From the NCBI GenBank assembly GCA_900095095.1, contig FMBT01000374.1, positions 62,001 to 126,000 on the forward strand: a stretch of 64,000 nucleotides of DNA. The letters run 5' to 3'. Under the pieces are notes generated by a model, which saw only the letters and a program-made list of their open reading frames with translations, did not search any database and was not told the origin of the DNA. The position numbers were made by a program, and so were the translations under genes. This stretch comes from Fragilariopsis cylindrus CCMP1102 (taxonomy: Eukaryota > Bacillariophyta > Bacillariophyceae > Bacillariales > Bacillariaceae). Below are positions 1-64,000 of the stretch, one piece after another. Each line of letters opens with the position of its first letter. The stretch's first letter is position 1.

Positions 1-2205
1 ATTGTGGGTAGTGTAGCAAAGAATGGTTTTTTTCATAAAGTGAAAAATCATCCAATTGTCGCCTTAACAGCGGTCGTACAAAAAAATGATTTAGAGTTTG
101 TCAATGCTGCTATTGCCTCATCGGAAACTTTGAATAATAATAAAAATTTATTATATCCCTTAGCTGTGATACATTCCGATACCAATGATCAAGTCTTATA
201 TGTCGCAGCATTAACTTCGGTCGATAAAACACAAAATCCTATATCCGGACAACCAAATTGGCAAGAAACACAAAAAATTGGTTCGGCATTTTATTTAAGT
301 GTTTTGAAATGGAAAATTAAAAATAATAATAATAAAGAACCACAATTACAATGGATTCAAGATTTTCCTATGGATGTCGAACCCGATGGTATCACCATTC
401 CTGATGTGTATATTGGTGGTATGTTATTACAACAAGATTCGAATGGCTTTGAACATTTATTAATTGCTGGATCGACACGTGGTACCGGGAAAGGATATGG
501 TGAAGCAGAAGTAAATTCCGATGATGAAGATGGTTTTATTATGCAATTAAGTCCGAAGGATGGTAGTTTTTTATTTCATAAACGTCATAAGGGTAAAAAA
601 AAGAAAAATAATAATAAAGATAATATTGGTACTAATAATTTACGAGAAGGTACGGGATCGGATGATTTAATACGTGGTATTTGTCATTCATCGAATGTCA
701 GTGTGGATGAATTTTATATTGTCGGTGGTACAAAAGGTGATATGACCAATAATGATCAAGGTGAACAAAATAATTTAAATGAAGTCAATAATGCTGGTTT
801 TCAATTCGGAGCCAGTGTCGAATCGAAATATCGTGAGTTGTGGGATCGTGAAGAATCCTTACAACCCTTCTTACGTCGAGTCTCTTTTCAAAAAGAATTA
901 GCACCTGTGTGGACGACACAATGGGCGGCAATGCCCAATTTAGACTTAAAAGAAAATTTTGCCAGTGGTGCCTTATTAAAAACAAATGCTTTTGCTATGG
1001 ATTGTGTCGTGGATGCTACGTCCAACAGTATTTACGTGGTGGGTAGTGTCTTAAATGGTGCTCAAATGACACAAGGTGATATTGAAATGATTAATCAGGG
1101 TGGGGATGATATTTGGGTGGCGAAAGTGGATGAAACAACTGGTAATGTAAGTAGTATAGAATTTATCCTATCGTTCCTTTACCCGTTACTGTCATTTCAT
1201 TTGCTAACATGTTACTACATCACATTCCGATTGTTGCTGTTTTTTCCTCTTCTTCTTCTATTCTATTATCCTATTCTATTGTACTATTCTACTATATCAC
1301 CCAAGGTACATTGGTTAACACAATTAGGTAATTTTGGTGACGAGAATCCAGCACGTCATAAGTCTATTGCTATTAATAATGCAGGTAATGTTATTATATA
1401 TGGTGATACAACATCTAATTTATATCGTGCACGTGATGGAGCTGAAACATCTAGTACAAGTGATATGTTTATTATGGTTGTGGATGGTGAAACTGGCGCA
1501 GTGAATGATAATTTTTATATGGGTGGAACATCAAGTGCATCTGTGTCCGGATCGGTGAATGGTGTAGTAAAACCACCACCTGATGCAGTATATGATGGTG
1601 ACATGAGCGGTGGTGATGATGATGATGGACAATCTGTACCATCAATCGAAGATGTTATGAACGACGGACCAAATTCCGCACAAAAAGATGAATCAAAAAC
1701 ACAACCTGCATCGAAAGGCAAATCAAATACTGGAAAAGTTTTTGGTATTCTATTTGGTATCATTGCAGCACTATGTGCTCTCTTTTTCGTTTTTAAACAA
1801 CGTCAAAAGACCAAGAATAGTGAATCCCAAAAATCATCAATCTTTAGTTGTTTGCAAAAATTTGATGTTGAAGATATTGATCTTAGAAGAAGTCCACCAG
1901 GTGGTTGGCATGGAACCTATATGAATAAATTAGCATACGGTGTGAATAATGCAGATAGGACTAATAGTGACGATGGTATTATTGCTACCGATTTAGATCC
2001 AGCATCGTATCGTGATGATATTGATGATGATGATGATGGTGCACCATTAAATTCGCACAGCCATTCAAGTATTGCAAATGATTCATTATTTGTTGATAGT
2101 GCATCATCATCAAAACCATCCTTAGGTGGTCGCGGTGGATACAAAGATAATGCTTATGAAGAAGATGAAGTTGATATTCATCTTCGGGGTAAAGATTTGA
2201 TTTAA
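1..2205 (+). CDS. Beta-propeller (SBBP-like) single-pass membrane protein, 5' end outside window
   Basis: The frame is open to the first base, so the true start lies upstream. The protein carries several beta-propeller-like blades, each with an isoleucine/valine-glycine-glycine/serine strand followed by a D-x-F/W-I/V-x-K/Q-L strand, as in IYVVGS then DDIWVAKVD, and LLIAGSTRG then DGFIMQL. A hydrophobic segment near the C terminus (GILFGIIAALCALFFVF, bases about 1744-1795) is followed by a basic stop-transfer stretch and an acidic cytoplasmic tail containing FDVEDIDLRRSPPGGWHG. This is a type I layout: propeller outside or in the lumen, short tail inside. Bases 1147-1305 are best read as an intron although they keep the frame; splicing gives TGN-VHWLTQLG, which restores a blade. 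Two exons are therefore 1-1146 and 1306-2205. Ligand or function is unknown. The SBBP label is by pattern only. Confidence 0.75.
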   Translation: MVGSVAKNGFFHKVKNHPIVALTAVVQKNDLEFVNAAIASSETLNNNKNLLYPLAVIHSDTNDQVLYVAALTSVDKTQNPISGQPNWQETQKIGSAFYLSVLKWKIKNNNNKEPQLQWIQDFPMDVEPDGITIPDVYIGGMLLQQDSNGFEHLLIAGSTRGTGKGYGEAEVNSDDEDGFIMQLSPKDGSFLFHKRHKGKKKKNNNKDNIGTNNLREGTGSDDLIRGICHSSNVSVDEFYIVGGTKGDMTNNDQGEQNNLNEVNNAGFQFGASVESKYRELWDREESLQPFLRRVSFQKELAPVWTTQWAAMPNLDLKENFASGALLKTNAFAMDCVVDATSNSIYVVGSVLNGAQMTQGDIEMINQGGDDIWVAKVDETTGNVSSIEFILSFLYPLLSFHLLTCYYITFRLLLFFPLLLLFYYPILLYYSTISPKVHWLTQLGNFGDENPARHKSIAINNAGNVIIYGDTTSNLYRARDGAETSSTSDMFIMVVDGETGAVNDNFYMGGTSSASVSGSVNGVVKPPPDAVYDGDMSGGDDDDGQSVPSIEDVMNDGPNSAQKDESKTQPASKGKSNTGKVFGILFGIIAALCALFFVFKQRQKTKNSESQKSSIFSCLQKFDVEDIDLRRSPPGGWHGTYMNKLAYGVNNADRTNSDDGIIATDLDPASYRDDIDDDDDGAPLNSHSHSSIANDSLFVDSASSSKPSLGGRGGYKDNAYEEDEVDIHLRGKDLI
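1147..1305 (+). other. 159-bp frame-preserving intron without stop codons
   Basis: The donor is GTAAGT at 1147 and the acceptor CCAAG ends at 1305, after a long pyrimidine-rich tract. The length is a multiple of three, begins at a codon boundary and contains no stop, so a retained copy would stay in frame. Translated, it gives a very hydrophobic Leu/Tyr/Phe-rich segment unlike the flanking propeller, whereas removal joins two halves of a blade. Confidence 0.8.
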
Positions 2206-2703
2206 ATATTCAATTCAATTTAGTTAGAATTAAGTTAGAACAAGAAACAAAGAGAAAGAGAGAGAAAAAACTAGAAAAAAAAGAAATATTCATTACTATA
2301 CAAAAAAGAAGAAAAAAGTGAAACGAAAGCGACTATTCGTCCGAAGCACATAAACACAGTCATAATATGCCTTCGTGACAAGTTATCTTATGACGATTTG
2401 TGTTAATTTATTTGGTGGTGCCAGTATTGATGATACCGGTTTTCTTCGTTATTCCTTCTATACATTTATAAGAAACTTAAAGTAAGCAAACAAAAACTAC
2501 AATATTAGATCCTATTACATGTTTATATTATTTTAGTTTTCTATTCAGACTTGAAATGTATATATCGCCGTTATTGCAGTCGTCGTCGTCGTCATCGCCG
2601 TTATTGTCGTTGTCGTCGTCGTCGTCAGTAGTAAAATATCATCGCTAATCAAGCTTAGGCGGTGGATGTGGTACATTATTACTAGCTTGCCATGTAGCGT
2701 AGA
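2206..2703. other. Intergenic, convergent 3' ends
   Basis: Lies between two convergent genes. It holds an A/G-rich stretch (about 2235-2330), likely 3' UTR, and a GTC/GTCGTC simple-sequence tract at about 2578-2630. No coding signal was seen. Confidence 0.6.
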
Positions 2704-3834
2704 CTAACCATAAATACTTAAGTCGAGTTTGTAGAATGTTTCAAATACAACACCACCATATGCTTCGAACTTACCAGTATCATTATCATTTCTTTCATTA
2801 ACAACGACCATATCAAGATCATCGCCATCCGCTCTTACATTATCAATAAACTTTTCTTTAGTAGAACTAATATAAACCTTTTTAAGTAATGCATTCCGTC
2901 GTGCTGTACTTAAATCTTTCATACTACCAATAAAGATTGATGCTGTCATATCAGATTTTGCACCTTTGTTTTGTTCTGTTAACATTTTATCAATGAGTAT
3001 TTCGGCGTCACTAATAAGTTGTGTATTACGTCTTTTTTCAAACAGTTCATATATTTCATCCATTGAGGATGTATTGATATGAGTCAGGTTGGGGGGAAGA
3101 TTGTTCGTCACGCTCGATGGCCATGCACCCGTCAGAATAACATTGTATGATTTAACTTTTGGTGGTTGATGACCTTCCCATGCAATAGATTGTAATGGTG
3201 TATCTGGTTCTAATTTAGAAACATATTCCATGACAGCATCAATTGATTTCATATTAGGTGGTCCACCAGCACAATTTCTTCTCTTGATTTTTGTGGATAC
3301 GTACACACCACGATCAGAATCAATACTAATACATTCCTCACCAGCTGTAATATCTCTATAGGCTGGTTCTGCTTCATCACCAAACCAAGGCATAATGAAT
3401 TCTTTTCCTGAATTACTACTAGACCCTTCGTCATCCTCCTTCAATAGTAATTTGATATGCCTTCCCATCATTAATTTTGGTGTCCCAACAAGAGCCTTTT
3501 GACGTTTAGTAAATGGTTCAAATTCCATCCGTCCCTTGCTGTTGTTGTTACTGCTGCTGTTGTTATCGTCATTGCTTCCACTACCGAACTTACGATAATA
3601 TTTGATCAAGCCATATAACTTTCCACCGTCAATATCAATATTGCTATACTTGCTCGCGCTACCTTGAATATCCACATAGGCTTGCCAATATGATTCTCTT
3701 TCTTTATGTGTACCTAAATTCTTGGTTTGTTTTTTCAATTCAGTAATAGAATCAGATAAATCGGTGGAAGAGAATCCATATACGACCAACAAGATCATAA
3801 GTGGGGCAGTAGCAGCAGCAGTAGAATCAGCCAT
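2704..3834 (-). CDS. Hypothetical protein with a short N-terminal hydrophobic segment
   Basis: Single-exon ORF of 376 residues, starting at an ATG 5-6 codons before a moderately hydrophobic stretch (APLMILLVVYGFS) that could be a weak signal anchor. The body is mixed alpha/beta with one Asn/Ser homopolymer insert around residues 90-100. Recognisable conserved-looking patches are GGKLYGLIKYYRKFG, NVILTGAWPSSVTNN and a C-terminal part with alternating helices and strands (DAEILIDKML, ASIFIGSMKDL). I do not recognise the family; the C-terminal half vaguely resembles release-factor-like (eRF1 domain 2/3) folds but this is only an impression. The upstream region is long and gene-poor. Confidence 0.7.
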   Translation of the reverse strand: MADSTAAATAPLMILLVVYGFSSTDLSDSITELKKQTKNLGTHKERESYWQAYVDIQGSASKYSNIDIDGGKLYGLIKYYRKFGSGSNDDNNSSSNNNSKGRMEFEPFTKRQKALVGTPKLMMGRHIKLLLKEDDEGSSSNSGKEFIMPWFGDEAEPAYRDITAGEECISIDSDRGVYVSTKIKRRNCAGGPPNMKSIDAVMEYVSKLEPDTPLQSIAWEGHQPPKVKSYNVILTGAWPSSVTNNLPPNLTHINTSSMDEIYELFEKRRNTQLISDAEILIDKMLTEQNKGAKSDMTASIFIGSMKDLSTARRNALLKKVYISSTKEKFIDNVRADGDDLDMVVVNERNDNDTGKFEAYGGVVFETFYKLDLSIYG

Positions 3835-5695
3835 CTTGATGAAAGAAAAAAAAAAGCGAAGCGAAGAGCGAAGCTGCTGAGAGGTAGAAAGTGAAGAAAG
3901 CGTGGTGCGTGATTTGGGCGGTTTAATTAAATAGTATAGATTAGTCGATGAGGATGACTATAATACTAGGATTATACGATACGAGTAAACGTTAATTGTA
4001 AGCTGGTGTCTAGTCAATCCATTCGCTCAGATTACTTGTTTGTTTTGTGAAGTAATTCCTCGACGTTTGTCGTGTCAAATAAAAGAGATCTTATTATTCT
4101 ATCTTCCCTCGGCGAATTCAAAAAATTATTAATATTTACTAATATTCCCCTGGCACCCTGCTTCATGATTGTATGCAAGAAAAATTTTAGGCTAACAGTA
4201 TAAAACTATAACAAAAACTACTACTGTGTGAGAATAGATTGTGCACTTCTTGTAAACTTTTGCATGTAAAGATAGTTTCCAATAATATTGGTATCTATCA
4301 CTACACTTCTTGTGGGTACATTCATACTCTGTTGTATGCTGGTTGTAAATATCTATTCATGTCAAACAAACAGTATAAAACATCAGCAAAAAGATCTGCT
4401 AGCTAGTATGTGATAATTTGCTGTGCAATCCTTCTTAAAATCATCAGCTCATGAAAGGGATTAAACAGTTGCTGTTTTAGAATTTGCTGTGCAATCCTTG
4501 TGAAAAACCTTTGCAGGTGAAGTTTGTACAATAATAGCATTTTATTCCTGGTGCATGCTGGTGGTTCTATCAATTACTGTCAACCAACTAAATAATTATG
4601 AGAAACAAAAAGAAGAGAAAATGATTTACACTTCTTGGAAGGTTGTCTTAAATAACGTCCATGATAACCTCCATGTGCTGAAGCTTGAGAACAACATACT
4701 CAGTAAGTTTGCTCAAAGTAATTATGATGAGCTGTGTGGGCGATATTTAAACTTATAAAGAGGGTAGTTAGGTCTAATCCTACTCATTTGCCAATGTGTT
4801 AGTTAGGACATAAAATACCGTGTACTGGGTAAGCACCAATATTACTACTACAGTACCAATGCATATCCCCCTTCTATAGACTAGAGCAGAAGTAGGCATT
4901 GTATAATGACAATGTAGGGAAATAACCACCATGATCCAAGAAACAAATTTGGAGCTAGACCATAGTGAGGAATATTTCTCTGTTGTGTTGTAAGATGTTC
5001 AATACTGTAGTGGATGGAGTCTGTTATTATTGATATGTCACAGGATGATGATGTCATGTATGTGCACAGTGTGTGTATTCAACTTGTTGTTACAGACACT
5101 CTGCACAAGATGATGATGTGTTTACTTTAAATTTTGACAGTAATGTACAGAGTGGTGTTGCGTTCATTGAACCTGTGTTAGATATCATTGTGAACTCTAC
5201 ATGCACATTGCCTACCTGTTGGTATCATTCACGATGCTGTTCCTTGTTTTCTTGCCTGATTATGTATGTGTATGAGGCTGCATTGAACCTTGTTGTTGCT
5301 ACTTGACCCATCACTGTGCCTACCTGCTACCACCAAATCTTCCTACTATTTTTTATACATATTCCATTGTAGTTTCACATGGTTGCCGTCATACCTGCTG
5401 TTGTTCATGCATATATCATAGGAGTTTAAAATGGTTGTTGACCTAGCATCTATATTTGATAGCTAGGTTGAAGTATCAATTCAATTCATTTACAATACCT
5501 ATGGGCCGGCGGGGTAACATCTCTATTGTACTTATCTTTCAAGTTTTAAATCAGAAGTGCAATGAAAATCGCAAAAAATGAATGACAAACCGCACTGTAG
5601 TATTCCTTTATTACTAGACAATTTTTACTATATTAAATTAAATTAAGTTTCATGTTGAAATGGGAAACAATTATTAGTTCTGACTTGATCTTTAT
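3835..5695. other. Gene-poor stretch, 1.86 kb
   Basis: No convincing gene on either strand; the small ORFs at 4555-4758 and 5073-5306 have no recognisable motif. A phrase TTTGCTGTGCAATCC occurs twice (about 4417 and 4482) with similar flanks, suggesting decayed repeat sequence. Several ACTACTACTGT and GTATCATTC-like words recur, but no element boundary can be set. Confidence 0.4.
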
Positions 5696-6858
5696 TTATG
5701 CAGTCTTGAAGTTAATAATTCTTCCGAACTTATCAGCATCCAAACTAGCCCCACCAACTAAGCAACCATCAATTTCAGGCATGGCCATTAATTCATCAAC
5801 ACTATCAGGTGTGACGCTACCACCATACTGGATACGTGTTTCTTGTGCAACATCATCATCATACATACGTGCCAATACTGTACGTAAGAAGGCATGTGTT
5901 TCATCTGTATTGTGAAAAAGTAAAGTAAAGTAGCAGCCGTTTTAGTTATGTCGTGTAGTATCGTTTGGCAGTGCAGTGAAGTGAAGTGCAATGCAATGAG
6001 CGAGGTAGGAAAAATAGGAAGAGGGAGAATAGAAAGAAAGGCGAAGAAGGAACAGAAAAGGAAAAGGTGATATTAGTTGCCGAATCAATGCAAGGAAGGG
6101 AGAACGAAATTTGATTACAAATGTATGTATGTAATGTGGTAACAGTTAAAAAACTTACTAGCATCTCCAGCAGCACACACTAATCCAGTACCAATTGCCC
6201 ATACTGGTTCATATGCGATCACAACTTCCTTCATTTGTTCTTTTGTGACATTCGCTAAATCTTTTGATAATTGCATAGCACATACTTCATTTTTAATATT
6301 TAAATCATATTCTGCTTTGGATTCACCAATACATAAAATTGGTTTCATACCACTATCTAATACTTTCAGTACCTTCCGATTAATGGCTTGATCGTCATCA
6401 CCAAAAGTTTGACGACGTTCCGAATGACCACATAATATATATTCACACCCTAATGATTTCACCATGGAGGCGGACACACTTCCAGTGTAGGCACCCTTAT
6501 CTTCAAAATAAATAGATTGTGCACCGATCGTAATACCAGCATCTTCGACAACTTCTTTTACTTTGGAAATAAATGGATGTGGTGGAAAGACCACCACTTC
6601 GGTACATAATGGATTCTCATCATCAATTGGACAGGTCTCGTCACCTAATAATTTTGTCAATGATTCACTTAAATCCATGGCATCCTGTTCAGTGGCAGGA
6701 TTCATTTTCCAATTACCTGCCATAATTGGTTGACGAACGGCGTCTAAGGAAGTAGTAGTGGACGAAATGATGTTTCGGACGACAGCAGGTGCAAAGGCAT
6801 CACTTGTGCCAGCGGAAGCAGCAAGTGCAATAGCGATAACAGTAGATGTGAATTTCAT
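5696..6858 (-). CDS. tpiA: Triosephosphate isomerase, plastid-targeted
   Basis: Interconverts dihydroxyacetone phosphate and glyceraldehyde 3-phosphate. Two exons, 6858-6159 and 5904-5696, are separated by a 254-bp GTAAGT...CAG intron; together they encode 302 residues. Catalytic features are present: GNWKMN (Lys51), CGHSERR (His145), [12 protein letters not shown] (Glu217) and the exon-2 phosphate-binding loops QYGGSV and CLVGGASL. The N terminus is a hydrophobic signal peptide ending SDA-FAP, followed by a Ser/Thr-rich transit stretch; in diatoms this bipartite signal with Phe at +1 directs proteins into the complex plastid. Exon 2 restores the standard helix [15 protein letters not shown]. 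The loop after GTG reads LVCAAGDA where most TPIs have a K-T-A/T-x motif, so loop 6/7 is somewhat diverged. Identity is certain; plastid location is inferred from the leader. Confidence 0.96.
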
Positions 6859-7755
6859 ATTTTTTTATTTTGGGTATTCTTTATTTTGAGAAATTTATGT
6901 GATTGTTGGAAATAATAGAATTAACTTTGTGTGATGACTATCTATTCTAAAATGAATGAATCGAAATCTCGTCGTATCTATCGTATTGTATCGTCGTTGG
7001 TTCTCTTGATTATCGGTTGTGTTGTCTTTTGCCGGAACAGATTGCAACAAGAAAATGTGTGGTACGTAAGTGATCGCAAAAAAAAAGAAAAAAAAGATCC
7101 AATAACGTCAGCTACGACCGGTTACACCAATGAGAATGCAGTATTTTTAATAGCCGTTTATTTGGCGCGCCCTTCTTGATAGATGTCGAATCACCGCTAC
7201 TGTATATTTTTTTTCCTTCTGCTCGGCGAAGATTAAGGCGGTGGTGTGCGCATGGCATACAGGTAGTATTTTGGTGTCATTGATCGATGACGACCGTGTC
7301 TTTTTCAGCAACCGCTCTCATCTGTTTGTTATCCAGAAATAGTATCTTCTCCATCAATCAGCCAATCAGTCTTGATTGAATAGTCGGATTGAGTCAGTAC
7401 ATGTCCATGTACTGTGGGAGGGGACTCGGGGGAAACGTGAATTTTGTCAAATTCCCTTTTCGATTTACAAAATTCCCGTTTTCCCCGAGTCGCCCTAGTT
7501 AGTAAGCTAGCAAGTAGTAGTAATCGAACTGGTCGACCAAACAAGATTGCAGCCGCGGGATCCATCCATCCAAAAATCAATCATCACTTTTTTCGATCCT
7601 TTTTTTTTCTTCATAAAAATTCCTAATTTTTAAAAATATTATCAATAATACGGCAGAGTACGCAATACTGTACTGTACACCATACCATCCCACTCGTAAC
7701 CACACCACCCCAGTACTTAAACGATATCTACTCAACGTGAATATAGACAACAGTA
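6859..7755. other. Divergent intergenic region (promoters of TPI and methyltransferase gene)
   Basis: About 0.9 kb between two divergently transcribed genes, so it should hold both promoters. It contains an 82-codon ORF (6931-7179, +) with one hydrophobic segment, which I do not call a gene. Near 7400-7490 there is an imperfect inverted repeat, GGGGGACTCGGGGGAAAC against GTTTTCCCCGAGTCGCCC (about 7417-7438 and 7478-7496), which could form a hairpin. Confidence 0.4.
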
Positions 7756-9867
7756 ATGATCTCGTCGTCGTCAATATCAGTAATGAAAAAAGGAGACAAT
7801 AATGCAGAAGAATCAGTAGTAGTAGCTGATGAAGTAGCAGCAGAAGCATTGGCAGGATTGACCTTGACGACGCCCACAACAACAACAACAACAACAACTG
7901 AAGAAGACGACAATGATAATCATCAATTTTCTCACATTTATACTGAAATTAATCAAGAATTACAATATTTATCCAAATTACATAAAATGAAAGAACGGAA
8001 TGGTGATAATGGTCCACAAAAAACAATTAATAATAATAAACGTCGATCAGGACGAACACGACCATTAAAACCACGGAATGTGATCGACTTTATAGATATT
8101 GATGATATAGAGATTGATATTGAGAAGGATATTGACGAATCTACTACCACTACTACTTCTCCTCAACATAATACTAAACTTCGTCGTGGTTTATGTTTAC
8201 GTCATCAACGTCAATTATTTAATAAATTTGCACGTACTGTTTGTTTCACAAATGTGATACCACGAAAAGAAATTTTTGAAGCATGGGCCATGGCATTATA
8301 TGTCCATTATACTTTTCTTTCTACTACAAGTACAAGTACAAGCAGTAGTACTACTTCTAATCAACAACGACCCAAAATCAAACGTATTGCTGATTTAGTT
8401 TGTAGTCATGGATTACTGTCATGGGCATTATTATTATTGTCATCATCACCAGAAGAAGAAGAATCTGAATCTGAATCTGAATCTGTAGAAGAGAAGGAGA
8501 AAGAAAAAGAAGATGGAGTGGAAGATGTGCAGCAGGAGGAGGAGGAGGAGGAGACAAGTTCAAGTTCAACAAAATTAAATTTAACTAGTTCAATTTCAGC
8601 TGTTTGTATTGATTTAAAGATGCCAAAATCATCTGAAACAGTTGCAACTGTATTTAAAGAAACATTTTACAATAGCAATTCAACAGACGAATGTACAGAA
8701 TCTAATTTAGATTTTTGGAATTATGTAGAAGGACCAATTGAATATATTATACCACATTCCTCAACATTATTAGTGGGTATACATGCCTGTGGTACATTAA
8801 GTGATAAAATTATTGACTTAGCACTATCCTCAAATTCCCCATTAGCATTAGTACCATGTTGTCATACAAAAAAACAATTTACGACCGACCAAAAGAATGA
8901 TTTTACAACGCAAACACAAAAATATAGTTTAACCGATTTCATTGATAATTATCGGAAACAAAAATTAATGGATCATGGTTATACGGTACATGAAGTATTC
9001 ATCCCATCGGAATTTACACCAAAAAATAGAGTATTACTCTGTATACCACCACCATTACCTATAGAAGAAGCAGAAGAAGAAGATGATGATAAGAATGATT
9101 ATGTATTAATTAATTATAAAGATAAAATAAATAATTCAACTACCGCAAAAATTAATCCATACAATAATAATGGTTTCAATGCAAATAAATGGTGGAAAAT
9201 TCCATTCAAGATACCAATTGGTGATACAATGGAATCAAAATTAATTATACAATCATTATCGGGTCGGGATGCATCGATTCAACGGAAACAAGATTCGATA
9301 CCCACACCATCATTATGTATCAGTGTATGGATATCATCATCAGATAATTCAAATTCAAATTCAAATTCAAATCCATCCGAAAAAGAATCGGAAACGGTAG
9401 CACTAAAAAAGGAAGTAGAGGTGGAGGTAAAGGAGGTAGCATCATCACTACTAAAAGAAGAAGATGAAAAAGATGAAGAAGCGCCGTCTGCCACTACTAC
9501 TACTCCTCCTCCTCCAATAACAATAAGTATCGTGGAAGATTTATCACTCGAGGACTTACAACGTATTATAAATCAAACACAGCATATACAAATACAGACA
9601 CCAACATTCACAAAAGAAGATTTTGAATTTGAATTCACTAATAATAAAATTGTACAACGTCTTAAAAAACGCAAACGTCGTATTGTCGAAGCAGTATATC
9701 ATGTACCATACAAGCATCCGAATGATGGTGATAATGGACGGTATGCACGTACCTATAAAATACATTATTATGATTGTATCACAAAAGCAGAAGCCAAAAA
9801 ATATCATAAATTATTACGTGAAATTATTCTACCAAACTATTTTCCAAATGTTACCATCCGATATTGA
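7756..9867 (+). CDS. Methyltransferase-like protein (Methyltransf_32 type) with possible C-terminal FDX-ACB-like domain
   Basis: Single exon, 703 residues. After a low-complexity N terminus, residues about 143-185 form a conserved-looking helix (LRHQRQLFNKFARTV). Residues about 210-228 (IADLVCSHGLLSWAL) match the SAM-binding motif I of Methyltransf_32 proteins, and about 340-372 carry the typical GIHACGTLSDKII and ALVPCCHTKK signature. A Glu/Ser-rich insert separates the motifs. The last 60 residues (RYARTYKIHYYDC, EAKKYHKLLREII, TIRY) resemble the ferredoxin-fold anticodon-binding domain found at the end of PheRS beta chains and FDXACB1. A role in RNA methylation is therefore plausible but inferred. 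Note that motif I has Cys-Ser where Gly-x-Gly is usual. Start chosen at the first ATG; a second Met ten codons on is possible. Confidence 0.75.
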   Translation: MISSSSISVMKKGDNNAEESVVVADEVAAEALAGLTLTTPTTTTTTTTEEDDNDNHQFSHIYTEINQELQYLSKLHKMKERNGDNGPQKTINNNKRRSGRTRPLKPRNVIDFIDIDDIEIDIEKDIDESTTTTTSPQHNTKLRRGLCLRHQRQLFNKFARTVCFTNVIPRKEIFEAWAMALYVHYTFLSTTSTSTSSSTTSNQQRPKIKRIADLVCSHGLLSWALLLLSSSPEEEESESESESVEEKEKEKEDGVEDVQQEEEEEETSSSSTKLNLTSSISAVCIDLKMPKSSETVATVFKETFYNSNSTDECTESNLDFWNYVEGPIEYIIPHSSTLLVGIHACGTLSDKIIDLALSSNSPLALVPCCHTKKQFTTDQKNDFTTQTQKYSLTDFIDNYRKQKLMDHGYTVHEVFIPSEFTPKNRVLLCIPPPLPIEEAEEEDDDKNDYVLINYKDKINNSTTAKINPYNNNGFNANKWWKIPFKIPIGDTMESKLIIQSLSGRDASIQRKQDSIPTPSLCISVWISSSDNSNSNSNSNPSEKESETVALKKEVEVEVKEVASSLLKEEDEKDEEAPSATTTTPPPPITISIVEDLSLEDLQRIINQTQHIQIQTPTFTKEDFEFEFTNNKIVQRLKKRKRRIVEAVYHVPYKHPNDGDNGRYARTYKIHYYDCITKAEAKKYHKLLREIILPNYFPNVTIRY

Positions 9868-10101
9868 AAAGGCAAATATTGACTACTTCTTGACCTTAAC
9901 TTCAAAGACAAAAGCAATAAAAAAGGATATACCCAATTATTTTCGATACTAAGCAAGACTAAAACTACGAATAAATAAACAGTACGTAGTTAGCTATTCA
10001 TAGTGTATAGTAAAAAAAATTCTATTTTAGTGTGCTGAAAAACACAAGAATTGATGGATGTATGATATGGGCAGTACTGTACGTCGCATACAATATCTGC
10101 T

Positions 10102-10551
10102 TCAAAAAAAGGGAGAAAGTAGCTGTTCGTGACCACAAAGAAAAGCTTCTGTCAACTCAAATTCCGATGCGATGGTCGCCCTTTTTTGTGGACTGGTGCT
10201 ACCCGCAATAGCATCATCACCAGGAGGAGGAGGAGGAGGAGGAGGAGGACCGCATTTACGAATATTATTGTTGTTATTGCTATCAGCTCGTGCATTATTA
10301 TCGTTCTCGTTACTATTGCTTGCTTGAGTCTTAGTCGCAGAAACGTTGCTACGCTTCTTACTATCATTCTTCTTTGGTGAATCATCAACATCAACATCAT
10401 CATCAACATCAACAACCTCCCATTTCTTCTCCACCTCTTTCAAAAGTTTTTTTGCCTCCTCAACTTCCTTCGACGAACTATTTAGTAGGCTTTCTGCGGT
10501 TGCTTCGTTTTTCTTTGCTGTTGCGGCCATACTACGTGCCGAATCCATCAT
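10102..10551 (-). CDS. Short coiled-coil ORF, 5' end unresolved
   Basis: 149 codons from the first ATG in frame. The N-terminal 50 residues are Ala/Lys/Glu-rich coiled coil ending in KKWEVVDVDDD, a phrase I associate with a diatom repeat family; a Lys/Asn/Ser linker and a nine-proline run follow. The coding character continues upstream in the same frame to about 10637 (EIEAAKKRLATAKATASSAS) but has no ATG there, and a stop lies just beyond. An ATG in another frame (MSEGDTMKL) sits at that spot. So either the start is joined by a small upstream exon, or a one-base indel has separated start and body. Confidence 0.5.
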   Translation of the reverse strand: MMDSARSMAATAKKNEATAESLLNSSSKEVEEAKKLLKEVEKKWEVVDVDDDVDVDDSPKKNDSKKRSNVSATKTQASNSNENDNNARADSNNNNNIRKCGPPPPPPPPPGDDAIAGSTSPQKRATIASEFELTEAFLCGHEQLLSPFF

Positions 10552-10707
10552 CGTTGACGCAGACGACGCTGTTGCTTTGGCAGTAGCGAGGCGCTTCTTC
10601 GCCGCCTCAATTTCATGGTGTCCCCCTCGGACATGATATTTTTATTGTTGCTGTTTTCGGCTGTGATAATCGACGACGACGAAGATGGTGTGCGATGACT
10701 TGAGGTG

Positions 10708-10741
<34 letters not shown>

Positions 10742-11349
10742 TTTTGGTGTGTAACAAGCAGCTTATTCTGAAGTAATCAACGAAAAAAATGCAAACGTGA
10801 AAAATCAAATTCAAAAAGCGCGCCTACTAGCCTCTCTCCTATGTACTGACACGAGATCACTCACTCGAACAAAGTCAACGATAATTTAGGAAGCAATTTC
10901 CGCGCGTTAAATTTCACGCGACAAAGGACGGAGATTGAGTCGTGAATTCAAGTGAATAGCGTCAATCAATTCAGTCCATCAAACTAACTACTATATTACA
11001 GTATTACTAGTACTATTAGTAACTATGATCACCGGTGGCTCGCGCAGAACATTTTTTATGCGCGTCTCCTGCTCGTACACAACATCTGTTTTCCTATTAA
11101 ATTCGAATCGAAGGAATGAAACCCATCAAATCGCAAGTCGCAAGAATTAAATCGCGCATTTTAAATTCGATAATTTTGCCCCTTACACGAGGAACTTGGT
11201 TCATGCAGAAATTATTCTTTATTCTTGCTTTGTTCAGAAGATTGAAGAAGATGGGCTTTTAAGAAACTTGGCTTTTTCTACTGTACAACAACACAAGAAT
11301 AAACCTCTCATTCACTCACTGCTATACAGAAAAAAGCATAAACTTCACC
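10552..11349. other. Divergent intergenic region with TG microsatellite
   Basis: Contains a TG dinucleotide run at about 10711-10738 and GC-rich phrases (CGCGCGTTAAATTTCACGCG near 10900) that resemble the subterminal words of the mariner-like elements further right, but no inverted partner was found. Upstream region of the FKBP gene. Confidence 0.4.
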
Positions 11350-12560
11350 ATGTCAAGATCAAAAAATTTAAAGCAACAACAAGCACGTGCAGTAGCGGCA
11401 GTATGGGCGGTAGTAATTTTTGCAGCTTTATTGATCATGATGATGATGAGCCGTAACAGTAATAATCAAGTAGCTGCCTTTACAACAACAACGATCAACA
11501 GCAGCAGAAACAACAAAGCAGCAGCAGCAACAACGAAGAATAATATGAATGAACGTTCTGTATTATCGATGTCTACTGCTACTGCTAATACAATGTTACC
11601 AGAAGGACTTGTGAAAACTATTGTTAATAAGGGTGATAATTTATATGCAGCAGGATCTATTGAACGTGGTGATATTGTGACTGTGAAATATACCTGTTAC
11701 TCCGTATCTGATGATAGTACTACCAAGAGTCACAACGTCTTACTTGCACGATCTAATAAACAAAAAACGGTACGTTGCCGTTTAAGATAGGATAAGATAA
11801 GATAAAAAAAATGAAAAATAAAAAATAAAGGAAGTGTATGCCGTCGTCGTCGTCGTTGTCGAATTTAATTTCGTCACATTTGCATTTGTTCTTCACTCAT
11901 CCTTCCACTTTTCCCCTCTTTTAAACCCTGTAGATTGTTGGTGATCGATCAATGGTACCTGGATGGGATCAAGCAATCCTGAGTATGAAAATGGGAGAAC
12001 GATCGGTGATACGTGTCACTGATCCTAATTTAGGATATGGTATGGATGGTATGGCATCCCAATCCTATACAAAAATTGCCTTTGATGCCTTAGGTTTGCC
12101 GATGCCGGATGAATCATCAGCAGATAATATACAATTAGAATTAGATATACAAATATTAAAAGTACAACCAGCCGCTGCGGCTGCGGAATTATTTGATATG
12201 AATTTTGATGCCATGGCATTAGCTGATGATACACCCAAGACAGCACAAGATATTGCCGAGGCCTACGAGACACGGATGGCACTGAAAGAACCAGATAAGG
12301 AAGGGTTAGAAGGATGGATTGAAACCGTGAAAAATTATTATTTCTTTGGTTTTTTTGAAGGTGAGACCGGTGAAGAAGCACCATGGTATTTAAAACCATC
12401 GATTACTTTCCCCATTGCCTTTTCAGTGGTGGGATTTGCCTTTTGGGTCTCCGTATTATCTGGTGCTATCAGTGAAAAAGGTCAACAATCTATTGATGAA
12501 TTAGATACAATTGTACAAGCATCAATCTATTTATTATCCACAAATTCATTTCCAATGTAA
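11350..12560 (+). CDS. FKBP-type peptidyl-prolyl isomerase, targeted and membrane-anchored
   Basis: Two exons, 11350-11769 and 11934-12560, flank a 164-bp GTACGT...TAG intron in phase 0; product 348 residues. The N-terminal hydrophobic segment (VAAVWAVVIFAALLIMM) followed by VAAF-TTT resembles a signal peptide with the Phe cleavage motif of diatom plastid precursors. The FKBP fold is visible as RGDIVTVKYTCYS, then across the splice IVGDRSMVPGWDQAILSMK and GERSVIRVTDPNLGYG, and the closing strand IQLELDIQILKV. An insert (SYTKIAFDALGLP) sits in the loop after LGYG. Residues about 297-317 form a transmembrane helix (TFPIAFSVVGFAFWVSVLSG), so the protein is probably thylakoid- or envelope-anchored. 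FKBPs catalyse Xaa-Pro isomerisation; activity is not guaranteed because some aromatic pocket residues are not obvious. Confidence 0.88.
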
Positions 12561-12834
12561 AAAACAAAATTCAATTGCGAAAGTGGAAAAGGAAATCAAA
12601 CCAAAAAATAGAAGTAAAAATAACATAAACTAATTACATACATTTCTTTTACATAAACTTATTATATTTCTTACCCGTATACTAATACTAGTACTATACT
12701 AAAACTGCTAATTCTTAGTTTGTGATGTCGAATGGGAAGGTAACATCTTGAGCGAAGCAACCAATACTGGTCTAGTAGTAGTGCAGTAGTCATGATGTAC
12801 GGGTATGCAACTAGGCCTATATAATTAACTACTG

Positions 12835-13280
12835 CTAACGTTCGATAGAGGATGTCTTAGATTTTTTCGTAGCTGGTGACAACGACGAGGTCTCATCATT
12901 ATTACTATCAACGTCATCAACTTTTGTGGCGTCCGTTTTTTCAAATCGATCTGGTACAGCCCATAAACCAAGTGCAGGATTTTTAATAAAATAAAATTCG
13001 TTATCATCATCATCATTATTATCATCATCTGAAGTATTATAATTATTATTTTTGTTATTCCATCCATCCTTCATTGTATTGATATCATATTTTGATAACA
13101 TATCTTCGAGATTACCATATTGAAATCCAACTTGATGAATATCTTTTTCATTCAGTAATGGTCCTGGACAATATGTAATTCGAAATCGATCTTCACTACT
13201 ACCATGTATTAAATGTGCAACTGCACCTAAATTATCTTGCAGCAATAATTCGTTGTTGCTACTGCTACTACTACTACTAT

Positions 13281-13312
<32 letters not shown>

Positions 13313-15151
13313 CCATCATTATCTTTGTTGCCTACTTGTTGTTCTTTTTCTTCCTTTAAATAATTCATTATCTTAGGTGTACCAACATAACCATACTTAC
13401 GTATAATAGAATCTTGTTCGGTTGTTTCACCAAATTTACATACACCAGGTGCTAATATAATTAATTCACCCCCATCAGCAATCGCCATTCTTGTTCGATA
13501 TATTGCTTTATTACCTAACCATGTGGAATGGAATTCATCTTCATCTAAGTAAACAACAATCCGTTTCGGACTTTTATTGAGCATAGTAAAATTAATTTTC
13601 ATACTTAATTCACATGCTTTCATATAGCAATCAATTGTATTACCAATAAATAAACCTTTTAATTTACCGGTCTTTGGACTGATCACAGTTAAGATATACC
13701 ATAAATCTAATTTATTTTCCAAGAAGTGTTCACTAGCATAATTTAATATTTGTCGTAATGGATTATTTGCACTATTGTGAAGTGTTGAGAACGAATGAAT
13801 GAACGAATGAATGAATGAGTGAAGATTTAAAAAGGCGAAGGTAAATCGAAGCGAAAACGGAACAGTACGAGATGACATCGTCACGACCGGAGGACCTCAA
13901 CTTCCGCTTTGCTTGCTTGTTTGCTTGTGAATGGATTGACCACAGAACATTGATATCCTATGTACTGTACTGTAACATTGTAAACTTACCGACCCATCAT
14001 ATTTTCCATACCATATACTGCACCAATAAAATGGGATAAATTAATAGCCTCTAATCCACCAACACTGATTATTATCATTGGAAATAGAAATTTTGATATA
14101 GGGAAAAAGGAAAAAGAGACATTAAGAAAAAGAAAAGGAAATAATGTGAGGAAAAAAATAATACGTCACATAACATCGAAGTGAAAGAAGCGGAATGTAA
14201 CGTAACGTAATGGAACGTAGCCGAAAAGAAAAGAAAAAAAAGGAACACGTACCCAACAAATAAATTCTTATTATAATTCGCCATACCCATTACCTCATGT
14301 GGAACAACTTGTCCAATTGATAACACAAGTGCATCTGCTTCTGCTTCTGCTTCTGCTTCTTGTGATTGTGATTTGTGCGGTTCTCCTTCTTGTTTTTGTT
14401 TTTGTAGTTCTGCTTGATTATTCGGCGGTAGTATCTTTCTTTTCTCCCAAACTAATTTATTTAATTGTGCTGGCCATGGTTCATTCACTAATCCATTTGT
14501 AGCAGTTAATACCATTTCATTTGGTACATGACCAATTGTTACAACATCTGTTTTCCATTTATGTTCTAAAAATAACAGAGGAGATGATCTTTCCCTTTCC
14601 TCATTTAATACTGCAAGTTGTGTACCAAACATTTTCTTGATTTGAATTTTTGTCATTGGTGCATGTGTACCTAATGCTGGCATAATTTGAAATGATGTGG
14701 GTGGTGTAACTACATCGTTGTCGTCGTCGTCTTTTTTTCTTGGTGAGGCAGCAGCAGCAGCAGTAATATTATCTTCTTTTTCGCCGCTGTCGTCGTCGGT
14801 TATTTTGACAACACCAGCAGCATCAGCAGCATTACTCTCCTCGTCGTTCTCATCTTTCTTCTTTATCTCATTACTACTACTTTCCTTCTTTTTTTTAATA
14901 CAATTATAATATTCAGAAATAATTTGTGTTATTTTTCCTGCTTGAGAATGAAATCTTGTATAATCTGGTGGTAACAGTAACACATCATCTCTTTTTCCTA
15001 ATTGGTTTAAAAATTTATACAATTCTTTATGTAGTGTATCATCATCGATATAACTATCATCAGCATTGTCGTTGTCATTGTCATTGTCATTATCATCTCC
15101 AGCGATAATAGCACAAAATAATGATTGTGGTAATTGGGATGACAATGACAT
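12835..15151 (-). CDS. LarA-like (nickel-dependent lactate racemase family, DUF2088) protein
   Basis: Three exons, 15151-14253, 14064-13990 and 13771-12835, with GTACGT/CAG and GTAAGT/TAG introns, give 636 residues. Family landmarks: LLLPPDYTRFHS (residues about 58-69), MPALGTHAPMT (His163), IGQVVPHEVMGMANYNKN (His near 284), then VGVGGLEAINLSHFIG and YGMENMMG made by exon 2, and a C-terminal half with LDLWYILTVI, GGELIILAPGV and FRITYCPGPL. LarA enzymes use a nickel-pincer nucleotide for 2-hydroxyacid racemisation or epimerisation. The lysine that anchors the cofactor in bacterial LarA lies in a GG-x-K loop; here the equivalent stretch reads GGLEA, so classical attachment looks absent. Asn/Asp, Ala and Ser homopolymers are inserted, and no targeting peptide is visible. 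I start at MSLSSQ; an in-frame ATG 69 codons upstream lies in non-coding-looking sequence. Confidence 0.85.
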
Positions 15152-15329
15152 ATTTGTATATTTCGTTTTCGTGTATAATTTTTTTTTTCCGATGCTCTTT
15201 GTGTGTGTGTGTGTGTGTGGCTGATTGATGTCTGTAAATTCTAATAATACTCTCTCTTGTATTAAACTACTCCTATTGCTAAGCCTATCGCTGTGTACGT
15301 ACAGTACGTCTAGCTCTCTAGTAGTTGAA

Positions 15330-15465
15330 TCAATCAATCTGAACGATGTGTTGTACAATGATTTGTAAGCAGGCTCCTTGATGTCCCTGTATGTGTATGT
15401 ATCGATGTGTTTGCGTTTTTATGTCGATCGTGTGTGAACGATCGGTGTCATTAAAAAAAATCTAC
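15330..15465. repeat. Dispersed repeat, copy A (copy B at 21409-21525)
   Basis: A block containing TTGAATCAATC, ACGATGTGTTGTA, CAGGCTCCTTGATGTCCCTG and CGGTGTCAT followed by an A-run is repeated, diverged, at 21409-21525 in the same orientation. It lies partly over the upstream region of the LarA-like gene. Nature unknown. Confidence 0.7.
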
Positions 15466-15536
15466 TAGGCACGGCTTTGTAATATTAACCTGGAGTGTTG
15501 GGACGAAGTCCCCCTCCCCCCTCCCCCTCCCTTGTA

Positions 15537-15620
15537 CTTCCTCCAGCGAGCGCTAAACGCGCAGGGGTCTATCACGTGAAAATTTAACGCGTGTTATTAA
15601 CACGTTCAACGGTCAATCAG
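15537..15620 (+). repeat. Left terminal inverted repeat of the mariner-like element
   Basis: Starts CTTCCTCCAGCGAGCGCTAA directly after TA (15535-15536). It pairs with 19175-19256 on the other strand, with a few mismatches such as TCTATCACGTG against GCTATCGCGTG. Confidence 0.88.
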
Positions 15621-16195
15621 CGCGCTTATCGCGGGGAAATATGTGTGAAGAGAAGAAGAATAAAGATGGGACGGTACTCAATACAACAAAGAATAAATCT
15701 AAATAATGATGGATCGATACACAATACAACTACAGTATCATTACGATTGAATCATATATGCTATATTTATGTTAATAACTACTACTGTGTGTGTTTATTA
15801 ATGATGGATAGATACTGTACTTGTTGCTTGTTGCTTGTTGTGATGGCAAGTATGTAAAGTATTGATCGGATCCGTTGATTCATTCATTCATTCAATCATT
15901 CATTCATTCGATCCGTTCGGTTCCATTCCAATCGTTCGATCCATCCGTTCGATCCCGTTAATAGATTATCATGTGTATTGTTGTGTTCGTAAAGTTTTTG
16001 TGTTGCATTCCATTCCATCCGTCACAATTGATCGGATTGGATCCATTCGTTGCGATCATTCCTTCCGTGTATATTGTTGTGTTTGTATATATTGTTGTGC
16101 TACCGTTGGTTCGATCCAACTTGTTAGATTATCATGTGTATTGTTGTGTTATTTTGTGATATAGATAGAGTCGTAATACAGATTGTCGCCCATTC

Positions 16196-18544
16196 CTAGA
16201 TCATATCCGGCTCCTCCTGCTCCTGCTCCTCCTCCTCGTCATCGTCATCGTCATCATAATCAAATTCCTCATCATCCCGACTAGCAACAGAGAAGACCTC
16301 CCAGTCTTCATCCTCCACCATAGTATTAAATGCATCTTCATAATAATCATAATCAAATTCATTACCATCCATCTCCTGCACGAATATATCAAGTAAATTA
16401 TATGAAAGATGATGTCCTGGATTGTACAGATGATCATCTCTATGTACATTTAGTGCATCCTGGTATTCCTTAGTCACAACTGGCTTCTTATATCGGAGTT
16501 TCGCTTCCACATCCACTGCAGTAAGACACTATCGGATTTCCACTCCACATGGTTCAGTTGCTTGTTCGTTCTCATATACAGGATGTACCACACTTCGAAC
16601 ACCACAATGAAGAGATCTTGATGCTGTTGCAAACTCATCACCACCTTCACACTCAACAATGGCATTAGCAATCTGAGCATGATGCATGTATGCACGAGAT
16701 AGAGTATCAAGTGGATATTTGTTGTAGACATGTTGAATGCCCTTCCAAAGTTCTTCTCCCTGTAGATAATGAGACCCATTATGCAGACCTTGATAAGCTG
16801 TTAGCATCTTTGCCATGGAAGGAAACATAGCAGAATCTTTAGTATTGGTAATGGGTGAATTAGGTGGTTGATTCCGAAGTTCCCATCCTCGGTTATTGAA
16901 TTCCTTCTTCATCCATTTCTTCAGATTTTTACACATATGTGGTGTTGCATTATCCCATTGCTTCACCATTACAATTCGTTTCCCTGTACGAGTTGTCAAT
17001 TGCTGTGCCAATACATCCATAGCTGGTAGTCCCTCCTCCTTGAACAACTTCAATAAAGAAAACTTAGGATCCTTATCAGTCCCTTCATTCGATCCAGTGA
17101 TTTCCATACTCTTAAAGTATGGATCTCCTGCACTTTGTAGAAGGTTCTCAGCAATTTGGGGTAATGATAGGATCCATCATCCTTGTAGACACGCCTGTAT
17201 GAATCACGGACAGCTTCCACCATAGCACCTGCTCGTGTACACAACAACTTAAAAGATTGTCCACCCATTTCGAAATCATTGCCTGTTGGCATGAAGGCAG
17301 TCATAACAAACACCAAGATCTTATAGTATAAAAGAGACAAACAGAACATATTGTGAGTAGAAGAAACAAGATAAAACAAGTCAATAACAATAGAAGATTT
17401 ACCTTCCCAATATGATTCTTGTGATGAACACCGTGTGCTACTGGGTGGCAACCAAAGAAAGGAATACACTTCAAAAACTGACGGACTACCAAACTATAGA
17501 ACCACTTCTCATCCGACTGGACAAGTACCACTTGCACTGTTGCTGCTACTAGCTTAGCACCATACCATAGAATATTGAACCCCTAGCCCAATATAATCGT
17601 TTTGTTTTAGTCTGACTCGTCAGCATAGGAAGAATCTTAGTGCTTTGATATACTGATTGAGGCAAAGACATTACATAAGATCGGAATGTATCCTTGCATG
17701 CAATAGATACACCATCTCCTCGAACTTTCTCTGAAAGCATGTTCCATGAGATGGAACCGTTGGTTTGTCTAAGATACTTTCCAATATCATCAGGAGCATT
17801 TGCTACTTTCTGTTGAAGTGATACTGCAGCATGACCGTATGGAACCTTCTCCTCCATAGACAGCAGTTCGAATGCTGCTCGTAGATCAGAATCATTGTAT
17901 GGTTCACCTGGATTGTTGTGCCGGATCCACCTCTTGTAGTAATCCAATGGAGTGTATACTTGTTCTCTCTTTGCTTCACAAGTGAAAACAGAAGTTCCGG
18001 CATCGGTCCTTTCCTTTCTAGATGCAGTCAATGTACCATCAGCTAAAGTTCGTGCATCACTTCTTGAGATGGTAGATGGGTGTTTATTCCAAGCATATGC
18101 ATGATCTGATGCGATATTGAATCCTTGTCTCTTGCTTGGAGTAAGTGTTGTAGTTGTAGTATGAATTCGAGAAAGCAGTCTCCTTTCAGGTGATTTCAAT
18201 TGACCACTTGGGGTGGAGGGTAGTTGCAATGCTTTCTTCACATCCCGTCGTAGCCATCCTGGTTTCTTATTCTCCTTGCCTTCCTTTAGATGATTCAGTA
18301 CTGGATGTGGTCCTTCAGACGACAACCACGTTGTTGAAGCCTCAAGTGTCTCGTATATATTCTTCGGTTTATTTCTTTTTCTTTTGCGAGAACGGACTGC
18401 TCTTGGTGGTGGTGGTGGTGTTACTACTGCAGCTCCTCGACGACGCCCACTTACTACTGCTGCTCCTCGATGACGGCCACTTCGCGTTCCAGTATCATCA
18501 GTTGGAGCATACACATGAGGATGAAGTCTTGCTTCATCAATCAA
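16196..18544 (-). pseudogene. Tc1/mariner-like DDD transposase, degenerate
   Basis: Read right to left. The N-terminal part (18544-17549) has a Pro/Arg-rich leader and a helix-turn-helix-like region ending TKTKRLYWA. A one-base loss in a GGGG run near 17580 then breaks the frame; the next frame gives VVLVQSDEKWFY (first catalytic Asp) and HHKNHIGK, an 83-bp intron (17402-17320, GTAAAT...AAG), and ILVFVMTAFMPTGND. A second frame break lies in a CCCC run near 17164. The next part gives MVKQWDNATPHMCKNLKKWM (second Asp) and RNQPPNSPITNTKD (third Asp). An in-frame TAG at 16529-16531 precedes the acidic C terminus ending at 16196. The triad is intact but two indels and a nonsense codon predict no function. 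Intron presence suggests a eukaryote-adapted lineage. Confidence 0.85.
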
Positions 18545-19174
18545 TGGAGAAGAATCAATAATGCCAATTGCATTTTCATTATAGTTGACATCAACTCACC
18601 ACCCTGACTTGTAGTGGTTGCATCAACTCTAACACATGCGCCTATAGAGAAGATATCTCTACTAATAGGAGGAGGAGGAGGCATGGTGTTGGGACGACGA
18701 AAAAACATCTTGTATTTGTTGTAATTGTCTTGAAAAGAAGCAATACGTATTTATTTTTTTCTTGGTCAAAAAATGGAGTTGGAAGGTCCTGCTTCGTGGT
18801 GTACCTTGTGCTATTAATATAGAAGAGAGTGCACCGAATTCGTTGTGTGATTAGATCAATAGAAGATTTGATACAGTCAATACAATGAAAATTTCTACTT
18901 TCGTGATGTGTCAACAAACCCAGTTTTAGAAGAATTGATATCTTGGCTTAAAAAATAGGACTTGGGATCTAAAAAAGTAGTACATTAGTAGTAGTTGAGT
19001 TGCTTGTGATGGGAGGTATGGTTTCGTTTATATTCATTCATAGGAAGTGGTCTAAAATGCGCCACCATGGTCAAATCCAATTGGATTGTAATTAAAATAA
19101 TAATGAAAAAGATTTACGATGGAATAAAATAAGATAAGCAAAAATGATTCAGTTGAATTTTCACTCATGGGATT

Positions 19175-19256
19175 GGATTAGCGTTGAACGTGTTAATAAC
19201 ACTAGCTAAATTTCCACGCGATAGCCCCCTGCGCGTTTAGCGCTCGCTGGAGGAAG
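19175..19256 (-). repeat. Right terminal inverted repeat of the mariner-like element
   Basis: Reverse complement of the left end, finishing GCGCTCGCTGGAGGAAG before TA at 19257-19258. Similarity fades after about 85 bp inward. Confidence 0.88.
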
Positions 19257-19336
19257 TACTTAAAGAAAAGAAGAAGGAGAGACGTGTACTGCACAGACCT
19301 GCACTGTTCACGGTACGATTTTATTGCATGATTACT

Positions 19337-19465
19337 TATGTCATCTAGCTAGGTAAGTACTGTAGCTAAAATTCCATCCAGGCCTAATAGTAAGGCCCAA
19401 ATAAGGCTTTATGCGATGCATGTGCTTTGATTTTACATTTTACAAAAGATCAAAGCATGATCAAG
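19337..19465 (+). repeat. Dispersed 130-bp repeat, copy A (copy B at 57838-57962)
   Basis: Carries CATCTAGCTA, AATTCCATCCAGGCCTA, AAATAAGGCTTTATGCGATG and TTTGATTTTACATTTTAC followed by GATCAAAGCATGATCAAGCAA. The same series in the same orientation is found at 57838-57962. Both copies lie 120-130 bp upstream of an annotated start codon. Confidence 0.85.
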
Positions 19466-19584
19466 CAAACTGGATCAGTACTGGATCCGAACGTCCCTTC
19501 CATAGTACGAGATGTGCACATAGGCGCATCCGGCCCAAGAACAAAAAGATCTTTTTTTCTATAATGTACTACTAGTATTATTAT

Positions 19585-21087
19585 TTGAATACACATGAGC
19601 GCTATTCGATAAAATATGTCTTAGATTGTCACGTATACGAATACGGACATTGCAACCACGATCACGTTCACGACCACGAAAACTTTGCTGCAGTAAAAAT
19701 GAACATGCCTTCTGCTATGGAACCAATTCCAGTCCTACTACCAGACGAAGTAGTTTATGCTGAACATCAAGAGCATGAACAGCAACAGCATCAGCATCAA
19801 CATCAACATCAACATCAACATCAAACTTTATGTCGTATCGCTGACGACTGGGATGTACAGGATGCTACTGCTGCTGCTACTGTATCACCTGATGCTGTAT
19901 CATCAACAATATCAGAAGTACAACAGGAAGAAAAAACACCGTCTACTACTACCACTATGGAACCAATTTCATTTGTAGATTCATCTTCATCTTCATCATC
20001 GTCACAAGAAGATGAAGATGAATCAGATGAATCCTCATCCAATATTATGTCAGAAGAAATTCAGGATATATTTGAATCATCAGATTCTCAGCAACTTCGT
20101 CAACAACTTCATCAACAAGAACAAGAACAAGAAACAGCACAACAACAACAGCAACGCCGTCGTCCAACTGATGATGAATTAATATTATATTCAAGACAAT
20201 TGAAATTTGAAGAACTGAAATCAGATTCTCAACAACTTCGTCAACAACTTCATCAACAAGAACAAGAACAAGAAACAGCACAACAACAACGCCGTCGTCC
20301 AACTGATGATGAATTAATATTATATTCAAGACAATTGAAATTTGAAGAAGCAAAACGATTACGATTGCTTAGAAAACAGCAACAACAAGTTGATGATGAT
20401 ATAATGAATGGATTAAACAATAACAATCACAGTAAGTCTGATGAACACGTTACTGAAATAATTTCATCATCGTCATCCTCCTCCTCCTCTTTGTTGTCAT
20501 CATCTGGAGAATATGACTATAAATATTGGGAAAATAATTTCAAATGTAAACAAAAAGAAATACATGATGCATTTATGAAAATTAGTTCCTTAACAGCACA
20601 AATTGTTGATATAACTGTTCATAACCACCACCGTCATAATCAGCGCGATGCTTACACTACTGATCAGCGTGCTGCATTGAACATGAACATGAACATGAAC
20701 ATGAAAAAAAACAACAAAAGCAAGAAGAACATGAACTTGAATGATCGCAATAATGACGATGTTGACGACTATGAAGACTCTAACAATAACGATGCGGACG
20801 AGGAAAAGGACAAGACACAAGAACAATCCTTTATAGATGATTATGCGATGCTTCGGCCCACCATGGCCTCGCTTTATGATCATTCTACGTCAATAGACAA
20901 TCAATCAACGTTGCCTAAACCGGAAAGTGTAACTAGTGATAACCAATTCAGGACTAAAATTGGAACCGGCTTGGACGTTGATTGTCGAAAGAATAGCAAG
21001 AAGCATCCAGCACAAACCATACATGGATTAAAAGATCCGGCTCCGGACGGAGTCCTATGCAAGAAGCCAAGGATGGGGGTTTATTGA
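19585..21087 (+). CDS. Gln/Ser/Asp-rich hypothetical protein with an internal tandem duplication
   Basis: 500 codons from the first ATG; a start at MNMPSAMEPIPV (about 19699) is equally possible. The protein is mostly low complexity: His/Gln, Ser, Asp/Glu and Met-Asn repeats. A 47-codon unit at 20080-20220 (QQLRQQLHQQEQEQE then RRRPTDDELILYSRQLKFEE) is repeated, two Gln codons shorter, at 20221-20355, a recent duplication by DNA similarity. These units would form amphipathic coiled coil. A more ordered patch follows (YKYWENNFKCKQKEIHDAF). No known domain or targeting signal is seen. Function unknown; a nuclear or scaffold role is only a guess. Confidence 0.6.
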   Translation: MNTHERYSIKYVLDCHVYEYGHCNHDHVHDHENFAAVKMNMPSAMEPIPVLLPDEVVYAEHQEHEQQQHQHQHQHQHQHQTLCRIADDWDVQDATAAATVSPDAVSSTISEVQQEEKTPSTTTTMEPISFVDSSSSSSSSQEDEDESDESSSNIMSEEIQDIFESSDSQQLRQQLHQQEQEQETAQQQQQRRRPTDDELILYSRQLKFEELKSDSQQLRQQLHQQEQEQETAQQQRRRPTDDELILYSRQLKFEEAKRLRLLRKQQQQVDDDIMNGLNNNNHSKSDEHVTEIISSSSSSSSSLLSSSGEYDYKYWENNFKCKQKEIHDAFMKISSLTAQIVDITVHNHHRHNQRDAYTTDQRAALNMNMNMNMKKNNKSKKNMNLNDRNNDDVDDYEDSNNNDADEEKDKTQEQSFIDDYAMLRPTMASLYDHSTSIDNQSTLPKPESVTSDNQFRTKIGTGLDVDCRKNSKKHPAQTIHGLKDPAPDGVLCKKPRMGVY

Positions 21088-21169
21088 AAAAGCAAGTGCT
21101 TGAAACAGCTTAAATTCATACTGGAAAAACCGTGTGCTTGAAAAAGAAGAAGAAGAGAATCACCAAGTT

Positions 21170-21410
21170 CATTACTAGTAAAAAACAAGTGCCTGTATTG
21201 GTTTAAATCCAGAAATAAAATAGCTAGCAATAAAATAAGATAAAATAAAATTAACGATCTACATAATTATATTAATTGCATTACAATATTACACATCAAT
21301 ATTGCCTCCCATCCTTACTTGTGCAACTCAAAAATACTTGGAAGATTTCCTCATAATTTTTTCTCTTTTTTTTTATCTGAGTTTGGAGAACTTCTTGACG
21401 ATCTCACTAT
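21170..21410 (+). repeat. Fragment of the PT-protein gene family with its 5' flank, copy A (copy B at 28110-28400)
   Basis: Begins GTTCATTACTAGTA and AACAAGTGCCTGTATTGGTT, continues through ATAGCTAGCAAT, AATAAGATAAAATAAAAT and ATATTGCCTCCCATCCTTAC, and ends in a piece coding CATQKYLEDFL, the same motif as residues about 190-200 of the secreted protein at 24149-25012. Stops and a T-run follow, so it is a remnant. Confidence 0.7.
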
Positions 21411-21525
21411 TAATTGAATCAATCTGCACGATGTGTTGTAAAACTAGTAAGTAGGCTCCTTGATGTCCCTGTGTATGTGTACAGTATGTGTGTGTTTGTC
21501 AGGTTCGGTGTCATAAAAAAAGATC
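21409..21525. repeat. Dispersed repeat, copy B (copy A at 15330-15465)
   Basis: Same order of words as copy A: TTGAATCAATCTGCACGATG, AGGCTCCTTGATGTCCCTG, GGTGTCATAAAAAAAGATCT. It abuts the family fragment at 21170-21410 and a G-rich stretch at 21535-21570. Confidence 0.7.
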
Positions 21526-21650
21526 TTCCATTTAAGGAGGGGGGCGTAAGACATTTGGGGGGAGGGGGGTACAACGGAAGCGATTTTGGTATATTTCCGA
21601 ATACTAATTCTCGCGCGAATGTGCTAGTGCGTGCTTACGTTTCAGTTTTT

Positions 21651-22924
21651 TCAGAGTAGGTCCACCAGATTTAAAAATAGCTTTACATCAGTAGGGAATA
21701 ATTTGTCCATAAATTGTTTTGCCATTTCTAAATTTGATGAACCAAGTGCAGTAAGACGAGGAACAATAACAGCACCATCCAGATCAGGAAATTTGGCAAG
21801 TTGTTTTGCAGCATGAAGACCATTTGTTGGATTGGTCTTGTCACGATAAGAATCCATGCATGTTCCGGTAGAATGACCAGAACGGAACAGATACCTTGTT
21901 GCTATTCAATGATTCTGTAATAGATGATTGCCTAAGTGATTTCCCACTAAACAACTTCAAAGTTTCTTCTATCTCTTGAACAGAATAACCAGATTCATTT
22001 AAATGATTTCGTAAAACCCTTTGAATGTTCTTCTGGATCTTTTCCGCTACGTTTTTTGTCTTGATGTTAAAAAGACTGGGGAAGACAACATTTTCAAGAC
22101 CTCAACGAATCTGGTTGCTGCTGCGAAGTAAGCCATTTTCAATAGCAAAATAGCATTCAGTAAAATGGTAAAAATCAAATAAGTATGATTCAAAATCTGG
22201 AACCATAGGCATCCGTCCACCAGGTATTGACAACTTGCAATGCGTCATGCCATTCCCAATCAGAATAGTTCTCGAAACGTACTTCACCAACTCTTGCCAT
22301 TACTAAGTATATAAAAAGAATTTCAGCACGCTGCTCCATTAAGTCATTTGTTCCATCAGACCTGTGAATCATGTTCAAGAACATCTTCTTCAAGTCGCAA
22401 AGATTAAATCGAGTTGGCATCAAAGGTGTTGCATTATCACGATACAATGGCACGATTTTAGTGGTGCCAAATTGGATATCACCATCTGCATTATCAATAA
22501 AAAATCTATTGTGGTCCTCTTCAAATTCAATTCTTAACTGAGTATACCAACTTGGAAAGAAGGTATCATTTTTGTTGATGTAATCTTCATGATCTGGAAA
22601 AGTAACAGGGAATGATTTGAAGACTTGACCAATGTAGCCCTTTAATGTAGCTGTTGTACAGCATCGTTTGTTGTTTGGATTAGTTGGGTTGAGATTATCA
22701 ACAAAAGAGTTGATGGGAATAGCAGTTTTTGTAAGCCATTGCATAAATGTATTATAATACAACTCTAAATATTCACCACGGATCTCATCATAATGCATTT
22801 CTAAAGGAAGATCCCTCTGGATACGATATGCTGCATGAACAGGTAAGCCTGATCTTCTGAGTGTTGCGGTGGACTCAGCCTGGCCAAGAACCCTGCCATT
22901 ATTCTGATTAATGGATGCCATCAC
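21651..22924 (-). pseudogene. Tyrosine-recombinase (Crypton-like) remnant
   Basis: Reading right to left, the first block (22924-22190) starts MMASINQNNGRVLGQ and contains EILFIYLVMARVGEVRF, a good fit to the region around the first catalytic Arg of tyrosine recombinases, followed by SDWEWHDALQVV. After a stop and frame changes come VFPSLFNIKTKN, a block with GKSLRQSSITESL (Arg of the second box) and RSGHSTGTCMDSYRD (His and the presumed nucleophilic Tyr), ending near 21651. Frames change between 21857 and 22190, so either introns or decay separate the parts. Cryptons and related eukaryotic tyrosine-recombinase elements occur in stramenopiles; assignment is by motif order only. No terminal repeat was recognised. 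Confidence 0.5.
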
Positions 22925-23014
22925 AACAACAGATGCGTCTGATTTAATTGATTGTTAATTTTATGATGTGAGGAGAATGGAAGAGAAATGAAACAGAAAG
23001 CAATTTTTTAATAC

Positions 23015-23630
23015 TGATATTCTACGCGTGTGGGAAACTGGGAATCGTGGAAAACTGGGAATTGATTTTGGAAAACTGAGAATTTACTTTTTTGAGCTAG
23101 CAAATGCGCGCAGTTTACTGGTCCATTTTATTTAGTTTACTGGTCCATTTTATCTCATTTTTCAAAATTTGTACCAGTTGCAATAGGCTAATTAATCAAT
23201 AAATATAAGGTTTCTGAACAAACTACAAATATAGATAGATTGATCTTCAGATTTTGAACAAGATGAAGTATTTAAAGTATAATTTATAACTGTTATACTG
23301 GAAAACAATTTACCGGTGAATAAGTAGTGTTTTTGGCCAAAATTGCTAGTGTTTTTCACTAGTTAAATCATGGTTAATTCAGATTATACTAAATCAGTAT
23401 CAGTACACTCCTGAAACCAAAATAAGTTAAGTTAACTAGACTATGTTCTTCCTTATATGTAATAGAATAGATTGTTACATTACTATTAACACTTTTGAGC
23501 ATGTTGTCTTTGATTTATTAGACACTCCATACAGTAGTACTTTTCCTCATAAATTCATATTTTATCGCGTATTTGCACGAAAAATTTTAAACTGGGAATT
23601 CCCAGTTTTCCACGCGCGTAGTATTGTGAG
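23015..23630. repeat. Possible short inverted-repeat element
   Basis: TACGCGTGTGGGAAACTGGG at 23033 and following GTGGAAAACTGGGAATT (about 23047-23064) are matched in inverse by GGGAATTCCCAGTTTTCCAC and GCGCGTAG at about 23594-23620. The interior holds a doubled AGTTTACTGGTCCATTTTAT (23110-23150). Could be a MITE of about 0.6 kb or the flank of the recombinase element. Confidence 0.45.
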
Positions 23631-23798
23631 TCAGGATTTTTTGAATCTATTAACGAGCTGGCAGGTGGCAGGTTTGAAAAAAATATTATGGCGAATGTAG
23701 CCGCATACTCGCAGCGACCAGGGACTGGGCGATATAAGGGCTTGATCTTAATTACAAATTGACATGATCGCTATGAGATAAAACAAGTAACTTACTGT

Positions 23799-24002
23799 AC
23801 ACAAGAAATGAAATAATGATTTAAAGCAATCATACGCGACGGCAATGTCAGATTCCTAGGCCAGTTACTTAAATAGATACAGCACTTCAATCAACTTTAC
23901 GTAAGAAATGAAACGATTTAACGCAATCATACGCGACGGCAATGTCAGATTCCTAGGCCAGTTACTTAAATAGCTACAGCACTTCAATCAACTTTACGTA
24001 AG
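23799..24002 (+). repeat. Tandem duplication, two units of about 102 bp
   Basis: GCAATCATACGCGACGGCAA, TCAGATTCCTAGGCCAGTTA and AGCACTTCAATCAACTTTAC occur twice about 102 bp apart, nearly identical. The pair ends 147 bp upstream of the start of the secreted PT-repeat gene, so it is likely in its promoter. Confidence 0.9.
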
Positions 24003-24148
24003 CAAAAAAATTATACAGATATAAATAAAAAGTACACAAAAACATTGTTTTAATACATGAAATTTCTTCATTATTTTTCAAAATACCGAATTAAACGCAT
24101 TCAAACTAATTTTAATTGTAAAATAAAGTAAAAAATTATAGCACGATA

Positions 24149-25012
24149 ATGTATAGTGAACAATTGCTCGTTGTCATTATGACACTCTTTTCTCTCATGA
24201 CAGCTTCAGCTGCATCCTCTTACGTTGTCCAGGGTGAAAGAGACACAGCACGTATTCTTAAAAATTCGAAAAATCAAAATGTCAAAAGATCAAAAAAAGG
24301 CAAAGCAATGAAGAAATCTAAGAAGGGAGGTGTTGTAACCTCTGCTCCATCTCCTCCCATTGTTACTACTGCTCCAACGGCACCACCAACTCTTACTCCA
24401 ACAGTACCACCTACTACTGCTCCAACAGCACCACCAACAATTACTCCAACAGTACCACCTACTACTGCTCCAACGGCACCACCAACAATTACTCCAACAG
24501 TACCACCTACTACTGCTCCAACGGCACCACCAACTCTTACTCCAACAGTACCACCTACTACTGCTCCAACGGCACCATCTACCGGCCCATACACAACATC
24601 CCCCACTTCGATGGATTCATTCTCAGTAAAATCTTTACCATTTACTATTTCTTACTCACCATCGACTAATACCCCAACCCCTGAAAATTATATAGAACTC
24701 ACTCGTGCAACTCAAAAGTACTTGGAAGATTTCTTCACAGCTAAGTACGAAAAGACTTCTATCATTATTCTAGATGATTTCCTGACGGTTAGAATCAGCG
24801 AAGCATTCATCCAGGGAGAGCCTGTCCTAGTTACGTACAAATCAAATGCTCTCTTCAACCCTCGTTCTATTTTCTACCCTCCTACAACAGAAGTTGAGAG
24901 TGAGATCGCATTGGCACTTCTATCAGAAGACTATCTGGCATTGATCCAGTCCCTACCAAGATCCAATCCTTTCCGTGGAACCGAAACGACTACATTTTCC
25001 ATAGGGTTATAG
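24149..25012 (+). CDS. Secreted Pro/Thr-repeat protein
   Basis: 287 codons. The N terminus is a clear signal peptide (LLVVIMTLFSLMTASAASS), then a basic Lys/Ser stretch (residues about 40-65), then four copies of a 16-residue repeat of the form APP-T-L/I-TPTVPPTTAPT (bases about 24378-24575), typical of extended, O-glycosylated linkers. The C-terminal part contains ELTRATQKYLEDFFTAKYE and VRISEAFIQGEPVLVTYKS, a conserved module that I associate with diatom cell-surface proteins often followed by LRRs. The ORF ends shortly after this module, and LRR-coding debris starts 320 bp downstream, so the gene may be a truncated or unspliced form of a longer protein. Fragments of the same module lie at 21330-21410 and 28244-28459. 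Likely extracellular; function unknown. Confidence 0.8.
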   Translation: MYSEQLLVVIMTLFSLMTASAASSYVVQGERDTARILKNSKNQNVKRSKKGKAMKKSKKGGVVTSAPSPPIVTTAPTAPPTLTPTVPPTTAPTAPPTITPTVPPTTAPTAPPTITPTVPPTTAPTAPPTLTPTVPPTTAPTAPSTGPYTTSPTSMDSFSVKSLPFTISYSPSTNTPTPENYIELTRATQKYLEDFFTAKYEKTSIIILDDFLTVRISEAFIQGEPVLVTYKSNALFNPRSIFYPPTTEVESEIALALLSEDYLALIQSLPRSNPFRGTETTTFSIGL

Positions 25013-25330
25013 GTATAGGTATGCATACAACATTATCATACTTTATAGCTGACATAACCTAAACAACAAACTAACTAACTAGGTAACTTCTACTACTAGT
25101 CTAGAGATTTTCTATCAATAGTTTTAGTCTTCGTATTTCGTATTTAAATCATTACTTTTTCATTATTGATGATTCTATTTCTCTTTTTCTTCAGTCGCAT
25201 GTCATTGCTTAATATTCGCATTTTGAAATTTACGTTTTAAGGTACAGTAAAACGTTATTGACTCGAAAGTCGAAGGAATGAAGAGCATCGATCTTTCACA
25301 CACCATGTCATATACCACACAAGAATCAAC

Positions 25331-25633
25331 TTGGCTAATAATAACCTGTATGGAACATTACCTGCACAAATATCTTATTCATCATCCCTTGAAAGTCTTG
25401 ATTTATTGAGTGGTAATAGTAATTTTGGTGGCGCATTTCTTATTCTTCTATTACATAATTTTAAAGAGGAATTAATGATCAAAGGGACAACTATTATGGC
25501 TAAGGTCACAAATTCTATACGTGAGTTGAACACTGCATTGCGAGTTTCTGCAGATAGTTGCAACATCAATGATTGTGCGTGTCGTTCTTGTGTGGACGGT
25601 GACGAGGACGGGGATGAGCTACGCGGAATATAA
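25331..25633 (+). pseudogene. LRR protein fragment
   Basis: The first residues fit the plant-type LRR consensus: LANNNLYGTLPAQISYSSSLESLDL. The next part, up to CNINDCACRSCVDG, looks like the Cys-rich end cap of diatom LRR proteins after an internal loss. No signal peptide or upstream repeats are in frame. It may once have belonged with the PT-repeat gene upstream. Considered a remnant. Confidence 0.5.
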
Positions 25634-25739
25634 CTAGAGAGAGAAAAAAAATTGGCCAATTATAAAAATGATAATGATAATGGTAATGATAATGACAATG
25701 ACTAGAACTAATATTGATAATGCAGTAAACACGTGACTT

Positions 25740-26220
25740 CGTCCTTGTGATATTAGATGTATGCAATTTCCATCGTCGCTTTATGATGATACCAGTTATG
25801 CACGAAGTAGTATTCATGTAGTAAAATCCTTGCATGGTGCACATTGCTTATCACAAATAGATGGGCAGTAAAATTTGATCTGTATCTCTTACCACAACGT
25901 TGACTCTTCTTCTTTGATTTTACCCACTCACGATCCTTAGTAGAATCACCATCGAATCTATATGTTAAAGCATCGTCACATTCTCCGCGTTCACTTTCGC
26001 CTGCAACAGTGCCATCTTTTGTTTGAATAGTGATTTCGGTTCAGGTGAATCAATCGTCAGTCTTATACGTTGATGGAAAGTCTTCGGGATTCCAAATAGG
26101 CAAGTTTGGATTCCAAAAGGTTTGGTAGTCAATGGGGAAATCTACGTTCGAGTAATACTGAGTGTATCCATCCGGTGAGCATTTGTTAGCTGTGGTGTAT
26201 GTCTATTGCAATTAGTAAAT
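25740..26220 (-). pseudogene. Remnant of a secreted Cys/Trp-motif protein
   Basis: Minus-strand reading gives CSPDGYTQYYSNVDFPIDY and FWNPNLPIWNPEDFPSTY near 26075-26190, then after two stops EITIQTKDGTVAGESERGEC, DALTYRFDGDSTKDREWVK and KKKSQRCG to about 25893. These look protein-coding in patches but no complete ORF exists and stops interrupt them. Could be an intron-containing gene I cannot assemble, or a decayed one. Confidence 0.35.
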
Positions 26221-26353
26221 TTTCAATATAGATATGTTTTTCGGGAAGTAGCCACTGACTATTAAAGGGTTTCTCCGAGAATAAACTACTATTTAATTTT
26301 ACATTGAACGTTTACATTACATGTTTTACTTCCTTTTGAGTACTTGACTTAGT

Positions 26354-27012
26354 CTACCTAATAGTCTTACACTTTTTCTTCTTCTTTGTATTCTTATTTT
26401 TTGTACCGGTACGACATCCACCTTTACTCCAAACAAAATCAATATGATTTAATAAATCAATTTTATCTTGTTTTTTACATATATTACGTTGATTTGTTAC
26501 CCAAAATCCAAGTTGTGGATCATTCGGATATTGTTTTGGTACATCAGTTGTTCCATATTTTTTGTTATATTTTTGTAATCGTTCGTACATATCCATCCAT
26601 GGAATCATGACATATATTCGCCATTTAAAACTAATGGATTCTAATTTTATAATCCGATCTTTGGATAAATCATTATCTTTATATGCCACACGTTGTTTAT
26701 TTACCCATGTTCCTAATTCAGGATTCGGATAGTATTCCTGTGGAACATTAGTTTTACCATTGTTTTTCTTTTTATATTCTAATAGATCTTGATAATGCAT
26801 ATCCCATCTCTCATTATTATGTGGGCCCATAGTTATTATCTTCTCTTTCTTCGTGTTGTTGTTTCCCCTCTCTTTTTCTTTTCCATTCATTCCAGCAGCA
26901 GTAGTAGTAGTAGCAGCGCGTTTGTTATTATGCATCCTTCGTTCGACTGCCTCGTCATCACTAGAATCGTAGTATTCCTCCTCCTCCTCCTCCTTCTCTT
27001 CATTTTCCTCGA

Positions 27013-27046
<34 letters not shown>

Positions 27047-27223
27047 GATGGTGGTACTGCTACTGCTGCTGCGTTTACCATCCCTCTTCCTTTTATTATT
27101 TGCCGACGAGGAACGGATAATATTATTGCCTTGAGCGCGACTGCCTCCAATAGGTTCGTCCTGTATGATTGGAACCCTAAAGCGGATTCGAAAATTTCTT
27201 CGATTGGTGGTATTATCAGACAT
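26354..27223 (-). CDS. Helicase-associated (HA) domain protein
   Basis: Single exon, 289 residues. The N-terminal half is disordered, with an 11-Asn run and a Glu run. Residues about 135-200 and 205-262 form two HA repeats, recognised by W-x-x-x-Y/M-x-x-L-x-x-Y, an N-V/T-D-V-P block (NGKTNVPQEYYPNPELGTWV and TTDVPKQYPNDPQLGFWV) and the Q-R following. The C terminus is strongly basic (KNTKKKKKCKTIR), a likely nuclear signal. HA domains are thought to bind nucleic acid and are expanded in diatoms as stand-alone proteins without a helicase core, as here. Possible role in DNA or chromatin binding; inferred from family only. Confidence 0.88.
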
Positions 27224-27661
27224 CTTTTTTTTAAAGTTTCTGACTTTCTATACTTGAAATAGCTACTTGTATGATTTTCTTCAGACAAATAAGCGTTTGT
27301 GACGAATACTTTCGTGTTTGTGCTTGTTTCTGTGTATGTCGTCGTCGTCTTCGAAGAAGTCTCAAGAGAATTGATGTTGCTGTTCTATTGCGTACATTGT
27401 TGCATCTTTTCCTTCTTCTTATATTGGAAATGCTAGATAATGATTTTCATGATGCGTCGATGCAAAACAACTCCGTTTTTTATTCGATTGATTCATTCGA
27501 CTCGATTCGAATTCGCTTTGACAACGATCATAGGGTTCGAGTTAATGAATTGGAGTGTGATGTGAAGTTTTTTAAAACACAATACAAGTACCGGTACAAT
27601 GTATCCATTTTTACGTGCTTGTCTTCGTTGTGCTTCAATAATTAAGAAAAAGATGAGGATA

Positions 27662-28031
27662 TTAGTGGTGGGTCCCATATTTTTCCAGATTGATTCGATA
27701 AATAAGGAAAACAATAGACGAAAAGGCCGACGAGAATCCCATAAGATTCATCGCAATAGCCTTGCCAAGTGGTTTGTCAAGAATTAGACACAATGGTACG
27801 ATGCTCGTCGAGCTGAGAATCATAATCCAATCGAATAGAAAACTAGTCCAGTCGCCAACGTCCACAGGTTTGCTTGCGCCAAAATGGAAGATCTTTTGGC
27901 CGGGACCCGATAGTGATTGCAGCTAAACCTATACATGTGCACCAATAGAAATAGATTTTCATAATGGTATCTGCGGTATCAAAGCAAGAATTCCAATTCA
28001 TGGTGAATTCGTGACCGGAATATTCAGCCAT
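27662..28031 (-). pseudogene. Possible degraded small membrane protein
   Basis: The first frame (28031 leftwards) reads MAEYSGHEFTMNW, then a hydrophobic helix ending CIGLAAITIGSRPKDLPFW. Near 27865 the coding look moves to other frames (ANLWTLATGLVFYSIGL, then MILSSTSIVPLCLILDKPLG and FSSAFSSIVFLIYR). Each piece resembles a membrane helix, but they are not joined in one frame and no splice signal joins them cleanly. Low certainty. Confidence 0.3.
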
Positions 28032-28109
28032 CGAAGCAGCTGGGAAGAGAAGCGATCAAAAAAACGAGCAAATAAATAATATAAAGAAAAGGAAATTTTA
28101 GTCCAACAA

Positions 28110-28459
28110 GAGTTCATTACTAGTAGAAAACAAGTGCCTGTATTGGTTTCAATTTAAAAATAAAATAGCTAGCAATGAAATAAGATAAAATAAAATAAAC
28201 GATTTACATAATAATATTAATTGCACTACATTACACATCAATATTGCCTCCCATCCTTACTCGTGCATCTCAAAAATACTTGGAAGATTTCCTAGTGATT
28301 TTTTTATTTGAATTGGAAAAGTTCTTGACGATTAGGGTCCGCGAAGCGTTCATCGATGGAGAGTCTGTCTTAGTTACGTACAAATCAAATGGTCTCTTTA
28401 CTGATATTCGTCGGTTTCAAGTTTTCACGTGTCTTTTGTTTGTTTGTTTTTGTTTTTGA
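28110..28459 (+). pseudogene. Fragment of the PT-protein family with 5' flank, copy B
   Basis: 28110-28240 matches 21170-21300 (5' flank). 28244-28440 then codes LTRASQKYLEDFL and VREAFIDGESVLVTYKSNGL, aligning with ELTRATQKYLEDFF and VRISEAFIQGEPVLVTYKS of the protein at 24149. The coding match stops at FTDIRRF, followed by T/G-rich sequence. No signal peptide or PT repeats remain. Confidence 0.75.
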
Positions 28460-28588
28460 TTTTGTTGTTGCTGTTTTCTTTTTGTTTCTTTTATTGATGG
28501 GAGATGTTGTTTTCGTTGATATTGATTCTGTTGACGATGTCACGATATCACGATTGCATTGGTGGACTGTACGTACTTTAATTCTATC

Positions 28589-30241
28589 TTAGGACGTGAA
28601 TTCAATTGCTGGTTTTTCCCTTTGAAGCATCGCAATATTTTCCTGTGTTAAATTACTTCGGAAGTAACGTAAGTATGGCGCATTACGAACAAATTTAATT
28701 AATACCTCTTGTGGAAGGAATGGAGTCACTTCTATACCATCAACATGATATCTGTATCTGTATCTTGCATTTCTAATAGAAACACGTTCAAGCCTGTTGC
28801 TACAGTAATGGAACATATGTATACCATTAGAAGCCTTATAAAATTCAATTTGCCTAGGATCAATAAGATCCATAATGTTCACCCTGTCAACAGGTGTGAG
28901 ATTCATGGGGATAGGATCAACCACGAAAAGACAATCATCAAATTCGATATCTTTTAAATGATCAAACTTTAGCCGTGTGAGCTGCCTACGCATTTCATAT
29001 CCATTGAGTTGAATACATCCTTTATTATCACGATAAATGTTGCAAGTTTCCTCATTATAATTATTATTCCATGTAATTTCTTCTAAACGAGTACAATCTT
29101 TTATATATGCCTTCAGGATTTCATTTTCCGATTTCATTACCCCAAGCTGTCCACGTACCATATTATTATTATATTTTGTACCTGATAAATTAAGATGACG
29201 AATATTTGGAACTAAATATGAAAGTTTACATGGAAAATTTGCACATACATTGTCGTTTGAATCTTGTGAAGAAAGATCCAAGTATTGAGTGAATTTCATT
29301 GGACAATCGTCTTCGATCATCTGACGTCGTGATTTTAAGCAAATAGAATATCCATTAATTTCATTACGATTATCAATCACCAAATGTTTAAAGAATGGTA
29401 ACCGTCTGTCACAACGTTCAGGAAACGAAAGTCCACTATTTCTTATGTATCCATAGTTTGTACTCCAATCGCTGAAAAAATCGCGTACCCTTCCTTCATT
29501 TCCTGCTCGACTAATAACAATAGCACGAACGACTTTCATATCAACATCATTATTACTTGTATTATTATTATTACTATTATTATTATCATCATCATCATCA
29601 TCATCATCATCCCAGTTATTATTGGCATAAAATTCATCTTTCATTCTCTTCGATGTTAGTAATAAATCAATACGACTATCATTGTCTAAGTAACTTGATA
29701 TGGTAAAACGTGGTACATCCATTCCTGAAGTCATCAAATATGTCAAATACGATCCGCCACCATCCATAGCAGCAATTCTTGCTTTTTCTTCATAATGCTC
29801 TGACGCAATCTTCAGTTGATTAGACGCAATCTTGAATAAACTACATGCATCCATCAAGGTTTGTTCGACCTGTCGGCGTTTCTCGTGTTCGGTAGGATGA
29901 ATTATACCGCCTTGACTATTATTGTTGTTTTCATCCGTAATACTTGCTCGACTTTCTTCATCATACTGGAGGAGAACAGCAGCAGCTTCGGCTTTTGCAG
30001 CGGGAAGAGCTGCTGTGATAATAGCGTGAACACGTTGTGCTTGGAACGCAATCGTAAGTCGTTCCTCTGCTTCAATCAAATCTTGTTCTATCTGCTGTCG
30101 TCGTCTTTCGTTATCGCGAGGATCATCGCCTTGTTGCTCATCCCGAGCAGTAATAGCTGATCTAGCCATAGTTTTAGCAGCGATAACAGCTGCAGCAGCG
30201 TCTTCATCGTTGGTATTATGAAACTTAATATTGTATGTCAT
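28589..30241 (-). CDS. Coiled-coil protein with F-box-like and LRR-like regions
   Basis: Single exon, 550 residues. Residues 1-160 are Ala/Glu-rich helices (EQDLIEAEERLTIAFQAQR and a second, similar helix VEQTLMDACSLFKIASNQL), probably coiled coil. Residues about 170-208 (DVPRFTISSYLDNDSRIDLL then TSKRMKDEF) resemble an F-box in the pattern of a short helix, Leu-rich helix and KRM. An Asp/Asn homopolymer follows. The rest has loosely spaced Leu/Asn strands such as IRHLNLSGTKYNN and LTRLKFDHLKDIEFDDC, suggestive of irregular LRRs. If the F-box reading is right it would be a substrate receptor for SCF ubiquitin ligases; this is inference from weak patterns. Start is the first ATG, close to the gene end. 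Confidence 0.7.
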   Translation of the reverse strand: MTYNIKFHNTNDEDAAAAVIAAKTMARSAITARDEQQGDDPRDNERRRQQIEQDLIEAEERLTIAFQAQRVHAIITAALPAAKAEAAAVLLQYDEESRASITDENNNNSQGGIIHPTEHEKRRQVEQTLMDACSLFKIASNQLKIASEHYEEKARIAAMDGGGSYLTYLMTSGMDVPRFTISSYLDNDSRIDLLLTSKRMKDEFYANNNWDDDDDDDDDNNNSNNNNTSNNDVDMKVVRAIVISRAGNEGRVRDFFSDWSTNYGYIRNSGLSFPERCDRRLPFFKHLVIDNRNEINGYSICLKSRRQMIEDDCPMKFTQYLDLSSQDSNDNVCANFPCKLSYLVPNIRHLNLSGTKYNNNMVRGQLGVMKSENEILKAYIKDCTRLEEITWNNNYNEETCNIYRDNKGCIQLNGYEMRRQLTRLKFDHLKDIEFDDCLFVVDPIPMNLTPVDRVNIMDLIDPRQIEFYKASNGIHMFHYCSNRLERVSIRNARYRYRYHVDGIEVTPFLPQEVLIKFVRNAPYLRYFRSNLTQENIAMLQREKPAIEFTS

Positions 30242-30374
30242 ATTGGTGATTACATTCGTTGTATGTTGTGTTTACTGCCGCCTGTGTGTGTATTGGCGAT
30301 GTCGTTTTTATCCGAATCGTTCGTTCGTTCGTTCGTTCGTTCGTTAGACGTTAGAGAATGATGATGCAATTGAA

Positions 30375-30411
<37 letters not shown>

Positions 30412-30839
30412 AACTTGTTGGCTATTGGCAACATTGTACTAGTCATATTGCACTTTCGGCGTTTAGTGCTTTATTTCTGACTGATCGATCGACTGATTCA
30501 TTCATTCATTCATTCAGACTTTTACTATTCATACCGTAATTGTACATACCTTGAACCTATGTCGTGAGGTTGGTTTCTTTTTCTTCTTCTTCTTCTTCCT
30601 TTGCTTGTCTTTATATCGGTGTGACAACGTCGTCGTTTGAGTAATTGAGTTGTGTGTTGGTTGTGTGTCAACGCCGTTTGTATACTATCGCGTTTTCATT
30701 ACTTACTTGCCCTAGTAAGTAACTAGGAACCACTTTGGTGCGTTACACCCCTCAAACAGTCATCATTTTTTTGAATTTTCGCGCGGGGTGATCTAGCGAA
30801 ACCATTGAATAAAACTCCACGTGGAACTAGTAAATAATA
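30242..30839. other. Intergenic, microsatellite-rich
   Basis: Upstream of the coiled-coil gene. Contains GTTC repeats (30322-30344), a TTAG array of about nine units (30376-30413), ATTC repeats (30496-30515) and TTC repeats (30582-30597). No coding signal. Confidence 0.6.
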
Positions 30840-32998
30840 TAAAAACTAAATCATGCCCAAATTTTACTTGTATTTGTTAGTCTAGTATATAATAATAACT
30901 TTAGCATCAAATATATACACCTAAAGTGTTATATTTTTGGAAAATTAAACCATGAAGTTTACAATTGACCTATTGGATGGAGGACTGTTATATTCCTTAG
31001 TCTCCTAAGCCTACTGGTATCTCACAATGTAGGCTCACACACAGCACACATTTCAGGGATTTAAAATGTATGTGTACACATAACAAAATATCTCATTTGA
31101 AAGTGTTTCAGAGGACAACACCTTCTGGGTTGGGTGCACTAGCATCTCCACAGTATACTAGAACTTTGTAGTTGCCTCCTACCACTTTTTTGTTCCTGTG
31201 GGTGTTGAATAACTTACAATCCGCTGTTGTGGAAGGCACACAAACAACAAGATTTTTGACCAGAAATGAACAACAATATATCTCATTTGAAATTGTTGCA
31301 GAGGACAACACCTTCTGGGTTGGGTACACTAGCATCCACATAGTCTACTAGAATATTGTAGTTGCCTCCTACCACTTTTTTGTTCCTGTGGTTGTTGAAT
31401 AAATTACAATCTGCTGTTGTGAAAGGCACACAAACAACAAGATATTCAATCAAAATGAACAACAATATATCTTACTTGAAAGGGTTGCAGAGGACAACAC
31501 TTTTTTTGTCAGGTACACTAACATCCATACAGTCTACTAGAACATTGTAGTTGCCTCCTACCATCCCTGGTGGTTAACCACCACCTGACTAAAGTACCTC
31601 TGATTGGTATCATTTTTATCTCACAAATAATTCTCCAGTGGAGTTTGGTTATTGAAATATTAAACAACTTTAACTTCTCCTTAGGTTCTACAAACAGCAA
31701 GGTGCACCAAGATACCACCCAGTCATCCATCTTTTACTAATAGGGGATGAACCATGGGTCATAATCCCTCATACATACCTTATTCTTGACTCCAGAACAC
31801 AAACATTGCATTTCGGCCAACATGCCATATTTCCATGCCCAAAAGTACCATTCAGAAATAGGCTGCCATAACATCAAAAAAGGAATTGAACCATGGTTTC
31901 AACACCCAGATACCTTCCATATATTCATATGGTTAAAATACACCAATAATGCTTGGAACATTTGCCATATTGGTGGTAAGGTGGGGCAGGGAACAATAGA
32001 ATAGACGTAAAATAGCCCAAAATGCACACGTTGCAAAAATATTTGAGATGCTACCGTGCCCATACCAGGTATGCTGAGTCCCCCAAAAAACAGCTAGACA
32101 TCAACCTAATTCATAAAGACTTTGGATTCTATCATTGTTTTAGGTAACCATATATATATTTGGGGTGCCATTGGTCAAAATCGACCGCTATTAAAACACA
32201 CAATTTCTCGAAGTGCCAAGTGTGTGTGTAATCAAGACTGTGATGCACCATCAATACAAACCTAATAACCTTGAAAGATTATATGGAGCTCAACATTATA
32301 CCTATAGGTACAAGGTCAAACTATTGCTTAGGGCTCTAGGGAGGTTAGGAAGGTGTCAGGGTGTGCTAATCCCCCAAAAGGGTCATTTAGGTCCCAAAAC
32401 AGGTTTTTCCCCTTTAGCGCCCACATCAGTTTGGTCCTGCCCATAGCTTTCCAAGTTTATATTCCCTTTGGTGTATATGGTCATCACCATGTGCTTACTT
32501 TGGGACAATTCATCTTTTTGAGTGTGTACTAGGTCACATACCCCCCAAAATGGGCCATTTTCCCATGTCCTAGGCTGCATCACACCCTTTACCACCTTCC
32601 AGTGTGGAGAACACATACCTAGCTCCCCAAAGTCTGGTCCAGGTATCCACCATATGCATATTCAGCTCAGATTATACCATCTGATTGTGACTTTATACAT
32701 GCTAGGATGGGTTAGAATGCCAGAAAAATGAGTAGTACAGGTAGCAAGTACCACAGGATGCGTGCTGTGTGTGAGCCTACGTTATGAGATACCAGTACGC
32801 TTACAAGACTAAGGAATATAATATTTCTCCATCCAATAGGTCAATTGTAAACTTGATGGTTTCATTTTCTAAAAAAAAGACCGTTTAGCTGTATATATGT
32901 GATGGTAAAGTTGTTACTATATAATAGACTAACAAATACTGATAAAATTTGGGCATGATTTAGTTTTTATTAAAATTTGGGCATGATTTAGTTTTTAT
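30840..32998. mobile_element. Non-autonomous DNA transposon with about 200-bp inverted ends, full copy
   Basis: The left end 30840-31050 (TAAAAACTAAATCATGCCCA onward, through AAGTTTACAATTGACCTATT and CTGGTATCTCACAATGTAGG) is found as reverse complement at 32755-32998 (GCCTACGTTATGAGATACCA through CCAATAGGTCAATTGTAAAC to GGGCATGATTTAGTTTTTAT). Inside lie about 2.5 units of a 190-bp tandem repeat and 1.2 kb of unique sequence without a gene. A second copy without the right end lies at 54598-56552. No transposase, so it would need one in trans. Confidence 0.85.
31091..31565 (+). repeat. 190-bp tandem repeat, about 2.5 units, in the transposon copy 1
   Basis: Units begin at TCTCATTTGA (31091, 31281) and TCTTACTTGA (31470), a period of 189-190 bp. 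Each contains GAGGACAACAC, a variable GTACACTA/GTGCACTA word, TGCCTCCTACCA, TTCCTGTGG and GGCACACAAACAACAAGAT. Confidence 0.9.
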
Positions 32999-33328
32999 GT
33001 TGAACATTAGCGAGTGGAGGCTTAACTTTACTTCTGATGACTATTTATTTTGGTGTAGTTATTTATTATCCATACTGATGGTACAGTATACTTCAGTATA
33101 CTGTAGTCGTATTCGAGCAGGAGAGATTTTTCATCCACTCCCGTTCGGCACCAGTATACCGATACGCATGTAGGCTACTGGCAAATATCAATATTTGTAA
33201 AGATCTCTTCAATCAATCAATCAATCTGTCTTTTTTTACGTTTTATTATTGCTTTTCTCTTTTGTTTTGTTTTGTTTTGTTCTGTTTTGCGTTCGTCATC
33301 ATCATCATCATCATCATCATCATCGTCA
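32999..33328. other. Intergenic between transposon and sulfotransferase gene
   Basis: Holds TTTTG repeats (about 33259-33278) and a CAT microsatellite (33297-33323) that abuts the end of the sulfotransferase gene. Nothing else seen. Confidence 0.5.
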
Positions 33329-34645
33329 TCAACCAAATAATGTTTTATTCCTGTTCCGGATTGTAGTACAAAAATCATCACTGTAATTATTATATCCTAA
33401 TGGTTGTAAGGATTCATTCCATTTAGTTCTTAAAAATTGTTGGGCTTCCTTATTCAATGTTTGTGGATGATTTTTTTGTTGTACTGTTGCAATTTTATTT
33501 CCTGGTGCTAATTGTGATAAATCTGCTGATCGATTTAATTGACATGCTCGTTCATATGGTTCATCAAATTTCGACATATATTGTGACATATATTCTTTTG
33601 TTGTCATACTACCTATTATTGAGACTAAATTGTCATCGTCATTGCCATTGTCATTGTCTATGCCATCGTCATCGTCACTGTCATTGTCATTATTTATTAT
33701 ATTCATAAATTGTCCAATTTGACGTATTGCTTGTGGCATATCTTGGACTATATCTTCATAGATTAGTATTAAGACATCGGAACAATATAATAATTGATGA
33801 TATTCGATATAATAATCCCAGATACTAGCACGTTGATTTGGTTCCGCTTTTGTAGTAATACCTTGAATAAAGGGTGTGTCCATTAAAAATGTGGAGACAT
33901 CCATCAGAATTTTATCATTGTCATTGTTTTCATTAGTAGTATCAATAATAAATGGTACCTTTTTTGATATAAAAAAATTATAAAAGGATAATGTGGTTTT
34001 ACTTGGATCACGGACCGTCACAATATATTTACATCCTGGATAAATCGATGCCATCCGTAAATGGGATTTATAGACACGTGGTGAAAGTGGTAGTCCCTGG
34101 TACTGTGGTATAGTATTATTTGGATCATCACCAATATCCCAACATAAGGTCGGCCATGGACATAATTCATATATGGTATCAAAGGAATTCATTATCTTTA
34201 ATTTCAGTAATTCAATTTCATTATTATTCTTCTCTTTATTGTTATTGTAATGTTGGGATAGTGTACGTAATAAATGACAAATCCAGGTAATTAAGGTAGT
34301 ACCAGTTTTTGGAAATGTCGAGACGATGATATCCGTGGGTGTGGTGATAAAATCTTCGACCGCCCGTCGTACTGATTCTTTGGACATCATCGAATCGGGA
34401 TGACCAATTGGTATGGAGACTAATAAATCTTCTGGTCTTACATGATTTTTAAAATTTCGATTATTCGATTTTGATTTTGATTCTACAACAGTAGTAGCAG
34501 CAGTATCAGCAGTAGCAGTGGACGCAGTGGAAGCGACGACGACAGCAATCTCATCATCATTATCATTATCGCCAGCATTAGCATCAGCATTATCATTATC
34601 ATTATTAACTGCAGCAGCAGCAGCAGCATTGGCTAATAATTCCAT
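33329..34645 (-). CDS. Cytosolic-type sulfotransferase
   Basis: Transfers sulfonate from PAPS to an acceptor hydroxyl or amine. Single exon, 438 residues. The first 65 residues are Ala/Asn/Asp/Thr low complexity. The PAPS 5'-phosphosulfate loop is STFPKTGTTLI (residues 109-119), corresponding to the usual YPKSGT; the presumed catalytic His is in RVYKSHLR (His195); the 3'-phosphate site is YIVTVRDPSKTTLSFYNFF (208-225). WDYYIEYHQL and LILIYEDIVQDM follow the standard order. The C-terminal RKGxxGDWK motif is not recognisable (NKIATVQQKNH instead), so PAPS binding at that end is altered. Substrate unknown. An Asp/Asn run interrupts the C-terminal helix region. Confidence 0.92.
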   Translation of the reverse strand: MELLANAAAAAAVNNDNDNADANAGDNDNDDEIAVVVASTASTATADTAATTVVESKSKSNNRNFKNHVRPEDLLVSIPIGHPDSMMSKESVRRAVEDFITTPTDIIVSTFPKTGTTLITWICHLLRTLSQHYNNNKEKNNNEIELLKLKIMNSFDTIYELCPWPTLCWDIGDDPNNTIPQYQGLPLSPRVYKSHLRMASIYPGCKYIVTVRDPSKTTLSFYNFFISKKVPFIIDTTNENNDNDKILMDVSTFLMDTPFIQGITTKAEPNQRASIWDYYIEYHQLLYCSDVLILIYEDIVQDMPQAIRQIGQFMNIINNDNDSDDDDGIDNDNGNDDDNLVSIIGSMTTKEYMSQYMSKFDEPYERACQLNRSADLSQLAPGNKIATVQQKNHPQTLNKEAQQFLRTKWNESLQPLGYNNYSDDFCTTIRNRNKTLFG

Positions 34646-34885
34646 TGTACCTCTTTTTTTTCAAATTCGATGATTTGATTTGATTTGATTTGATTTGATT
34701 TGAGTTATCGCTCCTCTTATGTACTTAGTACAGTATGTGATGTGTGTTTTTATTAGATCAGATGTTTTGGGGGGGTGGAGGGCGTTAAGTTACTGTAGGT
34801 ACTTTTGATTTATTTTTATGTTCAAAAGAATGTTGTGTAAACGCCGTACACGCACGCATGTACGTCGTACAACTTACCTAGTGGT

Positions 34886-35075
34886 ACTTCCTCCTTGTTC
34901 ACCACGGTAAACGTTCAACGTTGTATTTTTACCATGGGGCTCGTATCGCGTGATTTTGTAAGGATCTTTACGAATTTGGGGGGGGGGGGGGGGCGTTGAC
35001 AACAAACGGTGTCGTCGTTGGTCAACGTCCTTCCCCCCAATGGGGATTGATTAGCAGAAAAGAAGCATATCCGAC
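34886..35075 (+). repeat. Repeat with 16-G tract, copy A (copy B at 37346-37610)
   Basis: Begins TACTTCCTCC, like the mariner-like terminus, then CACGGTAAACGTTCAACGTT, TATCGCGTGATT, CTTTACG-ATTTG, a run of 16 G (34978-34993), GCGTTGACAACAA, GGTCAACGTCC and GGGGATTGA. The same series occurs at 37346-37610. Confidence 0.8.
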
Positions 35076-35099
35076 CGACCCCATACACCCTGTAAAATT

Positions 35100-36235
35100 T
35101 TCCCATAGCTTCTTCTTCTTCTTCAGGTAAAGCGATTGATTGGTTGAAGAGTCCTTTGCTGCGCTAGTACATGCTTTGACATTGCAGCGAATAAAAGCAG
35201 TATCAAAAATAGTCAATAGAGGTGATTGTATGTGCTGGTTGTGGAGTGTTAGTTGTGCCATCCTCTTGTAGAAAACTGATCTGTCCACCATCCAATGAAT
35301 GGTCCCTCGACATGCGGTGGTACATTGACCCCAATGAAATTAGAAGTACAATCTTCTTCCCAGGATGTAGATGGGTTAGTTGTTGTGCTAATAATAAATC
35401 AAAGTTCCGGTAGTACTTCCTCCTCCCAGAACCTCTTCAGTTGCAAAAGTTGGGTTCTTTGCATCACACCTTCATCAGATCCTCGGATTTCCATGTCCTT
35501 GAAATATATATATCGCCTTGCTTTTGATGTAGATTTGCTTCTGTTCGTGGCATAGTGTACTTCCCATTCTAATTATAAACAACAAAAGAGAGATAGATAG
35601 ATAGATAGAGTGAGTCGTGTGTGATAGTAAATAAGATGGTAAACAAATACAGATATAGATACAAATACAAATAGGCGTACCTCCCCATAGACACGACCAT
35701 ATGAATTCGCTTTTGCTTCCACCATTGTACTAATCCGTTGGATGATAACTTTAAAAGCTTCACCACCTTTCATCCAGGTTATTATCATTCTAGACAAATG
35801 CAGACATAGCAATTTCGAGACACGGTACGTACGGGAAATTAGATTAATATAATTACAATAAGGAAACAACGCCGACAACATACACGGGAGGAATAAGCGA
35901 TCGCAACAAAATGGATCCAATTTTATGATCTATATTACGGGAGGAATGAAGTGGAATGGACGATCGCAACGAATGGATCCAATCCGATTGATCAATATTA
36001 ACGAACGGATCCAATCTATATTGTAATCGACGATCGAATGGATCCGATCGATACTGTACATACTGTATTGTTTGCAATCACAACAAGCAACAACACACAC
36101 AGTAGTATCTATAGGATATAAATATAGCTTATATGATTCAATCGTAAATAGTTATCTGGATTTATTTTGTTGTACTGTACCGTATTGAGTATCGATCCAT
36201 CATTACCTTTGTTTTTGACATGGATGCACTGCTCA
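35100..36235 (-). pseudogene. Second, heavily decayed mariner-like transposon
   Basis: Minus-strand pieces align in order with the 16196-18544 transposase: GGEAFKVIIQRISTMVEAKA (about 35700-35770) with GGQSFKLLCTRAGAMVEAV; DMEIRGSDEG then LLQLKRFWEEEVLPEL (about 35420-35500) with MEITGSNEGTD and LLKLFKEEGLPAM; LLLAQQLTHLHPGKKIVLL with VLAQQLTTRTGKRIVMV. The catalytic QWDN region is lost (ISLGSMYHRM). 36230-35850, read on the minus strand, matches 15690-16110 (GATGGATCGATAC, ACGATTGAATCATATA, GGATCCATTCG). The left limit may be the TACTTCCTCC at 34886. No function is possible. Confidence 0.75.
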
Positions 36236-36239
36236 ATAA

Positions 36240-36782
36240 TTAAAGGAAAATAATCAGACTTGCCAAGGCAGCTTGCAACGCACTGATTGCGTTTTGCTGG
36301 TTGAATAGAGGTCCTCCGCTAGTAGGGTCACCATCAGCTCCTCCACAGCAGACTTCTCCTTCGATAGCAATGGGCCCACCATCTAGCTCGAAAACACGGT
36401 CAGAAGGAGCCTCGCCATTGGTCGGACAAAGATAACCGGACCGATGAATTGCGCCATCACCAATGTCGCCTACTACGACGCCTCCCTTGTCTTTACATTC
36501 TTGACGCGAGATCGTGGTGACGACAGTTCCTCCACAGCAGACTTCTACTTTGCTAAAAATGGGCTCAATATCTTGCGCCAACACAGTGTTAGAAGGAGCC
36601 TCGTCATTGATCGCACAAAGATAATCGGGCTGAAAAATTGCGCCATCGCCAATGTCGCCTACTACGACGCCTCCCTGGTCTTTACATTCTTGACGCGAGA
36701 TCGAGGCGTCGACAACACAGCTACAAGATAACCACAAGGCTAAAGTGATAAAGATGAGAAGGGAGGAAGGGTAAAAGTTCAT
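36240..36782 (-). CDS. Secreted two-repeat Cys protein with GPI-like tail
   Basis: 180 codons. A signal peptide (LLIFITLALWLSCSCVVDAS) is followed by two copies of a roughly 65-residue module: SRQECKDQGGVVVGDIGDGA then YLC, EAPS, and EVCCGG. Each module has four Cys (one in QEC, one in YLC, two in VCC), suggesting two disulfides. The two copies are also close at DNA level, indicating recent duplication. The C terminus is a short hydrophobic stretch (AISALQAALASLIIFL) ending the protein, which fits a GPI-anchor signal. Likely a cell-surface or wall-associated protein. Family name not known to me, though similar Cys modules occur in other diatom secreted proteins. Its 3' end abuts the decayed transposon. 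Confidence 0.82.
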   Translation of the reverse strand: MNFYPSSLLIFITLALWLSCSCVVDASISRQECKDQGGVVVGDIGDGAIFQPDYLCAINDEAPSNTVLAQDIEPIFSKVEVCCGGTVVTTISRQECKDKGGVVVGDIGDGAIHRSGYLCPTNGEAPSDRVFELDGGPIAIEGEVCCGGADGDPTSGGPLFNQQNAISALQAALASLIIFL

Positions 36783-37109
36783 GATGGGTTAACTTGCTAA
36801 TGCGGTGGTTTTAAAGTTACTTCAGATCTTAAGAGTGCAAGGTAGAATGCTTTCGAATTTATGGTTGTTCGTTTGCTGTTTGCTTTGGATATTAAAATCG
36901 TTTCGACTTTTAGACACGATTGAATGTCGTCTCTTTATTCTCAGAGTCACTGTGCATGCAGCTTTTAATCATAAAAACAAAAATGTTTACGTGTACAGTA
37001 CAGTATTCCTTATTTCCCGCACATATAAACATGTGTATAATTCAAAATTCGCAGTAAAGTTAAATACACATCTAATTGTTCTTTACTACGGCTAGCAGTT
37101 AAAGTTAAG

Positions 37110-37325
37110 TGCAACGTAAACGCGAACGGGTCTATCGTTTGAAAATTTAGCGTGTAATTGACACGTTCGACGACGAAATTTGCAAGGAGGATGAGGGAAA
37201 CTTGTGACTTTAATCCTCTATTTTGTGAGTAGATCTTAATATTTGAAGGTTTTAGGGTGCTTTTACACAGGCTAAATTTTCAAACGATAGACTTCTCCGC
37301 GTTTACGGTTGCACGGAGGAAGTAC
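37110..37325. mobile_element. MITE related to the mariner-like element
   Basis: Left end GCAACGTAAACGCG then GGGTCTATCGTTTGAAAATT; right end is its inverse (AATTTTCAAACGATAGACTT, CGCGTTTACGGTTGC). The subterminal words GGGTCTATC, GAAAATTTA and TGACACGTTC parallel the 15537-15620 repeat of the full element. The right end reads GGAGGAAG-TA as in that element. Only about 216 bp, no ORF. Confidence 0.75.
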
Positions 37326-37345
37326 ATATAATGTACAAGTTGTTA

Positions 37346-37610
37346 CCGGTAGTACTTCCTTTGGTTCACGGTAAATGTGGCAAGCAACGTTCAACGTTGT
37401 TTTACCACGAGCCTGGGCTCTATCGCGTATTGTATCGCGTGATTATGAGCGGTAAAAAATAAAAAAATAAAAAAAAATTGAATCTTTACCGCATTTGGGG
37501 GGGGGGGGCGTTGACAACAACTTACGTTTGTTGGTCAACGTCCACATCCCTAAATACATAAAAGGGGGATTGACCATCAGATAGATAAGCATATCCCCCA
37601 AAACAAATTA
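37346..37610 (+). repeat. Repeat with 12-G tract, copy B (copy A at 34886-35075)
   Basis: TACTTCCTTTGGTTCACGG, CAACGTTCAACGTTG, TATCGCGTGATTA, CTTTACCGCATTTG, 12 G (37497-37508), GCGTTGACAACAA, TTGGTCAACGTCC, GGGGGATTGA, AAGCATATCC. Longer than copy A through an A-rich insert. It occupies the promoter side of the DUF819 gene. Confidence 0.8.
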
Positions 37611-37678
37611 AGCGATGACGGAGTACGTCATCGTCAACATCAACATCCACATCCACATCCACATCCACATCACTTAGT

Positions 37679-38921
37679 ATGATGAATAGTGTAATACCAT
37701 ATAATGATGAATGGGGTAATTTAGCAGTATTGACAGGAACAAGTGTTCTTGCACAAATCCTTGGTACAAAAACACGGATCGGTAAATTATTAGGGTCACC
37801 GGTATCCGCCATGGCCATTACATTCTTTTTGGCAAGTGTGGGTATATTATATCCGGGTGGTACAATCACCTCTCGTAAATTACAATTATTATCTATTAGT
37901 TTTGCCACACCCTTAATATTATTAGGTGCAAATTTTAGTACTAGTACTAATAGTACTAGTGGTAGTGGCGGTGGAACAAGTCCATTACTAATAGGATTTA
38001 TGATTGCCTCAATAGGAACAATAGTAGGTTCGATGATTGGTTGGTTATTGGTAGGTAAGACAATCCTCTCCACATTATCAATATTTGGTATCAATGATGG
38101 ATTAAAAATTATCTCCGCATTAGTAGCGAAAAATATTGGTGGTGGTATCAATTATATTGCCGTTTGTTCCGCATTAAATGCCAGTCCCGAAGCCATTGCT
38201 ACTGGATTATGTGTGGATAACTTTATGGCCTTAGTCTATTTTCCAATATGTAATATAATTGCGAGTCAATACAATGATCCTAATAATAATGAGTATACTA
38301 ATAATGAGTATGATACTGATTCAGATTCAGAGTCATTTACTAGCTCGTCGTCGTCATCGGTTTCTACTACGGGGAGTACAAATAATAGTAGTGGTACAAA
38401 TAAAAAAGATAGCAGTATGACAGTTGAATCAATATCAATAGCATTTTTTGCTGCATGTGGTTTACTATGGATAGGTGAGCTAATTTCAACAAATATATTC
38501 AATAGTCCATCATCACAAATACCGATTGTAACATTATTAAGTGTAATTGTTGCATCAGGTATATTAACAAAGATAATAAACATAAAACCAATCAATTCTA
38601 TAGTTAAAAAAATAACGGCAGCGGCAGCAAGAAGTGTTATTAGTGACAGTGAAAGTGACAGTGATAGTGGCATCAATATGAATCAACTACGAAAGACATG
38701 TGACACACTAGGAACAGTGTGTTTGTACTTATTTTTTGCTACAGCTGGTGCACGTAAGTTTTCAGTACATGTAATTAGTGCATTGTTGTTTGTTCTTTTT
38801 TTTTTTTTTTTTAATGTCATATAATAAAGCTTTTAACACACACACAAACTGACACTCTCCATCGCCTAATCTTTTCTTAAAATACTCTTTGTTTGTTTGT
38901 TTGTTTGTTTGTTTGTCTGTT

Positions 38922-38956
<35 letters not shown>

Positions 38957-39448
38957 GCGGGTATGAGAGTAGCAAAATCAATGAAATCAGCAATATTACC
39001 ATTATCAATATTTTCAATGTGCTTATATACAATTCATGGCATGGTATTGTATTCATCATATAAAATATTTGGTATTCAAGAACCTAAGAAAAAAAATCAA
39101 ATAGGAAAAGAAAAAGGAAAACGATACGGATTTGAATTCCGACGACAAAAGAAGAAACAACAACAAGACGATAAGAACAAAAAACAACAACGACGTGGGA
39201 ATACTTCGTCGGCATCTAAAAGTAGCAGAAGCAGTTGGAGAGATGCATTTTCACCACAAAGATTATTAATCGCATCAAGTAGTGCTATTGGTGGACCAGC
39301 TACATCTGTTGCATTAGCACGATCAGTGAAATGGGAATCATTAATTGTCCCAGCATTATTAGTTGGTAATATTGGATATGCGATAGCAACATTTATTGGA
39401 ATAGGATTCTATTATTGTTTTGCTGCTGCTGCTGCTGCTGCATTATAA
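37679..39448 (+). CDS. DUF819 family integral membrane protein
   Basis: Two exons, 37679-38753 and 38958-39448 (GTAAGT donor; acceptor AAAAAAG after TTTG and TAA microsatellites), joined through a CCG codon. The start NDEWGNLAVLTGTSVLAQ matches the N terminus of plant and bacterial DUF819 (YjcL-like) proteins, and the helices LLSISFATPLILLGANF, GFMIASIGTIVGSMIGWLLV, the loop VAKNIGGGINYIAVCSAL and the closing GGPATSVALARSVKWESL fit the family. About ten membrane spans are visible. Two hydrophilic Ser/Asp-rich and Lys/Gln-rich inserts separate helices. The family resembles sodium/bile-acid-type transporters, but substrates are unknown. No obvious plastid leader. The C terminus is a poly-Ala run. 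Confidence 0.9.
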
Positions 39449-40500
39449 AGCGTTAGCGTCAGCATCATCATATTAGCAAGATACAGTACGGGCGTGTATA
39501 ACATCAGACCGGCGTATAACTTATATAGAAAGATAAAGAGATATACATATATATATATATATATATATACGTATTAACTGCGAATGCTATTGTGTTATCA
39601 AGTCTAAATAAGATCAGAGAACAAGTGAATTTTTGCAATCTTTTTGAGCAACAGATTTTCCCCTTTTAAGTTTCGCGCTGTTGAACACACACACAAACTA
39701 CGCGTATGTTTATTGAGATGCGCATCTCATTTTTTCAAATAATCACATCATAACTGATACTACTAGTACGTGATGGATTGATTATGGGTTGATTTCAACA
39801 AACAAACATACACTACACTACCGTAGTATCACTTTTAGTGTTTGGTGGCGTGAAACAAACATTCTTCGCTCACATCATCGTCCGATTTGAAAACCGCATA
39901 CATCCTCTTGGTAATGGTACAGTATTAATAATGATGTGGTATTTGTTCCGGCAAGCAATAATGGCGGATGGCCTTCACGCAATTGCAAACGTGAAGCAAA
40001 CCTTATCAGATTTTCCGATTGCCGATACGTGATGTTAAATTAAAACCATACGTGATGTTAAGTTATAACATTTAACATTAACAGTACCATTTACATCTGT
40101 GCTCTTCATCAGTACTGTACGCTTTTTGCCTTTGGACTTTCTGTTTGTTTTTCATTGGCTGACTGATGATGATGATGATGATGATGTTGGGCGATGTCCA
40201 TGGTCCTATTGTACTGCCGGTTATTGTATCCAGCCAATTGCTGTTTCAGTTTTTGTGTCCTTTCAGTACAAATTGTACATACACAATGATGCCACAGTAC
40301 TGTATCATGTACGATAGATTTTGTTTTGGAAAAAGAAAAACAGATTTATTTATTTTTTCGTTCAGCGCTTCCGTCGTTGCTTTGATTTACAGTGCTACAA
40401 GTAATTATTTGCAATTCGAATGCATCATAAAATGATATACCGAAAGTATTAAGATCAGATTAGATTCATCATCAGATCAATCAATCAGATCAGATCAATC
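39449..40500. other. Intergenic with AT microsatellite
   Basis: An AT run lies at 39545-39570. A GATGAT run lies at 40166-40186. Small ORFs (39838-40032, 40099-40317) show no family features. Promoter of the following gene. Confidence 0.5.
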
Positions 40501-41923
40501 ATGAGAATCTCTAACGCGTTACTTGGTATCATCTTAACATTCACTCCTTGGAATGTTCGTGCATCTAAAAACAGTATGTCGGGTACTGATGCTATTGCTG
40601 CTGCTGCTGCTGCAGCAGCTGTAAGAGAATCAGCACAAAGGGAGTTATTAGGTATGTCCTCTAACAAAAACAACAATAATAATTATGAATATAAACGTAC
40701 TTATATTACTATTATTGAACCAGATAATTTTGTATCAATTGATCCGGATCAGATGGTAAAACAGCTGGTGGACGTAGTTATCCGAGCTACACTAGCGCAG
40801 ACTATACCAACATCTATTGGTACTTCAACTATTCAAAACGGTACGTTTTCATTACAATTTATATGTCATATTATACAGTAAATACTATGTTTGCTTATTT
40901 ATATTATTACGCCGTTCATTCGTTGTCCGTTTTTCGTTATTCGTTTTTACTAAAATCGCCTTCTTTCAATTTTCTTTTATGTTGCATATATTACCGTTTT
41001 CATTCCTATAAATTACAATGAACTACAGGAAGAATTTATGATCCTGCTGATATTGAAATTGTTAACAAACCAAACGGTATCGAGCCTGGTGATTTATTTG
41101 AAGAATTTGGAGAAATAACCCTTGGCGATGTTCGAAGCTTTCCTGCTCAATTAATTGGACAACGATATGCTGGTGATCGTCAACCAAAAACTCCAATCCC
41201 TGTTGGTGATTCAGCATATTTCTTTCATGGTGAATGTGTTGCAACATCTGCATTACCATTTGTAGGAAAATTTCCTGATACTGTTGAGCCTGGTGAAGGT
41301 ATTGAAGATATAAAGGATTTTTCAATTTTAGAAGGAGCATTTGTCATTACAAGTCATACATGCTTACTAAATTTATGTTTAGGTGGTGGTGGATTTGATT
41401 GTATCGCAATTTATGCTGGCACCTCATTTGTATTTGATTTTGGTCAACAATTAAATCTATTTCAAAAAGAGAGAGGTAATTTCAAAGATCTTGTTCGTAC
41501 AACACCAACATTACCACCACCATATCCAGCCACCATTATTGGAGGAACCGGAGAGTACGTTTATAATATATGGCATGCATATATATATATATATTATATA
41601 TGCATAAATATTAGTGTCTATGTGTGTGTAGTATACAACCAGTTCTCAATTGAATTGAATCGAATCAAAACTATCTAAATATTTGTTTTTGTTCCGTTCC
41701 ATATGCATCTTCTTATAATATTCAATATATATATATATATATATATAGCTTTGGAGGTATTGAGGGGACTGTACAAATTGCAACAATTGCTGGTTCAGCT
41801 GGTGCATTCCTTAACGTGCCAGTGACCGCGAGACAAGGTGATCTTGGTGGATTACAAAGATTTGGTTTTATTGTACAATCCATTTCTGTTACATCTAATA
41901 TGCCATTACCAACAGCGCCATAA
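40501..41923 (+). CDS. Secreted barrel-like (dirigent/AOC-like) protein
   Basis: Three exons, 40501-40840, 41029-41554 and 41749-41923, with GTACGT donors at both introns, give 346 residues. A signal peptide (ISNALLGIILTFTPWNVRAS) is followed by a poly-Ala run and a spacer. The core alternates beta strands and glycines: GDLFEEFGEITLGDVRSF, GDSAYFFHGECVATSA, FSILEGAFVITSHTCLL, YPATIIGGTGEFGG made across the second splice, then GTVQIATIAG. The strand order with a final A-x-I-x-GGTG-x-F-x-G-x-x-G block is that of dirigent and allene-oxide-cyclase-type barrels. In plants dirigent proteins steer radical coupling; nothing here shows the substrate. Assignment is by fold pattern only. Probably extracellular or endomembrane. 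Confidence 0.78.
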
Positions 41924-44275
41924 ATATTGATACAATTATCTTGTTTCATGTGAAATGAATGGATCACATGGATCAAAATAAAGTGAAAGAACTATACAAA
42001 TACATGTATCATTTAATAGTACACGTATATAATGTAAACGAAATCAGTAAATATAACGAAACCAGTAATTATACATAATGAGAACTATATAATAAAGGAA
42101 GTAATTTCTATGAATGAAATGGGAGAAAATGAAGAAGAAGAACCGAATAAGGGATAATTGTACGTAAATATTTTTTACCAATTAATAACTAACTACTGTA
42201 ATCATGACTGATACTACTTTTATGTACTTATTCAACGACTGGTATTTGTGGTTCTACTGTACTGCAGAAATACTTTCGTAGTGGTGCTTTCTATGGTCCT
42301 ATTCTACTTTATTCCTATGGTCCTATTCTATTCCTTAGTACACATATATTTTTTGTTGTTTGGTTCATTTATTTTACCCTATTTTGTTCTATGATTTTCG
42401 TTACAACATGGAGATATAAAAATGAGATAATAACACGATTTGAAAAAGAGGAACTGAAATATCCCCAAAAGAACAGTCCCAATCAGTGATAACGATAAGG
42501 TCGATCAACAAACGACAATCCAAGCACCATTCAAAACCACGAAGTCGTAGAGGAACGATATTCCATTAAAGAGGAAGAGAAGAAGAACACGCACAGTGCA
42601 ATAAAACCTGGGAAAGTTTGTAAAAAAGCACCAGCTACCGGTATATCGTTAGAATAATGATGTGCAATATTGAAAATCGGGGTAGTCTTAATATTACGCA
42701 GCGTCACAATCAAAAGTCGTACCAATCAATACTAAGAAACAAAGCCACACTATACCCCATCACCGATTTTATCTCGCGTTTTTTGATTTGTTGTTTCACT
42801 TTCTCATAATCATTGAAACGATGAGAGAAGGGACATCAGCGAAATGTCGCCGTCACCGTCTCCGCAATCAAGGAACTGGGAGCAGGATGAAGAAACAACC
42901 ACCAATTCTCGTCAGCATTGCGTTCTTCTACTTCTAAAATAGGACTACTTTCAGTAGTTACTGGTAAAAAGTAGAACGTTTTGTCGTGATGTGCGAATAC
43001 GGTTCTATTCCTTGCTGCGAAATCATATATGATATGATAAAAATTGCTAAATTGGATTGGATTTTGTCGTTGGATGTGTCTTTTTCGACGACGACGTCGA
43101 AGAGTGCTGTCAGTCGCCTTCCGATCGCCTTGAATACATCATAAGGAAACGCAGAGTACGTGCAGTATTTTATAGTCGATTTATTTCTATTTAAAACATT
43201 TCTATTTTTCGAAAAATATATCATAATTCCAAGTATGGGAGAGGAGCAAGAATAGTCGCATACTGTATTGCTGTTTTGTTGTATCATTTGGAGTATGGTG
43301 TATCCATCAAAAGTAGTGTTGTAGTAGGAAAGTTAGACCGGACATTCTTGAACAGAGCAGCAAGTGCAACAATCACATAAGAAATTCTCGTCATAGCAGT
43401 CTGCTCCAAGTACTTCAAGAACTACTGTAGTGCAGTATTATTACATATTGCAACCGGCATACTTCCAGTGAAAGCATTGCCTTAGATTTAAAGTACCCGA
43501 AAATCATCTAGATTAGCTAATTGTGTAGGGATAATTCCGGATAGACTATCATCCACATTTGTCTCAATGCGAGTTTATGCGCCTAACTGAAACTACTTCT
43601 CAGGCATGCATAGATATGACATCCCTGTCCCCGCTCCAACACAGAATTACTACTCAGCCCCTCCTAGCGCTAGGATGTTACTACATGTGTAGTACTGCTT
43701 CTGGTTGCTAGACTTAAAGCTAAGCACACTCACTTCCTTGCTGCTATCAACCCCCCGTGTTAAACAACGTTGTGTCCTTATATAATATATATATATTACG
43801 ATTACTATGTATGAACTGAATGTTGTTGATTCACGGTCTGGCCAGCGTCAAAATATTACGTTCTTAGCAACAATGATGCAAGCTTTTGAATTGCTTCGTC
43901 ACTACGACACGACGACTTTGCTCTCGTGTTATTATTACGCTAAAATAGCCAAGAGGCAGTCACGTTAAATTTTTTACCGCGCCTAATTGTACAGTACTAC
44001 GACACGAAAAGCACAACAACCAAAAAGATGTGAACTAGTAAATCTTACGTTACTTCGTATTTCTTCACAACGCACATCTTAACTCCTTCTTCGTGTTTCG
44101 TTTTAATATTCTTGCTACACATCGCAAGAAGAAAGCTCGTCACAAGAAAGTACCAATACAGACCTCATTGTACTTGTATCGCACAGCTCGTCATTATAAT
44201 ACAATCATAAGAAGACGAATCTAACAACTCAAATCTTTATTTATAACACAAGAAGACACCACAATAATTGCAATC
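41924..44275. other. Gene-poor stretch with LRR debris
   Basis: 2.3 kb with no full gene. Apart from the LRR remnant at 43320-43566, it holds short ORFs (42531-42725 and 42958-43287, minus) without known motifs, a GACGAC tract (43087-43099) and AT-rich words. The last 250 bp form the presumed promoter of the zinc-finger gene. Confidence 0.4.
43320..43566 (-). pseudogene. LRR remnant
   Basis: Minus strand codes TNVDDSLSGIIPTQLANLDD then FRVL, two stops, GNAFTGSMPVAICNNTALQ and a stop. The SGIIPTQLANL and NAFTGSMP pieces fit the plant-type LRR consensus. Stops in frame make it a decayed gene end. Confidence 0.55.
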
Positions 44276-46126
44276 ATGGGTGGTAGTGGAAAACAACAAC
44301 AAAATGCGAATGTATCATCCTTTCGCGCTTTAACGTCGCTGTTTACTACGACGGGTACTAAACAGACGAAGACGAAAGCAACAAATAATAATACACGTCC
44401 TTCGTCTTATTCGTCTTCATTATCTAATACAAAACACACTTCTACTTCTTTCAACGAACGAAAGCCGCAAGCCAATAAAGCCGTCATCGCTACTACTACT
44501 GTTGCTGTTGCTGCTCGTCCTCCGCCGCCACCACCACCACAAGAACAAAACAGCCGCCGCCTGTACTACCGTCACGAAAATCAAGTCGTACTGGTATCAA
44601 GAGAAATTATAAACATATATTATTATCACAGGAACATGATAGTAATGATAATAATTCTCGTCGTGGAGGAAAAAATAATGCGGCGACGGAAGATGATGAT
44701 GATGAAAAAGAAGAAGATAATAATAGCAGTACCAATCATAATAAGCGGGATTATGGCAGCAGCAGCAACAGTAACAACAACACAGGGCAAAGAAGCAGAA
44801 GACGACACAAGAAGAAAAAAAATTAATTCTATCCCAAGGATTAAAGAATGTATGTATTGTGGTGAAAATTTTCATGCGAAAGGTATATCAAGACATTTAT
44901 TAAAATGTGCAGAATTACAAAGGAAGAAGAAGAACAACAACAACAACGACGACGACGACGTAAAGTCATCATCCGCATCCACAGGATATAAAGAATGTCT
45001 TTATTGTGGTGAAACGTTTCATGTAAAAGGTATTACAAATCATCAAGTAAAATGTGCAGAATTGGATCATAGTCAAAGGAACAACAACAGCAACAAGGAT
45101 AACGACATCATCGATGACGAAGAAGAATCATCATCATCAGAAGAAGAAGAAGAAGAAGGAAGGAGGAGGAGGAGGACGTCGAAGTAGGAGTCGATGATAG
45201 TAGTGAATCGTCGTCAGAAGAAGAGGAGGAGGAGGAGGACCACGATAACGATAACGATAACAATAACGGAGAACTCTCCAGTAGATCAAAAACGTTGTTC
45301 TTTTTGCGGCAACGGATTCATATTAAAGGCTTTTCAAATCATATAAGATTTTGCAAAGGAACACTAGTAGAAGAAGAAGAAGAAGAAGCCAGTGATGATA
45401 CTAATGATGCGACAATAACGATGATAATGGCGAAGAAATGAGCAGTGAGTCGTCATCAACGAATGATGATGAAGATGGTGAAGATCAAGAAGATAATGAT
45501 AATAATGCCGTCGCCTTAAAATACAGACAACAACGTACGAACGCACAAGGGAAAATACAATGTATTCATGGATGCGGAAATTGGTTCCACTACAGAGGAT
45601 TATCAGCGCATCAATCATCGTGTAGAAAAAAATCATACAATAACAATAGCAATAACGATAATGAGGAAGTTGAAGATGAAGATGAAGACGAATGGAAATA
45701 GAAGAGATTGATGACAATGATAGTACGAATACTACGAATGATAAGGATGATGGTGATGACAACGATGACGAAATGAGTAGTACATGTAGTAGTCAAAGGA
45801 AGCAATGTCTGTATTGTACAAAAGTATTTCACAGTATAAGATCACATGCAGCTCATGAAGGATGGTGTAGAAAACAAACTAATAAGAAGATCAACAACAA
45901 CAACAACAACGACATCGACTACGACGACTCCCTTAACGGTGATGTAGGGTACCAAAGGAAGGAATGGAAACAAATGAAACAATGTCCTTATTGTCCAAGA
46001 GAATTCCCTAATATAAGAGCATTTGCAGCTCATTCAGGATGGTGTAAAAACAAAATCACGATGAAAATATCCCTAGAAACATCGGTGGTAACGGTGACGA
46101 TGATAATGCGCCCTTTTTTGCTATGA
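44276..46126 (+). pseudogene. C2HC zinc-finger region, frame-disrupted (probable 5' part of the next gene)
   Basis: Six fingers of C-x2-C-x11/12-H-x3-C type lie in one direction: ECMYCGENFHAKGISRHLLKC (split here for reading; 44845-44907), CLYCGETFHVKGITNHQVKC (about 44998-45057), a broken one (RCSFCGN then HIKGFSNHIRFC, 45296-45355), CIHGCGNWFHYRGLSAHQ (45561), QCLYCTKVFHSIRSHAAH (45805) and QCPYCPREFPNIRAFAAH (45979). They are separated by acidic Asn/Asp/Glu spacers. Fingers 1-2 share one frame, 4 another, 5-6 the first again, and the following gene uses the third; each change occurs in an A-run or acidic repeat. Six single-base indels from assembly error, or real decay, explain this better than introns, since no splice signals are found. 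I infer that the whole belongs with the gene at 46123. Confidence 0.55.
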
Positions 46127-48618
46127 ACAACCAAACAAAGGATGACGATGATGAAGATAAATCCCAAGAAAGCGACTACTGTTCCGCAAGACAGGCAGAC
46201 GACGACGACGACGATGATGATGATGTTGCAGAAATCGCCGATGATGATGTTGACAGGATCGCGAAGTATTATGAAAAAGAGAGTGAAGATGATGACGGCA
46301 ACGAAAGAAACAAGATGACACCGATGACAGACGATGATGGCGACACTAGTCCGAATAATTTGGTGAAAACCGACCTTGAAAAGAAGAAAAGCGATGGATA
46401 TTGTTCTTCACCGGATTCGAAGTCAATATTGAAGCATGCAACAGGACAACGTATGTCGTCACCACTACCACCACCACCACCGCGAAGTAAAACTGACAGT
46501 AAAGAAAACGACGGTGATGTAAGTAGTAAAAAAATGTCTCCACTTAGTAACGATAACCCCAACGTTGAGAGCGAAAATAACACTGTCCGACCAATTATGA
46601 AGAATGGCGTTGTATACTACAAAAATTTAGTCAATACCAATGACGTCGTACTCGGTCGCGGTGGTGCCGCACATAATAGTCCCGGAAATGTTTGGTTTCG
46701 AAGGCTAGTCAAATACAATCAAACCCTATACGCTACGGTCCCAAAGCATACCAAACTACTAGTCGCTAGGTCGATCATTCATGCCGTCCTGGATCGAAAA
46801 CCCGTCGGAGGAAGATTCATGACAAACGGAAAAGAAAAAGGTCACGAGGATGGTAACCAAGACACCGAAGATCATGGTGCGTCTGAAATAACGACACACG
46901 ATTCAGATCTGTCTGGACCATGGAAAATCATAACATACGATCAAGCTGTTGCAAAGGCATCTCAGGCCCTACGGGACCGTAAAGGATTTTGTCCACCACC
47001 CTCGACGGAAGCCTGGGAAATCGCTGAGAAGGCATCATCTCTTGTCAAGTCTGACCAGGATATTAATCACATTAGACATAATCTATCCAATCTGACAACC
47101 CTTCTTGTGAAGACAGCAGGACTTACGTTGTTTGCTGACTGCAAATGGGAGCAATCAATGGATGGTGTCGTTACAAGTTCCAGTCCCATCACTTTGAATT
47201 CTGATGGCCTTCCAGCAATGGGTTCAAGTGATAATGGCTTACCAACGATGGATTCTTGGTGGCCGAGTGGGTCGTTACCATCAGGAGAAAAACAGTGGAC
47301 AGCACCACAGAATACCCAGGCAGCAGCAAAGCCTCAGCTGTCGCCAACAGAATCCCAGGTAATAGAAACATCCAAGCCATTGCCATCATCGTTCTTGTCG
47401 TCCGTATCTGCGAATGAAAGTAGTTCACAACCTCTTGATCAGTCCAAAAAAGATCGAGAACGTGGCCTACAGAATAGCAACCAGCATGCGAGTGCAAACG
47501 ATGGGCATAGCCTGAAAGATATGAAACGTGAACGAGAACGTGAACTCCAAGATGGTAAACATCGAACGAAATCAAACAATGTTTCTTCACGGAATTTACG
47601 AAAGGACAAAAAGTATGCCATAGTCGAACGGAAGTCGAAGAGGAAATCCCGTTGTGGAACATGTAAAGCCTGTACAAGGAATGATTGTGGTAAATGCAAA
47701 TTCTGTCTCGACAAGCCCAAGTTTGGAGGTCCCGGCAAGAGCAGACAGGTGTGTGTGAAGAGGGCCTGTCCAAATCCTCGATTTTTGGAGATTACCGTGA
47801 AAACACCAGCAACAAATAAAACACCAGCGAAAGAAATGGCACTAGTAAACGTACCAGCTAAAACAAAAGATACCGTTAAAAAGTCTGGGAAAGAAAAAGC
47901 ACAAGCGAAGGAAATAGCACCAGCAATACCAAAAGCATCAGCAACATCGCCACCGCCACCTCCACCACCACCACCACGACCACCACGACCACCGCTAATA
48001 TTACCAAACGGTGCTCACTATTATCATCAGATATTATACGGTCCCCAGAAGAAATCTCAGAGTGAGAAGAATAGAAACAGCCATGCGATGCAACAACAGC
48101 ATCATGAGAAGGTAACACCTTCTCCTGCCCAAAGAATCAATGGGGCAGCACAACAGAAAGTTAAGCTTCAGTACACGAATGGAAATTCTTTTCCCCATAA
48201 ATTGTACAATCTTATCGAACATGCATCCTGGAACGGTCATGGGGACATCATTTCTTGGTCCGAACAGGGTTGCGCGTTCATCATTCATGATCACGCTCGA
48301 TTGGCATCGGAGCTTCTTGGTTTGCATTTTACTTGTCACAGCGAAAATCATGCTCCGTTTATCCGACGAATCATCGATTGGAATTTTTTGAAAATCAGTC
48401 CTTGTTCGATCAAATCTCACTCACCCGGTGGGTTGTCTTTCATGCACCCTTTCTTTCAACGAGGGAGAACAGATAATCTCAATAAAGTCACCCGAAGGAA
48501 AGGCGAACGAACGAAAGAAGAACGCATGGAAGATAATGAAGATAATAATAGACAACCGACTTTCAACGAAGAAGATGGATATGACAGTGAAAGCAGCGGA
48601 GAATCATTGGTATTTTAA
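46123..48618 (+). CDS. DUF6824 / CXXC zinc finger / HSF-type DNA-binding protein
   Basis: 831 codons from the first in-frame ATG, but coding character continues upstream in frame (NIPRNIGGNGDDDNAPFFA), so the true start is probably in the finger region before it. Residues about 159-290 are DUF6824: VVYYKNLVNTNDVVLGRGG, GNVWFRRLVKYNQ, and the closing AVAKASQALRDRKGF. Residues about 505-555 form a CXXC finger: RCGTCKACTRNDCGKCKFC, then KFGGPGKSRQ and KRACPNP; in animals this module binds unmethylated CpG. Residues about 690-785 resemble an HSF DNA-binding domain: FPHKLYNLIEHASWNGHGDI, ISWSEQGCAFIIHD, FIRRIIDWNFLKI, with an unusual recognition helix (SENHAPFIRR). Pro-rich and Lys/Ala linkers join these. 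Probably a nuclear regulator reading CpG or a specific site. The domain mix is unfamiliar to me. Confidence 0.88.
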   Translation: MNNQTKDDDDEDKSQESDYCSARQADDDDDDDDDVAEIADDDVDRIAKYYEKESEDDDGNERNKMTPMTDDDGDTSPNNLVKTDLEKKKSDGYCSSPDSKSILKHATGQRMSSPLPPPPPRSKTDSKENDGDVSSKKMSPLSNDNPNVESENNTVRPIMKNGVVYYKNLVNTNDVVLGRGGAAHNSPGNVWFRRLVKYNQTLYATVPKHTKLLVARSIIHAVLDRKPVGGRFMTNGKEKGHEDGNQDTEDHGASEITTHDSDLSGPWKIITYDQAVAKASQALRDRKGFCPPPSTEAWEIAEKASSLVKSDQDINHIRHNLSNLTTLLVKTAGLTLFADCKWEQSMDGVVTSSSPITLNSDGLPAMGSSDNGLPTMDSWWPSGSLPSGEKQWTAPQNTQAAAKPQLSPTESQVIETSKPLPSSFLSSVSANESSSQPLDQSKKDRERGLQNSNQHASANDGHSLKDMKRERERELQDGKHRTKSNNVSSRNLRKDKKYAIVERKSKRKSRCGTCKACTRNDCGKCKFCLDKPKFGGPGKSRQVCVKRACPNPRFLEITVKTPATNKTPAKEMALVNVPAKTKDTVKKSGKEKAQAKEIAPAIPKASATSPPPPPPPPPRPPRPPLILPNGAHYYHQILYGPQKKSQSEKNRNSHAMQQQHHEKVTPSPAQRINGAAQQKVKLQYTNGNSFPHKLYNLIEHASWNGHGDIISWSEQGCAFIIHDHARLASELLGLHFTCHSENHAPFIRRIIDWNFLKISPCSIKSHSPGGLSFMHPFFQRGRTDNLNKVTRRKGERTKEERMEDNEDNNRQPTFNEEDGYDSESSGESLVF

Positions 48619-50509
48619 AAAAATTAGGCAAATAGAAACAACAAATTTCGAAGATTAGATTTTAAACTATAGATATGCTTCATATTTATGCTTCGATGAA
48701 GTGAATAACGAAAGTATAGTAAGAACAGATAGGGAAAGAGTATAAAATGGAATAAATCACAACAACAATAATACTGATGGTATTTGGTTTTGTATATACC
48801 GGTCATGTCGTGTGTTATTATTTTGATCCGCACATGATCGAAAGGGAATGAAAAGGAGTATGGTGTATTTTTTGTTCAGATAGATTTCTACGGTAGTGAA
48901 TTGGGCCTTACATAATATATATATATATACATATATATATAAACAAACAAACACATGCATGCATATACAACCATAAATTAGATTATTGATTATTGTATTA
49001 CACGAAAAACTACTTCTACAGTACCAAAAAACAAACGCAATGCATAATATGTATTCGAATAAAGATAGATCATTCTTTTTTTATTTCAATTATCAAACCG
49101 TTTCTTATCTTCTAGTACAATGGGACTAAAAAACTGACGCATCTTGCTGTTACTGCTGCTGCTATTTGGCTGCTTGCTCTCCTTCTCTTCAATATAGATG
49201 ATCATGGCGGTTCAGTCACAGTTCTCTTCATCGTGTACTCATCTTTCTCTTTTCTCGTACACGACAGAGTAAGCCACGATCCATATCAAATAATGCATGT
49301 CATCAATGTATGGGTCACACTGCAAAAGTAAGTCATACAGTAGTACTGTTCTATTTTTGAATTGTCAAATCTTGACGTTGATATACCTGCCAGATCTCGA
49401 CACCAAACATTTTTCTTCTTTTGCTTCCTTCTCGAATAGTAGAACCATGATAGTATGGACCCACTCTATTTGATTTTTTTCTATTCTATTGATTTTTCTA
49501 CAACATTCTTGAATTCTGATCCTGTCGATTCCTTTGGAGAAGCTTTTGGGAATACACGTGGGTGGTGGTATGGAATGAAGCTTGCGGAACATACAATTTT
49601 GTACAAATAAATGGTCAGAAGAATGTACTGTAGATGCAGTGACATTTATTGTACGAATTTGTAGCAGTAAATAAGGTCCTCATATTTGAAATTCATGTAA
49701 TTGTGTTGGAGATGATTGGTATATTGTGGTCGAAAATGTTGACATTGTTCTTGAATTTGATATGATCGACTGCAATGTACCGGTATGTATGATGGAATTT
49801 ATTGGTGGTGCTCCAATAAACGGAGGTAGTTATGTTCGTATTTTATTTTTCCATAGCCCCGGAATAATTTTTTTGGTGGAACCTCAAAATGGATCAGACT
49901 ATCATTAATTAGTGATAATTAATAGCAACTCTACTGCGGTGGCTGTTTTGTTCTTTTTGGTATGATATGATATGCTACTGCGGATGAATGTGTGTGTTTG
50001 CTACTTCGAGTGAAAAAAGAAAATCTATTAACTTGATGTGTGTTTGTTTTACAATATAATTATCACACAAAGTGTGAGACACAAAGTGTGAGTAAGTGCG
50101 TTCCACCAAAAAAATGGGAACATATTTTTTTTATCGCCTCAAATTAAGGGGGTTACGGTATTCCAGATTCCTATATTTTTCATAACTACAGCAATATTCT
50201 TTAAATGCACAGGGCCATACCCAGCAAGATAATGTAATGTACAACGCCGAGGCTACGCTGCAATAATTACTATTATGCATGACTGAGACTCAGCAGTCAC
50301 TCGAATGACAAAATGAATTTTTGAATCGATACTGTACGGTAATCATGCTATGCTAGTTTAATACACAAGAAGAAAACGACAACATAAAAATATCTCATTC
50401 TCTTAACGGACGTTAGCAATAATGACTGCAGGAGTAACTTACTGAAGCTGACAGATAGAACAATTATCACAAGATAACAAGCAAGAGGGGTACGACGCTG
50501 ATAATAATC
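48619..50509. other. Intergenic, 1.9 kb
   Basis: AT-rich; contains AT tracts near 48918-48942 and small ORFs without motifs (49365-49592 minus, 49726-49908 plus). No gene, RNA or repeat was identified with confidence. Confidence 0.4.
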
Positions 50510-53005
50510 ATGAATACTCTCGACGATTATCTCGACGACGATGAACAACAACAACGAGAATTCAATGACAGGGGGGATTATAATCCTAATGACAATAATG
50601 AGTATTATGACAACAACAATGACAATGAAACTGGCAATGAAAATGAAAATGAACAACCAGATGAACGATTTGTTGTTCATATGAATTTGCGTCGACTATT
50701 ATATCGTATGGAACGTTATGAAAATTTTATTACTATTATTGATAATGACGACAACGACGACGACGACAATCAGAATCATCAATCGTGGCATTCATTATTA
50801 TTACGTGCACAACTATGCCAAGACTTATGGGAACAGGTAGCAGCATATAATGTTGGTGATACTCACGATGATGAACGAAAGATTGACTATCGTAAATTAT
50901 CTACTAGAGTAGACAGAGCATGCCGTCGTGCACGTGATATTGCTGATCAAGTAAAGCAAAATGAAAAACAAGAAGGAAAAGTTGATCTAGTAGAAAGTTT
51001 GTTCTTTCCAGGAAGTAATAATGATGATGATGGAAGTATCGATGATGAGGACGATAATAATAACAGTTTACCTATGACTTTAGAAGAAGAAGTGGAGGAG
51101 GAAGAAGTGCAGGAGGAAGGTGAAGATTCTTCTTCGGATGACAACAACAACAATAATACTGCATCATCAAATACTATTAATGCTAATACACGTTCACGTA
51201 GTAAAAATAAGGAATTGCAAGAATTACAAGAATCACAACGTGAACAAATGGAGGAGGCAATCTCAATCATGGCATGTCAAATGAAGGAGGCCACGAAAGG
51301 GATACAAACAACTATTAAGAAACAAACTGAATCGACATTAGATCAATTAGAAGATGTGGCAGAACAAAATATGATCGATGTCTCCGAAGTTGCTCAAAAT
51401 GTCAAACAACATCATGTCACACAATCGAAATCCAATTGGGGTTCGTGGACAACAATTATATTATTAGTGGGTATATTTGTCTTTACATTCCTCACAATAT
51501 TCACTATACCAAAATCATCGAAATCCTTGTATAGAACAGATGGTAGATCAAGTATACCAATTCGAATATTAAAAAAAGCAACAAACGGTATTCAATCAAT
51601 ATTATCATCATCATCATCTATTATGTCAAAATTTCGTGACGATAATGAGGATGATGATGAGGATAACGATTCGTCTTCGTCGTCGACCACTACTACTAAA
51701 ACCTGTAAGAGTGATGATTATATATGTCTTGTTGCTGCTCAAAAGGAAAAAGAAGACAACAATAAGGATGATTGGAAACATGAAGAACAACAACAAAAAG
51801 AAAAAGAACGATTAGATGAAATTGTTCAGAATATGAAGACGAAGAAGAAGAAAAAACAGAAACGTGATGGTGACGATGAAGGATTGCAGGACAAAGAAGA
51901 AGAAGAAGACAGGGTGTCAGACAATCCTTGGGGTATTGATCCTGAAGAGGAAATTGAAGAGGAAGAAGAAAAGGTGCAAGTAGTAGACAATCCCTGGGGG
52001 ATAGAACCTGAAGAAGAAGAAGATGAAGTAGAAATACTTGAACAGCACTACGAGTCACAACAAAAGGAGGAGAAGGAAAAGGATCATCGTCGTCGTCAAC
52101 AGCAGGAGAAGGAAGACCAGCAGCAGAAACAACAAGTGGTTGTTCCACCACCTTCGCCGGAAGACATTAACGTTAATGATATCTTTGCTTCCTTACAACG
52201 GCAACAACAGGCGGTGGCGGCGGCGAATGATATAGCAGCATCCGCGGATGAGGAGGAGGAAAATACGAAATCGACTACTACCACGACCACTACTGACGAT
52301 GATAAAATAGTGCCGACCATGGTTAAGAGAGAGGGTGTGGCTAGTAAACAAATTTCTCCACGTGATTTTCGTGTGGCTGCCGCATCCAATGACTATGCTA
52401 CATTACAAGAATATTTAAAGCTTGTTCCGGAACATATTAATCGACAAGATAAATTTGGTTGGACTGCCTTACATTTAGCCACCCGATCCGGTCATGAAAA
52501 CATTGTCCGTCTATTACTACAAAGTAAATACCATGGTGATGTTACTATTCTATCGAATAGTGAAGAAACAGCATTCGATGTTGCAAATGATAAATTTGGT
52601 ATCGATCATCCAATTACACAAATATTTATTGAATTAGGTTTATACCCTGACAACTATTACGAAGAAGATTATGACGATGACGACGATGATGAATTAAACG
52701 ATGTTAAAGAATTTGTCAATGAGGAAATAGAAGCGCAAAAAGCTGAGAATGAACGTATTGCCAAACAAAAACGACTGGAGGAAGAAGAAGCTAGAATTTC
52801 CAAAGAACAGAAAATTGCTAGAATAGCAGAAACAGAAAAACAAATCAAAGATGAAAAACTACGTAAACTTTTCGAACAACCAATTATTGAAGACGACGAC
52901 GATGATCATTATAACAACGAAGACGATGGCGGTAGCATTCATGAGGATCTAATAAAACTAAAAAGAAGTCGTCTGGATGCAGTTCTCGGTCGAGATGAGT
53001 TATAA
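50510..53005 (+). CDS. Ankyrin-repeat membrane protein with acidic repeats
   Basis: Single exon, 831 residues. Residues about 55-165 are ordered and helical (VVHMNLRRLLYRMERYENF, HSLLLRAQLCQDLWEQVAA). Coiled coil follows at about 240-305 (MEEAISIMACQMKEATKGI). A transmembrane helix lies at about 311-335 (TTIILLVGIFVFTFLTIFTI). The central region is Glu/Lys/Gln-rich with a duplicated phrase (SDNPWGIDPEEE and VDNPWGIEPEEE). Residues about 616-715 form ankyrin-type helices: PRDFRVAAASNDYATLQEYL, INRQDKFGWTALHLATRSGH, ENIVRLLLQ and SEETAFDVAND. A C-terminal coiled coil ends the protein. The soluble ankyrin part probably faces the cytosol and binds partners; function unknown. Asn/Asp homopolymers as in its neighbours. 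Confidence 0.82.
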   Translation: MNTLDDYLDDDEQQQREFNDRGDYNPNDNNEYYDNNNDNETGNENENEQPDERFVVHMNLRRLLYRMERYENFITIIDNDDNDDDDNQNHQSWHSLLLRAQLCQDLWEQVAAYNVGDTHDDERKIDYRKLSTRVDRACRRARDIADQVKQNEKQEGKVDLVESLFFPGSNNDDDGSIDDEDDNNNSLPMTLEEEVEEEEVQEEGEDSSSDDNNNNNTASSNTINANTRSRSKNKELQELQESQREQMEEAISIMACQMKEATKGIQTTIKKQTESTLDQLEDVAEQNMIDVSEVAQNVKQHHVTQSKSNWGSWTTIILLVGIFVFTFLTIFTIPKSSKSLYRTDGRSSIPIRILKKATNGIQSILSSSSSIMSKFRDDNEDDDEDNDSSSSSTTTTKTCKSDDYICLVAAQKEKEDNNKDDWKHEEQQQKEKERLDEIVQNMKTKKKKKQKRDGDDEGLQDKEEEEDRVSDNPWGIDPEEEIEEEEEKVQVVDNPWGIEPEEEEDEVEILEQHYESQQKEEKEKDHRRRQQQEKEDQQQKQQVVVPPPSPEDINVNDIFASLQRQQQAVAAANDIAASADEEEENTKSTTTTTTTDDDKIVPTMVKREGVASKQISPRDFRVAAASNDYATLQEYLKLVPEHINRQDKFGWTALHLATRSGHENIVRLLLQSKYHGDVTILSNSEETAFDVANDKFGIDHPITQIFIELGLYPDNYYEEDYDDDDDDELNDVKEFVNEEIEAQKAENERIAKQKRLEEEEARISKEQKIARIAETEKQIKDEKLRKLFEQPIIEDDDDDHYNNEDDGGSIHEDLIKLKRSRLDAVLGRDEL

Positions 53006-53273
53006 ATAAAAATAAATAAAGTAAACGTTGTAGTATTATATACGCAACGTGCGAAAACAGTATATTACTAGCTAGTATACACAGATTTTTTTTTAGACAC
53101 ATAAAAAAGACTTAGTATTACATTTTGAAAAACTTAATATACAAGAAACTGGTAGCTGCGTTAAACTTAGCTTGTTTGTTTCGATACATAAAAAAAATGC
53201 CCCGCGACAGAGAAGCAAAGTACGTATTTTGCATTGCGTTGTAAAAGCACCAATAAATAATTCGACACGAAAA

Positions 53274-54266
53274 CTAGCTCCTAACTTTCTGGAAGTGTGA
53301 TGATCGGTGAACATGCGTCGATTCAGATTTATTCTTTAAGATCTTTTTTCGTTTATCCCATTGAAAACCTTCCACCATTTTACCAGCAATTAATTTTCGT
53401 GCTGATTGACATTGGACCACAATCGCATTATCACGCATATCATTAGCATGATTTGGATCTAAAGTTTTATTAGCATCACTTCTCCAGATCACCCAGCGTG
53501 GACATTGTAATACTGGTTTGTATGATTTCAGTGCCTCCTTGTACGTACATGATAGACAACAGGGTGGTTGGACGAAACCAAGTCTTGCAAAGAAACATGT
53601 CTCAACGAAAAGTTCTGATATTGCATCTTCTGACAGGCAATTCGATATATCTTTCGGATAAACAATAGTGGGTGCATTCACTCCATTAACAACCCTATGG
53701 GTTGCAGTTGCCAGGGGTTGTCTGCTATTGTTACTATTGACGTCGACATGGGCATGACTAGTATTCGTGTTGTAGGTGGTGGTAGCAGCAGCAGATGGCG
53801 TTGCAGTCATAATGGTGGACGTTATCATGTCTCTCCACGATGTTTGTTGTTTACTCATCTTTTTCTTTTCTTCCGTTGCATCTAATTCTTTTTCTAATTC
53901 CTTCAAAGCATAATTACCACTTTCTCCTATACAATCTGATGTATCGAAAGTTGATAAAAATGCAATATATTTTTGATATTCATTTTGAGTCAACCATTTT
54001 TTCGAAACAAATATTTCTAATCTTTCTTCCAAGATTTCTATTCTATCACCTGTATTAGTTATATCAAAATTCTTCCTGGTGCTTCTATTACTACCTTTTA
54101 AATTTCGGATAACATCAAATACGCTAACACCATTCTCGTTCCCAATACGACAACCACCATCATCATCATCACTTTCCGGAACGCAATCGATCGCTCGCAT
54201 CAACGGTTCAATTGCAGAACACGAATCAACACAATCCGCCATTTTTTCTCGTGCTTGATATTGCAT
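53274..54266 (-). CDS. Conserved-looking hypothetical protein
   Basis: Single exon, 330 codons from the first ATG; a second Met (MADCV) eight codons on is also possible. The N-terminal half has helical patches (DRIEILEERLEIFVSKKWLT, SGNYALKELEKELDA). A Thr/Asn/Ser linker follows. The C-terminal 120 residues look ordered and well constrained: LSEDAISELFVETCFFARLG, QPPCCLSCTYKEALKS, CPRWVIWRSDANKTLDP and ARKLIAGKMVEGFQWDKRKK. The close Cys-Cys-x-x-Cys and the Trp pair suggest a small metal-binding or disulfide fold. No targeting signal. I do not know the family. It converges on the ankyrin gene (268 bp apart). Confidence 0.72.
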   Translation of the reverse strand: MQYQAREKMADCVDSCSAIEPLMRAIDCVPESDDDDGGCRIGNENGVSVFDVIRNLKGSNRSTRKNFDITNTGDRIEILEERLEIFVSKKWLTQNEYQKYIAFLSTFDTSDCIGESGNYALKELEKELDATEEKKKMSKQQTSWRDMITSTIMTATPSAAATTTYNTNTSHAHVDVNSNNSRQPLATATHRVVNGVNAPTIVYPKDISNCLSEDAISELFVETCFFARLGFVQPPCCLSCTYKEALKSYKPVLQCPRWVIWRSDANKTLDPNHANDMRDNAIVVQCQSARKLIAGKMVEGFQWDKRKKILKNKSESTHVHRSSHFQKVRS

Positions 54267-54597
54267 CTTTCTACGGACACTAGATTATAAACTGCTGTAC
54301 AGACTTCTCTTCTGTTATTACTTGATACCAGATATAATATTGGTTTTAGCCTTAGTATTTGCTCATTCACCTACTTTTCATTCCAGACTTCAGACGAAAG
54401 ATGATGTTTTTTCTTGAAAACGGTTTGTCGGTATGTTTGAATGTTGTGAGAGGAATCAGGCACGACAGGCTTTCAGCTAAAACAACGGACTTTTTTTAAG
54501 CGCAAGAGCTTTGTCGCGAGTCCGTTATTTGGGGGAGGAGGTAAACAAAATAATGTTGTGATACTTTTATATTTTTGTTTAGTACGCGCCCAAAATG

Positions 54598-56552
54598 TTA
54601 CTAGTATTATTTGTTAGTGCAGTATATAATAACAACTTTAGCATTAAGTACATACACCTAAAGGGTCATTTTTTGGAAGATTAAACTATGAAGTTTACAA
54701 TTGACCTATTGGATGGAGACCTGTTATATTCCTTATTCTTGTAAGCCAACTGGTATCTCACAATGTAGGCCCACACACAGCACACATTTTAGGAATTTAA
54801 AACGTATGTGTACACACAACAAAATATCTCATTTGAAAGTGTTGCAAAGGACAACACCAGATGGGTCGAATGCACAAGCATCCGCATAGTATATTAGAAC
54901 ATTATGTTTGCCTCCCACAATTTTTCTATTCCTGTGGTTGCGGAATAAAAATCATTTTGGTGTTGTGAAGGCACACAAACAACAAGATTTTCAATCAGAG
55001 ATGAACCATAAAATATCTCATTTGAAAGTGTTGCAAGGGACAATACTTTTTGAGTAAGGTGCACAAACATTCACATAGTGTATTGGAACATTGTGGCTGC
55101 CTCTCAAAAAACTTTTGTTCATGTGGTTGTGGAATAAAATTTGTTTTGCTGTTGTGGAAGGCTCACAAACAACAAGATTTTCAATCAGAATTGAACCACA
55201 AAATATCTCATTTGGAAGTGTTGCAAAGGACAATACTTGTTGTGTCAGGTGCACAAACATTCACATAGTGTATTGGAACATTGTGGCTGCCTCTCAAAAA
55301 ACTTTTGTTCATGTGGTTGTGGAATAAAATTTGTTTTGCTAATATGGTGGGCACACAAACAACAAGATTTTCAATCAGAGATGAACCACAAAATATCTCC
55401 TTTGGAAGGGTTGCAGACAACAATACCAGATAGGTCAGGTGCACAAACATTCACATAGTGTATTGGAACATTGTGGCTGCCTCTCAAAAAACTTTTGTTC
55501 ATGTGGTTGTGGAATAAAATTTGTTTTGCTAATATGGTGGGCACACAAACAACAAGATTTTCAGTCAGAAATGAACCACACAATATCTCATTTGAAAAAG
55601 GGTTGCAGACAACAATACCAGATAGGTCAGGTGCACAAACATCTACATATTGTACTAGAACATTGTGTTTTCCTCCTACCATCCCTGGTGGTTCATCATC
55701 ACTTGACTAAAGTAATTCTGATTCAAATTCTCACAGTGGAGTTAATTAAAATAACAGAATGAATAACTCTTCCTTAAGTTCTACAACCAGTGAGGTGCAC
55801 CAAGATACCACCCAGTCATCCATCTTATACCCATAGGGGATGAACCAAGGGTCATGATCCCTCATACATACCTTATTCTTGCCTCCAGAACACAAACATT
55901 GCATTTTGGCCAACATGTCATATTTCCATGCCCAAAAGTACCATTCAGAAATAGGCTGCCACAACATCCAAAAAAGGAATTGGACCATGATTTCAACACC
56001 CAGATACCTTCCATATATTCATATGGTCAAAATAAACCAACAATGCTTGGAACAGTTGCTGCCATATTGGTGGTATGGTGGGGCAGGGAACAATAGAATA
56101 GACATAAAATAGCCCAAAATGCACACGTTGCAAAAATATTTGAGATGCTACCGCGCCCATACCAGGTGTGCTGAGTCCCAAATAAAATAACTAGACATCA
56201 ACCTAATTCATAAAGGTTTTGGATTATATCATTGTTTTAGGTAATCATACATATATTTGGGGTGTCATGGGTCAAATTCCACCGCTATTAAAACACACAA
56301 TTTCTCTAAGTGCCAAGTGCGCGTGTAATCAAGGCGGTGATGCACCATCAATGTAGGCCTAATAACCTTGAAAGATTATATGGAGCTCAACATTATACCT
56401 ATGGGTACAAGGTCCAACTATTGCTTAGGGCTCTAGGGAGTTTAGGAAGGTGTCAGGGTGTGCTAAGCCCCCAAAAGGGTCATTTAGGCCCCAACACAGG
56501 TTTTCCCCTTTAGCGCCCACATCAGCATGGTCCTGCCCATAGCTCGCCAAGG
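54598..56552 (+). mobile_element. Non-autonomous transposon, right-truncated copy
   Basis: Left end (about 54598 onward: GTATATAATAACAACTTTAG, AAGTTTACAATTGACCTATT, TGGTATCTCACAATGTAGGC) and body match 30880-32457 in the same orientation. The last shared words are CCTTTAGCGCCCACATCAG and GGTCCTGCCCATAGCT at about 56510-56550. The first about 40 bp of the left end and everything corresponding to 32460-32998, including the right inverted end, is missing. It has more tandem units than the other copy. Confidence 0.85.
54827..55690 (+). repeat. 190-bp tandem array, about 4.5 units
   Basis: The word TCTCATTTGA or close variants starts at 54827, 55016, 55206, 55396 and 55586, giving steps of 189, 190, 190 and 190 bp. 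Inside are GTTGCAAAGGACAATAC, GTGCACAAACATTCACATAG, TTGGAACATTGTGGCTGCCT, TTTTGTTCATGTGGTTGTGG and CACACAAACAACAAGATTTT. Units three and four are nearly identical. Confidence 0.93.
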
Positions 56553-57837
56553 AAGGACATGCTTTCTCCTTGAGCACAAAGACACTAATTTCTTGTTTCT
56601 TCTTCTTGATTGATTGTCGTGCTTGTTGTTCAGTTTGTGATTTGAATTGCTAACTAAGTGCATGCGCAACTCAGTAACCTTGATGCTGTTAAGCAATTAT
56701 TTGTGCATCACTGGCTGGAACAATTGAGCCAGTCTACCTTCTACCTCTATATTCTTTCATTATTTGCATCATGCATCAGGGGTTTTATTAGTACTTATTT
56801 CTTGGATTGCTGGTACTAAGAAGACTTAGGGTAGAGTTCACTGTTTACCTTGAACATACACTTGACTTGTACCATTCTTCAATCTTGGTTCCAACTTTCA
56901 TCACACATAATAGGCAGTCCTCTGTTCAGTCAAGTGACATTGTTTCTTAGCCAGACGTGTTCAGTTCACTTGTCGCTGATTGTCCTCAAGACTGAGGAAG
57001 CATGCATGCTCAAAGACTCATCTCAATTGATTGTCCTCAAGGCTGAGGAAGATTGCATGCTCAAAACTCTATCTCAATGAGGAAGCATGCAGTAGAGCAG
57101 GTTCAAAAACTCATTTCCATTTCAATATTTGGATCTCTCCATTCACATACATAGTTCTTGAAAGTGCTGCAGCATTTATCTCACTTTGGCTTGTTGTAGT
57201 TGATTACTTTATTCAGTCGCTATAATGTCTAGTTTTTGCTAGGGTGATCGAAACAAACACATACCCATATCCTTGCAATGTTGGAGGGGGTCAGAACTTC
57301 AGCTGCCATTGTATTCATATTCTGTATTTTAATTTGGATGGTTATATGTATTATTTGGTTTATAGTTGTCCACATACTATCCTACAGTTTTTTTCTATAT
57401 GTTGTTGTGATTGAGAGCTATGGTGATGTAGTACGTGGTAATTTCCCCCTCCAAATTTCAAAACTACACATACAATAATAAAGACAGGCTTGCAAATCCA
57501 GTACTGCTGTATGGTGCACCAACCTTATCAATTCTTCTAGAATCACATATCATTTGCATGCATATTTTAAGATGTACCTGAAGGCCACTTGTATTATCAT
57601 ATAATATATTCATAGTCATAGTTAAAAACACTATGTGTGATGATGCTGAGCAGTGTAGTAGACACCTACTTGGTTATGTTCCAGCTCGAACCCATCTCAC
57701 CAACAAATAATAATGCTGTCAAGATCTGTATATACAAAAAAGGTGACTAACTGATTGATGGTGCTCTTTACTTTCTTACTATTGCTCTAGTAGATAGAAC
57801 TGCACAACCTTTTACACTACTACACTATTAAATTGTC
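56553..57837. other. Gene-poor stretch with short direct repeats
   Basis: 56980-57075 contains two or three copies of GATTGTCCTCAAG, GCTGAGGAAG and GCATGCTCAAA about 45 bp apart. Around 57497-57560 a plus-strand phrase PVLLYGAPTLSILLE resembles the end of LINE reverse transcriptases, but nothing around it supports this. No gene called. Confidence 0.45.
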
Positions 57838-57962
57838 ATCTAGCTACAGTAGCAAAAATTCCATCCAGGCCTAGTATAGTAAGGCCTAAATAAGGCTTTA
57901 TGCGATGCATGTGCGTGCTTTGATTTTACATTTTACCACAGATCAAAGCATTGATCAAGCAA
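57838..57962 (+). repeat. Dispersed 130-bp repeat, copy B
   Basis: Matches 19337-19465 in the same orientation (CATCTAGCTACAGTAGC, AATTCCATCCAGGCCTA, AAATAAGGCTTTATGCGATG, GATCAAAGCATTGATCAAGC). Its end lies 129 bp before the chosen start of the thioredoxin-hemerythrin gene, close to the 120 bp seen at the other copy. Confidence 0.85.
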
Positions 57963-58090
57963 ACACACAAACACACAAAAAGCCTATCATCATCAACACA
58001 ACCGCTTTTCATCACACAAAATCAGCAGCAGCATCAACAACAACAAAAGGAAGGCGAATTGTTGTGGTTGGGATCAATTATTGTATCAAA

Positions 58091-59429
58091 ATGACCTCTC
58101 GCCAGCGAGAACAGGTCGGTGATTTCTATGTTCACTTGGTAAACAATGATGTTGCTGCCGATCATCAAGAAGGAGCAGGATCGCGACGACGAGGACGAGG
58201 ACGTCAACCACCACAACTCGTTGTGGATAAGAATCTAACGTCGTCGACGAAGTTACTTGCCTATAATGATAAACTACCTGGTGGCAATGGGATTAAAAAA
58301 CCAACCGTACTCCATTTTTATGATGGTGGCTGAGGTAAGTTTTGCCGTCCTTCTTTTCGCTATATCTTTTTTTTTTCAATTAATTCCTCCTCTACTTCTT
58401 TCCTCATTGCATGCATCTTCGTACTTATTATCTTCAACTTTTTGTTTCTATTTTTATGTAGGTGGGTGCCGCCCTTGTGCGGCACAAATGGAATTATGGG
58501 CATCCACTATACCACAAGTACAATTTATATGTGTTTGTGTGGAATCAAAACAGGTTGCCATAATGTTCCATCAAATGTTTTCATTCCAATACGCTAAAAA
58601 TGGATATATACCCTCCAATGAATATATGCCAAGAGGATTTGGTCAACTTGGTTGTTCTGGATTTATTATCAGTGATAGTAATGGTAATTTTATTACACGC
58701 AAATCATCTGCCTATTTACAATATGGTGAACACGCATTTCGGAATGTTGAAAAATTACTGAATACAGAATTACATGGAATGAACAATACAACGGCTCCAG
58801 TGGCAGCTACCATTGAACGATCAGCTGTCATTATTGACCTAACGGAAGAAGAACCGGAATCATCGAAATCATCGAAATCGAAAAAATCGGTTGGTATTAT
58901 GAAAACCCCAAAATCAGTTGGTGTTGAATCAATGGATGATGAACATATTGAATGTACAAATTCATTTAATCGTGTACTGAAAGATCCATCCTATGAAAAT
59001 TTAGATGAACTTTATATTATATTGAAGATGCATTTTAAACATGAAGAGGATCTAATTGGACTATATTCAAATTCATTATCCAATAATAGTACATTTTCGA
59101 AACTTACTTCACATAAGATGGATCATGATCGAATACTTTCTATTGCAAAGAATGAACTTGATCGTGTTGAGAACAATGTGTCATCAACGTCAGCAAGTAG
59201 TTGTAGTATGCCTCAACCAGGACAACCACGTGTATGACACACGCAGTCGTCATCGATATCATGTTCGACGACGACGGCGCCATCATCATCATCAACTTCA
59301 TCTTCCTCGGAGGAATCGAAATCAGATATTGATATTGATGTAGTACATCAACTTATTGATACATTCCATACCCATGCTGATACATTCGATATTTTATATC
59401 AACAACAAATTCCATCCGAAGCAAAGTAG
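58091..59429 (+). CDS. Thioredoxin-like/hemerythrin fusion with two in-frame TGA codons
   Basis: The first exon starts at MTSRQREQVGDFYVH; an ATG at 57905 lies inside the dispersed repeat and is less likely. Exon 1 leads to PTVLHFYDGG. The second exon, from 58462, continues GGCRPCAAQMELWASTIPQ, a thioredoxin-type CxxC, and the fold runs to about SAYLQYGEHAFRNVEKLL. Then comes a hemerythrin domain with DDEHIE, LKMHFKHEED, SHKMDHDRIL and, beyond a TGA at 59235-59237, LIDTFHTHADTFDILYQ; these give the D-x2-H, H-F-x2-E, H-x3-H and H-x3-D metal ligands. With the strong GTAAGT donor at 58335 a TGA (58331-58333) stays in frame just before GGCRPC; the weaker donor GTGGCT at 58326 removes it. The second TGA could be removed by a 69-bp intron (59178-59246, GTGTCA...GCAG). 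Likely role is redox or oxygen/iron sensing; inferred. Confidence 0.72.
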
Positions 59430-59845
59430 TAGTAGTTAGATATATACCGAGACAAAAATGAAGAGAAAAAGAGATACACAGGAAGAATAGTTTTGAATGA
59501 CGTATGGATATACTGAATCATCGTGATATACTAAAGTTATACTGTATCTATAAATTTTGATTCATATTTCATACTGAGAAAAAACTGATCACCTCCTATT
59601 CTATTTTCTCCTTTTTTTTCTCCAAAATAAAGAAATAAAAAGTCAAAAGCAATTTATTGCATTCCAGTTTGTTGTCCTACTAAACAAACTACGATAATTA
59701 AAACTTTAACCTTTACAGTTATATAATCCCTATGTATGTATGTATGTTCGTATCTTTTGTTCAATCGTTCTCCTTTTTTCCTCTTCCTCTTCTTGTTTTC
59801 TCCTTCTTCAAATCTTGCAACTTCGGACGGCTCACGACGACTACA
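59238..59845. other. 3' region between convergent genes
   Basis: 59238-59429 is in-frame coding sequence of the thioredoxin-hemerythrin gene, as described there. From 59430 to 59845 no coding signal is seen; it is AT-rich 3' UTR and shared intergenic sequence. Confidence 0.6.
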
Positions 59846-62800
59846 TCAACGTTGATGGTGTTGTTGATATGCGAAATGATTATTATGACGCCCTAGTGGT
59901 TGTTGTTGTTGTTGTTGCTGCTGCTGTTGTTGTCGTGGTGGTGGCGCTACTGAATGTGAGCTATTAAAATTACGCAAATGATTGAATGAATGAAGTTGAT
60001 GTAATGCTGCTACTGTTCTTGATTCGTATTGTTCGGCCTCTTCATCATCGTCGTTGCTATCAACACCATTGTCTTCATCATCATCGTCGTCATTACCGTT
60101 ATGATGGTTTTCGCGATGGATGTCATCATTATCATCGCTACTGTTATCAATCCTCCTCTTCTTCCCCTTTCGCGCTGATGAGATGAAAGAATCATTTTCT
60201 TTTTTGACAGCACTCCCACCAGCAGATCGACGTTTTCGTTTCAAATGTTTCTTTTTATCATACTTACCTTGAATCTTACCAATTTTTGTTTCTAATTGAA
60301 ATTGTTTTGTTTGATTCGTAATGGATGTTGATGTTACTTGTTGTTCTAGTTCAATAACACGATCCCATAATGAATCACGATTTTGTTCTAACATACTTTT
60401 TGGTCCCATTTCTAATTTTTGATATTCACGACACCAAGCTGGTAAGAACAAATTGTCCTTGCGACCAGCAGCAACATATTCAATCATTTTGGGTTCATTT
60501 AAGAAATCCTTTGGTGAATACGTTGGTGGTGGTAAACCGACCCATTCCGATAATTTCGACGACGCAATAGTACTATTATCATTATTATTGTTATTATTTA
60601 CAGGAGGAGGTGCAATAGTAGTAGGATCCGTAAATACCGTTGCTCCATTAAATTCAATAATTTTCCAACTCCCGTCTGGAAGAAAAACACGATGATCAGG
60701 ATGAAAATGCCATGGTGCGAATACATGTACTGTGCTGCCGGGTCCAGTTCCGGATGGCCCCCCGGCCGGCGATAGAGCTTGTGCTTGTGATCCCTGTTGC
60801 GATTTTTGTTTCTCATTGATATTCAGTTCTTTACTATTCCAAATCAATGATTTGTGTTCTTCTGATAGCTTACTAACATCAACCCGGATCATGGATGGTG
60901 AATAACCAATCCCCTCACAAATTTCGTTTCCACACGAACATGGTTTTAATCTTTTTACAACCGACTCTGATGATGCTGACTCACTCTTAACAGTACGTAT
61001 AGTAGTTGCACTATTTGCACCAGTATCATTATTCATACCGACGACAACATCATTATCATTATTATCACCGGAAGCATTATTAACTGTTGTTGTTTTAACT
61101 GTTGTTGTTGGTACTGGTGTTGACGTTGATGCTGCTGGTGTTATTGCTCTTGCATTATTAGATGAATGTCTTTTATTCCTACCGGTAGTATAAATACTGA
61201 ATGGTCTGGTGTATATATTTCCTAATAAATAATGTCCGCACCGTCTACCTGACCGTCCTCTAACACCATAATAAGATGATGCAGATGGACAAAAATTTAA
61301 CTTATGTCGACAGCAATACCCACCATTAAAACACACCACGGGATATGCACATCCATACGCTCGACATTCTGCTTTAGGCATCTCTATATTCGCTGTCCGG
61401 ATCCAATCACAAATACGTTGCAAGTTATTATTATTAGGATCTGGTGATGGTTGTATCAATCGTTCTGCAAGTAATGTTGTTGTTTCTATACAACGGAAAC
61501 CCCATGGTGGAAATTCTTTTATGATTGGCAGTAGTGATGCTGCTACAGCTGACTGGTCTACTGATTGTGCTGCTTTTGATGTTGCTGCTCTTCCTGCTCT
61601 TGCTGATATATAAGGTGGTGTCTTATACGGTGGTTTTTTCGATTCATTTGGATTTTGATAAAATAATTGCAATTCTTGTACTGCTTTAGGTTTTTGATAT
61701 CCATCTAAATATCTCCACCAATTAACTATAACAAGTTTTTCATTTATATCATTATCATTTGCTTCCAATAATAAACAATACGGTATATCTCGATCAACTA
61801 CTAATGATGGTGCTTGTTGTAGTGGCGATAACGGCGACGACGACGATGACGACGGTTGGGATTTTTTCCCTGTACAAAACAAGGCAAAAAAAAAAAAAAA
61901 AAAAATAACGGAAAAAATCATCGCAAAAACAAAACAAAAAAAGGGTTGAGAATTCAAAAAATAGAATGAACCGCGCGAAAATTTATTCGTGATTGAAAAA
62001 AGGGGATTGGGGGGAGGTTGAATCCATTGTTGATAATGGGGGCACATAATACCAGATGTAGGAAATATATGTCGAGAAGAAGAAGAAAATAGATACAGAC
62101 TTACCATCTTTACCATCGTTATCATCATCACCATCAACAACAACGACATCCTCAGTCTCAATATCAAGACCGTCTTCAATGTCATTATCATGCCGGAGTG
62201 GTGGAAATGCATCCCGTATAGATTGTGAATCATTCCATGATGAAAAAAATATCTTTTTCCCTTTTTCTTCTTGAGATGATGATGATGATGATGAAGGAAC
62301 AGTAGTATAGACAATCCGTTCTAATTTATTCAATTTAAAAATGGATTGATTAAAAAATGGTACACGTGTTGATAAGTTATCAATTGCTTGAATAAAAGAA
62401 TTTTGTTGTTGTTGTTGTTCTTCTTTATTTTCTTCTTCTCCTCCTACTATTAATCCAATACCAATCGAATTATATGATTTTGGACAAGATACAGCAATAA
62501 TAGTATTCCCAGCTGTTGATTCGATACTTTTACTATTAATATCTTTATCATTGTCCTCGTCATCAATGAGTTCAATTTTACATGTTAATAATTTTGTATC
62601 CTTCAAAATCTTAAATTTAATTGATGTCATTCGATCATTATTTTCAGTGGGATGGATGTAGTAATATTTCATGATCTCCTTTAGATAAATTTGTTTTTGT
62701 TGACTTAATTGTCTCCAATAATTAATAATTACCAGCTTTGCATATATATCATCTGTTTCATGTAATAACGAACGTGGTACCGAATGACGTCCGTATTCAC

Positions 62801-63713
62801 CCGAACCTTTTATTTTCGATTTTAAGGGTGGGAAGTTTTTATTTAAATAGGTGATGGATTGATCGAATAGTAATAATGAATTTGATTGTGATAATTTTGA
62901 TGATGACGATGTCGATGTCGGAAGCGAAGCTGATGCTGATACAAGAAGTGACGCTGCTGCTGCTGCTGTTGCTGGTGGCTTCTTTGCAGACTCTAATGAC
63001 TTTTCTGACTGCTGCTGTACTAATCCTGATTTTTCTTTTGATGATGATGATGATGGCAATGATGGTAATGGTAATGTATCATATGGAAATGTAGTCATTG
63101 TACTGATATCCGAGGCATGTTCGTTGAAAAAATTAATATTTGTCACGATCTGTTGTGCCACATTTTTCAGAATTTCAATCTGTCGATACTTTTTTTGAAT
63201 ATCTTGAATAATTGTTTTATATCTGGAATCCAAAATATGATATTTACAATAGATTGTACATCCTTTAAAATTTTCGGGTATGGTACGACAAATTGTATTC
63301 TTTGTTCGTTCTTCATGCCGACCCTGACAACCACCACGTTTCAATGTCTTCTTTTTTGTTTTTGATTTTGCTTTTGATAATGATGATGATCCTTTTATTG
63401 TTGTTCCTTTCTTTATTGCTGCTGCTGTTGTTCCGCCTCTCCCGACATCAGTTTTCTTGTTCTTGTTCTTCGCACTAGAAGGGTTTGTCGTCGTCGTTGT
63501 TGGAATCGTCTTGTTTGTCTTCTTTTGTTGTTGTTGTTGTGGCGCTTTCGATTTAGATATCGATGCCAATTTCGTATTTGAATTTGAATTTGATTTCAAT
63601 TTAGATATTGATTTAGATAAATTCGTTGTCGTTTCTAGCAATGCCGATGCCGACGAAGACGCCGAAGACGCCGAAGACGACAGTGGTGGTGGTTTCTTCG
63701 GTGATGGTACCAT
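59846..63713 (-). CDS. Large Cys-rich protein with internal duplication, probably nuclear
   Basis: Two exons, 63713-62105 and 61869-59846, with GTAAGT donor and ACAG acceptor, encode 1210 residues. The N-terminal 130 residues are Ser/Lys/Thr-rich and basic. A Cys cluster follows: GGCQGRHEERTKNTICRTI then CTIYCKYH, probably a zinc site. The segment RSLLHETDDIYAKLVIINYW (RQL) in exon 1 is echoed by PYCLLLEANDND then EKLVIVNWWRYL in exon 2, so a domain is duplicated. Exon 2 also has a second Cys cluster (ECRAYGCAYPVVCFNGGYCC, RHKLNFC, RRCGHY) and PCSCGNEICEG, followed by a helix and a basic patch (KKKHLKRKRRS) near the C terminus and a poly-Gln run. Multiple zinc-like sites and basic patches suggest a nucleic-acid-binding nuclear protein; family not recognised. 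Confidence 0.75.
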
Positions 63714-63860
63714 CCTCGATCAAAAACAAATAAGCTAAACCAATGAGGAAGGAGAAGATTAGACTAGATTACTCTTTTTTTTCTTCTTGTTCTTTCTTTC
63801 TCTCTGTTGTGTTTTTGTTATTGCTCTCGTTAGTCGAGGTCCTTGCGACAGTCCTTTTTC

Positions 63861-63911
<51 letters not shown>

Positions 63912-64000
63912 TGAGTGCGTATAATTCTTCTGTATTGCTGTTTTTCCGTCATGATTAAGAAAAAGAAATACGCAAGGAGAAGAAGTGAGTTGTGAAGTGC
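63714..64000. other. Upstream region with CA microsatellite
   Basis: A CA dinucleotide run lies at about 63870-63909, preceded by a TC-rich stretch. Promoter of the gene on the minus strand. No further gene start is seen before the window end. Confidence 0.6.

What the first reader, a model, noticed from the sequence alone, without database searches (positions are those of the whole stretch)
44276..48618. C2HC fingers + DUF6824 + CXXC + HSF-type domain in one locus
Six C2HC fingers, a DUF6824 module, a CpG-type CXXC finger and an HSF-like DNA-binding domain lie in one direction without an intergenic gap; the frame of the 46123 ORF reads upstream into the last finger. I know DUF6824 and HSF as diatom expansions and CXXC as an animal/plant CpG reader, but not this combination. 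If it is one protein it could link CpG status to a stress-type DNA-binding domain.
Basis: partly seen in the sequence, partly recalled or inferred. Interest (0 to 1): 0.85.

Follow-up and report, generated by a model that had tools for sequence, protein, structure and literature searches.

The report
Diatom CpG-reader fused to HSF-like domain
A diatom gene encodes one protein that joins a domain expected to bind unmethylated CpG DNA, a heat-shock-factor-like DNA-binding domain and a diatom domain of unknown function; a row of zinc fingers just upstream is probably its front part, but the available sequence is too damaged there to be sure.

Summary
The window lies in an unnamed 67.9 Mb diatom-like genome. 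ORF 46048-48618 (first ATG 46123) carries DUF6824, type-1 CXXC and an HSF-type domain, all above Pfam cut-offs. Two other public proteins have the same trio in the same order, so this part is real and conserved. The HSF-type domain is divergent: the base-contact Arg is kept, most of the recognition helix is changed, and only 39 residues follow, too few for the trimerisation coiled coil. Upstream, five C2HC fingers are intact in single frames and a sixth is cut by a frame break. The finger stretch changes frame six times in a codon model. Contig C300, free of substitutions over 42390-49912, differs by eight indels, seven in this stretch, so the breaks look like consensus errors. Coding signal continues through 46048-46122, upstream of the ATG, favouring one ~1,430-residue protein. 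But the relative P0002 starts with Met at almost that point and has no fingers. I rate the finger fusion at 0.55, the three-domain protein at 0.97. No paper on the combination turned up in my searches (listings only).

The parts
44276..44278 (+). probable start codon of the finger part (A at -3, G at +4)
   Evidence: sequence; coding path begins at 44245 in this frame
44849..44908 (+). C2HC finger 1
   Evidence: pattern match, frame 2; zf-C2HC_2 in this ORF
44996..45055 (+). C2HC finger 2
   Evidence: pattern match, frame 2; zf-C2HC_2 best stretch
45296..45354 (+). finger 3, readable only across a frame break inside the finger
   Evidence: three-frame translation; not matched in a single frame
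45561..45623 (+). C2HC finger 4 (CX3C form)
   Evidence: pattern match, frame 0
45806..45868 (+). C2HC finger 5
   Evidence: pattern match, frame 2; three of three substitutions to contig C521 in and just behind it (45811, 45829, 45871) are synonymous
45983..46045 (+). C2HC finger 6
   Evidence: pattern match, frame 2
46046..46122 (+). junction: frame break, then 75 bases (46048-46122) open in the ORF frame with coding-like codon use upstream of the first ATG
   Evidence: 12.3 bits
46048..48618 (+). 856-codon open frame with three domains; first in-frame ATG at 46123
46642..46977 (+). DUF6824 domain
   Evidence: Pfam PF20710, E 5.3e-17
47632..47769 (+). type-1 CXXC zinc finger (eight Cys, KFGG, SRQ)
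   Evidence: Pfam PF02008, E 2.2e-13; PDB sequence matches DNMT1, KDM2B, CpG-binding protein
48190..48498 (+). divergent HSF-type DNA-binding domain
   Evidence: Pfam PF00447, E 2.3e-14; Foldseek best hits HSF4, HSF2, then Skn7
48580..48615 (+). conserved C-terminal motif YDSESSGESLVF
   Evidence: alignment A1; a variant in P0008

Best explanation
The locus encodes a diatom nuclear DNA-binding regulator. Shown: one polypeptide holds DUF6824, a type-1 CXXC finger and a divergent HSF-type winged helix, in that order, with a conserved linker (LIxPxGAxYYHxxLYG) and C-terminal tail. Inferred from the families: the CXXC finger docks the protein on unmethylated CpG, mainly through its RQ pair, and the HSF-type domain adds a second contact on a neighbouring, changed motif, so that binding needs both the motif and an unmethylated CpG. 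Because the coiled coil that trimerises ordinary HSFs is missing, the CXXC (and perhaps the fingers) may supply the extra affinity. DUF6824, hugely expanded in this genome, is perhaps a protein-contact or further nucleic-acid module (unknown). Inferred, about 55%: the upstream C2HC fingers are the N-terminus of the same protein, and the frame breaks are consensus errors in low-complexity sequence.
For: Three Pfam domains over cut-off in one ORF. Same trio in 2 of the 7 proteins, plus a fragment with CXXC+HSF. All eight CXXC Cys, KFGG and the contact Q are invariant in 4 of 4 aligned sequences; type-1 criteria from PMC3685328 (passages). HSF fold by Foldseek. Taken base by base, 6 of the 10 substitutions to contig C521 listed from 46335 to 48545 are synonymous; the other 4 lie in the tail, 48535-48545. 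Fusion: C300 shows 0 substitutions and 8 indels over 42390-49912, 7 of them in the finger stretch, and restores the frame at two of the window's breaks. A break also cuts finger 3 itself. The 75 bases before ATG 46123 score 12.3 bits as coding; this is reached by 0 of 3250 non-coding 75-mers (those the model was trained on), 61 of 41736 other 75-mers and 0 of 31 other ORF flanks. Homology to P0002 includes FA, the two codons before that ATG.
Against: P0002 (897 aa) begins with Met within about three residues of the window's first ATG and has no fingers. An open stretch before the first ATG is common in itself: 11 of 31 other long ORFs have 25 or more open codons there. The junction break is in C337 and C300 alike, and C521 is out of frame there by a different amount; in C521 the finger frame ends soon after finger 6 and a stop closes the ORF frame upstream of the ATG, though C521 is itself broken by indels through the ORF. 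A search with fingers 1-2 scored 32 candidates and found no relative. No transcript was available. CpG binding and regulation are inferred, not measured. P0008 has DUF6824 and the same HSF type without CXXC, so CXXC is not obligatory.
Confidence: 0.55

Rival explanations
1. Two genes: a finger gene ending just behind finger 6 and an independent DUF6824-CXXC-HSF gene starting at ATG 46123.
For: P0002 starts with Met at nearly the same point and lacks fingers; all three contigs break the frame at the junction, and C521 gives a short plausible tail and a stop behind finger 6.
Against: Only 77 bases lie between finger 6 and the ATG, too few for a usual terminator and promoter (inference); 75 of them score as coding in the ORF frame; a break of the same kind sits inside finger 3, where continuity is required.
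Confidence: 0.33
2. The finger part is a decaying pseudogene (or a decayed N-terminus) in front of a working three-domain gene.
For: Six frame changes in about 1.8 kb by the codon model and none in the 2.57 kb ORF. C300 has an in-frame stop between fingers 4 and 5.
Against: In the window the segments tested in their best frame hold no stop codon (apart from the short stretch across finger 3, whose frame is unclear); Cys and His are intact in the five readable fingers; three of three substitutions at finger 5 are synonymous; indels differ between contigs that otherwise share every base.
Confidence: 0.08
3. An intron of 101-110 bases (from 46085, 46088 or 46094 to 46194) joins finger 6 to the ORF, so that no base is missing at the junction.
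For: Three GT..YAG choices restore the frame.
Against: Their donors are not of the GTRNG form; the would-be intron matches P0002 protein in the ORF frame (local score reached by 4 of 2000 shuffles) and its first part scores as coding.
Confidence: 0.04

Closest known systems
CXXC zinc-finger proteins (CFP1, DNMT1, KDM2A/B, MLL)
   Same: type-1 CXXC: eight Cys, CGxCxxC, KFGG, K/RQ, CxxRxC; the PDB sequence matches of this part are such proteins
   Different: their known partners are methyltransferase, demethylase, PHD, BAH or MBD modules (recalled); here DUF6824 and an HSF-type domain
Heat shock factors (HSF1/2/4, Skn7) and the diatom HSF expansion
   Same: winged-helix fold and sequence over Pfam cut-off; this genome has 128 HSF matches, copies included, as diatoms are HSF-rich (PMC4827209, passages)
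   Different: recognition helix FIRRIIDWNF against FVRQLNMYGF of HSF2, two extra residues before it, only 39 residues after the domain, so no HR-A/B coiled coil behind it
DUF6824 proteins (Pfam PF20710)
   Same: over the cut-off; 150 matches scored in this genome, a lower bound
   Different: CXXC was found at only two loci of this genome, so nearly all other DUF6824 places lack it; two other loci carry HSF then DUF6824 in one open frame, the reverse order
P0001, P0002, P0003, P0008
   Same: same family; P0001 and P0002 have the three domains in the same order
   Different: none shows fingers; P0001 and P0003 lack a start, P0008 lacks CXXC and starts inside DUF6824

Membership tests
type-1 CXXC finger | eight conserved Cys in CxxCxxCx4/5CGxCxxC and CxxRxC | tested here: met
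   definition from PMC3685328 (passages)
type-1 CXXC finger | KFGG linker and KQ/RQ CpG-contact pair | tested here: met
   KFGGPGKSRQ in the window, RQ in P0001 and P0002, KQ in P0003
type-1 CXXC finger | binds unmethylated CpG | not testable with these tools
   no assay
heat shock factor | HSF-type winged-helix domain | tested here: met
   Foldseek E 1.8e-07 to HSF4
heat shock factor | recognition helix as in HSF2, FxRQLNxYGF | tested here: not met
   FIRRIIDWNF; of the ten positions only the two F and the Arg are identical to HSF2
heat shock factor | HR-A/B coiled coil behind the domain (recalled feature) | tested here: not met
   domain ends at residue 817 of 856; 39 residues follow
DUF6824 | PF20710 profile over cut-off | tested here: met
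   62.5 bits against 27
zf-C2HC_2 | PF13913 profile over cut-off | tested here: inconclusive
   met for the piece with fingers 1-2 (28.4 against 27), not for the pieces with fingers 3, 4 and 5-6; a genome search with the family did not list this locus

The most novel reading that the evidence does not exclude
One protein of about 1,430 residues with six C2HC fingers, DUF6824, a CpG-reading CXXC and an HSF-type domain with changed specificity: a sequence-specific regulator whose binding is gated by CpG methylation, in a lineage where CG methylation marks transposons.
Probability: 0.4. Interest if true: 0.7.

Novelty: new variant of a known kind. Interest (0 to 1): 0.52.

Why it matters
Readers of unmethylated CpG are known mainly as recruiters or parts of chromatin enzymes (recalled). 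A natural CXXC fused to a transcription-factor-type DNA-binding domain would couple methylation state directly to motif reading. It would be a candidate reader for CG methylation in diatoms; in Phaeodactylum, loss of the writer DNMT5a depletes CG methylation and raises transposon expression (PMC9998398, abstract and passages). It also offers a testable function for members of two large diatom families, HSF-type and DUF6824.

Tried and rejected
Programmed frameshifting for the broken fingers: not pursued, since the breaks differ between contigs that otherwise share every base. Intron at the junction: tested and disfavoured. Paralogues of the fingers: fingers 5-6 match only the three copies of this locus. 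The family zf-C2HC_2 gave one match elsewhere, at C182, and did not list this locus itself, so that search is insensitive. Related loci: 150 stretches in viral contigs and 46 in genome contigs matched a pattern, none encodes a relative; records of this or a very near genome may be left out there. DUF6824 fold: low-confidence model (mean pLDDT 62.2, 8 sequences), no Foldseek match better than E 4.7, so nothing is concluded.

Papers: DUF6824 in 0; diatom + heat shock factor + CXXC + DNA methylation in 0; CXXC + diatom + zinc finger + CpG in 4; HSF and diatom expansion in 16; a wider search in 45, of which 12 were listed. By title and start of abstract none of those listed is about this combination; I opened only PMC4827209 of them, by passages, and it has no occurrence of CXXC. 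Searches were background searches (8 and 15 papers).

CpG observed/expected of the window is 0.90, no sign of heavy methylation. The C-5 methyltransferase family has 15 matches in the genome, some of them pieces of one gene; I did not sort them into DNMT classes. Of the 7 proteins, P0004-P0007 carry only one of the three domains and were left out of the architecture argument; of the 6, P0009-P0011 carry DUF6824 alone. The codon model left out the 19 loci of this gene. The HSF comparison used 35 of the HSF loci, not all 128 matches. In one search one row is mislabelled (it is L053, not C70).

Full report
What is there. The window is part (C337:62001-126000) of an unnamed 67.9 Mb assembly in 818 contigs. 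The closest named relative protein is from a Bacillariaceae bin (64% identical by BLASTP over 96% of the query; 82% in alignment A1), so this is taken to be a diatom. The open frame 46048-48618 encodes 856 residues, 831 from the first ATG at 46123. Pfam finds DUF6824 at residues 199-310, zf-CXXC at 529-574 and HSF_DNA-bind at 715-817, each about twice its cut-off or more. By sequence the CXXC matches PDB chains of DNMT1, KDM2A/B, CpG-binding protein and MLL, and the HSF part chains of HSF2, HSF1 and HSF4.

Conservation. A search of 5.8 billion proteins returned 7 relatives, of which 2 (P0001, P0002) carry all three domains and 1 fragment (P0003) carries CXXC and HSF. An alignment-based search returned 6: P0001 and P0002 again, P0008 with DUF6824 and the same HSF type but no CXXC, and three with DUF6824 alone. 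Both searches scored only about 8,000 candidates sharing most words, so absence from the lists is weak evidence. All eight CXXC cysteines, KFGG and the contact glutamine are invariant in 4 of 4 sequences, as are a linker LIxPxGAxYYH and the end SLVF. In this genome CXXC was found at this locus (three copies: C337, C300, C521) and at one other, C770, beside what by eye are PHD fingers. HSF gives 128 matches and DUF6824 150, a lower bound, copies included. Comparing the two lists by eye, two other loci have HSF then DUF6824 in one open frame (C343/C513 and C155/C648, seemingly allele pairs). So HSF-DUF6824 pairing recurs, and the CXXC is the rare element.

The HSF-type domain. It keeps the fold (Foldseek top match HSF4, E 1.8e-07; mean pLDDT 59.8 overall, block means 71-88 over the domain). 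It keeps the Arg that in HSFs contacts the G of GAA (role recalled), but the helix reads FIRRIIDWNF where HSF2 has FVRQLNMYGF, with two extra residues before it. P0001-P0003 and P0008 share this form, and the nearest paralogues among the 35 loci compared (C610, C75) are intermediate. Only 39 residues follow, so the usual trimerisation coiled coil is absent behind it. It is HSF-like, not a proven HSF.

The fingers. The pattern CX2-3CX11-12HX3C occurs five times in all six frames of the window, all five between 44849 and 46045 on the + strand. A sixth is visible if the frame is changed inside it. A codon model trained on 38 long ORFs outside the locus gives coding sequence without interruption from 44245 to 48607, with six frame changes, the last at 46047/46048, the same for three frame-change penalties; short non-coding gaps were penalised too, so the model leans against them. 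Reading finger 3 whole would need two further changes.

Why the breaks look technical. Contig C300 equals the window over 42390-49912 without one substitution, yet has eight indels, seven of them in 44663-45695 (two are four bases apart and may be one event). It restores the frame at two of the window's breaks, alters a third, where an in-frame stop appears, and adds new ones. C521 has one substitution but 15 indels between 46123 and 48392, so even the clean ORF is broken there. Real length differences between alleles cannot be excluded. Three of three substitutions between C521 and the window at finger 5 are synonymous, so the fingers look protein-coding; the number is small.

Are fingers and ORF one protein? 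For: the 75 bases before ATG 46123 are open in the ORF frame and score 12.3 bits as coding. None of 3250 non-coding 75-mers (the ones the model was trained on; 807 open), 61 of 41736 other 75-mers of the window on both strands (11375 open) and none of 31 flanks of other long ORFs reach this. Openness alone means little: 11 of those 31 ORFs have 25 or more open codons before their first ATG. Homology to P0002 starts two codons upstream of the ATG (score reached by 1 of 2000 shuffles). Against: P0002 itself starts there with Met and has no fingers; all three contigs are out of frame at the junction, C521 by a different amount and with a stop upstream of the ATG; no finger relative was found, within narrow length limits. 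An intron is possible by frame (3 choices) but disfavoured by the P0002 homology (4 of 2000 shuffles). I put the fusion at 0.55.

How it probably works. CXXC type-1 domains bind unmethylated CpG through the K/RQ pair (PMC3685328, passages). In the diatom Phaeodactylum, CG methylation depends on DNMT5a and lies mainly on transposons (PMC9998398, abstract and passages), and this genome has C-5 methyltransferase matches. The simplest reading is a nuclear regulator that needs both a motif (HSF-type domain) and an unmethylated CpG next to it. The steps from domain to function are inferred. DUF6824 has no known role that I could find, and my model of it was too poor to help.

Verdict. A real, conserved three-domain protein whose combination I found in no paper; the larger fusion is plausible but unproven. 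New variant of a known kind.

Noticed in passing
L026 (G000:C770 around 115532): Second CXXC gene of the genome: by eye two PHD-like fingers, a CXXC split by an intron-like gap, then a long repeat-like region; its low-complexity part may be frame-broken too.
   Followed up: partly
G000:C343:128200-129096, C513:95744-96388, C155:39493-40350, C648:299332-300171: HSF and DUF6824 in one open frame, in the order HSF then DUF6824; two loci, each seemingly as an allele pair.
   Followed up: no
G000:C337:167575-171351 (outside the window, same contig): Two DUF6824 matches in an open frame given as 2923 aa.
   Followed up: no
window 41912-42389 against L009: C300 is diverged from the window here and becomes free of substitutions at 42390, which looks like a haplotype switch in the assembly.
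   Followed up: partly
window 50459-53005 +: Downstream ORF of 848 aa with ankyrin repeats and a Use1-like stretch just under the Pfam cut-off (38.1 against 38.3 bits).
   Followed up: no
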